A stretch of DNA of 64,000 nucleotides, taken from assembly GCF_008693385.1 (NCBI RefSeq), contig NZ_CP044065.1, forward strand, positions 2,542,001 through 2,606,000, in the 5' to 3' direction. The translations under genes were made by a program, and so were the position numbers. Below, piece by piece: positions 1 through 64,000 of this stretch. Position 1 is the first letter of the stretch; every line of letters starts with the position of its first letter. Origin of the DNA: Cupriavidus pauculus. Its GTDB lineage: Bacteria; Pseudomonadota; Gammaproteobacteria; Burkholderiales; Burkholderiaceae. The notes below the pieces were generated by a model. That model did not search any database. It saw nothing but the letters and a program-made list of their open reading frames with translations, and was not told the DNA's origin.

Positions 1-3000
1 CGCGAGCGCGTGGGTGCTGCCGGATTGCCCATCGTCAAGCATGAGCGAAGTCCTCGCACCGCCTTCGCCATTCGCCCACATCGAGGGCAGGCCGCCCGAC
101 TGCGCGCCGCTGGCCTGCGCCCCGATCCCTGCCTGCGCGCCCGCGTTGAGCGTGAGGTAAGCACCGAGCGCCGCCGATCTGCCCGAGGTCCGTTCGGTTT
201 TCAGGTTCTCGGCGACGACGCTCTCGAGATCCCATCCGGCCAGCCGCAGATCGCGTCCCGCCGCGAGCAGGGAGGCCCGCACCGTCAAGGTCTTCGCGGC
301 GCTCGCCACGACATCGCCCGCGGCACCCATGGCAGCAGACCGGAATGACGTGACATCGACGTCGCGCGTGCGCGCATCGTGTTGCGCGACGTCGTACCCG
401 ATGTCGAGCGTCGCCGACGCGTTGCCACGCAGCGTCGCCCAGTTGTCGTCATCGCCCTTCCTGCGACCCCCGACGCTAGCGGCCCCCGTGGCGGACGCCG
501 CGGCGGACGTCGACACCATCCACCCGATGCCCATGCTCTCCGTCGCCGTCCCGATGCTGACCGCGTCGCGTGCCGCTTCGATAACGACCTTGGCCGCGCG
601 CGCATCGAGGTCGCCACCCGCTTCCACCGCGCCACCTTCGAGCCGGATGTCGCCCGTGGCATGCGCGCGCAGATTCTCGCCGGTACGCAGCGTCGATCCG
701 ATGGCGGCCGACTCCTTTATCGTGTCGCGCTGCGTGTCCCGGCCGTAGAACTTGAACCCCATCGCCCCCTCCGCGCTCGCGCTGGTGCCACCGGCGCGGA
801 CCACGGGTCGATTGCGATACACCTGCAGGATGCCGCTCTTGTCGACCGAGGCCGACGACTCGAGGCTTTCGCCGCCGGCGAGTACGAGGATGTTGGCGGC
901 GACGATCGACCCCGCACCCGCGCCCACGACCGTCGAGCCGCGCAGGTACACATCGCGCCCGGCTTCGAGATCGAGCGCGCCGCCCGCCTCGAGCGTGGCG
1001 CCAACGTTGCGGCGCGCGACACTTCCGCGGGTCGTCTTCTCGGTGCCGTAGAGCGAACCGTTGACACCGAGCCCACCGGTATCGACGTCATCCCACGTAC
1101 GAATCTGATTCTGCTGCGATACCACGCCAATCGCATCCGACGCACGCACGAACAGCGTGCCGCCCGCCTTGACCGCCGACGCGCTGAACAACGCCGAGCC
1201 ATCGGTGCGCACACGGAGGTCGCGCCCGGCCACCAGACTGCCCACGTGCTGCGTGATGGCGGCCTCCCCGCCCGTCGTCCAGGTGACCCCCGCACCGAGC
1301 TTCGGTTGCATGGTCGGGGTCGAATCCGCCTGCATCGTGACCACCGCGTCGAACAGCACGCCACGGCGCGCGCCGAGGTCGATGGCCCCCGCGGCACGCA
1401 TCGCCCCGCCGAGATTGACGATATGCCCGCCCGCGTCCAGCGAGAGCGCCTCGCCGGCCTCGATCGTGCCGATCGGCCCACGCTGCGAGAGGTAGAGCTG
1501 GGGCGTCCCGTTACCCATGACCAGCGTGCGGTTGACGATATCGCCCTGCCGCGAAAACAGCGCGACGCGACGGCCCGCGAGCACGCCCGACCGGTTCGCA
1601 ATACTGCCGACGCTGGCAACGATCAGCGCCTGATCGCCCGCGATGCGGCCGCCGTCGTTGACAAGCGCGCCCACATCCAGCTGGAGGTCACGCCCCGCGA
1701 TCGTGGCGGCGCCCGACTGCGCGCCGTCGTTGATCAGGCGCAAGCGTGCCGCGCGCACGGTATCGGCCTGAACGGTCGCCTGCATCGCGGGACGAAACTC
1801 GGACAGATAGGCGGCCTGCGCGCCGTTGTAACGGCAACCGGGATCGTATGCCGCGCCGCCGTCGCGGCAATGGGTCCACCCGTATTTTTCAATGCCGAAC
1901 AGCGGCCCGATGATCTTGCGCGTCTGCGTGGAAAGCGAGGTGTGGCGCTGCGTCTCTTCGGCAATCCCCTCGTTGTGGAACACGGCGCTGCCGTCGGCGT
2001 GCAACCCACGCAGGAGCACGGCGTTGCCGGCGCTGAGCTTGCCGCCCAGATTGTGGCCGCGCTGGAACGCCATGTTCAGCGTATCGCCGGCGTGCATCGT
2101 AGCCACGCGCGGTTGTACGCCGGGCGCGAACATCCGGGTCTCCGTCCATGTCGCGCGATAGTCCTGAAAGAAATCCCGGTTGCCGCCGCTGCCGCCATCG
2201 TCGTAGGCCTGGCCATGCGCCTCCCTGACCTCGGCGCCCCTGACCCAGACCCGCTGCGTGGCGCCTGCGGATTCATTGCGCACCACCGCGGCTTCGATAT
2301 CGATCGTTGCGCCACCTTCGAGATCGCCCTGATTGAGCAGCTCGCGCGCGCGCACGGCCAGCATGCGGCCGGCTTCGAGACGCCCCGTGTTGGCCAGTGT
2401 TTCACCCGCCTGCAACCGCAACTCGCGTCGCGCGGTGACGCGCCCGAAGACCTGGATGCCCCTGGCGGCCTCGATGTGCAGATCGTCGGCGCGGGCCGCA
2501 GCCTGCCCGCGCATGCGTACGCCCGTGCCCGCCTCGGTGGCAACGATCCGGATGCGGTCGGCATACATGCCGCCAAACAGGGTGCTGTCGATGGCGAGCT
2601 TCGGCGCGTCGCCATTGCCTGCCAGTGGATGCGCGACCGCGCGGTTCGCGCGTTCGTTTCGCATGGCCCCCGTGACGATTGCCAGATCACGCGCGCGCAC
2701 GACACCGTCGAACCGCACCGCGCGCGCAAGCAGTTCGAGCGCGCGGGAGTCGGTGGCGTCGAGACCGGCGCGCTCCACGCGGATATCGCCCTGCGTCACC
2801 TCGAACCCGCCGAGCGACCGATCGGGGTTCAGGTAGGGCACGCCCGTCGTCAGCGTGACGCTGTCCGTGTTGACGAAGCTGCAGCCCGAACACGTCACGC
2901 CATAGGGATTGGCGACGATCACGTCGGCGCGCGCGCCCAGCACCTCGGCGGCACCGGCGAGCGTGCTGCGGTTGTTGGTCACGACCTCGTTGAGGATAAG

Positions 3001-3324
3001 GCTCGCGGCCTCGGTCAGATTTGCATTGGCGGCGACCTGCCCGGCCAGCTGCGACACTTGCGGGCCGCGCGACGCCACCGTGTTGTTCAGCACGAGTCCG
3101 TTCGCGTCGATGTTGAACGCGTCGTAACGATTATGGGAAAGCCCCGCGGCATTTGGGGCGTCGATATCGACGACGGTCGCACCATTGGCGGCGCTGTGCG
3201 CGCGGGTGTGGCCGCTGGCGGCGGCAACGGAAACGGAATGGCCCGACTGCGCGCGCGCGGTCTCGGGCGCCACGGTCCAGGCCGCGGCGGCAATGCTCCA
3301 TACGATGCGATAGACGTGGTTCAT
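1..3324 (-). CDS. TpsA exoprotein (filamentous haemagglutinin/CdiA family), N-terminal part, cut by window edge
   Basis: Large secreted adhesin or contact-toxin family exoprotein, exported by the neighbouring TpsB. The frame is open from the ATG at 3324 to base 1 (1108 codons) with no stop, so the C-terminus lies outside. Residues 1-26 form an extended signal peptide (starts MNHVYRIVWS, cleavage likely after ARA). The TPS secretion domain follows, with NPYG at about 139-142 and CSGC at 145-148 close to the family NPNG/CSGC motifs. The rest is glycine/alanine-rich beta-helix repeat with many short ADDL/AGRDL-like turns. The start lies 5 nt after the tpsB stop, so translation is probably coupled. 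The B-then-A order is that of shlBA/hpmBA/cdiBA. Without the C-terminus, adhesin, haemolysin and CdiA cannot be told apart. Confidence 0.93.
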   Translation of the reverse strand, partial: MNHVYRIVWSIAAAAWTVAPETARAQSGHSVSVAAASGHTRAHSAANGATVVDIDAPNAAGLSHNRYDAFNIDANGLVLNNTVASRGPQVSQLAGQVAANANLTEAASLILNEVVTNNRSTLAGAAEVLGARADVIVANPYGVTCSGCSFVNTDSVTLTTGVPYLNPDRSLGGFEVTQGDIRVERAGLDATDSRALELLARAVRFDGVVRARDLAIVTGAMRNERANRAVAHPLAGNGDAPKLAIDSTLFGGMYADRIRIVATEAGTGVRMRGQAAARADDLHIEAARGIQVFGRVTARRELRLQAGETLANTGRLEAGRMLAVRARELLNQGDLEGGATIDIEAAVVRNESAGATQRVWVRGAEVREAHGQAYDDGGSGGNRDFFQDYRATWTETRMFAPGVQPRVATMHAGDTLNMAFQRGHNLGGKLSAGNAVLLRGLHADGSAVFHNEGIAEETQRHTSLSTQTRKIIGPLFGIEKYGWTHCRDGGAAYDPGCRYNGAQAAYLSEFRPAMQATVQADTVRAARLRLINDGAQSGAATIAGRDLQLDVGALVNDGGRIAGDQALIVASVGSIANRSGVLAGRRVALFSRQGDIVNRTLVMGNGTPQLYLSQRGPIGTIEAGEALSLDAGGHIVNLGGAMRAAGAIDLGARRGVLFDAVVTMQADSTPTMQPKLGAGVTWTTGGEAAITQHVGSLVAGRDLRVRTDGSALFSASAVKAGGTLFVRASDAIGVVSQQNQIRTWDDVDTGGLGVNGSLYGTEKTTRGSVARRNVGATLEAGGALDLEAGRDVYLRGSTVVGAGAGSIVAANILVLAGGESLESSASVDKSGILQVYRNRPVVRAGGTSASAEGAMGFKFYGRDTQRDTIKESAAIGSTLRTGENLRAHATGDIRLEGGAVEAGGDLDARAAKVVIEAARDAVSIGTATESMGIGWMVSTSAAASATGAASVGGRRKGDDDNWATLRGNASATLDIGYDVAQHDARTRDVDVTSFRSAAMGAAGDVVASAAKTLTVRASLLAAGRDLRLAGWDLESVVAENLKTERTSGRSAALGAYLTLNAGAQAGIGAQASGAQSGGLPSMWANGEGGARTSLMLDDGQSGSTHALA

Positions 3325-3329
3325 GGTGG

Positions 3330-5072
3330 TCAGAGATCGAAGGTCAGGCGCATCCCGAAGAGCAGGCCTTCACGCATGCGCGGGCTCGGCGCGCTCACCG
3401 CGCGCGAGAGTTGGGCATCGACGCTCATGCCCCGCCACGTGGCGACGACACCGAGCGCGACACCGGAGAGCGCTCCGCCCGGCACGCCGCGCGCGATGCT
3501 GCCAACGCGACCCCAGTCGAAGCCGACATAGGCACGCCCGACGAGTGGGCCGCCCGGAATGGTTTGCACGCGCCACGGGAGGCCGGCTTCGGTCCGGAGC
3601 AACAGGCCGCTGTCGCCGCTGAGCGAGTGATCGAGAAACCCGCGCACGGTGCCCGGGCCGCCAATGACGAACTGCTGGGAGCCGAAGAGGCTGCTGCGGG
3701 CAAGCTGGCCCGTCAGCCGCGCGGACACGGTTAGCGGTGCGCCGGGCACCGGCAGGACGCCTGTGCGATCGCTGTAGCCAAGCTCGTAGGTCAGCTTCGT
3801 GAACTGCGCATGCGGCAATTCACGCGAAAGCCCTGCCGGATCGCGCCGCGTGCCGAACAAGGACAGGCCATGCGCGATGCCGACGCGGCCGCCGAGCACG
3901 CCGCTGCCGATGCGCCGTGTCACGTCGGCGCCCACTTCCGCGTACGACAGATTGCGACTGGCCACGCGAAGCAGGATGTCGTCCGCCCAGGTCCGGCTCG
4001 ATTGCACCGCGAGCCGCGCGGACACGGTCACCCGGGTGCGCTGGTCGCGAAGGACGACGTGATCGACCCCGACGCCATAGGTGTTCGTGGCGCCGCTGAC
4101 CGCCAGCCGCGCGCCGCGTGGCAGCGCGAGCGTATTGACGTAATCGGTCCGGCTGACATCGAGCGCGAAAGTGCGATAGCCGAGCGGGAGTTGCGCGCGC
4201 AGCCCCGTGGCCGCCGATCGATGCGCGCCGCCGAATGGAAAGATCGACTGGCGGCGCGTGACCGAGATCTGCTCGTTCGCGCCGAGCAAGCCCTCGAACG
4301 TGGCGACGGCGGATACCGCGTTGCGGCCTGTCGCGGTCGTGCCCAGGTTGTCGTACGCGGTCAGGAGGCTCACGGGCAAGCTGGCCTCGTCCTTCACGAC
4401 CACGACCGTCTGTCCCGGCGCGGTTCCGGGCCGCAGTTCCAGTCGCGCGCGATGCGAGCGCAGGCGATTGATCTGCTCGAGTCCCTGCTCCAGATCGCGC
4501 AGGTTCAGCACGTCTCCGGGCTTTGCCGTAAATACGCCGCCGGGCCAGATCGCGCCCTCCGCGTCGTAGCGCTCGATGGTCCCGGCGACGATATCGATAT
4601 CGAGCACGCGCCCATCTGGTTCCGGGTCCGGGCCGCGCCGATCGTCGCGTAGATAGGCACGCGTCGTGATCAGGCCGCGATCGAGAAACGATTGCGTGAT
4701 CGATGCCAGCAGGGTTTCCAGTTCCGCGGCACCGAGGCAGCGGCCGGCATATCGTTCCGTGATGCGCGCCGATACGGCCGCCGGCACGAGGGACGTGTCG
4801 CCGTGCAGGGCGATCGTATCGGCAGGTCTGCAATCGCCGTCGATGTGGCGGCCGTCGGCTGGCGGCAGCAGAACCTCGCCGGCGCCGCCGGGCGGCGGCG
4901 CCTCGCCCAGCGCGCGCCGCTGCATCTCCTGCAGCTGTTCGCGCTGCTGTTGCTCCAGTACCTGGCCGTGCCGCGACAGCGCGCGCTCGCCCGGCCCGGA
5001 TGCCGCGCATGGCGGGAGCGCGCACAGGAGCGCGCAGGTCGGGATCCATCGCAGGAAGCGGGCATGAGGCAC
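3330..5072 (-). CDS. TpsB outer-membrane transporter (ShlB/FhaC/HecB family)
   Basis: Outer-membrane barrel that exports the TpsA protein encoded immediately downstream. The 580 residues match the usual TpsB length. They comprise a signal peptide (1 to about 25, ending near CAASG), a Gln/Glu-rich helix (about 38-53) of the type that plugs the pore, a ShlB-type POTRA region (about 78-165) and a C-terminal 16-strand barrel (about 215-580) ending in FDL. The Omp85-superfamily VRGF motif is present at about 475-478. The gene is first of a two-gene unit with tpsA. The 5' region is an AT-rich island with a candidate promoter. Family assignment is secure; the exact substrate is inferred from adjacency. 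Confidence 0.95.
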   Translation of the reverse strand: MPHARFLRWIPTCALLCALPPCAASGPGERALSRHGQVLEQQQREQLQEMQRRALGEAPPPGGAGEVLLPPADGRHIDGDCRPADTIALHGDTSLVPAAVSARITERYAGRCLGAAELETLLASITQSFLDRGLITTRAYLRDDRRGPDPEPDGRVLDIDIVAGTIERYDAEGAIWPGGVFTAKPGDVLNLRDLEQGLEQINRLRSHRARLELRPGTAPGQTVVVVKDEASLPVSLLTAYDNLGTTATGRNAVSAVATFEGLLGANEQISVTRRQSIFPFGGAHRSAATGLRAQLPLGYRTFALDVSRTDYVNTLALPRGARLAVSGATNTYGVGVDHVVLRDQRTRVTVSARLAVQSSRTWADDILLRVASRNLSYAEVGADVTRRIGSGVLGGRVGIAHGLSLFGTRRDPAGLSRELPHAQFTKLTYELGYSDRTGVLPVPGAPLTVSARLTGQLARSSLFGSQQFVIGGPGTVRGFLDHSLSGDSGLLLRTEAGLPWRVQTIPGGPLVGRAYVGFDWGRVGSIARGVPGGALSGVALGVVATWRGMSVDAQLSRAVSAPSPRMREGLLFGMRLTFDL

Positions 5073-5121
5073 GGTTGAGTTCCAGTCGCCGATTGGACGA
5101 TGGACTCACGGTATGCCCGCG

Positions 5122-5150
5122 TATTTATTTCCCGTTTTTTATTTTATCAA
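5122..5150 (-). promoter_or_regulatory. Candidate sigma-70 promoter for tpsBA
   Basis: On the minus strand a -35-like TTGATA (5145-5150) and a weaker -10-like TAAATA (5122-5127) are separated by 17 bp, about 50 bp before the tpsB ATG. They lie in a 100-bp stretch (5121-5220) that is only about 28% GC. A perfect 14-bp palindrome CCAATATTTATTGG lies upstream at 5162-5175 and could be an operator. The -10 is a poor match, so the call is tentative. Confidence 0.35.
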
Positions 5151-5201
5151 TCTTGATGAAACCAATATTTATTGGAACTGGAAACGTCAATGGAAATATT
5201 T

Positions 5202-5222
5202 AAAAAAACCAAAGCGGTTTTT
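5202..5222 (-). terminator. Short intrinsic terminator after the cytochrome c gene
   Basis: Read on the minus strand the stop codon runs into AAAAACC-GCTTT-GGTTTTT, a 7-bp stem with a 5-nt loop, followed by further T residues. It could also work in the other direction because the arms are A/T-flanked on both sides. Confidence 0.5.
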
Positions 5223-6114
5223 ACTTCAGGCTTCGCAGATAGCGATGCAGCGCCTCCAGATCGGTGTCGTTCATGTACGCGAACGACGCGAACGGCATCA
5301 CGCGGCTGACATCCGTGCCGTCGGGCCGCTTGCCGGTGCGCATCATGTTCACGAAACCGGCGGCATCTTCATAAGGTTTCATCGCGCGCGAATCCGCGTG
5401 CAGATTGGCCGCATCGGGCCAGTCGGGCGGCGCGCCCGGGATCTTGCCGCCCCGGAGGCTGGCGCCATGGCAGCCCATGCAGGCATTGGCCACGTAGGCG
5501 CCGTACGCGACCGTCGGCGCGGCCGCCACGGCCGACGCGGGCGGCAGCGCATGATCGATCTTCTCGGCGGCGTCCTTGACCACGCCGGCGCCATAGAGCC
5601 CGCGCACGTACCATGGCATCGTCACCTGGCCGGGCTTCGCCCCGCCGGCCGTCGGCGGCAGGCTGCGCAGATAGCCGACCAGCGCGGCGAAGTCCTCGTT
5701 GGACAGGCGGTTGTAGTCCTCGCTCGGCATGACCAGCAGCGGCCGGCCGGACGGCGCGACGCCATGGCGAATCGCCAGATCCCAGTCCTGCGGCCGGTAG
5801 TTCGCGATGGTGGGATTGGCCGAGGTCAGATCCGGCGAACGCACATAGAATCCGTTGGGTTCGTCGAACACCACCTTGCCGGCGCCGTTGGCGCCGTGGC
5901 ACTCCATACAGCCCCGCGACAGATAGAGGTACTTCCCATGCGCGAGCGAGGCCGCGTCATCGACATAGGCAACCGGTGGCAGTTCCGGCACCTTGACCGT
6001 CCGCTGCATTTTCTGGCCGCCCCAGTACCAGGTGCCGCCGACGGCGATCACCACGACCACGACGAAAGTAACCAGTGCGGCCGAGGCAATCCGGAAGAAA
6101 CGCGCGATATCCAT
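5221..6114 (-). CDS. Membrane-anchored diheme c-type cytochrome
   Basis: Electron-transfer protein facing the periplasm. Residues 10-31 form one uncleaved N-terminal membrane anchor ending in WYWGG. Two cytochrome c domains follow, with haem-attachment motifs CMECH (69-73) and CMGCH (212-216). Plausible axial methionines are M129 (VMPSEDY) and M273 (RVMPF). At 297 residues the architecture resembles diheme cytochromes that accept electrons from periplasmic dehydrogenases, but no dehydrogenase gene is adjacent, so the electron donor is unknown. It is transcribed alone, with a terminator directly after the stop, and is divergent from the GGDEF/EAL gene. Confidence 0.9.
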   Translation of the reverse strand: MDIARFFRIASAALVTFVVVVVIAVGGTWYWGGQKMQRTVKVPELPPVAYVDDAASLAHGKYLYLSRGCMECHGANGAGKVVFDEPNGFYVRSPDLTSANPTIANYRPQDWDLAIRHGVAPSGRPLLVMPSEDYNRLSNEDFAALVGYLRSLPPTAGGAKPGQVTMPWYVRGLYGAGVVKDAAEKIDHALPPASAVAAAPTVAYGAYVANACMGCHGASLRGGKIPGAPPDWPDAANLHADSRAMKPYEDAAGFVNMMRTGKRPDGTDVSRVMPFASFAYMNDTDLEALHRYLRSLK

Positions 6115-6398
6115 GGGGAGCCCTCTCTTTTCTTATGGTGCCGCCCGATTCCAGCGGGGCGGGCATTCGCGATCTGTGCGCGATGGTACAGACTTCGCGC
6201 GGGCCATCGACCCGATGTTTTTCGGCTCCGCACGCTTTGCGCGCAGGCGCCCTACCAAAATTCCGCTAAAGATGCCAGCCCCAACAAGGCACCCTCGTCC
6301 CGCCTATCTCTGGCCTCAAACAGCCGTTGGCGGCCTTACAGTGCGGTCTAGCCTCGGGATCGTGTGACCATATAAAACCCGAAAACGAACAGATCCGC

Positions 6399-9300
6399 AT
6401 GACGCCAGATTCGGCCGCCAATTCGCGCAACACGCCCAACGCGACGCACGCCCCCGCGATCGCGCCGGCGCCCCTGCCAGCCCCCGCCCTGCCGTGGCGC
6501 CCCCTGCTGCTGGCCGGCGTCGGCGCGTTCGTGCTGGCGGCGTCCGGTATCTGGCTGTCCCGGCTGCCCGGCAATGCCGCCGCGCTATGGCTGGCCAACG
6601 CGTTCGGCCTCGGCATGCTGCTGCAGCGGCCGCGCTATGAGGCACGGTGGCTGCTGGCCGCCATGTTCGCGGGCTGCCTGCTCGCCAACTGGGTGGGCGG
6701 CGATTCCGTCATCGTGGCGGTGCTGCTCTCCTGCGCTAACCTGCTGGAAATTGTCTGTTCGGTGACGTTGCTGCGGCTGATGAGCGCCCATATGGGGAAC
6801 GTGCGCTCAGGGCCGCTTGCCAGTTTCGCGCTGACGCTCGGGGTGGCCGCGACGGTCGGGCCGGCCGTGGGGGCGCTGGCGGGCGCGGCGGCGCTCGCCC
6901 AGGCGTATGGCACGCCGTTCACGCGCGTCTGGTGGACCTGGTGGAATGCGAGCGCGCTCGGCATGGTCATGCTGCTGCCGCTGATGGTATCGGTCACGCG
7001 TGCGCGCGTCAGCGCGACGTTCCAGCGCGGCCTGCTGGTGCGTCTGACGATCCTGCTGGTCATCTCGGTGGCCATCGGCGCGGTCGCGGTCCTGCAGTCG
7101 CATGACCCATTTGTCGCGATGTCGCTGCCGCTCGTGGTGGTGGCGCTGCTCAGCAACCCGTTCGCGACGGCTGTGCTGACGCTGATCTCGACCCTCGCGG
7201 CGGAGCTGTTCGCGCTGGCGTCGGGCGCGCCCGACGTGGCAATGCAAAGGCTGCCGCTCTCGGCGGCCGCGATCATGGTATTTCCGGTCTGCATCGCGCT
7301 GATGACCGAACAGAACCGCGCCGGCCGCGCGCATCTGCGCAACAGCGAGCGCCGCTTCCGGCAGGCCATGGAACACTCGGCCATCGGCATGGCGCTGGTC
7401 GGCCTCGACGGACGCTGGCAGATGGTCAACCGCGCGCTGACCGACCTGCTCGGATACAGCCCCGACGAATTCCGCGGCCGCCCGTTCCAGCTCATGACCC
7501 ATCCGGACGACCTCGCCGCGGACCTGCGGCAGGTGGAACGGCTGCTGGCCGGCGAGATCGATTCGTACCGCATGGAGAAACGCTACCGCCACAAGGAAGG
7601 GCACTACCTGTGGGCGCTGCTCGCGGTATCGCTCGTGCGCGACGAGATCACCGGCGAACCCGTCCACTTCATCTCGCAGGTGGAAGACATCAACAGCCGT
7701 CGCCTGGCCCAGGAGCAGATGGAACAGCTGTCGCGCCGCACGCAGCTTGCCGTGGAAGCGGGTGGCGTGGGGATCTGGGAATGGGATTTCACGAACGCGT
7801 CCATCACGTGGGATGCGCGGATGCACGCGCTGCACGGCACCACGCCGGAGCTCGGCACGCCGACGCTGGCCGAGTGGATCGCGATGCTGCACCCCGAGGA
7901 CGTGAGCCGCGTGAGCAGCGAGATGCGCCAGGCCATCCGCGGCCTGCAGCGCTTCGATACCGAGTACCGCATCGTGCGGCCGACCGGAGAGATCCGCCAC
8001 GTGCGCGCGATGGCGATGGTGTCGCGGCAGGAGGACGTGCGCGCCGGCGATCGCGACAGCGGCATGACGCGCGCGCTCGTCGGCACCAACTGGGACACCA
8101 CGGAACAGCGCCGGCTGACCTCGGCGCTGTTCGAGGAAAAGGAGCGGCTGCAGATCACGCTGCGCTCCATCGGCGACGCGGTAATCTGTACCGATGCCGC
8201 GATGCGCGTGACGTTCCTGAACCCGATCGCCGAGCAGCTGACCGGCTGGAGCATGGACGCCGCGATGGGCCAGCCGCTCGAGCAGGTGTTCCGCATCGTC
8301 GATGAACTGACCGGCGAGGTGATTCCGAGCCCGGTCGAGCAATGCCTGCAATCGCTGCGCCCCGCCTACCTGCAGGAGGGCGCCGTGCTGCAGAGCCTGA
8401 CCGGCGAGCGCCACGACGTGCAGGACTCCGCCGCGCCGGTGCTCACCGGCAATGGCGACGTGCTCGGCGCGGTGCTCGTGTTCCAGGACATCACGAGCTC
8501 GCGCGCGCTGCAGCGCGAACTCGCACATTCGGCCACGCACGATGCGCTGACGGGCCTGCCCAACCGCGCGTGGTTCGAGAAGAAGCTGCGCGAGGCCTGC
8601 GAATCGGCGCGCCAGCACGGCCATCGCAGCGCGCTGTGCTTTATCGACCTGGACCGCTTCAAGATCGTCAACGACACGGCCGGACACGGCGCCGGCGACG
8701 TGCTGCTGCGCGAACTCGGCTACGTGATCCGCCACCATGTGCGCCCCGACGACCTGCTCGCGCGCCTCGGCGGCGACGAATTCGCGCTGCTGCTCAAGGA
8801 CTGCACCGTCGATCAGGCCGACCATGTGTGCCAGAAGGTCATCGATGCGATTCGCGGCCGCCGCTTTCCGTGGGACGGCCGCGTCTACGACGTGGGCGCC
8901 AGCATCGGCATCGCGGCCATCGACAGCGAAGTGCCGCCGGTCGGCGAACTGATGAGCCGCGCCGACGTGGCCTGCTACGCGGCAAAGGCCGCGGGCCGCA
9001 ACCGCGTATCGGTCTACCGCCGCGACGAAAGCGACGCGCGCCGCCACCACCGCGAACTCGAAGTCGCGGCGGGCATCCACTCCGCGCTCGAGGCCAACCG
9101 CTTCCGCCTGTATGCGCAGGAGATTCGCGCGCTGCGGCCCGAGTCGGACCCCGCCTGCCATATCGAGATCCTCGTGCGGATGGTCGACGAGAACGGCACG
9201 CTGATCATGCCCGGCGCGTTCATCCCGGCCGCCGAGCGTTACGACCTGATGGGCCATATCGACCGCTGGGTCATCCGCAACGTGCTGCACGACTTCGGCC

Positions 9301-9845
9301 CGCGCCTCGCGGCGATTCCCGGGTTGTCGGTATCGATCAACCTGTCGGCCAACTCGCTCGGCGAACCGTTCCTCCTGCCCTTCCTGCACGCCGCGCTCGA
9401 CGAATCCGTGCTGCCGGCCCGGCGCATCCGGCTGGAGATTACCGAGACCGCGCTGATCAACAACATGTCCGCCGCCAACCGCCTGGTCGCCGAGATGCGC
9501 CGGGCAGGCTGCACGGTCGCGCTCGACGACTTCGGGGCCGGGCTGTCCTCGTTCTCTTACCTGAAGCAGTTTCCGGTCGATTACCTGAAGATCGACGGCA
9601 GCTTTATCCGCAACCTCGCCGACAACGTCGTGGACCGCGAGATCGTGAGCTCGATCAACGATATCGGCCATCGCCTCGGCGTGCGCACGGTGGCGGAGTC
9701 CGTCGAGGACGAACAGACCCTGCATACGCTGCGCGCGATCGGCGTGGACTATGCGCAGGGCTATGTGATCGGCCGCCCGATGCCGCTCGAGAGCTTTATC
9801 GCCGGCGCCACGCACCAGGCGGCGGAAACGCCGCCCGCGCCCTGA
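6399..9845 (+). CDS. MASE1-PAS-PAS-PAS-GGDEF-EAL cyclic-di-GMP enzyme
   Basis: Membrane sensor that makes and/or degrades cyclic di-GMP. From the chosen ATG it has 1148 residues: a MASE1 membrane sensor (about 25-310, roughly eight segments), three PAS/PAC modules (about 324-440, 455-570, 590-700), GGDEF (about 715-875) and EAL (about 895-1140). The GGDEF motif is intact (791-795), with an RxxD inhibitory site (RPDD) five residues before it. The EAL domain keeps ExLxR as EILVR (from 923) and DDFGAG (from 1043), so both activities look possible. The frame is also open from a TTG at 6327, but those first 24 residues are unlike MASE1 starts, so the ATG is preferred. No clear Shine-Dalgarno sequence is visible. 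Confidence 0.93.
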   Translation: MTPDSAANSRNTPNATHAPAIAPAPLPAPALPWRPLLLAGVGAFVLAASGIWLSRLPGNAAALWLANAFGLGMLLQRPRYEARWLLAAMFAGCLLANWVGGDSVIVAVLLSCANLLEIVCSVTLLRLMSAHMGNVRSGPLASFALTLGVAATVGPAVGALAGAAALAQAYGTPFTRVWWTWWNASALGMVMLLPLMVSVTRARVSATFQRGLLVRLTILLVISVAIGAVAVLQSHDPFVAMSLPLVVVALLSNPFATAVLTLISTLAAELFALASGAPDVAMQRLPLSAAAIMVFPVCIALMTEQNRAGRAHLRNSERRFRQAMEHSAIGMALVGLDGRWQMVNRALTDLLGYSPDEFRGRPFQLMTHPDDLAADLRQVERLLAGEIDSYRMEKRYRHKEGHYLWALLAVSLVRDEITGEPVHFISQVEDINSRRLAQEQMEQLSRRTQLAVEAGGVGIWEWDFTNASITWDARMHALHGTTPELGTPTLAEWIAMLHPEDVSRVSSEMRQAIRGLQRFDTEYRIVRPTGEIRHVRAMAMVSRQEDVRAGDRDSGMTRALVGTNWDTTEQRRLTSALFEEKERLQITLRSIGDAVICTDAAMRVTFLNPIAEQLTGWSMDAAMGQPLEQVFRIVDELTGEVIPSPVEQCLQSLRPAYLQEGAVLQSLTGERHDVQDSAAPVLTGNGDVLGAVLVFQDITSSRALQRELAHSATHDALTGLPNRAWFEKKLREACESARQHGHRSALCFIDLDRFKIVNDTAGHGAGDVLLRELGYVIRHHVRPDDLLARLGGDEFALLLKDCTVDQADHVCQKVIDAIRGRRFPWDGRVYDVGASIGIAAIDSEVPPVGELMSRADVACYAAKAAGRNRVSVYRRDESDARRHHRELEVAAGIHSALEANRFRLYAQEIRALRPESDPACHIEILVRMVDENGTLIMPGAFIPAAERYDLMGHIDRWVIRNVLHDFGPRLAAIPGLSVSINLSANSLGEPFLLPFLHAALDESVLPARRIRLEITETALINNMSAANRLVAEMRRAGCTVALDDFGAGLSSFSYLKQFPVDYLKIDGSFIRNLADNVVDREIVSSINDIGHRLGVRTVAESVEDEQTLHTLRAIGVDYAQGYVIGRPMPLESFIAGATHQAAETPPAP

Positions 9846-9860
9846 CCCCTTCCTGAAGTC

Positions 9861-9909
9861 GTTCGGATTTCCGAACACTTGCACGCCACCGCCGTTCGGA
9901 CTCCCGGAC
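9861..9909 (+). promoter_or_regulatory. Tandem dyad sites, probable DctD enhancer (UAS) for dctA
   Basis: Two 16-bp dyads, GTTCGGATTTCCGAAC (9861-9876) and GTTCGGACTCCCGGAC (9894-9909), are identical at 13 of 16 positions and start 33 bp apart, about three helical turns. They lie 71 bp upstream of the -24/-12 element. This is the layout expected of upstream activating sites for a sigma-54 activator, and dctD lies in the same cluster. Each also folds as a hairpin, but no T-run follows, so a terminator is less likely. Confidence 0.6.
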
Positions 9910-9980
9910 GGCGCGGCCGGCGCACTTCCATTTCCCCTTTGTATTCATGGCCTTACATCAGGCCAGGCGGTCCCGCGCGC

Positions 9981-9996
9981 TGGCATGGCTCGTGCG
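9981..9996 (+). promoter_or_regulatory. Sigma-54 (-24/-12) promoter of dctA
   Basis: TGGCATGGCTCGTGCG keeps the invariant GG-N10-GC spacing and matches the TGGCACR-N4-TTGCW consensus at most positions. It lies 74 bp before the dctA ATG and downstream of two dyads that fit DctD binding. C4-dicarboxylate transporters are classically controlled by DctB/DctD with RpoN, and both partner genes follow here. Confidence 0.65.
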
Positions 9997-10069
9997 ATTC
10001 CGGGGCGCGCGTTTTTTCGCGCCGCGTTTCCCATAACGAGAAAGCTGCCACAGGAAGACAAACCCCACG

Positions 10070-11401
10070 ATGAAACTCAAACGACTGCCCACCCTGATCT
10101 TCATCGCGATGCTGCTCGGCGTACTGGCCGGCACCGCGGCGCACCATCTGGCCCCCGACGCGGACACCGCGAAATCGATCGCCGATCATCTCTCCATCCT
10201 GACCGACGTGTTCCTGCGGATGATCAAGATGATCATCGGCCCGCTCGTGTTCGCGACGCTCGTCTCGGGCATCGCCAGCATGGGTGACGGCCGGGCCGTC
10301 GGCCGAATCGGCGCCAAGGCGATGCTGTGGTTCGTGGGCGCGTCCGTCACGTCGCTGCTGCTGGGCCTGATCATGGCCAACGTGCTGACGCCGGGCCACG
10401 GCATGAACCTGCCGCTGCCGCCGGCCGACGCGGTATCCAGCGTCAAGACCGCCTCGCTGAACCTGCGCGACTTCATCGCGCACATGTTCCCCAAGAGCTT
10501 CGTGGAGGCGATGGCCACCAACGAGATCCTGCAGATCGTGGTGTTCTCGCTGTTCTTCGGCTTCGCGCTCGGCACCGTCAAGGACGGCGTTGGCAAGCCC
10601 GTACTCGCCGGCATCGAAGGCCTCGCGCAGGTCATGCTCAAGGTCACCAACTACGTCATGGCATTCGCGCCGATCGGCGTGTTCGGCGCGATCTCCGCGG
10701 TCATCACGGCGCAGGGCCTCGGCGTCCTGGCCGTGTACGCCAAGCTGCTGGGCAGCTTCTATCTGGCGCTGGCGCTGCTGTGGGCCGCCCTGCTTGCCGG
10801 TGGCGCGCTCTTCCTCGGCCGCGGCGTGTTCTCGCTGCTGCGCGCGCTGCGCGCCCCGCTGATGATCGGCTTCGCCACGGCGAGCAGCGAGTCGGCCTAC
10901 CCGAAGGTCATCGAGCAGCTCACGCGCTTCGGCGTCAAGCCGCGCATCACGAACTTCGTGCTGCCGCTCGGCTATTCGTTCAACCTCGACGGTTCCATCA
11001 TGTACACGTCGTTCGCCGCGCTGTTCGTCGCGCAGGTGTACGGCATCCATCTCTCGCTGACGCAGCAGATCACGATGCTGCTGGTGCTGCTGGTGACCAG
11101 CAAGGGTATTGCCGGCGTGCCGCGCGCCTCGCTGGTCGTCGTGGCCGCGGTGCTGCCGATGTTCGGCCTGCCCGAGGCCGGCATCCTGCTCGTGCTCGGT
11201 ATCGACCACGTGCTGGACATGGGCCGTACCGTGACCAACGTGCTCGGCAATGCCATCGCCACCACGGTGGTCGCACGCAGCGAAAACGCGATTGGCGCAC
11301 CCGATCTTTCCGAAGATGAGGAAGACGAGGACATCGACAGCCGCGACGTCTCCACGCAAGGGGCAGGCCTGGGCACGAGTCAGGTTCTGGCCGGCAAGTA
11401 A
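10070..11401 (+). CDS. dctA: C4-dicarboxylate:cation symporter DctA (DAACS family)
   Basis: Inner-membrane uptake of succinate, fumarate and malate. The 443 residues have the usual DAACS fold, with hairpin-loop serine motif ASSESAYP (about 266-273) and the substrate/cation segment GYSFNLDGS (about 301-309). The acidic C-terminal tail (SEDEEDEDIDS) is cytoplasmic. An AGGAAG ribosome site precedes the ATG. A sigma-54 promoter and two DctD-like enhancer sites lie upstream, and dctB-dctD lie downstream behind a strong terminator, so the transporter is transcribed separately from its two-component system. The relative glutamate transporter GltP is possible by sequence alone, but the context favours DctA. 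Confidence 0.93.
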   Translation: MKLKRLPTLIFIAMLLGVLAGTAAHHLAPDADTAKSIADHLSILTDVFLRMIKMIIGPLVFATLVSGIASMGDGRAVGRIGAKAMLWFVGASVTSLLLGLIMANVLTPGHGMNLPLPPADAVSSVKTASLNLRDFIAHMFPKSFVEAMATNEILQIVVFSLFFGFALGTVKDGVGKPVLAGIEGLAQVMLKVTNYVMAFAPIGVFGAISAVITAQGLGVLAVYAKLLGSFYLALALLWAALLAGGALFLGRGVFSLLRALRAPLMIGFATASSESAYPKVIEQLTRFGVKPRITNFVLPLGYSFNLDGSIMYTSFAALFVAQVYGIHLSLTQQITMLLVLLVTSKGIAGVPRASLVVVAAVLPMFGLPEAGILLVLGIDHVLDMGRTVTNVLGNAIATTVVARSENAIGAPDLSEDEEDEDIDSRDVSTQGAGLGTSQVLAGK

Positions 11402-11423
11402 CATCGCCGCCAGCCCATGCGAG

Positions 11424-11458
11424 GGCCCTGCCGCCGATCCGGTGGCAGGGCCTTTTTT
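11424..11458 (+). terminator. Intrinsic terminator after dctA
   Basis: GGCCCTGCC (11424-11432) pairs with GGCAGGGCC (11444-11452), extended by a G-T wobble and two further pairs around a 5-nt loop, followed by six T residues. Confidence 0.93.
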
Positions 11459-11477
11459 CATGGCTTGACGTTGTCTC

Positions 11478-11490
11478 AGCAATAATTGCT
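11478..11490 (+). promoter_or_regulatory. Palindrome in the dctBD promoter region
   Basis: AGCAATAATTGCT is a perfect 13-bp palindrome, 63 bp before the dctB ATG. It is embedded in an AT-rich stretch flanked by two TTGTCT direct repeats (11471 and 11501). It may be an operator or part of a promoter; no regulator is assigned. Confidence 0.35.
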
Positions 11491-11553
11491 TAGTCAATAT
11501 TTGTCTGCGCCGATTTCTCTCGGGCTTTGCCTTGATGTGGTAAAAGGGCTGCC

Positions 11554-13461
11554 ATGCAGCACGAAGACCCCGTCATTCCGTCCACCGTCGCCACACCCGC
11601 AAGACCCCGCGTCGCGCTCTCCCTGTTGGCCCTGCTGGTGCTTGCCGCGCTGATCGCCGCGGCGGGCTGGTTCGGCTATCGCTATACCTACGACGGCGCG
11701 CTCGCCCGCCAGGCCGAGCGCGGCCAGGTTCAGCTGCGGCTCTATGCGCAGGCGCTCGACAGCGAGCTCGCGCGCTACGACTACGTGCCGAGCCTGCTGT
11801 CGCTGGACGCGCGGATCGACGCGCTGCTCCATCATCCGCAGGATCCCGCCCGCGTCGCCGATGCCAACGTCTACCTGTCCGCGCTCAATGCGCGCGCGGG
11901 CACGCGCGTGGTGTACGTGCTCGATGCGCAGGGGCATGTCGTCGCCACCAGCAACTATCAGCGCCCCGACAGCTACCTCGGCGAAGATCTGAGTTTCCGC
12001 CCGTACTTCCATACGGCCATCGAAGGCCAGCTCGGCCGCTTCTACGGCGTGGGCACCACGCGCAGCGAGTCCGGCTACTACCTGTCCGCGCCGCTCGGCG
12101 ACCGCGATCATCCGTCGGGCGTGGCCGTCGTCAAGATCGGGCTGGAACCGCTCGAGAACCGCTGGCAGGGTGCCGACAGCCAGATGCTGCTCGCCGACGA
12201 GAACGGCGTGGTCATCCTCGCCTCCGATCCTTCATGGAAGCTTGCCGCGGTGCGCGAGATTCCGCCCGACCTGCGCGCGCGGCTCGACCAGACGCTGCAG
12301 TACAACCGCGCGCCGCTGCCGACGCTTGCGCTCTCCACGGTCCGCACGCTGGGCACGGGGCCGGGCCCCGGTGGCGACGCGCTCGTCAAGCTGCGGCAGG
12401 GGCCGCCGATGCTCGCGCAACATGCGTCCCTGCCCGGCACGGGCTGGGACCTCACGCTGCTGACCAATACCTCCCAGGCCCGCGTGGCCGCGCTCAACAG
12501 CGCGGCGCTGGCCGGCGTGGCCACCGCGTTCGTGCTGCTGCTGGCCGCCGCGTGGAACGTGCGCCGCCGCATCGTCAGCGAGCGGCTGGCCGCGCGGCAT
12601 GCGCTGGAGGCGGCCAACAACGAGCTCGAACGCAAGGTCGCGGAGCGAACGTCGGACCTCTCGACCGCGAACCAGCAGCTGCACGCCGAGGTCGCCGAGC
12701 GCATCCGCACCGAGTCGTTCCTGCGGCAGGCGCAGGATGGCCTCATGCAGGCGGGCAAGCTCGCCGCGGTAGGACAGATGTCGGCCGGCATCGCGCACGA
12801 GCTCAACCAGCCGCTGGCCGCGCTGCGCACGCTGTCCGGCAACGCCTGCAAGTTCCTCGATCGCGGCGACGCGGCCACCACGCGCGACAACCTCGAGAAG
12901 ATCATCGCGCTCGTCGAACGCATGGGCCGCATCACGGGCGCGCTCAAGTCCTTCGCGCGGGACCCCGCCAGCGGCCCGCGCCGCTGTGCAAAGCTCGCGG
13001 ATGCGGTGGACAACGCGCTGTTCCTGATGGAATCGCGCGTGGCCACGACCCGGCCCCAGATCGATCGCGACATCGACGCGCACCTGACGGTCGCGTGCGA
13101 CCCCAATCGGCTGGAACAGGTGCTCGTGAACCTCATCGGCAACGCGCTCGATGCCACCGCCGGGCAGCCCTCGCCCAAGCTCTGGCTCCATGCCTACGAG
13201 AGCGGCGGCCTCGTGCACCTGACCGTGCGCGACAACGGGCCGGGCCTTTCCGAGGAAGCCTTCGCGCGGCTGTTCGAACCGTTCTTCACGACCAAGCCCG
13301 CGGGCGAGGGCCTTGGCCTCGGCCTCACGTTGTCGGCCGGCATTCTCAACGAGAGTGGCGGCACGCTGACCGCGATCAATCACCCCGACGGCGGTGCGTG
13401 CTTCACGCTCGCGCTGCCGCAGGCGATCGGCAAAGTCCGGGAGACATCCCATGACGGCTGA
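11554..13461 (+). CDS. dctB: C4-dicarboxylate sensor histidine kinase DctB
   Basis: Membrane sensor kinase that detects periplasmic dicarboxylates and phosphorylates DctD. Two membrane helices (about 21-44 and 307-330) bracket a PDC/Cache-type periplasmic domain. A coiled linker (about 340-400) follows, then the H-box IAHELNQPLAALRT with phospho-acceptor His415, and an HATPase domain with N-box NLIGNALDAT, DNGPGL and GLGLGL. The length (635) and order are standard for DctB. The stop overlaps the dctD start by 11 bp, indicating translational coupling. Confidence 0.95.
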   Translation: MQHEDPVIPSTVATPARPRVALSLLALLVLAALIAAAGWFGYRYTYDGALARQAERGQVQLRLYAQALDSELARYDYVPSLLSLDARIDALLHHPQDPARVADANVYLSALNARAGTRVVYVLDAQGHVVATSNYQRPDSYLGEDLSFRPYFHTAIEGQLGRFYGVGTTRSESGYYLSAPLGDRDHPSGVAVVKIGLEPLENRWQGADSQMLLADENGVVILASDPSWKLAAVREIPPDLRARLDQTLQYNRAPLPTLALSTVRTLGTGPGPGGDALVKLRQGPPMLAQHASLPGTGWDLTLLTNTSQARVAALNSAALAGVATAFVLLLAAAWNVRRRIVSERLAARHALEAANNELERKVAERTSDLSTANQQLHAEVAERIRTESFLRQAQDGLMQAGKLAAVGQMSAGIAHELNQPLAALRTLSGNACKFLDRGDAATTRDNLEKIIALVERMGRITGALKSFARDPASGPRRCAKLADAVDNALFLMESRVATTRPQIDRDIDAHLTVACDPNRLEQVLVNLIGNALDATAGQPSPKLWLHAYESGGLVHLTVRDNGPGLSEEAFARLFEPFFTTKPAGEGLGLGLTLSAGILNESGGTLTAINHPDGGACFTLALPQAIGKVRETSHDG

Positions 13462-14830
13462 GCCCATGCCGCGCGATCTGGCCGTGACGATCGTCGAGGA
13501 CGATCCGGACGTGCGCCTCGGCTGCGAGCAGGCGCTGCGGCTCGAAGGCATTCCCACGCGCACGGCCGCGAGCGCCGAGGCCGCGCTGCGCGATATCCAG
13601 ACGCAGATGGAAGGCGGGCTGCATCCGGGTATCGTCGTCACCGATGTCCGCCTGCCGGGACGCGACGGCATGTCGCTGCTCGCGGCGCTGCGCGAGCAGG
13701 ATCCCACGCTGCCCGTGATCCTCATCACGGGCCACGGCGATGTGAGCCTTGCCGTGCAGGCGATGAAGCAAGGCGCGTACGACTTCCTCGAAAAGCCGTT
13801 TTCGCCCGAGCGGCTCGTCGATGCATGCCGCCGCGCGCTCGAGCAGCGCCGGCTCACGCTCGAGGTGGCCGGGCTGCGCGCCCAGCTGGCCGCGCGCACG
13901 TCCGTGGCGAGCCGGCTGATCGGCAATTCGCCCGCGATCGAGCGGCTGCGCGCGCGCATCGCGGACGTGGCCGATACCGGCGCCAATGTGCTGATCCACG
14001 GCGAGACTGGCACGGGCAAGGAACTCGTCGCGCGCTGCCTGCACGAAGCGAGCGGCCGCCATGCGCGCCATTTCGTCGCGATCAACTGTGGCGGCCTGCC
14101 CGAACAGCTGTTTGAATCCGAGATCTTCGGCCACGAGGCCGGCTCGTTCACGGGCGCCACGCGCCGGCGCATCGGCAAGATCGAGCACGCCGCGGGCGGC
14201 ACGCTGTTCCTCGACGAGATCGAGAGCATGCCCATGCCAATGCAGATCAAGCTGCTGCGCGTGCTGCAGGAACGCACGGTCGAGCGGCTCGGCTCCAACC
14301 AGCCCGTGCCCGTCGACGCGCGCGTGGTAGCCGCGACCAAGGCCGACCTGCGCGCGCAGTCCGATGCCGGCGCGTTCCGCGCGGACCTGTACTACCGGCT
14401 CAACGTGATCACGCTCGCACTGCCGCCGCTGCGCGAGCGTCGCGAAGACGTACCGCAGCTATTCGAGCATTTCGTGGCACAGGCCGCGCTGCGTTTCGAT
14501 CGCGAGCCGCTGCCCGCATCGCCGGCGGAGATGTCCGCGCTGATCGCCTATCCGTGGCCCGGCAATGTGCGCGAACTGCGCAATCTGGCAGAGCGCCATG
14601 TCCTCGGACTCGGCTGCCGTCCTGGCGATATGCACGAAGGTGGCGACGGCGGCGGAGCCGTCGGCGACGGGCCGACTGAACTGTCGCTGCCGCAGGCCGT
14701 CGAACAATTCGAGCGCGCGCTCATCGCCGATGCATTGCGCCGCCACGACGGCAACCTCTCCCGCGCGAGCGAAGCGCTCGGCGTGGCCAAGACAACCTTG
14801 TTCGACAAGGTTCGCAAGTACGGACTCTGA
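13451..14830 (+). CDS. dctD: Sigma-54-dependent response regulator DctD
   Basis: Activates dctA transcription with RpoN. At 459 residues it has a receiver domain (acidic pair EDD, phospho-Asp in VTDVRLPG, Lys in LEKPF), an AAA+ domain with Walker A GETGTGKE and Walker B LFLDEI, and a C-terminal Fis-type helix-turn-helix (ASEALGVAKTTLFDKV). The sigma-54-contacting loop reads GSFTGA rather than the usual GAFTGA. The ATG at 13451 lies inside the end of dctB; an in-frame ATG at 13466 is an alternative. The family (NtrC) is certain and the DctD assignment rests on gene order. Confidence 0.93.
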   Translation: MTAEPMPRDLAVTIVEDDPDVRLGCEQALRLEGIPTRTAASAEAALRDIQTQMEGGLHPGIVVTDVRLPGRDGMSLLAALREQDPTLPVILITGHGDVSLAVQAMKQGAYDFLEKPFSPERLVDACRRALEQRRLTLEVAGLRAQLAARTSVASRLIGNSPAIERLRARIADVADTGANVLIHGETGTGKELVARCLHEASGRHARHFVAINCGGLPEQLFESEIFGHEAGSFTGATRRRIGKIEHAAGGTLFLDEIESMPMPMQIKLLRVLQERTVERLGSNQPVPVDARVVAATKADLRAQSDAGAFRADLYYRLNVITLALPPLRERREDVPQLFEHFVAQAALRFDREPLPASPAEMSALIAYPWPGNVRELRNLAERHVLGLGCRPGDMHEGGDGGGAVGDGPTELSLPQAVEQFERALIADALRRHDGNLSRASEALGVAKTTLFDKVRKYGL

Positions 14831-15264
14831 GCCATTGCGGCGTGATTTTTTGGAGGCGCAAGCGCGAACCGTTATCATCTGCACATGCGCATCGGGACCG
14901 ATGATCCATAAGGACTAGGTCGAACGGTGGGCGAAATCGTTCGGATGTCATCAGCTTTTCCGTCGCGCCGGTCCACCAGAGGCCGCCGATGTACGTTAAA
15001 CAACAAAAGTGCAACGCCAGTCATCGATTACCCTCTGTCATGCGTGCCCCATGCGAGGAATACTATGAATGGTGTGCGGTGCGGTTCGCCGTGCCGGGCA
15101 GGTGGCAAAGACCACCGCCGCCAAGCAGTACGACCGGCGGGGAGCGGGTCGAGTAGCAGGGTCAGTAGAATTCCGGCAGCCCGGTAATCACCGGCGTGGC
15201 GCGCCCGAAGGCGCCACGAGACGCGGCTTCCGCGTTGCGCTGCCGTTCGACAACGGGTGAGTGG
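14831..15264. other. 434-bp intergenic region without a recognisable gene
   Basis: It lies between dctD and the HTH/pseudo-receiver gene. I find no convincing coding frame, tRNA, strong terminator or repeat. The 5' leader and promoter of the downstream gene are presumably here, but no confident -35/-10 pair stands out. Confidence 0.5.
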
Positions 15265-15864
15265 ATGAAACTGGATCCAGAACTGGCTGACAAGCCTTAC
15301 TACAGCACGCGTACCGCAGCAAAGCTTCTCAATGTATCGCTGGGCACTGTCCAGAAGATGGTCGAACGGGGCGAACTTGGCGCCTGGAAGACCAACGGCG
15401 GACATCGGCGCATTCACAAGGAAACGGTGCACCGCCTGCTGGCATCGCGCGCCGCGCCCGATCTGCAGACGCCGCACGATCTCGACCTCGTGGTGTTCCA
15501 CCCGAACCACCAGGAGGCGCAGCGTATCAGCGCGCAGCTGGGCAAGTGGTCACTGCCGCTGAAAACGCAGGTGCTCGAGGACGTCGTCGATACCGTGATC
15601 ACGTCGGTCGATGCGCGGCCGCGCGTGGTCCTCTACTACGTCGAGGAACTCAACGACGCCGAGTCGGCGATCATCGAAAAGCTGCAGAACTTCTTCGCGC
15701 GCCAGCGCGTGATCTTCGCGGTGATTACCAATCGGCAGGCCTACGATGGCGTGGCCGACGCCCTGCAGCACTGGGGCATCATGGTGTTCCTGAAGACACC
15801 GTCGCTGGAAGAAGTCAAAGGCTTCCTGCGCGCGCAACTGATGATGGGTCGCGCCGGCGCATAA
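15265..15864 (+). CDS. DNA-binding protein: excisionase/MerR-type HTH fused to a receiver-like domain
   Basis: Putative transcription factor of 199 residues. Residues about 12-60 form an excisionase/BldC-like winged HTH (TAAKLLNVSLGTVQKM, then wing GGHRRI). Residues about 72-195 have the alternating hydrophobic pattern of a CheY-like fold, but the usual acidic pair is replaced (VVFHPNHQ) and the phospho-acceptor strand reads VVLYYVEE with no Asp; the later conserved Lys survives in VFLKTPS. It is therefore probably a pseudo-receiver that does not take phosphate. The ATG at 15265 is chosen because it starts the conserved region; an upstream in-frame ATG at 15196 adds a low-complexity, Arg-rich stretch. 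It is a single gene followed by a terminator. Its target genes are unknown. Confidence 0.8.
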   Translation: MKLDPELADKPYYSTRTAAKLLNVSLGTVQKMVERGELGAWKTNGGHRRIHKETVHRLLASRAAPDLQTPHDLDLVVFHPNHQEAQRISAQLGKWSLPLKTQVLEDVVDTVITSVDARPRVVLYYVEELNDAESAIIEKLQNFFARQRVIFAVITNRQAYDGVADALQHWGIMVFLKTPSLEEVKGFLRAQLMMGRAGA

Positions 15865-15886
15865 GCCCGTGCCCCGCGGGCGCCAC

Positions 15887-15920
15887 GCGCCCCCGATAGA
15901 GCGCCCCCGATAAAGCGCCC
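15887..15920 (+). repeat. 14-bp tandem repeat, about 2.4 copies
   Basis: Units GCGCCCCCGATAGA and GCGCCCCCGATAAA follow each other directly and a third begins (GCGCCC) where the terminator stem starts. Confidence 0.8.
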
Positions 15921-15960
15921 GGCGCCGTCACCGCGACATGCGGTGCGGGCCGGGCGTTTT
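15916..15960 (+). terminator. Intrinsic terminator after the HTH/pseudo-receiver gene
   Basis: CGCCCGGC (15916-15923) pairs with GCCGGGCG (15949-15956), with further partial pairing inside, followed by TTTT. It lies between convergent genes. Confidence 0.75.
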
Positions 15961-15995
15961 GCTTCCCGCGTTCTGTCTCCCGCGTTTTGCCTCCC
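15957..15995 (+). repeat. Second 14-bp imperfect tandem repeat, about 2.8 copies
   Basis: The unit TTYTGYYTCCCGCG appears at 15957 and 15971, and is cut short at 15985. The unit length equals that of the unrelated repeat on the other side of the terminator. Confidence 0.7.
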
Positions 15996-16001
15996 AAACT
16001 C

Positions 16002-17117
16002 TTAAGTAAGAGCCACCTTCACACCGCCGCCCTCGGTCTTTGCGGCCGACGCGTCCTCTCGCATCATCCACCCGTAGAGGTCGCGGGGGTCGCGTGGTGT
16101 TGCAACCAACGCAAAAAACTCACCGGCGTCGTTCGACAGCGCCACATTGTGGAGCCATCGTAGCGCTGAAAAATCTTCGAGCGCGAAGCCCACCGAATCG
16201 AATATCGTGACCTCCTCGCGGGTCTCGCGGCCCGGCGAGGTTCCCGCCAGGACTTCCCATAGTTCGGTCACCGGCGCATCGGGCGGCAACTGCTGGATCT
16301 CGCCCTCGATGCGAGTCTGCGGCGCGTACTCGACGACGATCCGGGCGTTGCGGAGGATGTCCGCATGCAGCTCCGTCTTGCCCGGACAATCGCCGCCGAC
16401 GGCGTTGAGGTGCATGCCCGGCGCGATCATCTCCGGCGCAAGAATCGTGGCGCGGGTCTTGTCGGCGGTGACCGTGGAGACGATGTCCGCGCCCGCCACG
16501 GCGTCCGCGATCGATGCCGCCGCCACGATGCGCAGGTCCGGCACATGCGCGAGGTTCCGCGCGAGCCGATCCGTCGCGCGACGGTCGATATCGAAGGCGC
16601 GAATCTCGCGGATACCGAGCAATGCGTGGAACGCCAGCGCCTGGAACTCGGCCTGCGCGCCATTGCCGATCAGCGCCATGGACTTCGCGTCCCGCCGCGC
16701 CATCGCCTTCGCCGCCAGTGCGGAGGTGGCGGCGGTGCGCAACGCGGTGGCCAGCGTCAGATCCGCCAGCAGCAGCGGATGCCCCGTGCGCACGTCGGCC
16801 AGCGCGCCATAGGCCATCACCGTGGGCAGCGCGTACCGCGCGTTGCGCGGATGGCCGTTGACGTACTTGAATGCGTGCAGCACGCCATCGCTGACGGGCA
16901 TCAGTTCGATCACGCCCACGTCGGAATGGCTTGCCGCGCGCGCGGACTTGTCGAACGCGGACCAGCGCAGGAAATCTTCGCGCAGATGGTCCGCCAGCTG
17001 CACGAGCGACTGCCTGACGCCGATGGCGCGTACGAGGGCCGCGACATCGCGCGCGTCGAGGCATCGCGTGAGGGGGGAGGGGTTGCCGCCCGGTGTGTCG
17101 CGTGGTGTGAGCGTCAT
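16002..17117 (-). CDS. Ornithine cyclodeaminase / mu-crystallin family protein
   Basis: Predicted NAD-dependent conversion of L-ornithine to L-proline and ammonia. The 371 residues carry the family signatures: substrate-side KYVNGHP, Rossmann-fold IGNGAQAEFQALAF, and NAVGGDCPGKTEL with the catalytic aspartate, plus the later DSVGFA. It lies 54 bp downstream of a guanidino-hydrolase gene on the same strand. Together they could take arginine through ornithine to proline, resembling a split version of the cyanobacterial AgrE fusion. Related family members reduce other imines, so the substrate is inferred from context. Confidence 0.85.
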   Translation of the reverse strand: MTLTPRDTPGGNPSPLTRCLDARDVAALVRAIGVRQSLVQLADHLREDFLRWSAFDKSARAASHSDVGVIELMPVSDGVLHAFKYVNGHPRNARYALPTVMAYGALADVRTGHPLLLADLTLATALRTAATSALAAKAMARRDAKSMALIGNGAQAEFQALAFHALLGIREIRAFDIDRRATDRLARNLAHVPDLRIVAAASIADAVAGADIVSTVTADKTRATILAPEMIAPGMHLNAVGGDCPGKTELHADILRNARIVVEYAPQTRIEGEIQQLPPDAPVTELWEVLAGTSPGRETREEVTIFDSVGFALEDFSALRWLHNVALSNDAGEFFALVATPRDPRDLYGWMMREDASAAKTEGGGVKVALT

Positions 17118-17171
17118 GATCCGCGTCTCCGATGGTGAGGTTCAGGCAGGACCGGCAGGACGGCGCGCGCG

Positions 17172-18068
17172 CTATGCCGCCGCGCCACGCACCGCGTCAT
17201 GCATCGCGACCGCTGCCGTGCCGTCGCGGTCGAGCCGCAGCGTCATGCAGTACGCACCGCCACCGGACAGCATGAACGGCGACAGATCGACCTCGCGCAG
17301 GCGGTAGCCGCGGCGCGCGAACTCGGTGCGCAGATGCGGCGTGGTGCGCGTCATCACGACCTGGTCGTCGAGGTTGACCGCATTGACGCTGAAATGCCGC
17401 AGGTCGTCCTCGGTCGCCTCGATGCGAAGGCTGGCGGGCACGCGCGCATGGATCTCGCGCAGGGCCTGCTCGCCGAATGCGGGCGGGTAGTAGAGGACTT
17501 CGCCACCGGCAAGCGGGCAGAAGCAGACGTCGAGGTGATAGCTGTGTTCGGTGGCCAGCTCCAGCGCGACGACGTCGCGATCGAAGTGCGCGGACATCGC
17601 GTCGGCGGCCTCGCGCGACGAGCGCGGACCGAAGCCGGCCCAGAAGTGGCCGCGGGAGGCGTCCCAGATGCAGTCGCCGGCGCCCTCCTGATAGCAGCCG
17701 TCGGGCAGCGTGGCCACGCTGTCGATCCAACCGCGCGCGCGCAGCGATTCGAAGATGGCCGCGAACGGCGCCTCCTCGCCCTGCCGCTGCGGATAGCGGA
17801 AGCGCGCGAGCACGGCCTTGCCATCGAGCACCACGGCCGCGTTGGCCGGGAACACCATGTCCGGCTGCCCCGGCGCGCCCGGTGCCACCTCGACCGCGAA
17901 GCCCGACGCATCGAGCGCCTCGCGCAGCGCGTCGAACGACCGCGTCGCGTTGCGATGCATGCCGCGCGGGTCGCGCGCCCAGGCCTGCGGGTCCATCCAT
18001 GGGTTGATGCTGTAGGAGACGTCGTAGTGGGTCGGGGCAACAACGAGAATGGTCGGGCGTTGGATCAT
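17172..18068 (-). CDS. Arginine deiminase/dimethylargininase-superfamily hydrolase (possible arginine dihydrolase)
   Basis: Guanidino-group hydrolase of the amidinotransferase superfamily. Conserved active-site segments are seen in order: PDMVFPANAA, EGAGDCIWD, the His in YHLDVCF, and the nucleophile Cys in GGGAYCMT near the C-terminus. The substrate could be arginine (to ornithine, as ArgZ/AgrE) or methylarginine (DDAH). The neighbouring ornithine cyclodeaminase favours an ornithine-producing reaction. The ATG at 18068 starts the conserved sequence (298 residues); the frame is open upstream to an ATG at 18134, but that extension is Arg-rich and would reach into the divergent promoter. The facing Lrp-type gene is the probable regulator. 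Confidence 0.82.
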   Translation of the reverse strand: MIQRPTILVVAPTHYDVSYSINPWMDPQAWARDPRGMHRNATRSFDALREALDASGFAVEVAPGAPGQPDMVFPANAAVVLDGKAVLARFRYPQRQGEEAPFAAIFESLRARGWIDSVATLPDGCYQEGAGDCIWDASRGHFWAGFGPRSSREAADAMSAHFDRDVVALELATEHSYHLDVCFCPLAGGEVLYYPPAFGEQALREIHARVPASLRIEATEDDLRHFSVNAVNLDDQVVMTRTTPHLRTEFARRGYRLREVDLSPFMLSGGGAYCMTLRLDRDGTAAVAMHDAVRGAAA

Positions 18069-18142
18069 GGCAGTCGGCATCCGAGGTGGGAATGCGTGCA
18101 TTGTGGGTCGCCTGCGCGCCAGCCTGAAGCGCACATATTGGA

Positions 18143-18192
18143 CAAATTGCGCGACTGGGATAACAATTCGCTAGCCGTCACTCGCAAATTGC
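18143..18192. promoter_or_regulatory. Phased AATT motifs, candidate Lrp/AsnC operators
   Basis: In the divergent promoter, CAAATTGC occurs at 18143-18150 and 18185-18192, with CAATTCGC between them at 18164-18171. The AATT cores start at 18145, 18165 and 18187, about two helical turns apart. Lrp-family octamers bind AT-core sites in phase, and the adjacent gene encodes such a regulator. Confidence 0.45.
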
Positions 18193-18201
18193 CAAACCGC
18201 C

Positions 18202-18624
18202 ATGGACGCCACCGATCAGCAGTTGCTCGCGCTGCTGCGCGACAATGCCCGCACCCCCGTGACCACGCTTGCAAAGGTCCTGCGCATCTCGCGGGCGACC
18301 GTGCAGAACCGGATCGACAAGCTCGAGCGCGATGGGTTGATCGTGGGCTACACGGTGCGGCTCAAGCCCGAGGCGGAACCGCATCGGATCCGCGCGTGGA
18401 TGACGGTGGCGGTCGAGGGCAACAAGGCGCGGCAGGTCCTGCAGGCGCTGCGCGGAGAGCCGAACGTGCAGGCGCTGCACACGACCAATGGCCGCTGGGA
18501 CATCATCGCGGAACTGCGCGCGGACACGCTCGAGGCCTTCGACCGCACCCTCGACCGCATTCGCCTGATCGACGGCATCTCCGCGACGGAGACGAGCATC
18601 CTGTTGTCGACCTACAAACTCTGA
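18202..18624 (+). CDS. Lrp/AsnC-family transcriptional regulator
   Basis: Compact 140-residue regulator with an N-terminal winged HTH (VTTLAKVLRISRATVQNRIDKL) and a C-terminal RAM domain (about 65-135), the full family length. It is divergent from the guanidino-hydrolase/ornithine cyclodeaminase pair, so it is probably an amino-acid-responsive local regulator. Its 3' end overlaps the convergent chloride-channel gene by 13 bp. Confidence 0.92.
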   Translation: MDATDQQLLALLRDNARTPVTTLAKVLRISRATVQNRIDKLERDGLIVGYTVRLKPEAEPHRIRAWMTVAVEGNKARQVLQALRGEPNVQALHTTNGRWDIIAELRADTLEAFDRTLDRIRLIDGISATETSILLSTYKL

Positions 18625-20438
18625 GCAAGCGGCCGCTCGCGCGTGGTCTCTTCGTCGAGCACCCGACGGCTCGGCGCCGCGAGGTCCCGCAGCGAGACGA
18701 TGCCGACGAGGCGCATCGAGGCCAGGTCGGCCACCACCGGCAATCGCGCGACGCCCAGCGTGGCCATGCGCCCCGCCGCGGCGCGGCCGGTATGCGTGGG
18801 GAGCAGGACCGCGCCCACCCCATCGGATGGCACGGGCAACAGATCGCGGCACGCAAGCGGCGCGCCCGGTGCCTGCGCGGCAGCGTCGATCGCCGCGCGA
18901 TTCAGCATGCCCAGCACACGCCCGTCGCCGACGACCGGATACGCGCGATGCGGCGCGCGCTCGCCGAAGTAGCGGGCCACGGCCGCTTCGAGCGGCAGAT
19001 CGCCATCGATCGCCACGACGTCGCGCGTCATCAGATCGGCCACATGCGCATGCTCGAGCGGATCGACACCGTACTCGCGCCAGATATGCAGGCCGCGCCG
19101 TGCAATCTTCTCGGTCATGATCGACCGCTTCATCGTGAGCACGGAGAACCCGTAGGCCACCGCGGTGGTCAGCAGCAGCGGCAGCAGCGCCTCGCTGTCG
19201 TGGGTGAGTCCGAACGCGAACACGATCGCCGTCAGCGGCGCGCCGAGCACGCTGCCCAGCACGCCTGCCATGCAGACGAGCGCCCAGAGCGAGGGCGAGC
19301 CGCCGGGCAGCCACGGCGCAAGCACCACGCCGAGCCCCGCGCCCAGCATCAGCAGCGGCGCGAGCACGCCGCCCGAGGTTCCCGAGCCCAGCGCGGCGAC
19401 CCAGATCACGGCCTTGACGGCCAGCAGCGCCACCGCGACCTCGATGGCGAGGCGGTTGTTGAGCAGATCGCCGATGACGTCGTATCCGATACCGAGCGCG
19501 CGCGGTTCGAAGTAGCCGCCGATGCCCACCACGAGCCCGCCGAGCGCGGGCCACCACATCCAGTGCATGGGCAGGCGGGAGAATGCGTCTTCCGTGCGAT
19601 ACAGCGCCAGCGTCAGCCCCGCGCCCAGTCCCCCGCACAGCAGCCCCGCGACGATGCACGCGCCGAGCGCCATCACCGACACGGGCGCCGTCTGCAGCGG
19701 GAACAGCGGCCCAGGCTCGAAGACAAGAGCACGCAGGAAGCCCGCCACCGCGCAGGCGAGCGCCACTGGCAGCAGGCTGCGCGGCCGCAATTCGAACAGC
19801 AGCAGTTCGATGGCCAGCAGCACCGCCGCGACCGGCGTGCCGAAGATCGCGGTCATCCCCGCGCAGGCGCCGGCAACGAGCAGCGTCTTGCGCTCGGCCG
19901 CGCTCAGGTGGAGCAGCTGTGCAAGCAGCGACGCGATCGAGCCGCCGGTCATGATGATCGGACCCTCCGCACCGAACGGCCCGCCGCTGCCGATCACGAT
20001 GCCCGAGGACAGCGGCTTGAGCACCGCGACCTTCGGCGACATGCGGCTGCGGCCGAACAGCACGGCTTCCATCGCCTCGGGAATGCCGTGCCCGCGAATC
20101 TTGTCGCTGCCGTAGCGCGCCATCAGGCCGACGATCAGGCCACCGATCACCGGTAGCGCGACGACCCACAGGCCGAGCGCATGGTGCGCGGGCGAGGTCT
20201 CCGCAAACGACAGCGTCCGATAGAAGAACAGGTTCGTGAAGAACCGGATGAGGTTGACCAGCACCCACGCGGCGCCGGTACTTACGCCGCCCAGCAGGAG
20301 CGCGATACCTGCCAGCATCGGCAGGCGCCCATCCACGGCGTAGTCGCGCCGCCCGTCATGTTGCAATGCATCATGCCGTGATGCGATCGGCCGCTCGGCG
20401 CCGCGCGTGGATTCGGCGCTTGTGGAATTGCTGCGCAT
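18612..20438 (-). CDS. CLC-family chloride channel with C-terminal CBS pair
   Basis: Inner-membrane chloride channel or transporter of 608 residues: a CLC membrane domain (about 40-445) and two CBS motifs (about 455-590). The selectivity segments read GHGIPE (117-), GSGGPFGAEGP (150-160, gating Glu158) and GTSGGVLAP. By motif comparison from memory, the position of the proton-transfer glutamate (E203 of E. coli ClC-ec1) is Leu212, next to a conserved Glu211, which would fit a channel rather than a proton-coupled exchanger. A strong ribosome site (GAGAGGAG) precedes the ATG. It is divergent from an HPP-CBS gene across a 95-bp region with a long palindrome. Confidence 0.93.
   Translation of the reverse strand: MRSNSTSAESTRGAERPIASRHDALQHDGRRDYAVDGRLPMLAGIALLLGGVSTGAAWVLVNLIRFFTNLFFYRTLSFAETSPAHHALGLWVVALPVIGGLIVGLMARYGSDKIRGHGIPEAMEAVLFGRSRMSPKVAVLKPLSSGIVIGSGGPFGAEGPIIMTGGSIASLLAQLLHLSAAERKTLLVAGACAGMTAIFGTPVAAVLLAIELLLFELRPRSLLPVALACAVAGFLRALVFEPGPLFPLQTAPVSVMALGACIVAGLLCGGLGAGLTLALYRTEDAFSRLPMHWMWWPALGGLVVGIGGYFEPRALGIGYDVIGDLLNNRLAIEVAVALLAVKAVIWVAALGSGTSGGVLAPLLMLGAGLGVVLAPWLPGGSPSLWALVCMAGVLGSVLGAPLTAIVFAFGLTHDSEALLPLLLTTAVAYGFSVLTMKRSIMTEKIARRGLHIWREYGVDPLEHAHVADLMTRDVVAIDGDLPLEAAVARYFGERAPHRAYPVVGDGRVLGMLNRAAIDAAAQAPGAPLACRDLLPVPSDGVGAVLLPTHTGRAAAGRMATLGVARLPVVADLASMRLVGIVSLRDLAAPSRRVLDEETTRERPLAQSL
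20368..20384. promoter_or_regulatory. Palindrome inside the start of the CLC gene
   Basis: GCATCATGCCGTGATGC has 6-bp arms and a TGCCG centre. Its core ATCATGCCGTGAT is the exact reverse complement of the core of the intergenic palindrome centred 108 bp away, which suggests a second binding site for the same regulator. Confidence 0.45.
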
Positions 20439-20472
20439 GCTTCGCTCCTCTCTCCGGACTCCAAGGCCACGG

Positions 20473-20495
20473 AATATATCACGGCATGATATATT
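20473..20495. promoter_or_regulatory. Long palindrome between the CLC and HPP genes, candidate operator
   Basis: Arms AATATATCA and TGATATATT (9 bp, perfect) flank CGGCA. It is centred between two divergent starts and AT-rich within GC-rich DNA, so it likely overlaps one or both promoters. No regulator gene is adjacent. Confidence 0.6.
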
Positions 20496-20533
20496 GCCGC
20501 TTTCGCGCAGAAACCGCCGCTACAATCACCGCC

Positions 20534-21733
20534 ATGGCATCCGACACCGACAACGCCGCCGCGCCCGACCGCCAGACCCTGACGTGGCTGCGCACGTTCC
20601 TGCCGATGCCGATCACCGGCGGCCGGCACGAGCGCGTCAAGAGCTGCCTGGGCGCGCTGCTGGGACTGTTCGTTACGGAGTGGATCAGCCGCCACCTGAT
20701 GGGCGGATTCAATCCGTGGTTCATCGCGCCCATGGGCGCGTCGGCCGTGCTGCTGTTCGCGGTGCCCGCGAGCCCGCTCGCGCAGCCGTGGTCGATCATC
20801 GGCGGCAACCTCGTGGCGGCGACGGTCGGCGTGACCTGCGCGATGCTGATTCCCTCGCCGGGACTGGCGGCCGGCGTCGCGGTGGCGGTCGCGATCGCCC
20901 TGATGTTTCCGCTGCGCTGCATCCACCCACCCAGCGGCGCGGTCGCGCTGACGGCGGTGCTGGGCGGGCCGGCGGTGCAGGCGCTCGGCTTCGGCTTTAT
21001 CGTGATGCCCGTGGCCGTGAATTCGATGGTGCTGGTGCTGATGGCGCTGGCGTTCAACAACGCCATGCGGCGACGCTACCCGCACCGTCCGCCCGAACCC
21101 GCGGCGGGCCACCGCACGCGCGACGTGCCGCCGACCCAGCGCGTGGGCTTCACGCGCGCGGACCTGGACGCCGTGCTCGCGGCGCGCGGGGAATTCCTCG
21201 ACATCTCGGAAGACGATCTCGAGGCGATTCTCGTGGCGGCCGAACTGCGGGCCTTCCGACGCCGCTTCGGCGACGTGCGGTGCGCGGACATCATGTCGCG
21301 CGACGTGGTGACCGCAACACCCGATATGCCCGCGGGAGAAGCCGCCGCGCTGCTGGCCCGCCATCACATCAAGGCCCTGCCCGTCGTGGACGGCCAGCGC
21401 CGGCTGGCCGGCATCTTCACGCAAAGCGACTTCTTCGCCGCCCAGCGCACGGGCTCGGCCCGCACCGCCGGCACCGTGCGCACGCTCATGACGCATGCGG
21501 TCACCGTGGCGCGCCCCGAACAGCCCATGGTCGATCTGGCGCGCGCGTTCTCCGATGGCGGCCTGCACCATGTGCCCGTCATCGACGACGACCGGCGCGT
21601 GGTCGGCATGGTCACGCAGTCCGACCTCGTGGCCGCCCTCCTGCGCAGCCGGGTATCGGGAACTTCGGGAACTTCGGGAACTTCGGGAACCTCGGCACCG
21701 GATGACGTACCCGCCGCGCCGACGGCGCATTGA
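20534..21733 (+). CDS. HPP-family membrane protein with CBS pair
   Basis: Polytopic membrane protein of 399 residues with about four to five helices in residues 35-170 carrying the name-giving motif IHPPSGAVAL. A cytoplasmic CBS pair follows at about 250-385. HPP proteins have been linked to nitrite transport in plants and cyanobacteria; bacterial HPP-CBS proteins are uncharacterised as far as I know. The ATG at 20534 is chosen because an earlier in-frame start would run through the divergent promoter and the CLC start. The C-terminal tail is an SGT repeat encoded by a 9-bp tandem repeat. Both this protein and the facing CLC protein end in CBS pairs, suggesting shared nucleotide control. Confidence 0.88.
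   Translation: MASDTDNAAAPDRQTLTWLRTFLPMPITGGRHERVKSCLGALLGLFVTEWISRHLMGGFNPWFIAPMGASAVLLFAVPASPLAQPWSIIGGNLVAATVGVTCAMLIPSPGLAAGVAVAVAIALMFPLRCIHPPSGAVALTAVLGGPAVQALGFGFIVMPVAVNSMVLVLMALAFNNAMRRRYPHRPPEPAAGHRTRDVPPTQRVGFTRADLDAVLAARGEFLDISEDDLEAILVAAELRAFRRRFGDVRCADIMSRDVVTATPDMPAGEAAALLARHHIKALPVVDGQRRLAGIFTQSDFFAAQRTGSARTAGTVRTLMTHAVTVARPEQPMVDLARAFSDGGLHHVPVIDDDRRVVGMVTQSDLVAALLRSRVSGTSGTSGTSGTSAPDDVPAAPTAH
21657..21692 (+). repeat. 9-bp tandem repeat, four copies, coding
   Basis: CGGGAACTT is repeated three times and followed by CGGGAACCT, encoding SGT repeats near the C-terminus of the HPP protein. Copy changes keep the reading frame. Confidence 0.9.
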
Positions 21734-21887
21734 CACGGCCGCGCCACCCGCACGCCACCTCCGTCGCCTATAACTCTCATCAAGGCACCGCCCCGCCCCC
21801 GACGGGCACGCTTCGTCACGGTGCGCGCATCGATTTCCGCTATGCTTACGGCGTTTCCGTCACACGGCCGCCGAGGAGATCTGCCCG

Positions 21888-22991
21888 ATGAGTTCCGGAC
21901 AACTGATTGAAAAGCTCGCCGCGGTCTTCGCGCTGATCCTGTTGATCGGCGGCTCGCTGGTCGTGCTGGCGCCGTTCGCGACGGCGCTGCTATGGGGCGC
22001 GATCCTCGCGTTCAGTTCCTGGTACCCCTATTCCGTGCTGACCCGCTGGCTCGGCAACCGCCGCGGCATCGCCGCGCTGGTCTGCGTGCTGCTGGCGGCC
22101 GTGATCGTGCTCGGCCCCTTCGTCTACGCCGGCGCGAGCTTCTCCGCGCACGTCGATGACCTGACCGCGCTGGTGGAGCGCTACAAGGAGCGCGGCGTGC
22201 CGCAGCTGCCCGAGTGGCTGTCGAGCCTGCCTTACGTCGGCAGCTATCTGCAGAACACGTGGAACCAGGTAGTCAACGCCGATTCGGAAATGCTCGCGAA
22301 CCTGCGCAAGCTCGTGGCGCCGGTCGGCCACGTGCTGCTCGGCGCGGGCCTCTCCATCGGCGCGGGGCTGGGCCAGCTGGCGCTGTCCATCGTGCTCGCG
22401 TTCTTCTTCTATACCGGCGGCGAACTGGCCGTGGAATGGCTGCGCGGCGGCATGCGCCGCATCGCGGGCGAGCGCGCCGACCATCTGCTGGCGCTCGCGG
22501 GCAGCACGGTCAAGGGCGTGGTCTACGGCGTGCTCGGCACGGCGTTCGTGCAGGCGGTGCTGACCGGCATCGGCCTGTGGATTTCGGGCGTGCCGGGCGC
22601 CGCCATCCTCGGTTTCATCACGTTCTTCCTCTCCGTGATCCCGGTCGGCCCGCCGCTGATCTGGATTCCGGCCGCGCTCTGGCTCTATCACTCGGGCGCG
22701 ACGGGCTGGGCCATCTTCATGGTCGTCTGGGGCGTGGCCGTGGTCGGCATGGCCGACAACATCATCAAGCCGCTGCTCATCAGCAAGGGCACGGGCCTGC
22801 CGCTGATCTGGATCATGATGGGCGTGCTCGGCGGCGCGCTGGCGTTCGGCTTTCTCGGCGTGTTCATCGGCCCGACCGTGCTCGCGGTGGCCTACGCGCT
22901 GCTGCGCGACTGGACCATCGGCACGCAGGTGGCAACGCCGGTGACGGCCGTCACCGCCGCGCCGCCCTCGCGACTGACGCCGGACGCATGA
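21888..22991 (+). CDS. AI-2E-family transporter (YdiK-like)
   Basis: Inner-membrane permease of 367 residues with about eight helices and family signatures VIPVGPPLIWIP and DNIIKPLLISKG. The family name comes from an autoinducer-2 exporter, but members also act as ion antiporters, so the substrate is open. A GAGGAG ribosome site precedes the ATG. The stop overlaps the next start (ATGA), so it is the first gene of the pqi operon here. Confidence 0.9.
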   Translation: MSSGQLIEKLAAVFALILLIGGSLVVLAPFATALLWGAILAFSSWYPYSVLTRWLGNRRGIAALVCVLLAAVIVLGPFVYAGASFSAHVDDLTALVERYKERGVPQLPEWLSSLPYVGSYLQNTWNQVVNADSEMLANLRKLVAPVGHVLLGAGLSIGAGLGQLALSIVLAFFFYTGGELAVEWLRGGMRRIAGERADHLLALAGSTVKGVVYGVLGTAFVQAVLTGIGLWISGVPGAAILGFITFFLSVIPVGPPLIWIPAALWLYHSGATGWAIFMVVWGVAVVGMADNIIKPLLISKGTGLPLIWIMMGVLGGALAFGFLGVFIGPTVLAVAYALLRDWTIGTQVATPVTAVTAAPPSRLTPDA

Positions 22992-23659
22992 CGGATCCCA
23001 CCCAGCGCGAAGCCTCCCCGCAGGTCCCCCGCGATCTGAGCCAGCTGATCGCGTGCGAATACTGCGACGCGGTGTACGCGCGCGAGACGCTCGCGCCGGG
23101 GGAGCGCGCGCAGTGCCTGCGCTGCGGTGGCGCGCTCTACCGCGAGAACCGGCGCGCATACCGCCGCCTGCTGCCACTCGTGATCACGGCGCTGATCCTG
23201 TTCCTCATCTCCAATTCGTATCCGATCGTTGAGATGGACCTGCAGGGCGTGCGCACGCAGACGACGCTGCTGGGCGCCGTGGAAGCCTTGCATGGCGACA
23301 ACATGGACCTCGTGGCCGCGCTGGTGCTGGCCACCACGATCGTGTTTCCGCTCACCGAGATGCTCATGATGTGCTACCTGCTGATACCGATGGCGCAGCG
23401 CCGCATGCCGCCCGGTTTCGACCGCATCGTGCGCGGCATTCGCCAGACGCGGCCATGGGGCATGATCGAAGTGTTCATGATCGGCGTGCTCGTGACCGTG
23501 GTGAAGCTTTCCACGATGGCGCAGGTGCTGCCAGGCATCGCGCTGTGGTCGTTCGGCGCGCTCGTGGCCGTGCTGGCCGCGATGCTCTCGTTCGACCCGC
23601 GCGCGTTGTGGGACTACCTCGAGCAGCCCGAGCCCGGCGCGGAGGGCGAGACCACATGA
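22988..23659 (+). CDS. pqiA: PqiA-family membrane protein, first copy
   Basis: Half-size PqiA (223 residues): a cytoplasmic zinc-ribbon-like region with CEYC and CLRC (about 24-48), then four membrane helices with the family segment ISNSYPIVEM. E. coli PqiA is one chain with two such halves; here each half is a separate gene. It overlaps both neighbours by 4 bp (ATGA). It presumably holds the PqiB tunnel in the inner membrane for lipid transport. Confidence 0.92.
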   Translation: MTDPTQREASPQVPRDLSQLIACEYCDAVYARETLAPGERAQCLRCGGALYRENRRAYRRLLPLVITALILFLISNSYPIVEMDLQGVRTQTTLLGAVEALHGDNMDLVAALVLATTIVFPLTEMLMMCYLLIPMAQRRMPPGFDRIVRGIRQTRPWGMIEVFMIGVLVTVVKLSTMAQVLPGIALWSFGALVAVLAAMLSFDPRALWDYLEQPEPGAEGETT

Positions 23660-24378
23660 GACAGCATCTGGAGCGCTCGCGCCGGCTGGCAAGCGGCGTC
23701 GTGGCGGGAATCACCGACGACGACGAGAGCACGCCGCTCGCGCGCGTGCCCACGGCCACGTCGCTCGGGCTCGTCTCGTGCCACGCATGCGACCAGCTCA
23801 GCCCGCGCGCGCTCGAAGGCGAGCCGTGCCCGCGCTGCGGCGCCACGCTCCATCATCGCAAGCCGGCCAGCCTCGCGCGCACCTGGGCGTTCCTGCTGGC
23901 CGCCTTCATCCTCTACATCCCCGCGAACCTGCTGCCCGTGATGGTCACGCAGTCGCTGCTCGGCACGCAGCAGGACACGATCTTCTCGGGCGTCATCTAT
24001 CTGTGGCTGTCCGGCTCGCATCTGCTGGCCGGCGTGGTGCTCATCGCGAGCATCGTCGTGCCGCTGCTCAAGATGATGATCCTGACGATGCTGCTGGTCT
24101 CGGTGCGCCTGCGCACGACCTGGCGCATCCGCCAGCAGACGCGGCTGTATGGACTCGTCGAACTGATCGGCCGCTGGTCGATGCTCGATATCTTCGTGGT
24201 GGCGCTGCTGGCCTCGCTCGTGCGCGCGGGCGCGCTCGCCACCATCGTGCCAGGCCCCGGAGCGCTCGCGTTCGGCTCCGTGGTGGTACTGACCATGCTC
24301 GCATCGCTGAGCTTCGACCCGCGCTTGCTGTGGGATTCGCTGGAACCGACGGAACACACCGATGCCCGACAACACTGA
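23656..24378 (+). CDS. pqiA: PqiA-family membrane protein, second copy
   Basis: Second half-size PqiA (240 residues) with zinc-ribbon pairs CHAC and CPRC (about 42-61) and four helices with the segment IPANLLPVMV. Its end overlaps the pqiB start by 17 bp. Together with the preceding gene it reconstitutes the two-domain PqiA. Confidence 0.92.
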   Translation: MRQHLERSRRLASGVVAGITDDDESTPLARVPTATSLGLVSCHACDQLSPRALEGEPCPRCGATLHHRKPASLARTWAFLLAAFILYIPANLLPVMVTQSLLGTQQDTIFSGVIYLWLSGSHLLAGVVLIASIVVPLLKMMILTMLLVSVRLRTTWRIRQQTRLYGLVELIGRWSMLDIFVVALLASLVRAGALATIVPGPGALAFGSVVVLTMLASLSFDPRLLWDSLEPTEHTDARQH

Positions 24379-26014
24379 ACTTCCTCCGCCGCCTCCGCCG
24401 CCGCCCGCGTCTCCTTCGGGCCTGCCCTACCCTGCCCGGCGCCGCCGCTCGCGCTGGCTGCCTTCGCTCGTGTGGCTGATTCCGATCGTCGCCGCCATCG
24501 TCGGCATCTCGCTGCTCGTCAATACGATCATGTCGCGCGGGCCGGAGATCGATGTCACGTTCCGCACGGCCGAGGGGCTGACGCCCGGCAAGACGCCCGT
24601 GCGCTACAAGGATGTGGAGATCGGACTCGTCAAGGCCGTGCGGCTGGCGGAAGACCGCTCGCATGTCATCGCGCGCATCGACCTGACCAAGGACGCCAGC
24701 AGCTTTGCCGTGGCGGACACGCGCTTCTGGGTCGTGCGGCCGCGGCTCGCGGTCAGCGGCGTGTCGGGGCTGGAGACGCTGCTTTCGGGTGCGTATATCG
24801 GCGTCGATATCGGCAAGTCCGCGGAACGCAAGACGGCGTTCACGGGGCTCGAAGTCCCGCCCGTGGTGACCACCGATGCGTCGGGCAAGCAGTTCGTGCT
24901 GCGCGCGCAGGACCTCGGCTCGCTCGATATCGGCTCGCCGGTCTACTACCGCCGCGTGCGCGTGGGCCAGGTGGTGGCGTTCCAGCTCGAGCCGAACGGC
25001 CGCGACATCACGCTGCGCGTGTTCATCGACAAACCCTACGACAAGCTCGTCACGGCCAATACGCGCTTCTGGCATGCGAGCGGCGTCGATCTCAAGCTCG
25101 ATGCCACGGGCCTCAAGCTGCAGACGCAATCGCTGGTCACGGTGCTTCTCGGCGGCGTCGCGTTCCAGGCGCCCGACCATTCGGGCGGCGCGCCCGTGGC
25201 CACCGAGAACACGCAGTTCCTGCTCGCGGGCGATCAGTCCGAGGCGATGAAAGAGCCCGAGGAACTCGCACCGACGCTGGCCGTGCTGAACTTCGACCAG
25301 TCCGTGCGCGGGCTCTCGCCGGGCGCGCCCGTGGACTTCCGCGGCGTGGTGGTGGGCCAGGTCCGGTCCATCGGGATCGAGTACCAGCGGGACAAGAAGG
25401 CGTTCCGCATGCCCGTGGTCGTGGAGCTCTACCCCTCGCGCATGGGCTTCCGCGAGCGCGATGTCGCCGAGGAAGCGCAGAAGCGCACGATCGTGGAGAC
25501 CTTGATCCGCCGCGGCCTGCGCGCGCAGCTGCGCAACGGCAACCTGCTGACCGGCCAGCTCTACGTGGCGCTCGACTTCTTCCCGAAGGCGGCGCCGGCC
25601 GCGGTCAACCTCGACGCCTCGATGCCCGAGCTGCCGACCACGCCGGGCACGTTCGACGAACTGCAGGCCAAGCTCGGCGATATCGTCAGCAAGATCGACA
25701 AGGTGCCGTTCGACCAGATCGGCCAGGATGTGCGCACCACGCTCGCCTCGCTGAACCGCATGCTCGACAACGCCGACAAGCTCGTCGCGCAGTTGCAGGG
25801 CGATGTCGCGCCGCAGGTCCTGTCGGCGCTGCAGGATGCGCGGCGCACGCTCAACACGGCCAACGGCACGCTCGCGTCGGATGCGCCGCTGCAGCAGGAT
25901 ACGCGGCGCATGCTGCAGGAACTCACGCGCACGGCGGCTTCGCTGCGCGCACTGACCGATTACCTCGAGCGCCATCCCGAGGCGCTGCTACGCGGCAAGG
26001 CGGAGAAGCCATGA
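24362..26014 (+). CDS. pqiB: PqiB, MCE-domain intermembrane transport protein
   Basis: Periplasm-spanning tunnel protein of 550 residues. A short proline-rich cytoplasmic N-terminus and one membrane helix (about 33-55) are followed by three MCE domains (about 60-150, 175-240, 300-400) and a long helical C-terminus (about 430-530) that would form the needle. It is placed between pqiA2 and pqiC with overlaps on both sides. The inferred role is lipid transport between the inner and outer membranes. Confidence 0.94.
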   Translation: MPDNTELPPPPPPPPASPSGLPYPARRRRSRWLPSLVWLIPIVAAIVGISLLVNTIMSRGPEIDVTFRTAEGLTPGKTPVRYKDVEIGLVKAVRLAEDRSHVIARIDLTKDASSFAVADTRFWVVRPRLAVSGVSGLETLLSGAYIGVDIGKSAERKTAFTGLEVPPVVTTDASGKQFVLRAQDLGSLDIGSPVYYRRVRVGQVVAFQLEPNGRDITLRVFIDKPYDKLVTANTRFWHASGVDLKLDATGLKLQTQSLVTVLLGGVAFQAPDHSGGAPVATENTQFLLAGDQSEAMKEPEELAPTLAVLNFDQSVRGLSPGAPVDFRGVVVGQVRSIGIEYQRDKKAFRMPVVVELYPSRMGFRERDVAEEAQKRTIVETLIRRGLRAQLRNGNLLTGQLYVALDFFPKAAPAAVNLDASMPELPTTPGTFDELQAKLGDIVSKIDKVPFDQIGQDVRTTLASLNRMLDNADKLVAQLQGDVAPQVLSALQDARRTLNTANGTLASDAPLQQDTRRMLQELTRTAASLRALTDYLERHPEALLRGKAEKP

Positions 26015-26637
26015 TGATCCAACGTTCGCTGACGGTTCCCCGTGCGGGACGTCGCCTCGCGGCGCCCATGGTTGCCGCGCTCGCCCTGCTGCTTGCGGCC
26101 TGCGCGTCGCCCGATCCGCGCTATTACTCGCTGGCCGCGTCCGCGGCCAATGCCGTGCCCGCCGCGCCGCCTGCCCGGGCCGAGCCGCTATGGATCGAGG
26201 TCGCGCCCGTGCGCGTGCCGGAGCGGCTCAATCGCGCGCAGCTCGTGGTGGGCGACGGGGCAGACGGCCAGCTGAAGCTGCTCGACCTGTCGCGCTGGTC
26301 CTCGCCGCTCCCCGACGAGATGCGCGATGCGCTGTCGCAGCAGTTGCAGGCGCGGCTCGGCGCGGTGGATGTCTACCAGCAGGGGCTGTCCGATGTCGCA
26401 CCGGTCTATCGCATCACGACCGAGGTGGTACGGATGGACGGCGATGTGGGCCAGCGCGCGAACGCCACGATCGCCTGGACCGTGCGACGCCTGCCCGACG
26501 GCAGGGTGACGGGCGGCCGCACGGTGGCGGAGGTGGCGGCGCCGGGGCAGGTGGAGGGGCTTGTGGGCGCGTACCGCCAGATCGTCGGCACCACGGCCGA
26601 CGATATCGCGGCGGCGCTGAGCGGCCTCAAGCCCTGA
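26011..26637 (+). CDS. pqiC: PqiC outer-membrane lipoprotein
   Basis: Lipoprotein of 208 residues with lipobox LAAC (cysteine at about residue 31) after a typical signal peptide, then the ABC-transport auxiliary domain (PqiC/YmbA, starting DPRYYSL). It caps the PqiB tunnel at the outer membrane. ATG codons at 26011 and 26014 overlap the pqiB stop. Its 3' end overlaps the convergent deoxyribosyltransferase gene by 11 bp. Confidence 0.92.
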   Translation: MMIQRSLTVPRAGRRLAAPMVAALALLLAACASPDPRYYSLAASAANAVPAAPPARAEPLWIEVAPVRVPERLNRAQLVVGDGADGQLKLLDLSRWSSPLPDEMRDALSQQLQARLGAVDVYQQGLSDVAPVYRITTEVVRMDGDVGQRANATIAWTVRRLPDGRVTGGRTVAEVAAPGQVEGLVGAYRQIVGTTADDIAAALSGLKP

Positions 26638-27142
26638 CGCTGCCACCCCGCTGCGCAGCCATGGCCTTCAGGCAATCCTCGGCCGTCCCGTGCACGAGCG
26701 TCACGCTGCACGCGAGCATCAGGTTCTTCGACAGTCCGAAGTCCTCCACCACATAGCCGCGCGCGTCGATCGCCTCGCCATCGGCGTCGATCGACGCGGT
26801 CACGCGTTCGCGCAGCGAGGACGCCTCGCTCGCGTAGCCCCAGACCGGCTTGCCCAGCGCCACCGCGTAGCCGACCTCGAATGCGGTGCCCGAATCCGGC
26901 TCGCCGGGGCCCCGGAAATCGTCGAGGTTCGCCATTACCGCATCCGCGCGATGCAGCAGCGCGATATTGGCCTCGTAGATCCACCGCGCGGTCTCGGGGC
27001 CCGTCATGCCGGCCGGCGCGGCCTGGTCGAGCGGGTACAGGCCCGTGAAGCCGTGATCGGCGCACAGCGCCTGGAGCCGCTTGCCGTAGTCGACCGCATC
27101 CTTGCGGAAGACGTCGAAGCCGGCGAGATAGATGGAGGTCAT
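26627..27142 (-). CDS. Nucleoside 2-deoxyribosyltransferase-family protein
   Basis: Predicted 171-residue enzyme of nucleotide salvage. It begins MTSIYLAGFDVF, the typical nucleotide-binding strand and loop, and carries the active-site region DFRGPGEPDSGTAFEVGYA, including the catalytic Glu in FEVG. The ATG at 27142 matches the family start; an upstream in-frame ATG would cross the modA promoter. It is divergent from modA. Substrate specificity cannot be read from sequence. Confidence 0.87.
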   Translation of the reverse strand: MTSIYLAGFDVFRKDAVDYGKRLQALCADHGFTGLYPLDQAAPAGMTGPETARWIYEANIALLHRADAVMANLDDFRGPGEPDSGTAFEVGYAVALGKPVWGYASEASSLRERVTASIDADGEAIDARGYVVEDFGLSKNLMLACSVTLVHGTAEDCLKAMAAQRGGSVRA

Positions 27143-27218
27143 GGGCAGACGCCGTGAAAAGGGATGGCGCAGCATAGCGCAGGGAAGCCGGATCCCGGGA
27201 GCCGATACCAAAGTCGGA

Positions 27219-27250
27219 TTGACCATCGTTATATACCGTCTTATATTGCG
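27219..27250 (+). promoter_or_regulatory. modABC promoter overlapped by a ModE box
   Basis: TTGACC (27219-27224) and TATATT (27242-27247) are 17 bp apart. Covering the spacer and -10 is CGTTATATA-N6-TATATTGCG (27227-27250), a near-perfect inverted repeat matching the known ModE operator (CGnTATATA-N6-TATATAnCG type). ModE bound to molybdate would block this promoter. The modE gene lies 3 kb downstream. Confidence 0.85.
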
Positions 27251-27304
27251 CATGTGCCGCGCTGCGGCGTCCGAGTCATTTTCCCTGCCCGAACTTCTCT
27301 AACC

Positions 27305-28078
27305 ATGCCTTCCACGCCCCGCTTCCTGCGCCGGACGATCGGCGCCGCCGCGCTTGCCGCCCTGACCCTGACCGCCCCGTCGGCCTTTGCCGCCGACCTC
27401 GTGGTGTCGGCCGCCGCCAGCCTGACGAACGCCTTCAAGACCCTGGCCGAGCAGTTCGAGAAGTCCCACCCCGACACCAGGGTGGTGCTCAACTTCGGGG
27501 CGTCGGACGTGCTGATGCAGCAGATCGTCAAGGGCGCGCCGGCGGACGTGTTTGCCTCCGCCGACCAGGATGCGATGAACAGGGCCGAAAGCGAAAAGGT
27601 TGTGCAACCCGCCTCGCGCAAGGACTTTGCCGCGAACCAGATCGTGCTGATCGTGCCCGGCGACAGCAAGCTCGGCATCACGTCGCTCAAGGACCTGACC
27701 AGGGCCGACGTGAAGCGCATCGCCTATGGCAACCCGTCTTCGGTTCCCGTGGGCCGCTACACCAGGGGCGCGCTGGAAGCCGAACACCTGTGGGATGCCG
27801 TGGCCGCCAAGGGCGTGCCCGCGCAGAATGTGCGCCAGAGCCTGGACTACGTGGCCCGCGGCGAAGTCGATGCCGGCTTCGTGTTCGCCACCGACGCCAC
27901 CGTGATGCCGGACAAGGTCAAGGTCGCCGTCCGCGTGCCGAACCGCACGCCCGTGACGTACCCGATCGCGATCGTCGCGCAGACGAAGCAGGCCGCCTCG
28001 GCCAACGCGTTCGTGAACTACGTGCTGTCGGCCGATGGCCAGGCCGTGCTCGCGCGCTATGGCTTCCTGAAGCCCTGA
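27305..28078 (+). CDS. modA: Molybdate-binding periplasmic protein ModA
   Basis: Solute-binding protein of the molybdate ABC transporter, 257 residues. The signal peptide is residues 1-28 (cleavage after AFA). The mature protein starts ADLVVSAAASLTNAF, the ModA oxyanion-binding start. Other family segments include GAPADVFASADQ and the DAGFVFATDA loop. The ATG at 27305 directly precedes the signal peptide. It is first of modABC, behind a ModE-controlled promoter. Confidence 0.96.
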   Translation: MPSTPRFLRRTIGAAALAALTLTAPSAFAADLVVSAAASLTNAFKTLAEQFEKSHPDTRVVLNFGASDVLMQQIVKGAPADVFASADQDAMNRAESEKVVQPASRKDFAANQIVLIVPGDSKLGITSLKDLTRADVKRIAYGNPSSVPVGRYTRGALEAEHLWDAVAAKGVPAQNVRQSLDYVARGEVDAGFVFATDATVMPDKVKVAVRVPNRTPVTYPIAIVAQTKQAASANAFVNYVLSADGQAVLARYGFLKP

Positions 28079-28102
28079 TCCGAACGCATCGACGAGGCCG
28101 AT

Positions 28103-28840
28103 ATGGATGCCGTCTGGATTCCGCTGCTGCTGTCGCTGAAGGTGGCGGGATGGGCCACGCTGCTCAATAGCGTGCTCGGGGTGGCCGCGGCGTACGCACT
28201 CGCGCGCTGGCGCTCGTCGGCGCGCGACGTCGTCGACGCCATCCTGACGCTCCCGCTCGTGCTGCCGCCGACCGTGCTTGGCTACTACCTGCTCGTGCTC
28301 GTGGGCCGGCGCGGGGTGTTCGGCGCATGGCTGTCGTCCGTCGGCATCGAACTCGTGTTCACGTGGCAGGGCGCGGTACTCGCCTCGACCGTGGTCGCAT
28401 TCCCGCTCGTGCTCAAGTCCGCCCGCGCGGCCTTCGAAGGGGTCGATCATCAGCTCGAGAACGCCGCGCGCGTGCTCGGCGTCTCCGAGGCAGGCATCTT
28501 CTTCCGCGTCACGCTGCCGATGGCGGCGCGCGGCATCATCGCGGGCGTACTGCTCGCGTTCGCGCGCGCGCTCGGCGAGTTCGGCGCCACGCTGATGATC
28601 GCGGGCAACCTGCCCGGCCGCACGCAGACGCTCTCGGTGGCCATCTACGAAGCGGTGCAGGCCGGCGACGACAACACGGCCAATCTGCTCGTGCTGATCA
28701 CCTCGGTCACCTGCGTGGTGTTGCTGGTCGCCGCCGGCCGGCTCGTGCCGCCCGTCGCGCGCGGCGCCTCCGACGTCTACGAACCCCGGCGCTTCCGCGC
28801 CCGCGCGCGCAAGGCCGCGTCGCCTGCCGTCCCCAAGTGA
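28103..28840 (+). CDS. modB: Molybdate ABC transporter permease ModB
   Basis: Inner-membrane permease of 245 residues with five to six helices, the family start LPLVLPPTVLGYYLL (about 49-63) and the EAA loop around ARALGEFGATLM, which contacts ModC. It lies 24 bp after modA and 7 bp before modC in the same operon. Confidence 0.96.
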   Translation: MDAVWIPLLLSLKVAGWATLLNSVLGVAAAYALARWRSSARDVVDAILTLPLVLPPTVLGYYLLVLVGRRGVFGAWLSSVGIELVFTWQGAVLASTVVAFPLVLKSARAAFEGVDHQLENAARVLGVSEAGIFFRVTLPMAARGIIAGVLLAFARALGEFGATLMIAGNLPGRTQTLSVAIYEAVQAGDDNTANLLVLITSVTCVVLLVAAGRLVPPVARGASDVYEPRRFRARARKAASPAVPK

Positions 28841-28847
28841 GCCCCCC

Positions 28848-29570
28848 ATGAGCATGCATGTCTCGCTGCGCAAGCACATGACCTCGGGCGACCGCGAGTT
28901 CGCGCTCGATATCGACTTCACATCGGACAGCCGGCGCATCGCGCTGTTCGGCCAGTCCGGCGCGGGCAAGAGCCTGACGCTGCGCGCGATTGCGGGGCTG
29001 CTCGCGCCCGATAGCGGCCGCATCGTGCTGAACGGCCGCACGCTGTTCGACAGCGAAGCGGGCATCGACGTCCGGCCGCAGGAGCGCCGCGTCGCCTATC
29101 TCTTCCAGGATTACGCGCTGTTTCCGCACCTGACCGTCGCGCAGAACATCGCCTTCGGTCTCGAGCATGGCTGGCGCAATCCGCGGCGCCGCGCGCGCTA
29201 TGCGCAGGCGGACCGCTGGATCGATGCATTCAGCCTGCGCGAGATCGTGGGCCAGTATCCGTCGCAGATCTCCGGCGGCCAGAAGCAACGCGTGGCCCTT
29301 GCGCGCGCGCTGGTTGCGCAACCGGACACCGTGCTGCTCGACGAACCGTTCTCGGCGCTCGATCCCGCGCTGCGCGCGCATATGCGCAACGAGTTGCGCG
29401 CGCTGCAGAGCAGCCTCGACGTGCCGATGGTCGTGATCTCCCATGACCCCGAGGACGTCGAGGTTCTGGCCGATCATGTGCTGGAAGTCCGCGACGGCCG
29501 CATCGTTGCCGGCGGCTACGCCACCCCCCCTCGCCCGACGCCACTGCCCGTCGGCACGGAACTCGCGTAA
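28848..29570 (+). CDS. modC: Molybdate ABC transporter ATPase ModC (short form)
   Basis: ATP-binding subunit with Walker A GQSGAGKS, Q-loop in YLFQDYALFPHL, signature ISGGQKQRVALARAL, Walker B VLLDEPFSALDP and switch His in VISHDPED. At 240 residues it ends soon after the ATPase core. The C-terminal molbindin (TOBE/Mop) domain of the ~350-residue E. coli type is absent, so intracellular molybdate sensing probably rests on ModE alone. Confidence 0.95.
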   Translation: MSMHVSLRKHMTSGDREFALDIDFTSDSRRIALFGQSGAGKSLTLRAIAGLLAPDSGRIVLNGRTLFDSEAGIDVRPQERRVAYLFQDYALFPHLTVAQNIAFGLEHGWRNPRRRARYAQADRWIDAFSLREIVGQYPSQISGGQKQRVALARALVAQPDTVLLDEPFSALDPALRAHMRNELRALQSSLDVPMVVISHDPEDVEVLADHVLEVRDGRIVAGGYATPPRPTPLPVGTELA

Positions 29571-29625
29571 GCGATCGCGCACACCCGTGCGCGCGGGTAC
29601 ATGAAGGTCGAGGAACGGCCGCCCT

Positions 29626-29760
29626 ATGGCATCAGGAACGCGCTGGTACGACGCGTGGTGCAGTCACATGATCGGCTCGGACAACGATCTCAAGATGGTG
29701 GCGTCGCGGGTGCGGGACTTCCTGCTCGCGCATCCGGCCGCCCTGCCGGCTTCCCGCTAG
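29626..29760 (+). CDS. Small protein of 44 residues, unknown
   Basis: Short frame between modC and the CYTH gene. It starts MASGTRWYDAWCSHMIGSD, is soluble and amphipathic, and has a predicted C-terminal helix. After the first three codons nearly all third positions are G or C, as in the neighbouring genes, which supports real coding. An AGGAA lies about 10 nt before the ATG. It does not resemble a family I know; it may be a last gene of the mod operon or chance. Confidence 0.4.
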   Translation: MASGTRWYDAWCSHMIGSDNDLKMVASRVRDFLLAHPAALPASR

Positions 29761-29772
29761 ACCGCGCCCGGG

Positions 29773-30288
29773 TCAGCGGTTCGCGCGCAGCAGGTCCACA
29801 TACGCGCCGTCGATCAGCCTTGCGCGATCGACACCGAGCGCATCCATCAGCGTATGGGCTTCGGCCACGCCCGCCTCGGCCGCTTCGTCATCGGCCAGCA
29901 CCACTTCCAGTTCGAGAAAGTCGCCGAGCCCCTCCACGCGGTCCAGGTGCACGCGCGTACGGCCGACGAGGAACAGCGTGCGCACCTTCCTGACACGGCC
30001 GCCCTCGCCATGCGCGGCGGCGAGTGCCGCGCGCAGCGTGTCGGGCGACGCCGTCGGCGACAGGATGTAGAAGCTCTCTTTCGGCCCGGTCTGGTCCGGG
30101 CGCGCGTAGAAGATCAATTCCCCTCGCGACGCATCGAACGCGCGCAGCTTCAGACGTCCATTCGCGCATGGAAAGAACGTATCGTCCTGTTCGATGCGCT
30201 CGGGGCCGTGCTGCGCGAGGGCCGCCGCGCGCGGCGCCACGGCCTCGACGCTGTCGATGCGGGCCTTGATCTCGATATTGCGTGCCAT
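29773..30288 (-). CDS. CYTH-domain protein (class IV adenylate cyclase / triphosphatase family)
   Basis: Single-domain CYTH protein of 171 residues, beginning MARNIEIKAR, where ExExK-like acidic and basic residues of the tunnel begin. Later strands carry KLRAF, RVHLDRVEGLGDFLELEV and a C-terminal YVDLL. Family members bind triphosphates with metal (CyaB cyclase, thiamine-triphosphatase, inorganic triphosphatase). The 'VEGLGDFLELE' segment is typical of CyaB-like proteins, but the activity cannot be decided. It lies just downstream of modE on the same strand. Confidence 0.85.
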   Translation of the reverse strand: MARNIEIKARIDSVEAVAPRAAALAQHGPERIEQDDTFFPCANGRLKLRAFDASRGELIFYARPDQTGPKESFYILSPTASPDTLRAALAAAHGEGGRVRKVRTLFLVGRTRVHLDRVEGLGDFLELEVVLADDEAAEAGVAEAHTLMDALGVDRARLIDGAYVDLLRANR

Positions 30289-30321
30289 GCGGGAACTCCT
30301 TCGCCAACAGAGCCGCGCATT

Positions 30322-31137
30322 CTACAGCGTGCCGACGATCACGCTCGATGCCTTGAAGATCGCGATGGCGCGCGCGCCTTCGGCCAGCGCCAGATCGCCG
30401 ATGGCCGTGCCGGGCACGATCGCCGCCACGGTACCGCCGCCGTCGAGCGCAAGCACGACTTCCGCGTTGACCGCACCGGGAACGATGCGCGACACCACGC
30501 CCGGCAGCTGGTTGCTCGCCGACAGCCTGCCCTCGGGATCGGGCAGGCCGATCAGGACCGATGACGCCTTGATCAGCCCGAAGGCCTCCACGCCCGGCGC
30601 GAGCTCGAGCGTCTCGGTGCTCTCGCGCGTGATCGTGGCGACGATCGCCTGTCCGCCCGGCAGCCGCAGCGTGATCTCGTCATTGACCGCGCCTGTTCGG
30701 ACCGCTTCCACCTGCCCGAACAGCTTGTTGCGCGCGCTCGTGCGCACGGTGAAGCGCCGCATGAGCTCGAGGTCCTGTCCGCTTGCCACATCGCCGCCGA
30801 GCGTGCCCGTCTCGGCCTGCGCGCCGAGCCACGCGACAAAGCGCCGGTGCTCGGCCTCGAGCGTGCGATAGGTGCGGATCAGCTGCTCCGCGCGATCGGT
30901 GAGCCGCGTGCCGCCCCCGCCCTTGCCGCCTGCCGCGCGGGCCACGAGCGGCTCGCCGGCGCTGTTGTTCATCGCGTCGATGGCATCCCACGCGGCCTTG
31001 TAGCTGAGCCCCACCGCGCGCGCGGCCGCGGTGATCGAGCCTTGTTCGCCGATCGCGGCCAGCAGGGCGATGCGATCCTTGCCGCCCCACTCGCGGGCAC
31101 CGGCCCGGAACCAGATCGCGCCTTCGAGTTCTAGCAT
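30322..31137 (-). CDS. modE: Molybdate-responsive transcriptional regulator ModE
   Basis: Represses modABC and tunes Mo-enzyme genes when molybdate is present. The 271 residues comprise an N-terminal LysR-like winged HTH (GSITAAARAVGLSYKAAWDAI) and two molbindin (Mop) domains starting at TSARNKLFGQV (about 138) and LSASNQLPGVV (about 206), each ending in KASSV. The ATG at 31137 opens the conserved start MLELEGAIWFRAG. The frame continues upstream but is not conserved-looking. Its likely target box lies at 27227-27250. Confidence 0.95.
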   Translation of the reverse strand: MLELEGAIWFRAGAREWGGKDRIALLAAIGEQGSITAAARAVGLSYKAAWDAIDAMNNSAGEPLVARAAGGKGGGGTRLTDRAEQLIRTYRTLEAEHRRFVAWLGAQAETGTLGGDVASGQDLELMRRFTVRTSARNKLFGQVEAVRTGAVNDEITLRLPGGQAIVATITRESTETLELAPGVEAFGLIKASSVLIGLPDPEGRLSASNQLPGVVSRIVPGAVNAEVVLALDGGGTVAAIVPGTAIGDLALAEGARAIAIFKASSVIVGTL

Positions 31138-31308
31138 GATGGGTGTCGGAGAGTTCTGTCGAAGAATGGTTGCGATGGTAGCGCGAATGCCCGCCGCGCC
31201 CGCAAATGGACAGAATCTGACCGGAATCAAACCGATCGTGCGCCGCCGGCTTGGCATGCCGAACGCCGCTTTCCATAATGGAGGGGCATCCGATGACGGG
31301 AGGCCCCC

Positions 31309-32358
31309 ATGCAGATCTCGCTGTCCAGCGCCCAGCGCTTCGCGCGCGACATCCTCGTCGCGCAGTCCGTCCCCGCCGATATTGCCGACGACGTCGCCCA
31401 CCACCTCGTCGAATCGGACCGCTGCGGCTATGCCAGCCACGGCCTCTCGATCCTGCCGAGCTATCGCACGGCGCTCGAGGCGAACACCGTGAATCGCACG
31501 GGCCGCGCCGAATGCGTGATGGACCGCGGCTCGCTGATGGTGTTCGACGGCCACGGCGGCTTCGGCCAGCATGTGGGCAAGGCCGTAATGGCCACCGCGA
31601 TCGCGCGCGTGCGCGAGCACGGGCACTGCCTCGTCACGCTGCGCCAGTCGCACCATCTCGGCCGCATGGGCCATTACGGCGAAATGGTCGCCGCCGAAGG
31701 CTGCGTGCTGCTGTGCTTCACCAACGTGATCAACCGCCCGCCGATGGTCGCGCCGTTCGGCGGCCGCGTCGCGCGCCTGACGACCAATCCGCTGTGCTTC
31801 GCGGGCCCGATGCCGAATGGCCGGCCGCCGCTCGTGCTCGATATCGCGACAAGCGCGATCGCGCTCAACAAGGCCCGCGTGCTGGCGGAAAAAGGCGAGC
31901 CGGCGCCCGAGCGCAGCATCATCGATGCCGACGGCAATCCGACGACCGACGCCAGCGTGATGTTCGCCGATCCGCCCGGCGCCCTGCTGCCGTTCGGCGG
32001 CCACAAGGGCTATGCGCTCGGCGTGGTGGCGGAACTGCTGGCCGGCGTGCTGTCCGGTGGCGGCACCATCCGCCCCGATGCGCCGCCCGGCGGCGTGGCC
32101 ACCAACAACCTCTTCGCGGTGCTGCTGAACCCCGAGCTCGATCTCGGTCTGCCGTGGCAAAGCGCCGAGGTGGAATCGTTTATCGAGTACCTGCAGGCCA
32201 CGCCCACCGCGCCGGGGTTCGATCGCGTCCAGTATCCGGGCGAGTACGAAGCCGCGTGCCGCGCCGCGGCGGCGACGCATCTCGAGATCGACGATCGCAT
32301 CTGGCAGAACCTCGACAAGCTTGCACGGACCGTTGGCGTCGAGACGCCGCGCGGATAA
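31309..32358 (+). CDS. Ldh-family NAD(P)-dependent oxidoreductase (malate/L-lactate dehydrogenase type 2)
   Basis: Cytosolic oxidoreductase of 349 residues in the Ldh_2 family (malate, sulfolactate, ureidoglycolate and delta-1-piperideine/pyrroline-2-carboxylate enzymes). Signatures include GYASHGLSILP, the His in QSHHLGRMGHYGE, PFGG, TNPLCFAGP and PFGGHKGYAL. A good GGGAGG ribosome site precedes the ATG. The substrate is not clear from sequence or context. The upstream gap to modE contains a short palindrome TCCATAATGGA (31272-31282). Confidence 0.88.
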   Translation: MQISLSSAQRFARDILVAQSVPADIADDVAHHLVESDRCGYASHGLSILPSYRTALEANTVNRTGRAECVMDRGSLMVFDGHGGFGQHVGKAVMATAIARVREHGHCLVTLRQSHHLGRMGHYGEMVAAEGCVLLCFTNVINRPPMVAPFGGRVARLTTNPLCFAGPMPNGRPPLVLDIATSAIALNKARVLAEKGEPAPERSIIDADGNPTTDASVMFADPPGALLPFGGHKGYALGVVAELLAGVLSGGGTIRPDAPPGGVATNNLFAVLLNPELDLGLPWQSAEVESFIEYLQATPTAPGFDRVQYPGEYEAACRAAAATHLEIDDRIWQNLDKLARTVGVETPRG

Positions 32359-32380
32359 GCCAGCACCGGGTGATGGCACA

Positions 32381-33085
32381 ATGTGGCCCATGCAACGTCT
32401 CTGGTCCGCCTTCGTCAAGTTCGTCCTGCTCGCCATCGTCGGCGGGGCGCTGCTGATCGCGTTCACCGTGATCATGGCCAGCCGTCAGCTGCCGTCGCTC
32501 GACGCGCTGACCGCGTTCCGCGCCTCGCCCGGATACGTGCCGCTCGCGCAGTTCCCGCCCACGCTGCCCGAAGCCGTGGTCGCGATCGAGGACGACCGCT
32601 TCTACATCCACGATGGCATCGACTATGTAGGCGTGATGCGCGCCGGCATCGCCAACCTCTCCGACGAACTGTCGCAGGGCGCATCGACGATCACGATGCA
32701 GGTGGCGCGCAACTTCTTCCTTTCGCGGCAGAAGACGTACACGCGCAAGCTCTACGAGGCGTTGCTCGCCTACCGCATCGAAAGCGCGCTGAGCAAGAAC
32801 GAGATCCTCGAGCTGTATCTCAACAAGATCTACCTGGGCCAGGGCGCGTACGGCTTCGGCGAGGCCGCCGAGACCTATTTCGGCAAGCCCGTGGCGCAGC
32901 TCACGCTGGCCGAATGCGCGATGCTCGCCGGCCTGCCCAAGGCGCCGTCGGCCAACAATCCCGTGGTCAACCCGCGCCGCGCACGCCAGCGCCAGAGCTA
33001 TATCCTGCTGCGCATGCTCGAGCTCGGTCGCATCACGCGCGGCCAGTACGACGCCGCGCTGCTCGAGCCGCTGCGGCTGCGCTAG
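32381..33085 (+). CDS. Stand-alone GT51 peptidoglycan glycosyltransferase, PBP1a-like
   Basis: Membrane-anchored glycan-chain polymerase of 234 residues. One N-terminal helix (about 11-33) is followed by a GT51 domain with catalytic Glu70 in AIEDDRFYIHDG, GASTITMQVARNFFL, and LNKIYLGQGAYGFGEAAETYF. The sequence is closer in style to the N-terminal half of bifunctional PBP1a than to MtgA, yet it stops naturally after the GT51 domain with no transpeptidase remnant downstream. An ATG at 32390 is an alternative start. It follows the Ldh gene by 22 bp and may be cotranscribed. Confidence 0.85.
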   Translation: MWPMQRLWSAFVKFVLLAIVGGALLIAFTVIMASRQLPSLDALTAFRASPGYVPLAQFPPTLPEAVVAIEDDRFYIHDGIDYVGVMRAGIANLSDELSQGASTITMQVARNFFLSRQKTYTRKLYEALLAYRIESALSKNEILELYLNKIYLGQGAYGFGEAAETYFGKPVAQLTLAECAMLAGLPKAPSANNPVVNPRRARQRQSYILLRMLELGRITRGQYDAALLEPLRLR

Positions 33086-33110
33086 CGCGCGCACCGGTCC
33101 CCTTCCCCGC

Positions 33111-33140
33111 AACGTGTCAGCGCGTGTCAGTGCGTGTCAG
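33111..33140 (+). repeat. 10-bp direct repeat, three copies
   Basis: CGTGTCAG recurs at exactly 10-bp steps (33113, 33123, 33133) before the mgtC-like gene, one helical turn apart. It could be a binding array or a chance slippage product. Confidence 0.7.
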
Positions 33141-33209
33141 CGCGCGCCCGACTGCGGACAGTCATGCGCCCATGCTAGCGTCTGGCATCGCAACTGCGGG
33201 AGCCAGATC

Positions 33210-33695
33210 ATGGAAGGTGTGTGGGGTGATATCTACAGCACGATCCGGGCCGAATTCGCCGACGTCCCGAATATCAAGGAGCTGACGCGCCTGCTGCTGC
33301 GTCTTACGCTCGCGGTGGCGCTCGGCGGCCTGATTGGCTGGGAACGCGAAGCGGCCGGCAAGGCGGCCGGCCTCCGCACGCATATGATGGTCGCGCTCGG
33401 GTCGGCGCTGTTCGTGCTGGTCCCGCTTCAGGCCGGCGTGCCGCTGGCCGATATGAGCCGCGTGTTGCAGGGCCTGACGGCCGGCATCGGCTTTATCGGC
33501 GCCGGCGCGATCATCAAGCAGGCGAGCAAGGACGACGTCAGCGAAAGCGATGTCCGCGGCCTGACGACCGCCGCGAGCATCTGGACCGTCGCGGCAATCG
33601 GCGTCGCCTGCGGCCTCGGCCGCGAAATGACGGCCGTGGTCGCGACGGTGTTCAGCCTCGTGATCCTCCAGCTGCTCTACGCCTTCAAGAAGTAA
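33210..33695 (+). CDS. MgtC/SapB-family membrane protein
   Basis: Inner-membrane protein of 161 residues with four to five helices and family motifs GGLIGWEREAAGKAAGLRTHM and GIGFIGAGAI, then TTAASIWTVAAIGVACG. MgtC-type proteins are linked to growth at low magnesium and to F-ATPase control. This one is the short SapB type without a long C-terminal domain. The ATG at 33210 follows GGGAG. It converges on fdsD with a 4-bp gap. Confidence 0.9.
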   Translation: MEGVWGDIYSTIRAEFADVPNIKELTRLLLRLTLAVALGGLIGWEREAAGKAAGLRTHMMVALGSALFVLVPLQAGVPLADMSRVLQGLTAGIGFIGAGAIIKQASKDDVSESDVRGLTTAASIWTVAAIGVACGLGREMTAVVATVFSLVILQLLYAFKK

Positions 33696-33699
33696 CGGC

Positions 33700-33951
33700 T
33701 CAGGAAGCCACGGCCACCGGCGCCGGCTCCAGGCTGGCCCGATGCGCGGCGATGGCTTCGCGCACGATCGGATCCAGCCCTTCTCCACCCTCGGTGGCAT
33801 CGACGTGCGCGAGCAGCGCGCGGCGCATGCGCGGCTCCCAGAATCGCTTGATATGGCTCGCGATATCGCCAATGGCCTCGGTGCGATCGGGCATCGCCTC
33901 GAAGAAGCTGCCGATCTGGTTGGCCATCTTGATCAGGTTCTCGATATGCAT
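33700..33951 (-). CDS. fdsD: Formate dehydrogenase delta subunit FdsD
   Basis: Small 83-residue subunit of the soluble NAD-dependent formate dehydrogenase, matching the FdsD family start MHIENLIKMANQIGSFF and the segment IASHIKRFWEPRMR. It starts 5 nt after the fdsA stop. In the C. necator operon fdsC lies between fdsA and fdsD; here it is absent. Confidence 0.93.
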   Translation of the reverse strand: MHIENLIKMANQIGSFFEAMPDRTEAIGDIASHIKRFWEPRMRRALLAHVDATEGGEGLDPIVREAIAAHRASLEPAPVAVAS

Positions 33952-33956
33952 GGCCG

Positions 33957-36836
33957 TTACTCCGCGGACGCCGGGTTGGGTTCGCTCGCCGCGCGCAGCA
34001 GCGCCAGCTGCTGGTCGTTGAAGTCCTGGTAGTTGCGCTGCCACGTGGACGGCTGCGCCACCGGCATCACCTGCACCGCGGTCACCTTGTACTCGGGACA
34101 GTTGGTCGCCCAGTCCGAGTTGTCGGTGGTAATCACGTTGGCGCCCGACTCGGGGAAGTGGAACGTGGTGTAGACCACGCCCGGCTGCATGCGGTCGCTC
34201 ACGATCGCGCGCAGCACGGTTTCGCCCGCGCGGCTCTGTACGCCGACCCAGTCGCCATCCTTGATGCCGCGCTCCTCGGCATCGTGCGCATGGATCTCCA
34301 GACGGTCCTCGTCATGCCAGTGCACGTTGTGCGTGCGCCGCGTCTGCGCGCCGACGTTGTACTGCGACAGGATACGGCCCGTCGTCAGGATCAGCGGGAA
34401 CTTGCGGTTGACCTTCTCGTCGGTGGCCACGTACTTGGTGATGATGAACTTGCCCTTGCCGCGGACGAACCCATCGACGTGCATGATCGGCGTGCCCGTC
34501 GGCGCGTCGTCGTTGCACGGCCACTGGATGCTGCCCAGCTGGTCGAGCTTCTTGTAGCTCACGCCCGAGAACGTCGGCGTCAGGCGCGCGATCTCGTCCA
34601 TGATCTCGGACGGATCGTTGTAGTGCATCGGATAGCCAAGCGCGTTCGACAGCAGGATCGTCGCTTCCCAGTCCGCGTACCCGCCCTTCGGCGGCATGAC
34701 CTTGCGCACGCGCGAGATGCGGCGCTCGGCATTGGTGAACGTGCCGTCCTTCTCGAGGAAGGTCGAACCCGGCAGGAATACGTGCGCGTACTTGGCCGTC
34801 TCGTTCAGGAAGATGTCCTGCACCACGATGCATTCCATCGACGACAGCGCTTCGGACACATGCTGCGTGTTCGGGTCCGACTGGACGATGTCCTCGCCCT
34901 GGCAGTACAGGCCCATGAAGCTGCCCGTCAGCGCGGCCTCGAACATGTTCGGAATGCGCAGGCCCGGTTCGGGGTTGATCTCGACACCCCATGCGCTCTC
35001 GAACAGATTGCGCGTGGTGGTATCGGACACGTGGCGATAGCCGGGCAGTTCATGCGGGAACGAGCCCATGTCGCACGAACCCTGCACGTTGTTCTGGCCG
35101 CGCAGCGGGTTCACGCCCACGCCTTCGCGGCCGATATTGCCGGTGGCCATCGCGAGGTTGGCGATGCCCATCACGGTCGTCGAACCCTGTGCGTGCTCGG
35201 TCACGCCCAGCCCGTAGTAGATCGCGGCATTGCCGCCGGTCGCGTACAGGCGCGCGGCACCGCGCATCTGGTCGGCCGGCACGCCCGTCACGGCTTCCAT
35301 CGCTTCCGGCGAGTTCTCGGGCAGCGACACGAAATCGCGCCATTGCTGGAACGCCACGTCCTCGCAACGCTCGGCGATAAACGACTCGGCCAGCAGGCCT
35401 TCGGTCACGATCACGTGCGCGAGCGACGTGACCACCGCCACGTTGGTACCGGGACGCAGCTGGAGGTGATAGTCGGCGCGGATATGCGGCGAGCTCACGA
35501 GGTCGATGCGGCGCGGATCGACGACGATCAGCTTGGCGCCCTCGCGCAGGCGGCGCTTCATGCGCGACGCGAACACGGGGTGGCCGTCGGTCGGGTTCGC
35601 GCCGATCACCATGATCACGTCGGACTTGGCCACCGAGCGGAACGTCTGCGTGCCCGCCGATTCGCCGAGCGTGGTCTTGAGGCCGTAGCCGGTCGGCGAG
35701 TGGCACACGCGCGCGCAGGTATCGACGTTGTTGTTGCCGAACGCGGCGCGCACGAGCTTCTGCACGAGGTAGTCTTCCTCGTTCGTGCAGCGCGACGATA
35801 CGATGCCGCCGATCGAATCCTTGCCGTGCTTGGCCTGGATGCGCTTGAATTCGGAAGCCGCGTAGCCGATCGCCTCTTCCCACGACACTTCACGCCACGG
35901 ATCGGTGATCTTCGCGCGAATCATCGGCTTGAGGATGCGGTCCTTGTGCGTGGCATAGCCCCACGCGAAACGGCCCTTCACGCATGCGTGGCCATCGTTG
36001 GCCTGGCCGTCCTTGTACGGCACCATGCGCACGACCTCGTTGCCCTTCATCTCGGCCTTGAACGAGCAGCCCACGCCGCAGTACGCGCACGTGGTGATCT
36101 TGTCGTGCGAAGGCTGGCCCAGCTGGATCACGCTCTTCTCGGTCAGCGTCGCGGTCGGGCAGGCCTGCACGCACGCGCCGCACGACACGCAGTCGGACTC
36201 CATGAACGGCTGGCTCGTGCCCGCGGCCACGCGCGACTCGAAGCCGCGGCCCGAGATCGTCAGCGCGAACGTGCCCTGCGTTTCCTCGCAGGCGCGCACG
36301 CAGCGATTGCAGACGATGCACTTCGACGGGTCGTACGTGAAGTACGGATTCGACTCGTCTTTCTCCAGATGCGTGTGCGTGGCGATGGCCGGGGTGTTGG
36401 TGTGGCCGTCGTTGTAGCGCACCTCGCGCAGGCCCACCGCGCCGGCCATGTCCTGCAGTTCGCAGTTGCCGTTGGTCGGGCAGGTCAGGCAGTCAAGCGG
36501 GTGGTCGGAGATATAGAGCTCCATCACGCCGCGGCGCAGGTCGCCGAGCTTGTCGCTCTGCGTGCGCACCTTCATGCCCGCTTCCACCGGCGTCGTGCAC
36601 GAGGCCGGATAGCCACGGCGGCCTTCGATTTCCACGAGGCACAGACGGCAGGAGCCGAACGACTTGAGCGAGTCCGTCGCGCACAGCTTGGGCACGGCGA
36701 TCCCGGCTTCCATGGAAGCGCGCATCACCGAGGTGCCGGCCGGCACGGTCACGTTCACGCCGTCGATCTCCAGCGTGACCTGCGTCTCCGATTCGCTGGC
36801 CGGGGTACCGTAATCCAGTTCGTTTCGAGCGTTCAA
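33957..36836 (-). CDS. fdsA: NAD-dependent formate dehydrogenase alpha subunit FdsA (Mo-bisMGD)
   Basis: Catalytic subunit oxidising formate to CO2. At 959 residues its order is: N-terminal [2Fe-2S] (CATDSLKSFGSCRLC), His-ligated [4Fe-4S] (HPLDCLTCPTNGNC), two ferredoxin-type [4Fe-4S] clusters (CIVCNRCVRAC, CVSCGACVQAC), the FdhF-type [4Fe-4S] (CAYCGVGC), and the molybdopterin domains. The Mo ligand is Cys378, followed by His379 (RVCHSPT), the active-site pair of this family. It lies 51 bp after fdsB. The enzyme is cytoplasmic and passes electrons to FdsB for NAD+ reduction. It needs molybdate, and modABC/modE lie nearby. Confidence 0.98.
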   Translation of the reverse strand: MNARNELDYGTPASESETQVTLEIDGVNVTVPAGTSVMRASMEAGIAVPKLCATDSLKSFGSCRLCLVEIEGRRGYPASCTTPVEAGMKVRTQSDKLGDLRRGVMELYISDHPLDCLTCPTNGNCELQDMAGAVGLREVRYNDGHTNTPAIATHTHLEKDESNPYFTYDPSKCIVCNRCVRACEETQGTFALTISGRGFESRVAAGTSQPFMESDCVSCGACVQACPTATLTEKSVIQLGQPSHDKITTCAYCGVGCSFKAEMKGNEVVRMVPYKDGQANDGHACVKGRFAWGYATHKDRILKPMIRAKITDPWREVSWEEAIGYAASEFKRIQAKHGKDSIGGIVSSRCTNEEDYLVQKLVRAAFGNNNVDTCARVCHSPTGYGLKTTLGESAGTQTFRSVAKSDVIMVIGANPTDGHPVFASRMKRRLREGAKLIVVDPRRIDLVSSPHIRADYHLQLRPGTNVAVVTSLAHVIVTEGLLAESFIAERCEDVAFQQWRDFVSLPENSPEAMEAVTGVPADQMRGAARLYATGGNAAIYYGLGVTEHAQGSTTVMGIANLAMATGNIGREGVGVNPLRGQNNVQGSCDMGSFPHELPGYRHVSDTTTRNLFESAWGVEINPEPGLRIPNMFEAALTGSFMGLYCQGEDIVQSDPNTQHVSEALSSMECIVVQDIFLNETAKYAHVFLPGSTFLEKDGTFTNAERRISRVRKVMPPKGGYADWEATILLSNALGYPMHYNDPSEIMDEIARLTPTFSGVSYKKLDQLGSIQWPCNDDAPTGTPIMHVDGFVRGKGKFIITKYVATDEKVNRKFPLILTTGRILSQYNVGAQTRRTHNVHWHDEDRLEIHAHDAEERGIKDGDWVGVQSRAGETVLRAIVSDRMQPGVVYTTFHFPESGANVITTDNSDWATNCPEYKVTAVQVMPVAQPSTWQRNYQDFNDQQLALLRAASEPNPASAE

Positions 36837-36887
36837 GGGATGTCTCCCGATCTTGTGTTTTGTGGGATGGGCGCGAAGGATGGCGGC

Positions 36888-38444
36888 CTACGCCGCGCGC
36901 GCGGGCTTCGGCGACAGGCCGAAGTCCTCCGGGAATTCGTTCAGGGCGGACAGCACCGGGTATGGCGTCATGCCGCCCATCGCGCAGAGCGAGCCGTTGA
37001 GCATCGTGTCGCACAGGTCGCGTACCAGCGCCACGTGCTTCACGGGCTGATCGCCGGCCATGATGCGATCCATCACCTCGACACCGCGCGTCGAGCCGAT
37101 CCGGCACGGCGTGCACTTGCCGCACGATTCGATCGCGCAGAACTCCATCGCATAGCGCGCCTGCTTCGCCATATCGACGGTCTCGTCGAACACGACGATG
37201 CCGCCGTGGCCCACCACCGCGCCGAACGCCGCATACGCTTCATAGTCGAGCGGGACGTCGAAGCGCGACTCGGGCAGATAGGCACCGAGCGGGCCGCCCA
37301 CCTGTACCGCGCGAATCGCCCGGCCCGAGCGCGTGCCGCCGCCGTAATCGACGAGCAGTTCGCGCAGCGTGATGCCGAACGCCTTCTCGACGAGGCCACC
37401 CTGGAGGATGTTGCCGGCAAGCTGGAACGGCAGCGTGCCACGCGAGCGGCCCATGCCGAAGTCCTTGTAGTACGCCGCGCCGCGCGAGAGGATGATCGGC
37501 ACCGTTGCAAGCGAGATCACGTTGTTGATCACGGTCGGCTGGCCGAACAGCCCTTCGATCGCGGGCAGCGGCGGCTTGGCGCGCACCACGCCGCGCTTGC
37601 CTTCGAGGCTTTCCAGCAGCGCGGTTTCCTCGCCGCAGACATAGGCGCCCGCGCCCTTGCGCACTTCGAGATGGAAGCGGCGGCCGCTGCCACGGATATC
37701 GTCGCCGAGCCAGCCTGCGGCAGTGGCGACGCGAATCGCTTCCTCGGTGGCGGCGATCGCGTGCGGGTACTCCGAACGCGTGTAGATGTAACCCTGCTCC
37801 GCGCCGACGGCCAGGCCCGCGATAGTCATGCCCTCGATCAGCATGAACGGATCATCTTCCATGACCATGCGGTCGGAGAACGTGCCCGAGTCGCCCTCGT
37901 CGGCATTGCAGACGATGTACTTGACCGGCGATTGCGCGGCCAGCACGGTCTTCCACTTGATGCCCGTGGGGAACGCGGCGCCGCCACGTCCGCGCAGGCC
38001 GGAGTCGAGCACCTCCTGCACGATCTGCGCGGGCTGCAGCGTCAGCGCGCGCGTCAGGCCCGCATAGCCTTCGTGCGCGATGTAGTCGTCGAGCGACACC
38101 GGATCGGTAATGCCGACGCGCGCGAAAGTCAGGCGCTCCTGCTTCTTCAGGAACGGATGGTCATCGACCACGCCGATCGACAGTGCGTGCGTGGCGCCCT
38201 GCAACAGGCCCGCATCGAACAGTGCGGGCACGTCGTCCGCCGAGACCGGGCCATAGCCGATACGGCCGGCATCGGTCTTCACCTCGACGAGCGGCTCGAG
38301 CCAGAACATCCCGCGCGAGCCGTTGCGCACGATCCGGACGTCGGCACCGCGCGTCGAGGCCTCACGTGCAATCGCCTCGGCCACCTCGTCGGCGCCGAGC
38401 GCGAGCGCGGTGGAGTCGCGCGGAACAAAGATGGTGGTGCTCAT
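36888..38444 (-). CDS. fdsB: Formate dehydrogenase beta subunit FdsB (NAD-reducing, FMN)
   Basis: NuoF-like diaphorase subunit of 518 residues. A thioredoxin-like N-terminal domain (about 1-110) is followed by the FMN/NADH module with GLRGRGGAAFPTGIKW and NADEGDSGTFSDR, a SLBB region, and a C-terminal [4Fe-4S] binding site (ESCGKCTPCRIGS plus a later Cys). It overlaps the fdsG stop by 4 bp (ATGA), so translation is coupled. Confidence 0.97.
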   Translation of the reverse strand: MSTTIFVPRDSTALALGADEVAEAIAREASTRGADVRIVRNGSRGMFWLEPLVEVKTDAGRIGYGPVSADDVPALFDAGLLQGATHALSIGVVDDHPFLKKQERLTFARVGITDPVSLDDYIAHEGYAGLTRALTLQPAQIVQEVLDSGLRGRGGAAFPTGIKWKTVLAAQSPVKYIVCNADEGDSGTFSDRMVMEDDPFMLIEGMTIAGLAVGAEQGYIYTRSEYPHAIAATEEAIRVATAAGWLGDDIRGSGRRFHLEVRKGAGAYVCGEETALLESLEGKRGVVRAKPPLPAIEGLFGQPTVINNVISLATVPIILSRGAAYYKDFGMGRSRGTLPFQLAGNILQGGLVEKAFGITLRELLVDYGGGTRSGRAIRAVQVGGPLGAYLPESRFDVPLDYEAYAAFGAVVGHGGIVVFDETVDMAKQARYAMEFCAIESCGKCTPCRIGSTRGVEVMDRIMAGDQPVKHVALVRDLCDTMLNGSLCAMGGMTPYPVLSALNEFPEDFGLSPKPARAA

Positions 38445-38986
38445 GCGCTTGCCTCCGCGGCCTGTTGGCGTTCGGCGCGCATGGCATCGCGCAGCCCTTC
38501 GATCAATCGCGTAAAGCGCGCGGCATCCACGCGCCCGTGCAGCCGGTCATCGATCATCACCGCGGGGCCGATCGCGCACTGCCCGAGGCAGAACACGGGC
38601 TCGAGCGTGAATGCGCCATCGGCCGTGGTCTCGTGCATGCCGCAGCCGAGCGTGCGCTCCGCGTGCGTCACGAGCGCGTCGGCACCCACCGACTGGCACG
38701 CTTCCGCGCGGCACACCTGCACGACGTGTCGGCCGGCCGGATGCTCGCGGAAGTGGTGATAGAACGTGATGACGCCATGGACTTCGGCGCGCGACAGGTT
38801 CAGCGCCTGCGCGATGACGGGCACCGACTCGGCGGGCACGTAGCCATGGACGTCCTGGAGTTCATGAAGGATGGGCAGCAAGGCGCCGGGCATGTCGCGG
38901 CGCGCGGAAACGATCTGCGCGATCGCATCCAGCCTGCGCGCGGCACTGACCGCTGCATTGTCTGTGGGGGTGACGGTTTCTGGCAT
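38441..38986 (-). CDS. fdsG: Formate dehydrogenase gamma subunit FdsG
   Basis: NuoE-like [2Fe-2S] subunit of 181 residues with cluster cysteines in CRAEACQSVG and CLGQCAIGPA, and the family segment LHELQDVHGYVP. The ATG at 38986 is chosen because GGAG lies six bases upstream and the start (MPET) fits the usual subunit length; an in-frame ATG at 39013 is an alternative. It is first gene of fdsGBA-D, with a long leader from the candidate promoter. Confidence 0.95.
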   Translation of the reverse strand: MPETVTPTDNAAVSAARRLDAIAQIVSARRDMPGALLPILHELQDVHGYVPAESVPVIAQALNLSRAEVHGVITFYHHFREHPAGRHVVQVCRAEACQSVGADALVTHAERTLGCGMHETTADGAFTLEPVFCLGQCAIGPAVMIDDRLHGRVDAARFTRLIEGLRDAMRAERQQAAEASA

Positions 38987-39114
38987 GGCGTCTCCGTGCT
39001 CTTGTGTCGTCATGGCCCGGCGCGCGTGGCTTGTCTCCTGCGCGCCGTTGCGTCCGCCAGCCACCTCATTGGGTCGTGCCGTGCAGCCGCATATAGGCTC
39101 TTTTTTTCATATTC

Positions 39115-39142
39115 CGGGACTGCATTTCAGGTACTTGTCCCG
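39115..39142. promoter_or_regulatory. Dyad near the fds transcription start, candidate operator
   Basis: CGGGAC (39115-39120) and GTCCCG (39137-39142) form a perfect 6-bp inverted repeat with a 16-bp spacer just downstream of the predicted fds start. A second dyad, ATATGC-N8-GCATAT (39179-39198), covers the start of the divergent regulator gene. Either could bind the FdsR-like protein. Confidence 0.45.
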
Positions 39143-39150
39143 TTTGTGCG

Positions 39151-39179
39151 ACTATAGGCCCGTGTTTCAGCCCCATCAA
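39151..39179 (-). promoter_or_regulatory. Candidate sigma-70 promoter of the fds operon
   Basis: On the minus strand, TTGATG (39174-39179) and TATAGT (39151-39156) are 17 bp apart, about 165 bp before the fdsG start. Confidence 0.6.
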
Positions 39180-39196
39180 TATGCTATTTTGCGCAT

Positions 39197-40291
39197 ATGC
39201 TTCGCATCTCGATCCTCCCCCATCTGCAGATCCGCGACGACGCGGCGCCCGGGCCCGCGCCCGCGCTCGATGTCTCGCGTCTGGTGGCGTTGCTCGGCCA
39301 TATCGAGTCCACGGGCAATATCGCCCAGTCGGCGGAGGCGATATCGTTGTCTTACCGCTACGCCTGGGGGATTCTGCGCGATGCCGAGACGCTGTTCGGC
39401 GGCGCGCTGATCGCCAAGACGCGGGGCCGCGGGTCGACGCTGACGCCGATGGCGCAACAGCTGGTATGGGCAAGCAAGCGGATTGCGGCCCGCCTCTCGC
39501 CGACGCTGGACAGCCTGGCGTCCGAGCTCGAGATCGAGCTGAAAAAGCTGATGGTGGCATCCGATCCGGCCGTGCGCCTGCATGCGAGCCACGGTTTCGC
39601 GGTGGCCGCGCTGCGCGACTTCCTCGACGAGCACAAGGTGCGGCACGACCTCAAGTACTGCGGCAGCCTTGAGGCCGTGGCGGCGCTCGCGGAACATGCA
39701 TGCGATATCGCGGGGTTCCACGTGCCGATCGGCGATCTCGAGGACGATATGGTGCGGCGCATCACGAGCTGGCTGCGCCCCGATACGCATTGCCTGATCC
39801 ACCTTGCGGTCCGGACGCAGGGGCTGTTCGTGCGGCCGGGAAATCCGCTCGGCGTCCATTCGCTGGAGGACCTCGTCCGCTCGGACGTCCGCTTCGTGAA
39901 TCGCCAGCCGGGATCGGGCACGCGGCTGCTGCTGGACCTGATGCTGGCGCGCCGCGGCATCGATCCGAACCGCATCGAGGGCTTCAGCAACGGCGAGTTC
40001 ACGCATGCGGCCGTGGCCGCGTATATCGGCAGCGGCATGGCCGACGTGGGCTTCGGCGTGGAGACGGCGGCGCGGCGCTTCGGACTCGAGTTCGTGCCCG
40101 TGCTCAAGGAGCGCTACTTCTTCGCCATCGAACAGAAAATGCTGCAGAGCCCCGCGCTCGCCGAAGCGGTGGAGGCCCTCAAGAGCCGCTCGTTCCGCGA
40201 GCGCGTGGATGCGTTGCCGGGCTACGACGCGGCGATGACCGGCGTGGTGCAGACCATGCAGCAGGCGTTTCCGAGTCTCGCGCGTCAGTAG
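39197..40291 (+). CDS. FdsR-like transcriptional regulator (LysR/ModE-type HTH with PBP-like domain)
   Basis: Regulator of 364 residues divergent from fdsGBAD. The N-terminus has a winged HTH (GNIAQSAEAISLSYRYAWGIL) very similar in style to that of ModE. The C-terminal two thirds form a periplasmic-binding-protein-like ligand domain (VNRQPGSGTRLLLDLML; GMADVGFGVETAA), of the type found in molybdate-linked regulators. By position it should control the fds operon, probably in response to formate or molybdate. No Shine-Dalgarno sequence precedes the ATG, and a dyad spans the start, suggesting autoregulation. Confidence 0.82.
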   Translation: MLRISILPHLQIRDDAAPGPAPALDVSRLVALLGHIESTGNIAQSAEAISLSYRYAWGILRDAETLFGGALIAKTRGRGSTLTPMAQQLVWASKRIAARLSPTLDSLASELEIELKKLMVASDPAVRLHASHGFAVAALRDFLDEHKVRHDLKYCGSLEAVAALAEHACDIAGFHVPIGDLEDDMVRRITSWLRPDTHCLIHLAVRTQGLFVRPGNPLGVHSLEDLVRSDVRFVNRQPGSGTRLLLDLMLARRGIDPNRIEGFSNGEFTHAAVAAYIGSGMADVGFGVETAARRFGLEFVPVLKERYFFAIEQKMLQSPALAEAVEALKSRSFRERVDALPGYDAAMTGVVQTMQQAFPSLARQ

Positions 40292-40303
40292 GCGCGTCAG
40301 TAG
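40280..40303 (+). repeat. Perfect 12-bp tandem duplication at two convergent stop codons
   Basis: GCGCGTCAGTAG occurs twice in direct succession. The first copy ends with the fdsR-like stop codon; the second contains the reverse-complement stop of the PPK2 gene. Confidence 0.9.
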
Positions 40304-41238
40304 ATTTCCGGCACGATCATCTGGCCCGGCACGGGCTGCCGCACATAGTCGGCGTGCCGTTCGCGCTCGGGCAGCACGATCGGCGTCTGTTGCGGCTCCA
40401 CGTACGGCATCTGCTGCAGCAGATGGTGGATGCAGTTGAGGCGCGCGCGCTTCTTGTCCACGGCCTGCACGACCCACCAGGGCGCCTCGGCGATATGCGT
40501 GCGCTCGAGCATCACTTCCTTCGCGCGCGTGTAGTCTTCCCAGCGGCGGCGCGATTCGAGATCCATCGGGCTCAGCTTCCACTGCTTGAGCGGATCGTGG
40601 ATCCGGCTCAGGAAGCGCAGATGCTGCTCTTCGTCCGAGATCGAGAACCAGTACTTGATCAGCTGGATGCCCGAGCGCACGAGCATGCGCTCGAACTCCG
40701 GCACCGAGCGGAAGAATTCTTCATACTGCTCGTCCGTGCAGAACCCCATCACGTGTTCCACGCCCGCGCGGTTGTACCAGCTGCGGTCGAACAGCACCAT
40801 CTCGCCGGCGGCCGGCAGATGCGATACGTAGCGCTGGAAATACCATTGCGTGCGTTCGCGGTCGTTCGGCGCGGGAAGTGCCGCCACGCGGCACACGCGC
40901 GGGTTCAGCCGCTGCGTGATGCGCTTGATCACGCCGCCCTTGCCCGCGGCATCGCGCCCCTCGAACAGGATCACCACCTTGTGGCCCGTCGCCTGCACCC
41001 AGCTCTGCAGCTTGACCAGCTCGCCCTGCAGGCGGAACAGCTCGCGGAAGTACATCTGGCGTTCCGCGCGCTCCTCGTCGTCGCCCGCGACGCCGCCGTT
41101 CTCGGCACCGTGGCCGGAGAGAATCGCCTGCACCACGCTGGGGTCGCGGTCTTCGAGTTCGAGCTCGAGTTCCTCGTCGTAGTAGTCGGCCACCTCGCGG
41201 TGAATGCGCCGAATCAGGGCTTCATCGTTGGGGTTCAT
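40297..41238 (-). CDS. ppk2: Polyphosphate kinase 2 (PPK2 family)
   Basis: Cytosolic kinase of 313 residues that transfers phosphate between polyphosphate and nucleotides. Walker A FEGRDAAGKGG and the Walker B/lid segments LFDRSWYNRAGVEHVMGFC are intact. The single PPK2 domain is preceded by an acidic helix (DEELELELEDRD). Whether it favours nucleoside mono- or diphosphates cannot be decided from sequence here. It follows the CorA/ZntB-type gene by 84 bp on the same strand. Confidence 0.93.
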   Translation of the reverse strand: MNPNDEALIRRIHREVADYYDEELELELEDRDPSVVQAILSGHGAENGGVAGDDEERAERQMYFRELFRLQGELVKLQSWVQATGHKVVILFEGRDAAGKGGVIKRITQRLNPRVCRVAALPAPNDRERTQWYFQRYVSHLPAAGEMVLFDRSWYNRAGVEHVMGFCTDEQYEEFFRSVPEFERMLVRSGIQLIKYWFSISDEEQHLRFLSRIHDPLKQWKLSPMDLESRRRWEDYTRAKEVMLERTHIAEAPWWVVQAVDKKRARLNCIHHLLQQMPYVEPQQTPIVLPERERHADYVRQPVPGQMIVPEIY

Positions 41239-41322
41239 TTGCTACGCTCCGGTATGCTGGGCTCATGGCCGTGTGGCCAAACATGTTACGCCGCCTCCGT
41301 TGCAATTACGTGAAAGCGCGGG

Positions 41323-42351
41323 CTAACCGCCGGCCTGCTGCTTGCGGAACGCCCACCGCCCCGCGAGTGCGGTAAAACTTGCCACGACGACCACGAGCAC
41401 CCAGAACCCGTGCGGATGGTCGGCCAGCGGAATGCCGCCCACGTTCATGCCGAAGAAGCCCGCGACGATATTGATCGGCAGCGCCAGTACCGTTACCAGC
41501 GTCAGGGTGAACAGCGTGCGGTTGGTCTGCTCGTTAAGCTTGGCGGCGATCTCTTCCTGCAGCAGCTTGATGCGCTCGACCAGCGCGGCAAGATCGCTGA
41601 GCACGAGCGAGAACTCCTCGGTGGATTCGCGCAGCTCGCGCAGGTCGCCGTCCTGCAGCCATGCGGGCGGACGGTTGAGCAGGCGGAACAACGCCCCCGG
41701 TTCCGGGGCCAGCAGCCGCTGCAGGCGCACGAGGCCGCGGCGCATCGCGCCGAGTTCCGAACGATTGCCATGAAGGCGCTGCGACAGCAGCTGATCCTCG
41801 ATGCGATCGACGCCGATGCCGGTTTCGCGGACGATCTGCACGAGCACATCGGCCTGGTCGCGCAGCAAATGCACGACGAGGTCGAGCGGCGAGCGGAACC
41901 GCTCGCCGCGCCGCACCGCCTCGCGCAGCCGGTCCACCGACCGCAGCGGACGCGACCGCGCGGTCACGAGCACGCGATGATCGACGCTGGCCCACAGCGT
42001 CGAGATATCGGTCGATGACACGCCGAAGTTGTAGATCACGTCGTTGACCACCGCGAGCAGGGCGTCGTCCTGCCGCTCGATACGCGTGGAATGCGACCCC
42101 TGCCGCAGCGCGGCGAAGAAATCCTCGGACAGGCCAAGCTGGCTCTTCATCCAGCGTTCGCAGGCGCTGTTCGAAAGATTGAAATGGAGCCAGAGAAAGC
42201 CCGCCCCTTCACCCGCCGGGTCGCCATGCAGCCACGCGATGGCCCGATGCGAGTCGATCTCGCGCGCGGGCTCGCCCGGCACGAACAGATAACCGCTGAC
42301 CAGCCCGACCGGATCGGAACCATAGCCGGATTCGACGATGGCGGATGGCAT
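41323..42351 (-). CDS. CorA/ZntB-family divalent metal transporter
   Basis: Inner-membrane metal channel of 342 residues: a large cytoplasmic N-terminal domain with coiled-coil helices (about 150-275), and two C-terminal helices with the signature FGMNVGGIP between them. The sequence just before the motif (LPINIVAGF) fits the ZntB branch, where zinc moves with protons, but magnesium is possible. It is followed by the ppk2 gene. Confidence 0.9.
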   Translation of the reverse strand: MPSAIVESGYGSDPVGLVSGYLFVPGEPAREIDSHRAIAWLHGDPAGEGAGFLWLHFNLSNSACERWMKSQLGLSEDFFAALRQGSHSTRIERQDDALLAVVNDVIYNFGVSSTDISTLWASVDHRVLVTARSRPLRSVDRLREAVRRGERFRSPLDLVVHLLRDQADVLVQIVRETGIGVDRIEDQLLSQRLHGNRSELGAMRRGLVRLQRLLAPEPGALFRLLNRPPAWLQDGDLRELRESTEEFSLVLSDLAALVERIKLLQEEIAAKLNEQTNRTLFTLTLVTVLALPINIVAGFFGMNVGGIPLADHPHGFWVLVVVVASFTALAGRWAFRKQQAGG

Positions 42352-42442
42352 GGGAAAGGCTCCGTCGATAAACGCAAAACCGAGACGGTATCACGGCACC
42401 ATGGCAGTCAGTGCGAAACGTGCATGACGCCTCGCCAAAAAC

Positions 42443-42471
42443 AAAAAAGCCCGCTTTTCGCGGGCTTTTTT
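42443..42471 (-). terminator. Strong intrinsic terminator after sodB, bidirectional
   Basis: GCCCGC and GCGGGC arms around a 5-nt loop are flanked by A6 on one side and T6 on the other, so it can terminate sodB on the minus strand and anything reading toward it on the plus strand. Confidence 0.95.
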
Positions 42472-42486
42472 GCGATGGAACAGGGC

Positions 42487-43065
42487 TCAGGCGAAGTTCT
42501 TCGCGGCGAAGTCCCAGTTCACGACGTTCCAGAATGCCTCGACGTACTTCGGGCGGGCATTGCGGTAGTCGATGTAGTACGCGTGTTCCCACACGTCGCA
42601 GGTCAGCAGGGCCTTGGCGTCGGTGGTCAGCGGCGTGGCGGCGTTCGAGGTGGACACCAGGTCCAGCGAGCCGTCGGCCTTCTTGACCAGCCAGGCCCAG
42701 CCCGAACCGAAGGTGCCGACGGCGACCTTCGTGAATTCTTCCTTGAACTTGTCGAACGAACCCCACTTGGCGTTGATGGCATCGGCCAGCGCGCCGGTCG
42801 GTGCGCCGCCGCCGTTCGGCTTCAGCGATTCCCAGTAGAAGGTGTGGTTCCAGACCTGGGCCGCGTTGTTGAAGATACCGCCCGAGGACTTCTTGACGAT
42901 GTTTTCCAGCGACTCGTTCTCGAACTCGGTGCCCTTGATCAGGTTGTTCAGGTTCGTGACGTAGGTCTGGTGATGCTTGTCATGGTGGAACTCCAGCGTC
43001 TCCTTGGAGATGTGCGGAGCGAGGGCATCATGCGCGTACGGCAGCGGAGGAAGTGCGTGTTCCAT
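42487..43065 (-). CDS. sodB: Superoxide dismutase, iron type
   Basis: Cytosolic detoxification of superoxide. The 192 residues match the family, with metal ligands His27, His74, Asp157 and His161 ([33 protein letters not shown]). Iron specificity is suggested by [10 protein letters not shown] and FGSGWAWL. It has its own promoter and terminator, so it is transcribed alone. Confidence 0.97.
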
Positions 43066-43105
43066 TGTTCGGTCTCTGCGGGTTGTTTATAGGTGGGGAC
43101 TGACG

Positions 43106-43134
43106 ATTGTAGGTGACTTGCCAGACCCGCGCAA
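43106..43134 (-). promoter_or_regulatory. Candidate sigma-70 promoter of sodB
   Basis: TTGCGC (43129-43134) and TACAAT (43106-43111) on the minus strand are 17 bp apart, about 40 bp before the sodB ATG. The -10 is a good match and the -35 is weak. Confidence 0.55.
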
Positions 43135-43205
43135 ACGCAGGCGGAAAGCCCCCTGGACTCATGCTAGTTTGTCCTCGCCCGCGCGGTACGCATTCCCATG
43201 CGTCA

Positions 43206-44591
43206 TCAAAAGGTCGCGAGCTTGGCCTGTACACCGGCGATTTCCACATCGGCCACGCCCTCCGCCAGATGCGCCTCCACAATGGTGCCGGCGCGCATCT
43301 CTTGCGGCGAACGCAGCGCGTGGCCGCGCTGGTCGATCAGCACCGCGTAACCGCGTTCCAGCGTACGCTGCGGTGCCAGCAACTCGAGCGCACCCGCGGC
43401 GCGGGCAAGCCGCGCGCCGGCGCGTTCGTGCTGTCGGTTGGCGGCCGCGGCGAGCCGCGCGGACAGGCGGCCGAGGTCGGTGCGCGCGCGGGCCACATCG
43501 GGCATGCACGCGCGCCAGCGCATGGCCAGCACCTGCTGGCGGTGACGTTGCACGGTCACCGTGTCGCGTAATGCCGCACGCAAGTGTCGGGCCAGATTGT
43601 CCACGCGCGCGCGGCGCTCCTGCAGTTGCGCCTGCGGGCTGCGCAGCCGGCGCGCGAGCCAGTCCAGATGCTGGGCGCGGCGATCCAGCTGCCGCGCCAT
43701 GCACTGGCGCAGCGCGTCCTGCGCGCGGCGCGCGAGCTGCAGCAGATGCGCGCGGTCGGGACTCACCAGTTCGGCGGCACCGGTCGGCGTGGGCGCGCGC
43801 ACGTCGGCGACGAAATCGGCAATCGTGAAATCGGTTTCATGCCCCACGCCCGACACCACCGGCATCGCACTGCGCGCGATCGCATGCGCCACCACTTCCT
43901 CGTTGAACGACCAAAGGTCCTCGATACTCCCGCCACCGCGGCACAGGATCAGCACATCGCACTCGGCCCGCGCGCTCGCGGCATCGAGCATCGCGGCGAT
44001 GCGATCGGCCGCGCCCGCGCCCTGCACGGGGACCGGATACACGATGACAGGGACATGCGGCGCGCGCCGCCGCAGCGTGGTCAGCACGTCGCGCATCGCG
44101 GCCGCCTGCAGCGAGGTGACCACGCCGATCGAGCGCGGATGCGTGGGAATCGGGCGCTTTCGTTCATTCGCGAAAAGCCCCGCCTGTGCAAGTTTTTCCT
44201 TGAGCCGCAGGAACGCTTCGTAGAGATTGCCGAGCCCCGCGCGGCGCATCGCCTCCACGCCGAGCTGCAGTTCGCCGCGCGCCTCGTACATGGAGACCAG
44301 CGCGCGCACTTCCACCGCTTCGCCTTCGCGCGGCGAGAAATCGACATGCTGGTTGCGGCCGCGGAACATCGCGCAGCGAATCTGCGCGCGGGCGTCCTTG
44401 AGCGAGAAATACCAGTGACCGCTGGCGGCCCGCGTGAAATTGGAGATTTCGCCACGCACCCAGGCAAGCGGAAATGTGCGCTCGAGCACCGACGAAATCG
44501 CGTGGTTGAGCTCGCTGACCGCAATCACTTCACGGCCGCCAGCCGAGGCGTTGGACGGCGTTGCGCGGGGAACGTTCGGAAAGTCGGGCAT
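43206..44591 (-). CDS. xseA: Exodeoxyribonuclease VII large subunit
   Basis: DNA repair nuclease subunit of 461 residues. It has an N-terminal OB-fold ([24 protein letters not shown]), a catalytic domain with [31 protein letters not shown] and [16 protein letters not shown], a long coiled-coil region (about 290-390) and a short C-terminal segment (LERGYAVL). The ATG at 44591 is chosen because the upstream extension would add a non-conserved Cys-rich stretch. Confidence 0.96.
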
Positions 44592-44733
44592 GGTCCACTG
44601 CCGCGCGGGCGGCGTGAAATTGACATGTCCACAGCATAACCGCTCTGTCAAGAGGCACACCTCACGCGACCCGTTTGATCTCGTAACCCGCTTGTCTCCG
44701 TACAACTCTTTGATTCTTATGCCTTTTCCGTCC

Positions 44734-44866
44734 AAGGCAAAAAATAGGCAATGTAAGAGAAACGCTTACGCGTCAACGACTTACGGCGCGCACCCCCGCA
44801 TTGTTCACAAAGTTATCCACAGAAGTTCTGGATAAACGGCAACGCGCTGTGCGGCGCTGTGGATAA
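44734..44866 (+). repeat. Array module 0 (diverged)
   Basis: Right stem arm AGGCA (44746-44750), core TCAACGACTTA (44773-44783), nonamers TTGTTCACA (44801-44809) and TTATCCACA (44813-44821, perfect DnaA box), and a perfect inverted DnaA box TGTGGATAA (44858-44866). TTATCCA (44813-44819) also pairs with TGGATAA (44829-44835) as a local dyad. Confidence 0.75.
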
Positions 44867-44976
44867 TCGCGATCGCGGTTGCGCTGCTCGCGCTGGAGCA
44901 ATCGCGCGGTCGGGAAGCATCACTTCCCCGCGTCGCGATGCGTGGGCGAGGGCCACACTGGCGTTTCGGCCCGATT

Positions 44977-45089
44977 TGCCTGTTTTTTAGGCAGAGATCG
45001 ATTCGCCTTTACAAAACAAGGGGTTAGATACCCTGTCCGGTATTTGTCCACAACCCGTCCACAAGACTGTCCCGCAGGAATGTGGAAAT
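44977..45089 (+). repeat. Array module 1
   Basis: Stem TGCCT/AGGCA with loop GTTTTTT (44977-44993), core from 45006, nonamers TTGTCCACA (45044) and CCGTCCACA (45055), CTGTCCCGC (45067-45075), inverted TGTGGAAAT (45081-45089). Confidence 0.85.
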
Positions 45090-45136
45090 TCGTCACAGTG
45101 TCGACACACTCGCCCGGCCGTCAACCGGGACCGCAC

Positions 45137-45249
45137 TGCCCGTTTTTTGGGCAACGCAAGTTTCTTCCTTTGCAATCAACGGGTTGAGTCAGTTTTGCGC
45201 AACCTGTCCACAACCGATCCACAATCCTGTCCCGCTCCCGTGTGGATAC
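45137..45249 (+). repeat. Array module 2
   Basis: Stem TGCCC/GGGCA with loop GTTTTTT (45137-45153), core from 45167, nonamers CTGTCCACA (45204) and CGATCCACA (45215), CTGTCCCGC (45227-45235), inverted TGTGGATAC (45241-45249). Confidence 0.85.
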
Positions 45250-45277
45250 CGCGGGGTTCGGGGCAGCGCGGATGCGG

Positions 45278-45390
45278 TGCCCATTTTTCGGGCAGCCCGC
45301 GCGACACCCTTTACGATCAACGACTTAGCGCATCTATCCGGCGCGTATCCACAAGCGGTCCACAGTGCTGTCCTGCCCGTCTGTGGAAAG
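45278..45390 (+). repeat. Array module 3
   Basis: Stem TGCCC/GGGCA with loop ATTTTTC (45278-45294), core from 45308 with TCAACGACTTA (45317-45327), nonamers GTATCCACA (45345) and CGGTCCACA (45356), CTGTCCTGC (45368-45376), inverted TGTGGAAAG (45382-45390). Confidence 0.85.
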
Positions 45391-45394
45391 CCAC

Positions 45395-45454
45395 AGGCGC
45401 CGAGAGCGGCTTGCCGCGCGCGAACGCGCGGGGTAGAGTGGCGCCTGATTTTTT
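45395..45454 (+). terminator. Branched hairpin with T-run at the end of the array
   Basis: AGGCGCC (45395-45401) pairs with GGCGCCT (45440-45446), enclosing a second 7-bp stem CCGCGCG-CGAA-CGCGCGG (45414-45431). T6 follows at 45449-45454. It lies on the plus strand, downstream of no recognised gene, which implies a plus-strand transcript through the array. Confidence 0.65.
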
Positions 45455-45572
45455 CGAGCACGCCGCTGCGCGCCGCCGTTGGGCAGCACGCATCAAAGGC
45501 TGCCTAGGTCTGCTGTGTTTCGGGTCTGTTTTTTAGTCGATCTGTCGTCGGCTAGTCGAATCGGGGGTCCAC

Positions 45573-46193
45573 GTGTTTTCCATCATTCAAGCGGCCGGCT
45601 GGCCGATCTGGCCGCTGCTGCTCGCCTCGGTCATCGCGTTGGCGCTGATCGTCGAACGTTTCCTGTCGCTGAAGCGCAGCAAGGTGCTGCCGCCGAAGTT
45701 ATACGACGAAGCGCTGTCCGCCGCGCAACAGCGCCGCGCCACGCCCGAGGTCGTCAACAACCTCGAGAAGAATTCTCCGCTCGGCCGTATCCTGGCCGCC
45801 GGCCTGCGCCACGTCGTGCTGCAGCCGCATACCTCGCGCGATGCCGCCAAGGACGTGGTCGAGGAAGCGGGCCGTGCCGTCGCCCATGACCTCGAACGTT
45901 ACCTGAACGCGCTGGGCACCATCGCTTCGGTGGCGCCGCTGATGGGCCTGCTCGGCACCGTGATCGGCATGATCGAGATCTTTGGCAACCAGAACGGCAC
46001 GGGCGCCAATCCGGAGCAGCTGGCACATGGCATCTCGGTCGCGCTCTACAACACGGCGTTCGGCCTGATCGTGGCGATTCCCGCGCTGATCTTCTGGCGC
46101 TACTTCCGCCGCCGCGTGGACGACTACGTGGCCGAGCTGGAATTCCGCGCGACCACGTTCCTCGACGCCATCCTGCCGCAACGGCGTTCGTAA
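45573..46193 (+). CDS. exbB: ExbB/TolQ/MotA-family proton channel subunit
   Basis: Inner-membrane proton-channel subunit of 206 residues with three helices (about 10-28, 110-135, 150-175) and family signatures SVAPLMGLLGTVIGMIEIF and ALYNTAFGLIVAIPALIF. It starts with GTG at 45573 after a GGGGG ribosome site. With exbD 17 bp downstream it powers outer-membrane uptake or envelope constriction; ExbB rather than TolQ is chosen because no tol-pal genes follow. Confidence 0.93.
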   Translation: MFSIIQAAGWPIWPLLLASVIALALIVERFLSLKRSKVLPPKLYDEALSAAQQRRATPEVVNNLEKNSPLGRILAAGLRHVVLQPHTSRDAAKDVVEEAGRAVAHDLERYLNALGTIASVAPLMGLLGTVIGMIEIFGNQNGTGANPEQLAHGISVALYNTAFGLIVAIPALIFWRYFRRRVDDYVAELEFRATTFLDAILPQRRS

Positions 46194-46210
46194 GCGCGCG
46201 GGAGCACGCC

Positions 46211-46642
46211 ATGCACTTCCGTTCCCGCCAGCGGCGCGAGGAGCCGGAGATCAACCTGATCCCGCTCATCGACGTCCTGCTCGTGATCCTGATCTTCCTG
46301 ATGATCACGACCACCTATTCGCGCTTTACCGAGCTGCAGATCCAGCTGCCGACCGCCGACGCCGAACGCGCCCAGCAACGGCCCAGCGAGATCGTGGTCT
46401 CGGTGTCCTCGCGCGGCGTTTATTCGGTCAACAAGCAGGTGCTCGAGCAGAAGGATGTGACGAGCCTCGCGGACCAGCTGCGTCATGCGGCCGGCCCCAC
46501 GGGCAACGGGCCGCCGCCCGTCGTCATCGTCAATGCCGATGCACAGGCCACGCACCAGGCGGTGATCAACGTGATGGAGGCCGCGCGCGTCGCGGGCCTG
46601 TCGCGCCTGACCTTCGCCACGCAGAGCGCGCAGCCGCGCTGA
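46211..46642 (+). CDS. exbD: ExbD/TolR-family protein
   Basis: Partner of ExbB: a 143-residue protein with a short cytoplasmic N-terminus ([20 protein letters not shown] carries the essential aspartate in the single helix) and a periplasmic domain (about 45-140). It lies in the exbB-exbD-lpxK-Trm112-kdsB run. Confidence 0.95.
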
Positions 46643-46730
46643 TCCGCCCGGCCCCGGGCGGCCATCGGCTCGGCGTCGTTGTACCATGCGGGCATTGCCG
46701 CTTCTGACCGCACTGCCCGACCTTTCCCCA

Positions 46731-47837
46731 ATGCCCGCACCCCGACACGCCCTCGCCGCCTTTGTCACCGACCAGTGGCAACGCCGCGGCTGGTTCGCCT
46801 GGCTGATGCTGCCGTTCTCGCTGCTGTTCGGCCTGATCGCGCGCGTGCGCCGCTACGGCTATCTGCATGGCTGGTTCCGCTCGACGCGGCTGCCGATGCC
46901 GGTGGTGGTGGTCGGCAACGTCACGGTGGGCGGCACCGGCAAGACACCGGCCGTGATCGCGCTCGCGCAGGCGCTCGTCGAAGCGGGGCTGCGCCCGGGC
47001 GTGGTGTCGCGCGGCTATGGCGTCAAGCTCACGCACCCGCGCCGCGTCAAACCCAATTCGAACGCGGCGGACGTCGGCGACGAACCGCTGCTGATCGCGC
47101 GCGCCACCGAGGTGCCCGTGTGGGTGTTCCCGGACCGCGCGCTGTGCGCGCAGACGATGCTGGTCTCGCACCCCGGCGTCAACGTGCTGCTGCTCGACGA
47201 CGGCCTGCAGCACTACCGCCTGCAGCGCGACTTCGAGATCGTGATGTTCGACGGCCGCATGGGCGGCAACGGCCTGCTGCTGCCGGCCGGCCCGCTGCGC
47301 GAGCCGCTGTCGCGGCCGCGCGACGCCACGCTGATCAACGACCCGCACTTCCGCGCCACGCCCGACAAGCCCGATGTCTACGGCATGCGGCTGGAGCTGG
47401 ACGTGGCCTGGCAACTGTCCGACCCGACCATGACGCGCCCGGTCTCGGCGTTCGCGGACCGGCGCGTGTTCGCGGCCGCGGGCATCGGCAATCCCGAACG
47501 CTTCTTCGCAAGCCTGCGGCAGGCCGGCCTGAACCCGGCCACGCTGCCGCTGCCCGACCATTACGACTTCGCCGAAGATCCGTTCGCCACGCATCCGGCC
47601 GCCATCGACGCGGAGGTGATCCTGATCACCGAGAAGGATGCCGTAAAATGCGAGCGCTCCGAGTACCATGGCGACCCGCGCATCTGGGTCGTCGCCACCA
47701 CGCCCGTGATCGACGCGGGGCTCATCGATAAAATCCGCCGCGCCGTGACGGCGCGCGCGCCGGCTGTCGCCACCCCCGTGACCACGGGTTCGGCCGGCCT
47801 AGACAAGGAACACCAGGATGGACAACCGGCTGCTTGA
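46731..47837 (+). CDS. lpxK: Tetraacyldisaccharide 4'-kinase LpxK
   Basis: Inner-membrane kinase of lipid A synthesis, phosphorylating the disaccharide at the 4' position. It has 368 residues from the ATG at 46731, with an N-terminal helix, Walker [31 protein letters not shown] and [11 protein letters not shown]. An in-frame ATG at 46686 would add 15 residues and is less typical. The end overlaps the Trm112 gene by 20 bp. Confidence 0.94.
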
Positions 47838-48045
47838 GATCCTCGTTTGCCCGCTGTGCAAGGGCAAGCTGGAGTACAACCGTGCCGCCCAGGAGCTGAT
47901 CTGCCATGCGGACAAGCTCGCGTATCCGATCCGTGACGGCATTCCCGTCATGCTCGCCGACGAAGCACGCCAGTCGGTCCCCGGCCGCGTGATCGACACC
48001 GACGCCGACAAGCCGGCCGCCGGGAGCGGCAACGCCAACCCCTGA
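47818..48045 (+). CDS. Trm112-family zinc-ribbon protein (YcaR-like)
   Basis: Small 75-residue protein ([20 protein letters not shown]), the usual companion between lpxK and kdsB. Trm112 proteins stabilise methyltransferases; this branch's partner in bacteria is not settled. An AGGAAC/CAGG region precedes the ATG. It overlaps lpxK by 20 bp in another frame. Confidence 0.92.
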
Positions 48046-48061
48046 TCGTCCCCGCGCAGTC

Positions 48062-48889
48062 ATGACCCTTCCGGACTTCACCGTCGTCATTCCGGCGCGC
48101 ATGGCCTCCACGCGCCTGCCGGACAAGCCGCTGGCCGATATCGGCGGCCATCCGATGATCGTGCGCGTGGCCGAACGCGCGCACGCGTCGTCCGCGCGCC
48201 GCACGGTCGTGGCCACCGACGCGCCCGCCGTGGCCGAAGCCTGCGCCGCGCGCGGCGTCGAAGCCGTGCTCACGCGCGCCGACCATCCGTCCGGCACCGA
48301 CCGGCTGGCCGAAGTGGCCACGCTGCTCGGCCTCCCCGACGATGCCATCGTCGTGAACGTGCAGGGCGACGAGCCCCTGATCGACCCGCTGCTGATCGAC
48401 GAGGTGGCGCTGCACCTGGCCGCGCATCCGGACTGCGCGATCGCCACGGCCGCGCACCCGCTCCACGACATTGCCGACGTCTTCAACCCGAATGTGGTCA
48501 AGGTCGTGTGCGACGCCGCGGGCCGCGCGCTGTATTTCTCGCGCGCCCCGATCCCGTGGTCCCGCGACGCGTGGTCGGCCGTGCCGGCCCAGCCCGCCGC
48601 CGGCGCGCAGGTCGCGCTGCCGTCGATGCCCGTGCTGCGCCATATCGGCCTCTACGCCTACCGGGCGGGCTTCCTCCGCCGCTTTCCGACGCTGGCCGCC
48701 GCGCCGCTCGAGCAGACCGAAGCGCTCGAACAGCTGCGCGCGATGTGGCACGGCGAACGGATCGGCGTACTGGTCACGGCCGCCGCGCCCGCACCGGGCG
48801 TCGATACGCCCGCCGACCTCGAGCGCGTGCGCGCGCTGTGGGCGGCCGGGATGGCGCAGGAAGGCCCCTCACCGCATCTCTTCACTTAA
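48062..48889 (+). CDS. kdsB: 3-deoxy-manno-octulosonate cytidylyltransferase KdsB
   Basis: Activates KDO with CTP for lipopolysaccharide core synthesis. The 275 residues include the nucleotide-binding start [28 protein letters not shown] and YFSRAPIPW, and [12 protein letters not shown]. It lies 16 bp after the Trm112 gene. Confidence 0.96.
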
Positions 48890-49157
48890 GTTCACACTGC
48901 TGCAACCGAAGCGGAGGCCGAATTCGCGCCGCCCATGGCATAATGCCTGCCGAAACAGAGCCTGCGCCGCGTGCTCGAGAGCGCGCGTCGCACAAGGCTC
49001 GGTGGGGAGATAGAACGAGCCCGTCCGGCAGGAACCCTCCGCCATCACCCATGGCAGCAGGTGTCCCTTGCCGTAAGTCCCGCGTCAAGTTGCGGCGTTA
49101 CCCTCCTTCGAAGTCTCCCGCGTTACCAGATTCCAAAAAACTTCTGAGGACCCGTAA

Positions 49158-49823
<666 letters not shown>

Positions 49824-49837
49824 CCGGCGCCTCCCGC

Positions 49838-49869
49838 AAAAAAAAGCGACCCCTCGGGGTCGCTTTTTT
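49838..49869 (+). terminator. Strong intrinsic terminator after adk
   Basis: GCGACCCC-TC-GGGGTCGC (49846-49863) is flanked by A8 and T6. Confidence 0.96.
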
Positions 49870-49908
49870 CTTTCCGTCGTACCGAAGCCGCCGTAGAATT
49901 GCCTTGAA

Positions 49909-49924
49909 TTGACGTATACGTAAA
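49909..49924 (+). promoter_or_regulatory. LiuR-like dyad before the short-chain dehydrogenase
   Basis: TTGACGTATACGTAAA is nearly symmetric (ACGTATACGT centre) and resembles the ACGT-n2-ACGT operator described for the MerR-type LiuR regulator of branched-chain amino-acid catabolism. It lies 39 bp before the ATG, where a promoter spacer is expected. Confidence 0.5.
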
Positions 49925-49962
49925 GTAAGTACATCGATCCCACAACAAGAGGAAGAGACGGC

Positions 49963-50721
49963 ATGGACATCCAGGGCAACGTATTCATCGTCACGGGCGG
50001 CGCGTCCGGACTCGGCGCGGGCGCCGCGCGCATGTTCGCGGAGCACGGCGGCAAGGTCGTGATCGCGGACCTCAACGAGAATGCGGGTCTCGCGCTGGCC
50101 AAGGAGCTCGACGGCGCGTTCGTGCGCTGCGATGTCACCTCGGAAGCGAATGGCCAGGCCGTGGTCACGGCGGCGCAGGCCATGGGCCGCCTTGCGGGAC
50201 TCGTGAACTGCGCGGGCATCGCCACGGCCGCCAAGACCGTCGGCAAGAACGGCCCGCATCCGCTCGACCAGTTCGAGAAAACCATCCGCATCAACCTGAT
50301 CGGCACGTTCAACATGATCCGGCTGGCCGCGGCGGCGATGGTGCAGAACACGCCGGACGCCGAGGGCGAGCGCGGCGTGATCGTGAATACGGCGTCGGTG
50401 GCCGCCTATGACGGTCAGATCGGGCAGGCCGCATACGCGGCGTCCAAGGGCGGCGTGGTGTCGATGACGCTGGCCATCGCACGCGACCTGTCGCGCGACG
50501 GCGTGCGCTGCATGACGATTGCCCCCGGCATCTTCGAGACGCCGATGCTGCTCGGCATGCCGCAGGAAGTCCAGGATGCGCTGGGCCGCATGGTGCCGTT
50601 CCCGCCGCGGCTTGGACGGCCCGCCGAGTATGCGCGGCTCGTGCGCGCGATCGTCGGCAACACGATGCTCAATGGCGAGGTGATCCGCCTCGACGGCGCG
50701 ATCCGGATGCAGCCGAAATAA
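49963..50721 (+). CDS. Short-chain dehydrogenase, 3-hydroxyacyl-CoA dehydrogenase type II-like
   Basis: NAD-dependent SDR of 252 residues: cofactor motif [23 protein letters not shown], catalytic YAASK with upstream Ser in [11 protein letters not shown], and [10 protein letters not shown]. The sequence style, including the [15 protein letters not shown] insert, matches the HSD17B10/3-hydroxy-2-methylbutyryl-CoA dehydrogenase group of isoleucine and fatty-acid catabolism. A LiuR-like box upstream fits that role. It is probably monocistronic. Confidence 0.9.
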
Positions 50722-50735
50722 TTCCCCTGGCCCGG

Positions 50736-51572
50736 TCACCGCGCGGGCAGCAGCATGACGAGCATGGTTCCGGGTGCCGCGGGCGGGATAAACGTCAGCT
50801 GCTCGAAGTAGACGGCGGCCCCCGCGCCTTCGCCCGTGGCGGTGTGAAAGCCCCGCCTGCCGCCCTGCCGCTCCTCAACATCCTGCGACGCCCACGCGTC
50901 CCGAAACGCAGGACTTGCCGCCTGCAGTCCCGCCACGAGCGCGCGGGTCGGCGCGTCGCCCGCATGGCGCAGGCTATGCACGCGAAACTCGGCCACGAGC
51001 CGCGCCGCGCGATGCGGCCAGTCCTCGACGCGCGCCTGCAGGCGCGGCGACAGGAACATCGCGCGCAGCAGGTTGCGATCGTCGCTCTCCGCATCGAGCC
51101 ATCCCACGAACAGGTCGGCGGCCGCCGCGTTCCAGGCCAGCGCCGTCCACTGGCGGTCGAGCAGATACGCGGGGCCCGCGATCGCCTGCACGCTCTCGAG
51201 CAACGCGGCCGGCACGGATGGATCGGCCGCCGCGCGTGGCTCTGCCTTGCCCGCGAGGGCGAACAGATAGGCGCGTTCGGCCCGCGAAAGCCGCAAGGCC
51301 TGCGCGAGCCCGTCGAGCGCGCGCGCCGACATCGCCACGGGCCGGCCCTGCTCGAGCCACGTCACCCACGTCGCACTGAGTCCGGCGAGCTGGGCCACTT
51401 CCTCGCGACGCAGTCCCGGCGTCCGGCGGCGCCTGCCCGGCGGCAGGCCCACATCGGCCGGCGTCAGCCGCTCGCGATGATTGCGGAGGAACGTCCCGAG
51501 CGCGCTGTCTTTTGAAGAAAATTCGGAGGGAAGTTCGGAGGCAGGTGCGTTGGAGGGGGCGTCGGCGTCCAT
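50736..51572 (-). CDS. XRE-family regulator with MmyB-like ligand domain
   Basis: Regulator of 278 residues with an N-terminal helix-turn-helix (RTPGLRREEVAQLAGLSATWVTWLEQGR, split here by no gap) and a C-terminal MmyB-like domain (about 115-270), which binds fatty-acid-like ligands in relatives. The ATG at 51572 starts a flexible acidic leader. It is divergent from a methyltransferase gene, and two dyads lie between the two starts. Confidence 0.9.
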   Translation of the reverse strand: MDADAPSNAPASELPSEFSSKDSALGTFLRNHRERLTPADVGLPPGRRRRTPGLRREEVAQLAGLSATWVTWLEQGRPVAMSARALDGLAQALRLSRAERAYLFALAGKAEPRAAADPSVPAALLESVQAIAGPAYLLDRQWTALAWNAAAADLFVGWLDAESDDRNLLRAMFLSPRLQARVEDWPHRAARLVAEFRVHSLRHAGDAPTRALVAGLQAASPAFRDAWASQDVEERQGGRRGFHTATGEGAGAAVYFEQLTFIPPAAPGTMLVMLLPAR

Positions 51573-51585
51573 TGGGTGGTGCGAT

Positions 51586-51622
51586 TTATACCAGGATAAA
51601 CAAGTGAGTTGTACCGGGACAA
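51586..51622. promoter_or_regulatory. Pair of dyads, candidate operators of the XRE/MmyB regulator
   Basis: TTATACCAGGATAA (51586-51599) and TTGTACCGGGACAA (51609-51622) share the pattern TTRTACCRGGAYAA, start 23 bp apart and are each nearly palindromic. They lie between divergent starts. Confidence 0.65.
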
Positions 51623-51700
51623 CCGGCCATCTACAGTACGTGAAGGTTGCCGCTCCGGCAACTGCCTGCCCCTCTTCCCACAAGAACAAGGTCGATCGTC

Positions 51701-52468
51701 ATGCAACAACAGGAACTCGTCGCCGCCCAGTTCGGCGCCACCGCCAATGCCTACCTCACGAGCGCGGTCCACGCCCAGGGTGCGGATCTGACGCAGCTGA
51801 AGGAGATACTCGGCAAGCTGGAGACGGTGCGCACGGGCCGCGTGCTCGATCTCGGCTGCGGCGCGGGCCATGCGGGCTTTGCCGCCGCCGCCGTGGCCGG
51901 CGAGGTCGTCGCCTACGATCTGTCTTCGGAAATGCTCGACGTGGTCGCCAATGCCGCGCGCGACCGCGGCCTCGCGAATATCGGCACGCAGCAGGGTGCG
52001 GCGGAGACGCTGCCGTTCCCCGACGCAAGCTTCGACGCGGTGGTCTCGCGCATGAGCGCGCATCACTGGCGCGACGTGCCCGCCGCGCTGCGCGAAATGC
52101 GGCGTGTATTGAAGCCCGGCGGCACGGTCGTGATGATCGATATCGCGGGCGCGGAAGATCCGCTCTGCGATACGTGGCTGCAGTCGGTCGAGCTGCTGCG
52201 CGACCCGTCGCATATCCGCGACTACTCGCCCACGGTGTGGCAACAGATGTTCGAGGCGGCCGGGTTCGGCGCCGCGGTGGCGCCGCTCTGGCATATCGAC
52301 CTCGAGTTCGGCACCTGGGTAGCGCGCATGCGCACCCCCGATGTCGCCATCGCGGCCATCCGCTATCTGTGGGAGAAGGCCCCGCGCGAGGTCGTCGAGC
52401 GCTACCGCGTCAAACCCGACGGCAGTTTCTCGCTCGAAACGATGATGCTGACGGCCAAGGCCCCCTGA
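51701..52468 (+). CDS. SAM-dependent class I methyltransferase (UbiE-like)
   Basis: Soluble methyltransferase of 255 residues with SAM motif LDLGCGAGHAGFA (about 47-59), acidic loop VVAYDLSSEML, FDAVVSRMSAHHW and RVLKPGGTVVMIDI. Substrate unknown. The ATG at 51701 opens the conserved part; an upstream in-frame ATG is possible. It is divergent from the XRE/MmyB regulator, which probably controls it, and meets the LysR gene tail to tail with no gap. Confidence 0.9.
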   Translation: MQQQELVAAQFGATANAYLTSAVHAQGADLTQLKEILGKLETVRTGRVLDLGCGAGHAGFAAAAVAGEVVAYDLSSEMLDVVANAARDRGLANIGTQQGAAETLPFPDASFDAVVSRMSAHHWRDVPAALREMRRVLKPGGTVVMIDIAGAEDPLCDTWLQSVELLRDPSHIRDYSPTVWQQMFEAAGFGAAVAPLWHIDLEFGTWVARMRTPDVAIAAIRYLWEKAPREVVERYRVKPDGSFSLETMMLTAKAP

Positions 52469-53374
52469 TCAGGCCGCCATCGCCTCGGCCGGGATCGGCA
52501 GATTCTGGATCATGTTCCAGACCGCCGCGGCCGCGGGCGACAGCGAGCGGTCCTCGCGCCGGACCATCACGATGCTGCGCTCCTCGCGCGGCACGAGCGG
52601 ACGCGACACCAGCGGCGAGGCGGCCGGCAGCGGCAGCGAGAACGACGGCAGCACCGACGCACCGATGCCGGCTTCGACCATGCCGAACACGCTGGCCGAA
52701 TGCCCGAGTTCCTGCACGACCTGCGGCGTCACGCCATGCCGCGCCAGAATGCGGTCGATCAGCGGGCGGCTGCCCGAAGCAAAGTCGAGCAGCGCGAGCC
52801 GCTCGCCGTGGAGCGCGCTCCATGGCACGGTCTCCGCGCCCGCCAGCGGATGATCGCGGCGGCAGACGAAGCAGAACGGATCGGTCGCCAGCGACTCGAT
52901 CGTCAGCCCCTCGCGCGCCATCGGATCGATCAGCACGCCAAAGTCCACGGCACCGGCGCGGATCTGTTCGAGGCCATCGGCCTGGACGTTGTCGCGAATA
53001 AACAACCGAATTTCGGGATACTCGCGCGCGCAGGCGGCCACGTACATCGGCATCAGCCGGGCCGATATGGTCGGCGCGCTCGCGATCACCACCCGCCCGC
53101 GATACCGTTCGCCCAGTTGCCGGGTTTCCTCGAGCGTGTCGTCGAGCTGGCCCAGCAGCCGTTCGAGCGCGGGCACAAGTGCAGTACCCGCATCCGTGAG
53201 CACCACTTCCCGCGTCGTCCGGTCGAGCAGACGCACACCAAGTGCTTCTTCAAGCTCTTGTACACCCCGACTGACCGCGGGCTGGGTCAGGCCCACTGCG
53301 TCGGCAGCCCGGCTGAAGCTTCCATGTGCCGCAACAGCCAGAAAGACCCGCAACTGCCGAAGGGTGTAATTCAT
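52469..53374 (-). CDS. LysR-family transcriptional regulator
   Basis: Typical 301-residue LysR protein: N-terminal winged HTH (GSFSRAADAVGLTQPAVSRGVQEL), linker helix and a substrate-binding domain (about 92-295). It is divergent from a BASS-family transporter gene, its likely target. The 97-bp intergenic region is AT-rich with repeated AATGAAT strings. Confidence 0.93.
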   Translation of the reverse strand: MNYTLRQLRVFLAVAAHGSFSRAADAVGLTQPAVSRGVQELEEALGVRLLDRTTREVVLTDAGTALVPALERLLGQLDDTLEETRQLGERYRGRVVIASAPTISARLMPMYVAACAREYPEIRLFIRDNVQADGLEQIRAGAVDFGVLIDPMAREGLTIESLATDPFCFVCRRDHPLAGAETVPWSALHGERLALLDFASGSRPLIDRILARHGVTPQVVQELGHSASVFGMVEAGIGASVLPSFSLPLPAASPLVSRPLVPREERSIVMVRREDRSLSPAAAAVWNMIQNLPIPAEAMAA

Positions 53375-53437
53375 GCGAACGAAAGATTAATGAATGAAAT
53401 AAATGAATTTGCATTCTAGACAGGTCTTGTGTCCAAT

Positions 53438-53470
53438 ACTAGGCGGAAACCCTTAGGCAATATCCCTAGT
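53438..53470. promoter_or_regulatory. Dyad before the BASS transporter gene
   Basis: ACTAGG (53438-53443) and CCTAGT (53465-53470) form an inverted repeat, with a further CCTTAGG between them, ending one base before the ATG. It is a candidate site for the divergent LysR protein. Confidence 0.4.
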
Positions 53471-53471
53471 C

Positions 53472-54503
53472 ATGACCACCGCCATTCTCGCGCCTTTCAA
53501 AAAAACCTACGACCTGATCGACGGCTTCGTCCTGATCATGCTGACCGCGATCGCGATCGCGCTGCTCGCCCCCGAGATCGGCACCGGTGACGGCCCGCTG
53601 CACCTCGGCATCGTCACCAACGTCGGCGTCGCGCTCGTGTTCTTCCTGCACGGCGCCGCGCTCTCGCGCGAAAAGCTCGTGGCCGGTGCGAAGCACTGGC
53701 GCCTGCACGCATTCGTGCAGTCGTTCACGTATATCGTGTTCCCGGTGGTGGGCGTGATCCTGATGCTCTCGCTGCGCCAGGTGCTGCCGCCCGATCTGCT
53801 GCTGGGCGTGTTCTACCTCTGCGTGCTGCCCTCCACGGTGTCCTCGTCGGTGGCAATGACCTCGATGGCGCGCGGCAACGTGCCCGGCGCGATCTTCAAC
53901 GCCACGATCTCGGGCCTGATCGGCATGGCGCTCACGCCGCTGCTGATGGGCCTCGTCATCAGCGCGAGCGGCGCATCGATGCCGCTGGGCAAGGCACTGA
54001 TGGGGGTGGCGCTGCAGCTGCTGCTGCCGTTCGCGCTGGGCCAGGCCGCGCGTCCGCTGATCGGCAACTGGCTCGCGAAGAAGAAGCAGATCACCAACAA
54101 GATCGATCGCGGCGTGATCGTGCTGATCGTTTATTCGTCGTTCTGCGATGCGACCGCGGCCGGCCTGTGGCACCAGTACCAATGGCAGACGATCGCCGCC
54201 GTGATGGCGCTGGCGGCCGTGCTGCTGTTCGTGGTGCTGGCCGCGACCACGTTCACCGCGCGCCGCCTGCACTTCCCGATCGAGGACGAGATCACCGCGG
54301 TGTTCTGCGGTTCGAAGAAGAGCCTGGCCAACGGGATTCCGATGGCCAAGATCCTGTTCGCGGGCCACCCCGCGCTGGGCCTGCTCGTGCTGCCGCTGAT
54401 GGTCTATCACCAGCTCCAGCTGATCGTATGCTCGGTGATCGCGGCGCGCTACGCGAACCGCGAGGACGAGCCGGTGCGCAACCGCGCCGCGGTGCGCGCC
54501 TGA
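53472..54503 (+). CDS. Bile acid:sodium symporter-family transporter (YfeH-like)
   Basis: Inner-membrane transporter of 343 residues with about nine to ten helices in the BASS fold. Recognisable segments are FFLHGAALSREKL, LPSTVSSSVAMTSMARGN and FCGSKKSLANGIPMAK. The natural substrate is probably an organic anion, not bile acid. It is controlled in all likelihood by the divergent LysR regulator. Confidence 0.9.
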   Translation: MTTAILAPFKKTYDLIDGFVLIMLTAIAIALLAPEIGTGDGPLHLGIVTNVGVALVFFLHGAALSREKLVAGAKHWRLHAFVQSFTYIVFPVVGVILMLSLRQVLPPDLLLGVFYLCVLPSTVSSSVAMTSMARGNVPGAIFNATISGLIGMALTPLLMGLVISASGASMPLGKALMGVALQLLLPFALGQAARPLIGNWLAKKKQITNKIDRGVIVLIVYSSFCDATAAGLWHQYQWQTIAAVMALAAVLLFVVLAATTFTARRLHFPIEDEITAVFCGSKKSLANGIPMAKILFAGHPALGLLVLPLMVYHQLQLIVCSVIAARYANREDEPVRNRAAVRA

Positions 54504-54522
54504 TCTCGCGGCTGCCGTAACG

Positions 54523-56040
54523 TCAGACCGAAGGAGCCTTCGCCAGCGGAGGATTCTTCGCGAAGTAGGCCTTGATGCCGCGCAGGATCGCGTTGGCGAG
54601 CTGCTCCTGGTGGGCCTCGTCGTTGAGCTTGCGCTCCTCCTCGGGATTGCTGATGAAGGCGGTCTCGACGAGGATCGAAGGAATGTCCGGTGCCTTGAGC
54701 ACCGCGAACGAGGCCTGCTCCACGCTGCCCTTGTGCAGGCGGTTGATCCCGCCGATCTCCTTGAGCACCGCGTTGCCGACCTGCAGGCTGTCGTTGATCT
54801 GCGCGGTCGTGGACAGGTCCAGCAGCACGCGCGCGACCTGCGCATCCTTGTTGCCCATATTCGCGCCGCCGATCAAATCGGCGGCGTTCTCCTTGTTGGC
54901 CAGCCAGCGCGCGGCCGAGCTCGACGCGCCGCGCTCCGACAGCGCGAACACCGACGCGCCCTTCGCCTCGGGCGACAGGAACGCGTCCGCGTGAATCGAC
55001 ACGAAAAGGTCCGCCTGCACGCGGCGCGCCTTCTGCACGCGCACGTTCAGTGGCACGAAGAAGTCCGCGTCGCGCGTCATCATCGCGCGCATGTTCGGCT
55101 GGGCATCGATCTTCGCGCGCAGCCGATGCGCGATCTGCAGCACCACGTTCTTCTCGTGCGAACCCGATGCGCCCGTGGCGCCGGGATCCTCGCCGCCATG
55201 GCCAGGGTCGATCGCGACGGTCAGCAGGCGGCGCAGCTTGAACTGGCTCGGCGGCGGGACGTTGGTCTGCGCCATCGGGGGCGGAATCGCGGGCGCGGCC
55301 GGCGCGGAGGGTGCCGCTGGCGTGGCAGGCTTCGGCTTGACCGCGGCGATAGCGGGCGGCGGGGCCGTCGTGCCCGTGGGAATCTGGTCCTTGTCCTCGA
55401 GCTTGCGCACGATCGCGCCGATCGCATCTTCCTCGGCACCCGCCGGCGCGCCCGACACGCCCGCAGGTCCGGACGGCGGCTCGCTCGACGCGAAGCGCCG
55501 CTGCTTGTCCTCGGTATCGCGCACGAGTTTCCATAACGGATCGGGCGGATTCACGGGATACAGGTCGAAGACGAGGCGGTTACGGTAGTCGCCGACCGGC
55601 GCCAGCGTGAACACCTGCGGCGAGACGTCTTCCTTGAGGTCGAACACGAGCCGGACTACGCGCGGCCGGTTCTGGCCCACGCGCACGCTCTGGATATAGG
55701 GGTCGTTGGCCGCGATCTTGGCGACGATCTCGCGCAGCGTGGGCGAAAGGTCGAGCCCATCGATATCGACGACGAGGCGATCGGGATTGCGCACCATCTG
55801 GTGCGAGGCGGCCAGCGCGCTGTCGGACTCGATGGTCACGCGCGTGTAATCCTCGGCGGGCCAGACACGCACGGCAACGATATTGGCGCCGAACGCGATC
55901 TGCGGCCCGGCCAGCGTGAGGACGGCCGTCCCGGCGCCGAACTTCAGGCACTGGGCCATCCACTTGCGGCGCGCCGTCATGACCCCGTCGGGGGCGTTCG
56001 AAACATCGGGTCGGTCGGTGGCGATTCGCTTGATCAGCAT
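54523..56040 (-). CDS. amiC: N-acetylmuramoyl-L-alanine amidase AmiC-type
   Basis: Periplasmic zinc amidase that splits septal peptidoglycan. The 505 residues have a twin-arginine-like signal (TARRKWMAQCLKF, about 22-34), an AMIN domain (about 53-160), a long Pro/Ala linker (about 185-265) and an Amidase_3 domain with zinc and catalytic residues His281 (DPGHGG), Glu296, His350 (SIHAD) and Glu459 (LVETAF). The start overlaps the tsaE stop by 7 bp, so both are translated together. Confidence 0.95.
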   Translation of the reverse strand: MLIKRIATDRPDVSNAPDGVMTARRKWMAQCLKFGAGTAVLTLAGPQIAFGANIVAVRVWPAEDYTRVTIESDSALAASHQMVRNPDRLVVDIDGLDLSPTLREIVAKIAANDPYIQSVRVGQNRPRVVRLVFDLKEDVSPQVFTLAPVGDYRNRLVFDLYPVNPPDPLWKLVRDTEDKQRRFASSEPPSGPAGVSGAPAGAEEDAIGAIVRKLEDKDQIPTGTTAPPPAIAAVKPKPATPAAPSAPAAPAIPPPMAQTNVPPPSQFKLRRLLTVAIDPGHGGEDPGATGASGSHEKNVVLQIAHRLRAKIDAQPNMRAMMTRDADFFVPLNVRVQKARRVQADLFVSIHADAFLSPEAKGASVFALSERGASSSAARWLANKENAADLIGGANMGNKDAQVARVLLDLSTTAQINDSLQVGNAVLKEIGGINRLHKGSVEQASFAVLKAPDIPSILVETAFISNPEEERKLNDEAHQEQLANAILRGIKAYFAKNPPLAKAPSV

Positions 56041-56567
56041 GCGGTCAGCAACGTAAGTCCAGTGGGAGTATAGGCCCGCAGGGTGGCCATGCGGGCATCG
56101 GCGCCCTCGTCGGCGCCGCCCGGCGCCGGATTCTGGCCGCGGCTGTCCGATTGGAGCAACACATGCAGATCAGGTTCCCCGAGCAGGCGTCCGGCCTTCT
56201 CGGGCCATTCGACCAGATTGAACGCGGGCTCGGCAAAACAGTCGCGAAAACCGGCATCGATCCATTCCTCGGGATCGGCGAACCGGTACAGGTCGAAGTG
56301 GTAGACAGTGAGCGGCGAACCATCGGCGCGCGCCACCTCGTAGGGCTCGCACAGCGTGTAGGTCGGGCTGCGGACCTTGCCGGCATGGCCGAGCGCGCGC
56401 AGGACCGCGCGCGAGAGCGTGGTCTTGCCCGCGCCGAGGTCGCCGGACAGCTGGACATGGATCGTGCGCGGCGGCAGCGTGCGGACCGCGGCGGCGAGCG
56501 CCGCGCCGAACCGTTCGGTGGCGGCTTCGTCGGGTAGCGCGAGGATGCGTTCTTCGAGCAGGGGCAT
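56034..56567 (-). CDS. tsaE: tRNA threonylcarbamoyladenosine biosynthesis ATPase TsaE
   Basis: Universal tRNA-modification ATPase (YjeE) of 177 residues with P-loop GDLGAGKTTLSRAVL, SPTYTLCEPYE, YHFDLYRFADPEEW and VEWPEKAGRLL. The start at 56567 faces the queG start, only 16 bp away, so the two promoters interlock with the opposite coding regions. The amiC coupling downstream is the usual arrangement in betaproteobacteria. Confidence 0.95.
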   Translation of the reverse strand: MPLLEERILALPDEAATERFGAALAAAVRTLPPRTIHVQLSGDLGAGKTTLSRAVLRALGHAGKVRSPTYTLCEPYEVARADGSPLTVYHFDLYRFADPEEWIDAGFRDCFAEPAFNLVEWPEKAGRLLGEPDLHVLLQSDSRGQNPAPGGADEGADARMATLRAYTPTGLTLLTAC

Positions 56568-56583
56568 TGCGTACAATTCGGGG

Positions 56584-57774
56584 ATGACCGAGCGAGCCGT
56601 ACCCGCGCCAGCCACATCGGCGGCGCCGCAGCGATCCAGCCCCCCTATCGACGCAACAAGCGTCGGTGCGGACGCGCTGGAGGCGCTCGTCACGCGCATT
56701 CGTGCATGGGGCGCCGAACTCGGCTTCGATGCGGTACGCATCGCGGACGTCGATCTGAGCCACGCGGAAGCGGGATTGCTCGCATGGATCGCGGCCGGTC
56801 ATCACGGCGACATGGATTATATGGCGAACCATGGCACACGGCGCGCGCGGCCCGCCGAACTCGTGCCCGGCACCGTGCGCGCGATCGTCGCGCGCATGCC
56901 CTATCTGCCGGCGGAAAGCCCCGAAAACTGGCGCGCGCACGAGTTCGCGCGGCTCGACGATCCGGCCACGGCCGTCATCTCCGTCTATGCGCGGGGCCGC
57001 GACTATCACAAGGTCCTGCGCAGCCGGCTGCAGCAGCTGGCGTCGCGCATCGAGCAGGCGCTGGGCGCATTCGGCTATCGCGTGTTCACGGATTCCGCGC
57101 CCGTCATGGAGGTGGCGCTCGCCGCGCAGGGCGGGCTCGGCTGGCGCGGCAAGCATACGCTGCTGCTCGACCGCGAAGGCGGCTCGATGTTCTTCCTCGG
57201 CGAGATCCTCGTCGATATCCCATTGCCCGCGGACCCGCCCGAGACGCCCCGCTGCGGCCAGTGCACGCGCTGCATCGACATCTGCCCCACGCAGGCGATT
57301 CTCGCGCCGTACCGCATGGACGCGCGGCGTTGTATTTCTTACCTGACCATCGAGCACAAGGGCGCGATTCCCGAGGCGCTGCGCGCGCCGATGGGCAATC
57401 GCGTCTACGGCTGCGACGACTGCCAGCTCGCCTGTCCCTGGAACAAGTTCGCGCATCGTGCGACGCTGCCGGACTTCGACGTGCGCAATGGATTCGACGC
57501 GCCGGACATGGCCGCGCTGTTCCTGTGGACGGAAGCGGAGTTCAACCGGCGGCTCGAAGGCAGTCCCATCCGCCGCATCGGCCACGAACGCTGGCTGCGC
57601 AATCTTGCCGTGGGCCTCGGCAACAGCCTGCGCGCGGCATCGGCGGCGCACGGCGACGCGGCGCTGGCCGCGCGCATCCGGACTGCCCTGCACGCGCGGC
57701 GACACGATGCGAGCGAACTCGTGCGCGAGCACATCGAGTGGGCGCTCGCGCAGGACGTGACGCCCGTCAGCTGA
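56584..57774 (+). CDS. queG: Epoxyqueuosine reductase QueG
   Basis: Last step of queuosine tRNA modification; a cobalamin- and two-[4Fe-4S] enzyme. The 396 residues include the cobalamin-side segment DYHKVLRSRL and GLGWRGKHTLLL, and cluster motifs CGQCTRCIDICP and CDDCQLACPW, then a HEAT-like C-terminus. The ATG at 56584 gives the family length; an earlier in-frame start would lie inside tsaE. The 3' end overlaps the convergent AEC gene by 8 bp. Confidence 0.95.
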   Translation: MTERAVPAPATSAAPQRSSPPIDATSVGADALEALVTRIRAWGAELGFDAVRIADVDLSHAEAGLLAWIAAGHHGDMDYMANHGTRRARPAELVPGTVRAIVARMPYLPAESPENWRAHEFARLDDPATAVISVYARGRDYHKVLRSRLQQLASRIEQALGAFGYRVFTDSAPVMEVALAAQGGLGWRGKHTLLLDREGGSMFFLGEILVDIPLPADPPETPRCGQCTRCIDICPTQAILAPYRMDARRCISYLTIEHKGAIPEALRAPMGNRVYGCDDCQLACPWNKFAHRATLPDFDVRNGFDAPDMAALFLWTEAEFNRRLEGSPIRRIGHERWLRNLAVGLGNSLRAASAAHGDAALAARIRTALHARRHDASELVREHIEWALAQDVTPVS

Positions 57775-58660
57775 CCAGCGCGAGCCAGAGCGGCGTCGTC
57801 ACGATCGCCGCGACCGTCATCACCGAGATCGTCGCCGCCACCAGCGGTCCGTTGCCGCCCATGCGCACCGCGAGGATATACGCGCTGGACGCCGTGGGCA
57901 GCGAGGCGTAGAGCACCACGATCTGATACTGCAGCGTCGTCAGCGGCAGATAACGCCCGACGCACCATGCAAAGCCCGGCATCGCCAGCAGCTTCACACC
58001 GCTCCACCACGCCATGGGCCCCACCGTGGACGAGGCGGCCGCCATCTGCAGGCCCGCGCCGACCGTCATCAGCCCCAGCGCCGTCGAGGCGGAGCCGAGC
58101 CGGCCGAGGATCATGCCGGCCACTTCGGGCGGATGGAGGCCCAGCACGTTGGTCAGCAGCCCGCCCGCGGTGGCGAGGATCAGCGGGTTGCGCGCGAGCT
58201 CGCGCCACAGCCGCGACTCGCCATGCCGCGCGAGCGCCCATACGGCGACGACATTGCAGAGCGGTACCGAGCAGCCGACGATGATGGCCATCAGCGCGAG
58301 CCCCTCGTTGCCGCCGAGGCGCGCGGCTATCGCAAGCGCGATATACGAGTTGAAGCGGAACGCGGTCTGCAGGCCCGATGCGAAGTCGATGGCGTCGGGA
58401 CGCAGGACCCACTTCACGAGGTAGCCGCCGATCATGCCGAACGCCGTGGTGGCCAGCGCCAGGCCGAGCATCGCCGACGTGGAAGAGAAGTCGAATGTCG
58501 CGCTGTTGGTGGACTGGAGCAGCAGCGCCGGGAACAGCACGAAGTAGACGAGGCGTTCGATACCGGCCCAGAACGCGCGGTCGAACGGCGAGTACCGCAC
58601 CAGCAGCCAGCCGATCAGGATCAGGCTGAAGTCTGGAATCAACAGCAGGGCGGATGACAT
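57767..58660 (-). CDS. AEC-family transporter (auxin efflux carrier fold)
   Basis: Inner-membrane permease of 297 residues with about ten helices and family segments RFNSYIALAIA and LPTASSAYILAVRMGGN. Bacterial AEC members carry malate or malonate and similar anions. The ATG at 58660 is the first residue of the first helix; the longer upstream frame is basic and unlike the family. Confidence 0.9.
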   Translation of the reverse strand: MSSALLLIPDFSLILIGWLLVRYSPFDRAFWAGIERLVYFVLFPALLLQSTNSATFDFSSTSAMLGLALATTAFGMIGGYLVKWVLRPDAIDFASGLQTAFRFNSYIALAIAARLGGNEGLALMAIIVGCSVPLCNVVAVWALARHGESRLWRELARNPLILATAGGLLTNVLGLHPPEVAGMILGRLGSASTALGLMTVGAGLQMAAASSTVGPMAWWSGVKLLAMPGFAWCVGRYLPLTTLQYQIVVLYASLPTASSAYILAVRMGGNGPLVAATISVMTVAAIVTTPLWLALVS

Positions 58661-58818
58661 GGGGCCGTGTGTCTCATTGTTATAAGTGCGTCTTAGGGCA
58701 GATACGGATGGGTATTGTTCCAGAGATCGGGCAAGATGGCATGCCGAATCCTGTTTTCGGACGTCTGCTTGCGCATACATTTGCGCGTGCAGGACCCGTC
58801 CGCCGTGCCGCCGTAGCC

Positions 58819-59436
58819 ATGTTGTCTGTGTTTCGCCTTCCATCCCGTGTTTCGCTGCGCGCCGTCCTGCTGGGTGCGTCGGTGGCGTTCGCCGCGTTCG
58901 CACTGTGTGCGCCGCCGGCCGGCGCGGGCGAGATCGAGGGCGTGCGCTTCGACGACGCGGCGCGGCTCGGCGGCAAGGAGCTCCCGCTCAACGGCACGGG
59001 CCTGCGCTCCGGATTCGTGATGAAGGGCTACGTCGCCGCGCTGTACCTGCCCGAGCGCGCGCGCAACGCGACCGTGGTGCTCGGCACGCCGGGCCCCAAA
59101 CGGCTTCAGATCCGGCCTTTGCGCGAAGTGGAATCGGACACGTTCGTAAAGGCCCTCAACGACGGCCTGCGCGAGAACCACAGCGAGCTGCAGGTCAGGA
59201 TGATGTCCGACCGGATGACCCAGCTCGCACAGGCCATGAACCAGGTGGGCACCGCGCGCCGCGGCGACATCATCAATCTCGATTTCACCCCGGACGCGGG
59301 CACCGTCGTGGCCATGAATGGCATTCCGCGCGGCAGGCCGATTCCGGGCGAAGACTTCTACCAGGCGGTGCTGCGCAGCTTCCTGGGCGAACACCCCGTG
59401 GACCGCGAGCTCAAGCGCGGACTGCTCGGGGACTGA
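58819..59436 (+). CDS. Periplasmic chalcone isomerase-like protein
   Basis: Secreted protein of 205 residues. The signal peptide is residues 1 to about 36 (ending PPAGAG), and the mature chain has the chalcone-isomerase-like fold pattern (IEGVRFDDAARLGGKELPLNGTG, split from GYVAALYLPE). Bacterial members are usually not flavonoid enzymes and may bind fatty acids. Several in-frame starts exist (58654, 58708, 58741); 58819 is chosen because the signal peptide begins there. Confidence 0.78.
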   Translation: MLSVFRLPSRVSLRAVLLGASVAFAAFALCAPPAGAGEIEGVRFDDAARLGGKELPLNGTGLRSGFVMKGYVAALYLPERARNATVVLGTPGPKRLQIRPLREVESDTFVKALNDGLRENHSELQVRMMSDRMTQLAQAMNQVGTARRGDIINLDFTPDAGTVVAMNGIPRGRPIPGEDFYQAVLRSFLGEHPVDRELKRGLLGD

Positions 59437-59520
59437 GCGACCCGACTGGACATACCAACTGGCTTACCCGCCGGGCATTACCGTGCCCGGCCTACGTATC
59501 TAAACCGGAGACACCCTCTC

Positions 59521-60498
59521 ATGCAATCTGGCAAAACCGCTCTGTTCCTCGCACTCGCCGCCTCGGCTTCGCTGCCGGCCGTCGTGCAGGCCCAGTCCTA
59601 CCCGACCAAGCCGATCCGCCTGATCATCCCGTTCGCGCCCGGCGGTACGACCGACATCGTGGGCCGCGGCGTGGCCGACCAGATGAGCAAGATCCTCGGC
59701 CAGCCCGTGGTGGTGGAGAACCGTGCCGGTGGCGGCGGTTCGATCGGCGCCGACGCGATCGCGAAGGCCCCGCCCGATGGCTACACGATCGGCATCTCGA
59801 CCGTGTCGACGATGGCGGTGAACCCGGCCTGCAATCCCAAGCTCTCGTACGACCCGATCAAGGACCTGAAGCCGATCGCCAACGTCGCGAACGTGGCCAA
59901 CGTGATCGCCGTGAACCCGAACTTCCCGGCCAAGGACTACAAGGAGTTCATCGCGGTACTGAAGGCGAATCCGGGCAAGTACTCGTACGCCTCGTCGGGC
60001 ACCTGCGGCTTCGGCCACATGCTCGGCGAGCAGTTCAAGGTCTCGACCAAGACCTTTATCGTGCATATCCCCTATCGCGGTGCCGGCCCGGCCCTGAACG
60101 ACGTGCTCGCGGGACAGGTGCCCATCATGGTGGACAACCTGCCGTCGTCGATGCCGTACATCAAGGCCGGCAAGCTGCGTCCGCTGGTCGTCGCATGGAA
60201 CAAGCGCATCGAGGGCCTGCCCGATGTGCCGACCTTCGGCGAACTGGGCCTGAAGGAGCCGAACGATCCGGCCTGGTACGGCCTGGTGGCACCGGCCGGC
60301 ACGCCTGACGACATCATCAACAAGCTCAATGCCGCCGTCGTGAAGGCGCTGCAGGACAAGGGCTTCGCGGATCGCCTGCACGCTGCCGGCGCCGAGCCGT
60401 CGGGCAACACGCCCGCGCAGCACGCGGCCGAGATCAAGAAGGAATACGAGAAGATGAAGAACCTGGTCAAGGTGCAGAACATCAAGCTGGAGCAATAA
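59521..60498 (+). CDS. Bug-family tripartite tricarboxylate receptor (TctC-like)
   Basis: Periplasmic solute-binding protein of 325 residues: signal peptide 1-24 (cleavage after VQA), then the Bug start YPTKPIRLIIPFAPGGTTDIVGR, VVENRAGGGGSIGADAIAK, and HIPYRGAGPALNDVLAGQVP. No tctA/tctB permease genes are adjacent, as for most of the many Bug proteins in this family of bacteria. Ligand unknown. It has its own terminator. Confidence 0.95.
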   Translation: MQSGKTALFLALAASASLPAVVQAQSYPTKPIRLIIPFAPGGTTDIVGRGVADQMSKILGQPVVVENRAGGGGSIGADAIAKAPPDGYTIGISTVSTMAVNPACNPKLSYDPIKDLKPIANVANVANVIAVNPNFPAKDYKEFIAVLKANPGKYSYASSGTCGFGHMLGEQFKVSTKTFIVHIPYRGAGPALNDVLAGQVPIMVDNLPSSMPYIKAGKLRPLVVAWNKRIEGLPDVPTFGELGLKEPNDPAWYGLVAPAGTPDDIINKLNAAVVKALQDKGFADRLHAAGAEPSGNTPAQHAAEIKKEYEKMKNLVKVQNIKLEQ

Positions 60499-60526
60499 CC
60501 GGGCCTTGATTTCGGCATGCGGTAAC

Positions 60527-60560
60527 AAAAGGCATAGAATCCGTTCTGTGCCTTTTTTTT
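60527..60560 (+). terminator. Intrinsic terminator after the Bug receptor gene
   Basis: AAAAGGCA (60527-60534) pairs with TGCCTTTT (60549-60556), with an inner AGAA/TTCT stem, then T8. Confidence 0.93.
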
Positions 60561-60584
60561 CGCCTTGATTCCCTGCCCCGCCGC

Positions 60585-61064
60585 ATGACTGCCCAGTTCG
60601 ATGCCATCCTCCCCGCACCGTTCGGCAAGGTCGGCGTACGGTCCGACGGCGATGCCGTCGCCGAGCTGGTCTACCTGCCCGATACGTACGACGCCATCGC
60701 CCCGGCCAGCGCGCTGATGCGCGATGTCGCCGCGCAGCTCGATGCGTATTACGCCGACGCCGGCTTCGTGTTCGACCTGCCGCTCGCGGCGCGCGGCACC
60801 GATTTCCAGCGCCGCGTCTGGCGCGAAATCTGCGCCGTGCCGCGCGGCGGCCTGACCACGTACGGCACCATCGCGAAAGCGCTGCGCAGCGTGCCGCGCG
60901 CGGTGGGCCAGGCCTGCGGGCAGAACTGGTTTCCCGTCGTGATTCCGTGCCATCGCGTGGTCAGCGCCACCGGGCTGGGCGGCTTCGCGCATCACGGTGA
61001 AGAAGGCTTCCACCTCGGCGTCAAACGCTGGTTGCTGCGCCACGAAGGCGCGATGCTGCTGTGA
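60585..61064 (+). CDS. ogt: Methylated-DNA-protein cysteine methyltransferase
   Basis: Repair of O6-alkylguanine by transfer to its own cysteine. The 159 residues end in the typical DNA-binding/active-site domain with VIPCHRVVSATGLGGF (Cys122) and RRVWREICAVPRGGLTTYG. The asparagine hinge reads CGQNWFP instead of the more common NP. The stop overlaps the GTG start of xerD by 4 bp. Confidence 0.93.
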   Translation: MTAQFDAILPAPFGKVGVRSDGDAVAELVYLPDTYDAIAPASALMRDVAAQLDAYYADAGFVFDLPLAARGTDFQRRVWREICAVPRGGLTTYGTIAKALRSVPRAVGQACGQNWFPVVIPCHRVVSATGLGGFAHHGEEGFHLGVKRWLLRHEGAMLL

Positions 61065-61993
61065 GCGCCGCGCCCATGCCGGTGGATGACGCCGCGCTGG
61101 CGTCGGACCTGTCGCTCGTCGATCGCTTCTGCGACGCGCTGTGGCTCGAGGACGGACTGTCGCGCAATACCATCGACGCCTATCGCCGCGACCTGTCGAT
61201 GCTCGCGCGCTGGCTGCACGAGAACGACCACGGCGCGCTGCTCGCTGTCAACGACACGTCGCTGTCGGCCTACTTCGCCGCGCGCCATATGGAAACGCGC
61301 GCGTCGTCGGCCAACCGGCGGCTGACGGTGTTCCGCCGCTTTTTCCAGTGGGCACTGCGCGAGCACATGGTGCAGGCCGATCCCTGCCTGCTGCTGCGGC
61401 CCGCCAAGCAGCCGCCGCGTTTCCCGAAGACGCTGTCGGAAGCGCAGGTGGAAGCGCTGATCGACGCGCCCGATACCGGCACGCCGCTCGGCCTGCGCGA
61501 CCGCACGATGGTCGAGCTGATGTATGCGAGCGGGCTGCGCGTCTCCGAACTCACGCAGATGAAGACGGTCGAGGTCGGCCTCAACGAAGGCGTGGCGCGC
61601 GTGGTCGGCGGAAAGGGCAACAAGGAGCGGCTCGTGCCCTTCGGCGCGCAGGCCGGCGACTGGCTGCGCCGCTACCTCGCCGAATCGCGCCCGGCATTGC
61701 TCGCGGGCCGCGCATGCGACGCGCTGTTCGTCACGCAGCGCGGCGAGGGCATGACGCGGCAGGCGTTCTGGCACCTGATCAAGAAGCACGCGCGCGAGGC
61801 CGGCATCCATGCCCCGCTGTCGCCGCACACGCTACGGCACGCGTTCGCCACGCATCTGCTCAACCATGGCGCGGATCTGCGCGTGGTGCAGCTGCTGCTG
61901 GGCCACGCCGATATCTCCACCACGCAGATCTACACGCACGTCGCGCGCGAGCGCCTGCGCGAGCTGCACCAGCAACATCATCCGCGCGGGTAA
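61061..61993 (+). CDS. xerD: Tyrosine recombinase XerD
   Basis: Chromosome dimer resolution at dif. The 310 residues comprise an N-terminal SAM-like core-binding domain (about 15-105) and a catalytic domain with Arg160 (ASGLRVSEL), Lys185, His256 and Arg259 (PHTLRHAFATHLL), His282 (LGHADISTT) and Tyr291. It starts with GTG at 61061, overlapping ogt; an ATG at 61076 is an alternative. No integron or phage genes are nearby, supporting the housekeeping Xer. Confidence 0.94.
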   Translation: MSAAPMPVDDAALASDLSLVDRFCDALWLEDGLSRNTIDAYRRDLSMLARWLHENDHGALLAVNDTSLSAYFAARHMETRASSANRRLTVFRRFFQWALREHMVQADPCLLLRPAKQPPRFPKTLSEAQVEALIDAPDTGTPLGLRDRTMVELMYASGLRVSELTQMKTVEVGLNEGVARVVGGKGNKERLVPFGAQAGDWLRRYLAESRPALLAGRACDALFVTQRGEGMTRQAFWHLIKKHAREAGIHAPLSPHTLRHAFATHLLNHGADLRVVQLLLGHADISTTQIYTHVARERLRELHQQHHPRG

Positions 61994-62017
61994 CCCCGCT
62001 CCCGCGGATCGTCCGTC

Positions 62018-62509
62018 ATGAGCAAAGCGAAACACATCTCCGAAACTCCCGCCACGCAGTTCCTGCGGCAGCATCGCATCGCGTTCGGCGAGCATCCCTA
62101 CGACTACGTCGATCACGGCGGCACGGGCGAGTCCGCGCGCCAGCTCGGCGTGCCCGAGCATGACGTGGTCAAGACCCTCGTGATGGAAGACGAGCGCGCG
62201 CAGCCGCTGATCGTGCTGATGCACGGCGATTGTTCGGTATCCACCAAGAACCTCGCGCGGCAGATCGGCTGCAAGAGCGTGCAGCCGTGCAAGCCCGAAG
62301 TGGCGCAGCGCCACAGCGGCTTCATGGTCGGCGGTACGTCGCCGTTCGGCACGCGCAAGAAGCTGCCCGTCTACGTCGAGTCGTCGGTGCTCGCGCTGGA
62401 AAAAATCTACATCAACGGCGGGCGGCGCGGCTACCTCGTCAGTCTCGCGCCCCAGGTGCTGGTGGACGTGCTCGGCGCGAAACCGGTCGAATGTGCATTG
62501 CCCGATTGA
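62018..62509 (+). CDS. ybaK: YbaK-type Cys-tRNA(Pro)/Cys-tRNA(Cys) deacylase
   Basis: Editing protein of 163 residues that removes wrong amino acids from tRNA. It carries the ProRS editing-domain pattern KTLVMEDERAQPLIVLMHGD and the conserved Gly-rich GGTSPFGTRKKLPVY. It follows xerD by 24 bp and may be cotranscribed. Confidence 0.92.
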   Translation: MSKAKHISETPATQFLRQHRIAFGEHPYDYVDHGGTGESARQLGVPEHDVVKTLVMEDERAQPLIVLMHGDCSVSTKNLARQIGCKSVQPCKPEVAQRHSGFMVGGTSPFGTRKKLPVYVESSVLALEKIYINGGRRGYLVSLAPQVLVDVLGAKPVECALPD

Positions 62510-62576
62510 TTCCTGACGGGCCCCGCGTCCGGGCGCGCTACAATCGCGCCAGCCCAAAAACAGCCAACACCCCGCA

Positions 62577-63188
62577 ATGGTCAATCTGATATTCGCTGTC
62601 GCCGCCTACCTGATCGGGTCGGTGTCCTTCGCCGTCGTGGTCAGCAAGCTCATGGGGCTGCCCGATCCGCACAGCTACGGCTCGGGCAATCCCGGCGCCA
62701 CCAATGTGCTGCGCACCGGCAACAAGAAGGCCGCCATCCTGACGCTGATCGGCGACGGCCTCAAGGGATGGCTCGCGGTCTGGCTCGCGCAGCGTTTCGG
62801 GCCGGCATACGGCGTGCAGGACGCCGGCATCGCCCTCGTGGCGGTGGCGGTGTTCCTCGGTCATCTGTTCCCCGTTTACCATCGCTTCGCGGGCGGCAAG
62901 GGCGTGGCCACGGCGGCCGGTATCCTGATCGCGATCGACCCGATCCTCGGCCTCGCGACGCTGGCCACGTGGCTGATCATTGCGTTCTTCTTCCGCTACT
63001 CGTCGCTCGCGGCGCTGGTCTCGGCGATCTTCGCGCCCTTCTTCCACGTGCTGATGTCCGGCGTCGATATCACGACGGGCGCGATCTTCGTGATCAGCGT
63101 GCTGCTGATCATGCGCCACCGCGCGAATATCGCCAAGCTGCTGGCCGGCAAGGAAAGCCGGATCGGCGAGAAGAAAAAGCCGGGTTGA
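62577..63188 (+). CDS. plsY: Acyl-phosphate glycerol-3-phosphate acyltransferase PlsY
   Basis: First acylation of phospholipid synthesis, in the inner membrane. The 203 residues have five to six helices, with [23 protein letters not shown] and [19 protein letters not shown] motifs. It meets the efflux-factor gene tail to tail with a 3-bp gap. Confidence 0.95.
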
Positions 63189-63191
63189 GCC

Positions 63192-64000
63192 TTAGCGCGC
63201 GATCGGGCTCGCCGGAGACGCCGCCGGCTCGCTCGCAATCTCGGTCCCTTCCGCATGCCATCCGCCGCCGAGCGCGGCAATCAGGATCACCGCCGTGGTG
63301 TACTGGCGGCTCGTGATCGACAGCGCGGTGCGCTCCGCGGTATAGGCCGCTGTCTGCGCGGTGAGCACGTCGAGCAATGCCGCGGTGCCCGCCTTGTAGC
63401 GGTTGTTGACCAGCGCGAGCGCATCGCGCGCGGAGCGCAGCGCGTCGTTCTGCACGACCGACTCCTGCTCCAGCAGACGCGCCGCCGCGAGGTTGTCCTC
63501 GACTTCCTGGAACGCATTGAGCACCGTCTGCCGGTAGTTGGCGACCGTCTGGTCGTACACGGCCACGGCCTGTGCCTTGTTCGCGCTGCGCAGGCCGCCA
63601 TCGAAGATCGCACCGGCCAGTGAAGGACCGAACGACCAGATACGGTCGGGCAGCGACAGCCAGCGCGCGAGCGTGGCCGCGGTGAGGCCGCCCGTGGCCG
63701 ACAGCGATAGCGTCGGGTAGTACGCGGCCTGCGCCACGCCGATCTCGGCATTGGCGGAAGCCATGCGCCGCTCGGCCGCGCCGATGTCGGGCCGGCGCTC
63801 GAGCAGCTGCGAAGGCACCGCGACCGGCACGCGCGGCAGCGTGGTGGCGAAGTCGGCCGCATGCATCGTCAGCTCGGACGGCGACCGACCGATGAGCACC
63901 GCAATGGCGTGTTCGAGCTGCGCGCGCGTGATCTGGATATCGATCTGCTGCGCCTGCGCGGACTTGAGCTGCGTCTCCGACTGCAACACGTCGGAGCGCT
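63192..64000 (-). CDS. Outer-membrane efflux factor (TolC/NodT type), C-terminal part, cut by window edge
   Basis: Outer-membrane channel component of an RND-type efflux pump. The frame is open to the window end; about 269 C-terminal residues are present, with the second OEP repeat: SQLLERRPDIGAAERRMASANAEIGVAQAAYYPTLSL is the NodT-family joint (stated here in parts: LLERRPDIG, AAYYPTLSLS), then GGLRSANKAQAVAVYDQ and a helical hairpin. The N-terminus with its lipobox lies outside. The inner-membrane partner genes are presumably upstream, beyond the window. Confidence 0.92.
   Translation of the reverse strand, partial: RSDVLQSETQLKSAQAQQIDIQITRAQLEHAIAVLIGRSPSELTMHAADFATTLPRVPVAVPSQLLERRPDIGAAERRMASANAEIGVAQAAYYPTLSLSATGGLTAATLARWLSLPDRIWSFGPSLAGAIFDGGLRSANKAQAVAVYDQTVANYRQTVLNAFQEVEDNLAAARLLEQESVVQNDALRSARDALALVNNRYKAGTAALLDVLTAQTAAYTAERTALSITSRQYTTAVILIAALGGGWHAEGTEIASEPAASPASPIAR

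Follow-up and report, generated by a model that had tools for sequence, protein, structure and literature searches.

The 981-bp gap between the divergent xseA and exbB genes of Cupriavidus pauculus houses four modules and, judging by their make-up, is probably a DARS2-type DnaA-reactivating control locus that has been expanded into four tandem units. The common order within the modules is a Fis-like site, an IHF-like site, and then a DARS-geometry set of DnaA boxes (III, II, and I, the last inverted). The gap is located within a 64,000-nt stretch of DNA (the window, to which coordinates refer unless another sequence is named) that forms part of a 3.72-Mb contig; the genome comprises 7.06 Mb in three contigs.

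Module architecture of the gap

The features of the gap and its neighbours are as follows.

43206..44591, minus strand: xseA, divergent neighbour (ORF with the start set at MPDFPN; tblastn synteny; gene name from the original prediction)
44735..44749, plus strand: module 0 Fis-like palindrome AGGCAAAAAATAGGC, 36 bp before the IHF-like site (consensus GnnYAnnnnnTRnnC)
44771..44783, plus strand: module 0 IHF-like site CGTCAACGACTTA, 30 bp before box III (consensus WATCAAnnnnTTR)
44801..44809, plus strand: module 0 DnaA box III TTGTTCACA, assigned by DARS-core geometry
44813..44821, plus strand: module 0 DnaA box II TTATCCACA, perfect, assigned by DARS-core geometry
44827..44835, minus strand: module 0 DnaA box I TTATCCAGA, head-to-head with box II, assigned by DARS-core geometry
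44858..44866, minus strand: extra perfect DnaA box TTATCCACA 3' of module 0, missing from some relatives
44978..44992, plus strand: module 1 Fis-like palindrome (the "stem" of the original prediction), assigned from sequence
45014..45026, plus strand: module 1 IHF-like site AAACAAGGGGTTA
45044..45089, plus strand: module 1 DnaA array (IV 45044-45052, III 45055-45063, degenerate II 45067-45075, inverted I 45081-45089)
45138..45152, plus strand: module 2 Fis-like palindrome, assigned from sequence
45174..45186, plus strand: module 2 IHF-like site AATCAACGGGTTG, assigned by consensus fit
45204..45249, plus strand: module 2 DnaA array (IV 45204-45212, III 45215-45223, degenerate II 45227-45235, inverted I 45241-45249)
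45279..45293, plus strand: module 3 Fis-like palindrome, assigned from sequence
45315..45327, plus strand: module 3 IHF-like site GATCAACGACTTA
45345..45390, plus strand: module 3 DnaA array (IV 45345-45353, III 45356-45364, degenerate II 45368-45376, inverted I 45382-45390)
45573..46193, plus strand: exbB-like gene, divergent neighbour (ORF; synteny; gene name from the original prediction)

An earlier reading of this DNA (the original prediction) had described a four-module array spaced by 243, 160, and 141 bp, and these spacings were reproduced from the starts of the Fis-like/stem 15-mers (44735, 44978, 45138, and 45279 for modules 0 to 3). The distances given for modules 1-3 (67 bp from the stem T to the first nonamer and 37 bp from the first to the inverted nonamer) were recovered in each copy, as were the two perfect TTATCCACA boxes of module 0 at 44813 (+) and 44858 (-). 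The earlier inventory was accurate for these perfect boxes and incomplete elsewhere: the inverted box TTATCCAGA at 44827-44835 was overlooked, though it completes the core of module 0, and the IHF-like sites and degenerate box II were missing from the described module content. In the 981-bp gap, 12 nonamers ending in TCCACA were counted. Toward the xseA end, a conserved GACATGTCCACAGCATAAC-like element was observed at 44622-44640 (as ATGTCCACAGCATA in 22/23 same-genus gaps), together with a minus-strand IHF-like AATCAANNNNTTG at 44703-44715 (23/23 same-genus gaps).

Fujimitsu 2009 is reportedly the primary DARS paper. In E. coli MG1655, DARS1 (bioD-uvrB; stretch L069) and DARS2 (rppH-mutH; stretch L070) each carry boxes III, II, and inverted I at 0, +12, and +26; this spacing was fixed from E. 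coli and not from the data analysed here. The module 0 triple (TTGTTCACA, TTATCCACA, and inverted TTATCCAGA) has the E. coli spacing with a score of 25/27 and was unique in the genome in a pattern search allowing up to 3 mismatches, and core scores ≥ 22 gave 0 matches in 20 mononucleotide shuffles of the window. In the accessible text of the published accounts, DARS1 and DARS2 share the same box spacing and orient box I against II and III (PMC5742627), and the head-to-head I-II pair is characteristic of DARS and essential (PMC10380432). Module 0 contains all three boxes, with I opposite to II and III at the DARS1/DARS2 spacing, and judged by this geometry it is a DARS core. The E. coli DARS2 region was itself observed to hold a second triple with core geometry, at L070 position 1986 (-) and ~316 bp from the first.

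Modules 1-3 keep the spacing of III, II, and I seen in module 0 and carry an extra box IV 11 bp before III. A search for TCCACA-N5-TCCACA-N17-TGTGGA (≤ 1 mismatch) returned three occurrences in the 7.06-Mb genome, all within the gap, vs none for the reversed control, which indicates that the modules exceed chance. Although the spacing is kept, no canonical box II was found in the core of modules 1-3: across the 68 modules of this type extracted below, box II was most often CTGTCCCGC (23/68), which agrees with the consensus at 4/9 positions and is conserved in that form, or a close variant of it. For this reason, modules 1-3 are classed as DARS-like rather than DARS; measured by the essential I-II pair they are non-canonical, and this counts against the DARS reading.

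Consensus sequences for IHF (WATCAAnnnnTTR) and Fis (GnnYAnnnnnTRnnC) were taken from the accessible text of PMC10380432. In each of the four modules of the window, a WATCAAnnnnTTR-like site starts 30 bp ahead of the first box, and its distance to box III is 30 bp in module 0 and 41 bp in modules 1-3. Across 23 same-genus gaps, the best IHF-like match of module 0 was positioned 30 bp before III in 20 and 31 bp before it in 3, fitting 7/9 positions in 17 gaps and 8/9 in 6; for modules 1-3, the fit was 8-9/9 in 67 of 68 modules. The best Fis match upstream of the module 0 IHF-like site lay at -36 in 22 of these 23 gaps (5/6 positions in 21 and 4/6 in 2), and in modules 1-3 the stem is likewise placed 36 bp before the IHF-like site. 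Treated as a 15-mer, the stem fitted GnnYAnnnnnTRnnC at 6/6 positions in 28 of the 68 modules, 5/6 in 37, and 4/6 in 3. With a relaxed Fis consensus, the fit was 7/7 in 61/68 modules. The central 7 bp of the stem are 90% A/T vs 46% overall and alternate between A runs and T runs from copy to copy, a flip that a dyad-symmetric protein site could undergo. The "stem" of all four modules looks like a Fis palindrome rather than an RNA hairpin, and it does not covary. Predicted IHF-binding and Fis-binding sites, identified by consensus and fixed offset, hence flank the core on the box-III side, as in DARS2. IhfA-like and Fis-like proteins are encoded in 5/5 genomes tried, the C. pauculus genome included; the host IhfA scored above the family cut-off, and the host Fis homologue had 42% identity (1.3e-15).

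Conservation, spacing, and distribution

In order to examine conservation within the genus, positions 44734-45390 were compared by blastn with 40 relatives, counting the C. pauculus genome. Matches were obtained in 26/40 (the genome itself, 22/23 other same-genus genomes, and 3/16 from other families), and the single same-genus miss was a genome that is only 54% complete (G012). Synteny at xseA-exbB, which the original prediction had looked to, held across the same-genus matches: all 23 lie at exbB and 22 have a visible xseA neighbour, the remaining one (L011) being a short contig without xseA. The III-II string of module 0 (TTGTTCACAAAGTTATCCACA) is identical in 23/23 same-genus gaps. From these gaps, 68 modules of type 1-3 (three in 22 gaps, two in L024) were extracted by allowing ≤ 3 mismatches at boxes IV, III, and I; TCCACA at IV and III and TGTGGA at I proved exact in 68/68, and TCC was kept at box II in 67/68 and at a weak box V in 44/68. 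With L024 excluded, the nearest neighbour of a module was the module at the same array position in 64/66 cases. Given this positional orthology, the copies do not look like recent duplicates but like old ones that have diverged by position.

The distances between modules were then compared across the 22 three-module gaps. Modules 1 and 2 are separated by 159-161 (9 gaps), 170-172 (10), 183 (2), or 216 bp (1), and modules 2 and 3 by 118, 141, 152, 173-176 (5), 183-185 (5), 193-195 (2), 204-205 (4), or 215 bp (3), with a best period of 10.6-11.4 bp. The linkers had been described as variable; as free spacing this did not hold, most steps being about one helical turn. Using distinct values and a uniform null that ignores kinship, phasing gave 0/4000 for modules 2 to 3 (n = 14), p = 0.0005 for modules 1 to 2 (n = 8), and p = 0.024 in other families (n = 33). 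The other-family set held 61 distances, with L145, L148, L150, L156, L157, L175-L177, and others with one usable match omitted. Because these p-values rest on that null and ignore kinship, helical phasing is regarded as suggestive; it is in keeping with modules contacting one another along a single DNA face.

An independent test was carried out on xseA-exbB gaps of other genomes. ExbB similarity was the sole basis for fetching loci (the top 80 of at least 574, some bearing no more than a phylum-level or class-level MAG title), and 71/80 with xseA, exbB, and a gap ≥ 150 bp were kept (9 dropped for having no adjoining xseA or a gap < 150 bp). Cores scoring ≥ 22 were present in 65 of the 71 gaps on the plus strand and in 9 on the minus strand, and absent from flanking coding DNA (0/71) and shuffled gaps (0/710). 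At score 23, (12,26) led all 176 plus-strand spacing pairs (55 gaps vs 19 for the runner-up). IHF and Fis offsets were scanned around 114 cores in 65 gaps, and were obtained without R1, a sequence-only model whose matches favour R1 spacing; R1 likewise played no part in the module 0 offsets of the 23 same-genus gaps. Plus-strand IHF-like matches (≤ 1 mismatch) between -70 and -14 fell at -29 (25) or -30 (22) in 47 of 51 cases, with 4 elsewhere; minus-strand matches around the 114 cores were not concentrated (top offset 5). Fis-like offsets peaked at -66 (38), -65 (22), and -64 (13), the next best having 6. Under the same ≤ 1-mismatch rule, cores accompanied by an IHF match at -29 to -31 were present in only 16/71 gaps, and the ~300-bp gaps titled Variovorax, Acidovorax, Rhodoferax, and similar mostly hold a lone core without that match. 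Conservation of the orthologous gap was accordingly found both within the genus and in gaps from other genomes.

Among 30 genomes (mostly chosen for carrying arrays), 24/26 exbB loci adjoin xseA, and 21 of these 24 have a core in the gap. Two or more R1 matches elsewhere were recorded in 20 of these 21 genomes; this arrangement may represent a DARS1-like plus DARS2-like division. Beside exbB in G030 (L148), four cores were found with a canonical or near-canonical box II, the array ending ~180 bp from exbB; their best IHF-like match lies exactly 30 bp before III in 4/4, and their Fis-like matches are poor (3-5/6).

Across the order, the box-only pattern (≤ 1 mismatch) matched 24/300 genomes, vs 0 for the reversed control. 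The flanks of many of these matches, which the pattern does not use, carry the same palindrome and IHF-like site (14 hand-picked rows). In those rows, the IHF-like site is 11 nt closer to box IV than in Cupriavidus, from which Cupriavidus seems to have gained one helical turn carrying the weak box V. By match length, a locus titled Ralstonia sp. SET104 resembles the Cupriavidus arrangement. R1 matched 112/300 genomes of the order at E 0.001 and 53/300 at 1e-6, with up to 9 matches per genome. Among 398 genomes of a phylum survey, it gave 25 rows outside the order at E ≤ 0.001 (5 from the same class and 20 from the same phylum), such that the 1e-3 tier includes some false or remote matches, and at E ≤ 1e-6 only G335 remained. 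This genome, of another class, has a divergent pair of R1 matches (G335:C9:112524-112736; L162). R1 was rejected as a detector of E. coli DARS, having returned nothing significant on the E. coli DARS and datA stretches (best E 0.37, off the cores).

Upstream of exbB, R1 matches (E 0.01) were obtained at loci titled Pandoraea, Ralstonia, Undibacterium, Massilia, Janthinobacterium, and Herbaspirillum, and tandem arrays occur in many genomes, at xseA-exbB or elsewhere. In other families, comparable modules adjoin unrelated genes (asparaginase, MarC, GGDEF-EAL, RNase II-type, and others). In sister genera of the same family (G142, G277, and G307), no exbB match was found at 1e-30, and R1 matches were weak or absent. 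In four f28 genomes (G275, G140, G179, and G214), the array lies ~23-54 kb from exbB and does not adjoin it. Cores with DARS geometry were also observed next to a gene with PriA Pfam domains in L031 (G036) and L033 (G030); L031 has a uroporphyrinogen decarboxylase gene on its other flank, and L033 has two cores ~465 bp apart.

In C. pauculus, the array is located ~601 kb from dnaA and ~701 kb (18.9% of the contig) from a cluster of three perfect DnaA boxes, and in 7/7 same-genus contigs measured the distance from array to dnaA is 13.7-18.5% of the contig. The corresponding distance of E. coli DARS2 from oriC is 20.6%. No constant position was found outside the genus, the best matches in single-contig genomes lying from ~1% (G240) to ~48% (G241) of the replicon from dnaA; with this scatter, position is considered conserved for the genus only. 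The three-box cluster (G000:C1:3287389-3288485) is ~98 kb beyond dnaA and, by comparison with C. metallidurans CH34, is likely the skew origin; in CH34, the accessible text of PMC2864759 places the skew origin ~90 kb from dnaA, with three perfect boxes. R1 had no match in the dnaA stretch (L159), and its only matches in the whole genome were the three of this gap. Within that stretch (G000:C1:3187723-3189450; also L075), DnaA model matches 1-77 and 80-437 were observed ~418 bp apart in one 756-aa frame, by which Cupriavidus DnaA seems to have a very long linker.

Comparison with known DnaA-binding loci and rival explanations

Of the functions first suggested for the array, the DARS-like one is supported by the core geometry, by the side on which the IHF-like and Fis-like sites flank the core and the order they take there, and by the finding that the orthologous gap is conserved. 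The array shares with E. coli DARS2 the 0/+12/+26 core with inverted I, IHF-like and then Fis-like sites on the box-III side, and a similar relative distance from the origin. In our scan, E. coli DARS2 was ordered as a Fis-consensus match, two IHF-like sites 3 bp apart, and then III, II, and I, and the site order described in the accessible text of PMC4245941 runs on the same side as here. The array differs from DARS2 in having four tandem units per gap, one Fis-like site per unit, different neighbours, and three units in which box IV is additional and box II departs from the consensus. The E. coli-like lengths between core, IBS, and FBS were not matched either (IHF to III 30 or 41 bp here vs ~71 bp there; Fis to IHF 36 vs ~54 bp). 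DARS1 has the same core geometry, and its scan gave no IHF-like site, like most compact xseA-exbB cores of other families (none at -30), whereas each module here has IHF-like and Fis-like sites. Lengths of 455 bp for DARS2 and 101 bp for DARS1 are given in the accessible text of PMC5742627. Transcription through DARS sites is reported to be harmful to them in the accessible part of PMC5010248, and the divergent orientation of xseA and exbB fits such harm.

The array could instead act like datA, with ATP-DnaA oligomers on tandem boxes hydrolysing ATP with the help of IHF and lowering ATP-DnaA after initiation, and module 0 possibly doing the reverse. Like datA, the gap combines DnaA boxes with IHF-like sites; it has many weak boxes, and its head-to-tail boxes V, IV, and III, with a period of ~11 bp, resemble ATP-DnaA arrays. 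In datA, the boxes that are essential all point the same way around a single IHF site, and the accessible text of PMC5742627 describes no Fis site for the minimal locus. No co-directional boxes flanking one IHF site were found in the gap: box I points the opposite way, each set of boxes has its IHF-like site outside it, and a Fis-like site stands at a fixed offset. Given this mismatch in layout, the datA-like function first suggested for the array is unlikely.

Passive titration, in which a cluster of sites soaks up DnaA after passage of the fork, is a little less likely again. The 12 TCCACA nonamers, roughly one sixth to one fifth of the chromosome away from dnaA or the likely origin, would suit this role, but fixed spacing, set IHF and Fis offsets, and helical phasing are all seen, and none of these is needed for titration.

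The gap might alternatively be a transcriptional control region through which DnaA, IHF, and Fis regulate the divergent xseA and exbB. It is intergenic between divergent genes, and near xseA it has the conserved element (22/23 gaps) and the minus-strand IHF-like site (23/23). With similar modules near unrelated genes in other families and a geometry that is that of DARS, however, we consider this explanation improbable.

It is highly improbable that the array is a crtS-like signal from chromosome 1 to a RepA-type second chromosome. The genome does have another contig of at least 2.8 Mb, and the array is on the dnaA-bearing contig. A 17-nt RepA-type repeat has been reported for C. metallidurans CH34 (accessible text of PMC2864759); this repeat, which is that of CH34 and may not be that of the host, was absent from the gap (≤ 3 mismatches) and matched once in the window, far off, vs 1.77 expected. 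Arrays also occur in single-contig genomes (e.g., G275 and G241). A cryptic oriC is disfavoured as well. The gap shares with oriC the presence of DnaA boxes with IHF and Fis sites, and boxes recur at ~11 bp in oriC as they do here, but no GC-skew turn was found in the window and dnaA is ~601 kb away.

A tandem family of noncoding RNAs with a selected stem, as also suggested originally, is hardly tenable: although the fold of the 657-nt strand is better than those of 20 shuffles (z -3.37), an advantage that palindromes and inverted boxes could also confer, the spacing is locked to helical turns, the "loop" is an A/T tract, and no Rfam match was obtained at gathering scores. The compensatory change in the stem is real within this sequence, but no covariation accompanied it in a 32-row alignment, where two of the five pairs were broken in 19 and 20 rows, the covariation score was below the shuffled mean, 73.8% of cells were paired vs 74.2% in shuffles, and one pair had changes on both sides.

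Proposed mechanism and significance

If the gap is a DARS2-type locus, Fis and IHF would bend the DNA on the box-III side, and ADP-DnaA would assemble on the boxes with protomers head-to-head on I and II. ADP would then be released, and the freed apo-DnaA would reload with ATP, raising ATP-DnaA before initiation. Module 0 would serve as the catalytic core, while modules 1-3, phased on one face of the helix, would add cooperative DnaA binding or feedback and in this way sharpen or tune the switch. More tentatively, the locus may be a multi-unit, helically phased recharging array in which the Fis-IHF-DnaA modules act as one filament and the number of modules and the strength of box II set the sharpness of timing; modules 1-3 could then be a distinct ATP-DnaA sensor or feedback class beside a canonical exchange core, with recharging and sensing combined in one locus.

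In the accessible literature, the understanding of DARS control comes from E. coli, with its single DARS1 and single DARS2. In the accessible parts of the sources, DARS-like sequences are said to be conserved in many proteobacteria (PMC10380432), and the DARS2 core and Fis specifically in E. coli-related gammaproteobacteria (Kasho 2014; PMC4245941), a conservation that a 2017 review gives as beta or gamma. No publication on DARS in Burkholderiales or Cupriavidus, or on tandem DARS, was found in a literature search that was thin in subscription papers. Relative to the searchable literature, what looks new is the tandem arrangement, the additional box together with a box II off consensus, the helical phasing, and the wide occurrence in Burkholderiales.

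If these arrays are DARS loci, DnaA recharging would be old in the Burkholderiales and built there as multi-copy arrays. They would supply natural variants in spacing, copy number, and box II with which to test the roles of head-to-head DnaA, IHF bending, and Fis in nucleotide exchange, and would provide a handle on the control of initiation in multi-replicon hosts such as Cupriavidus.
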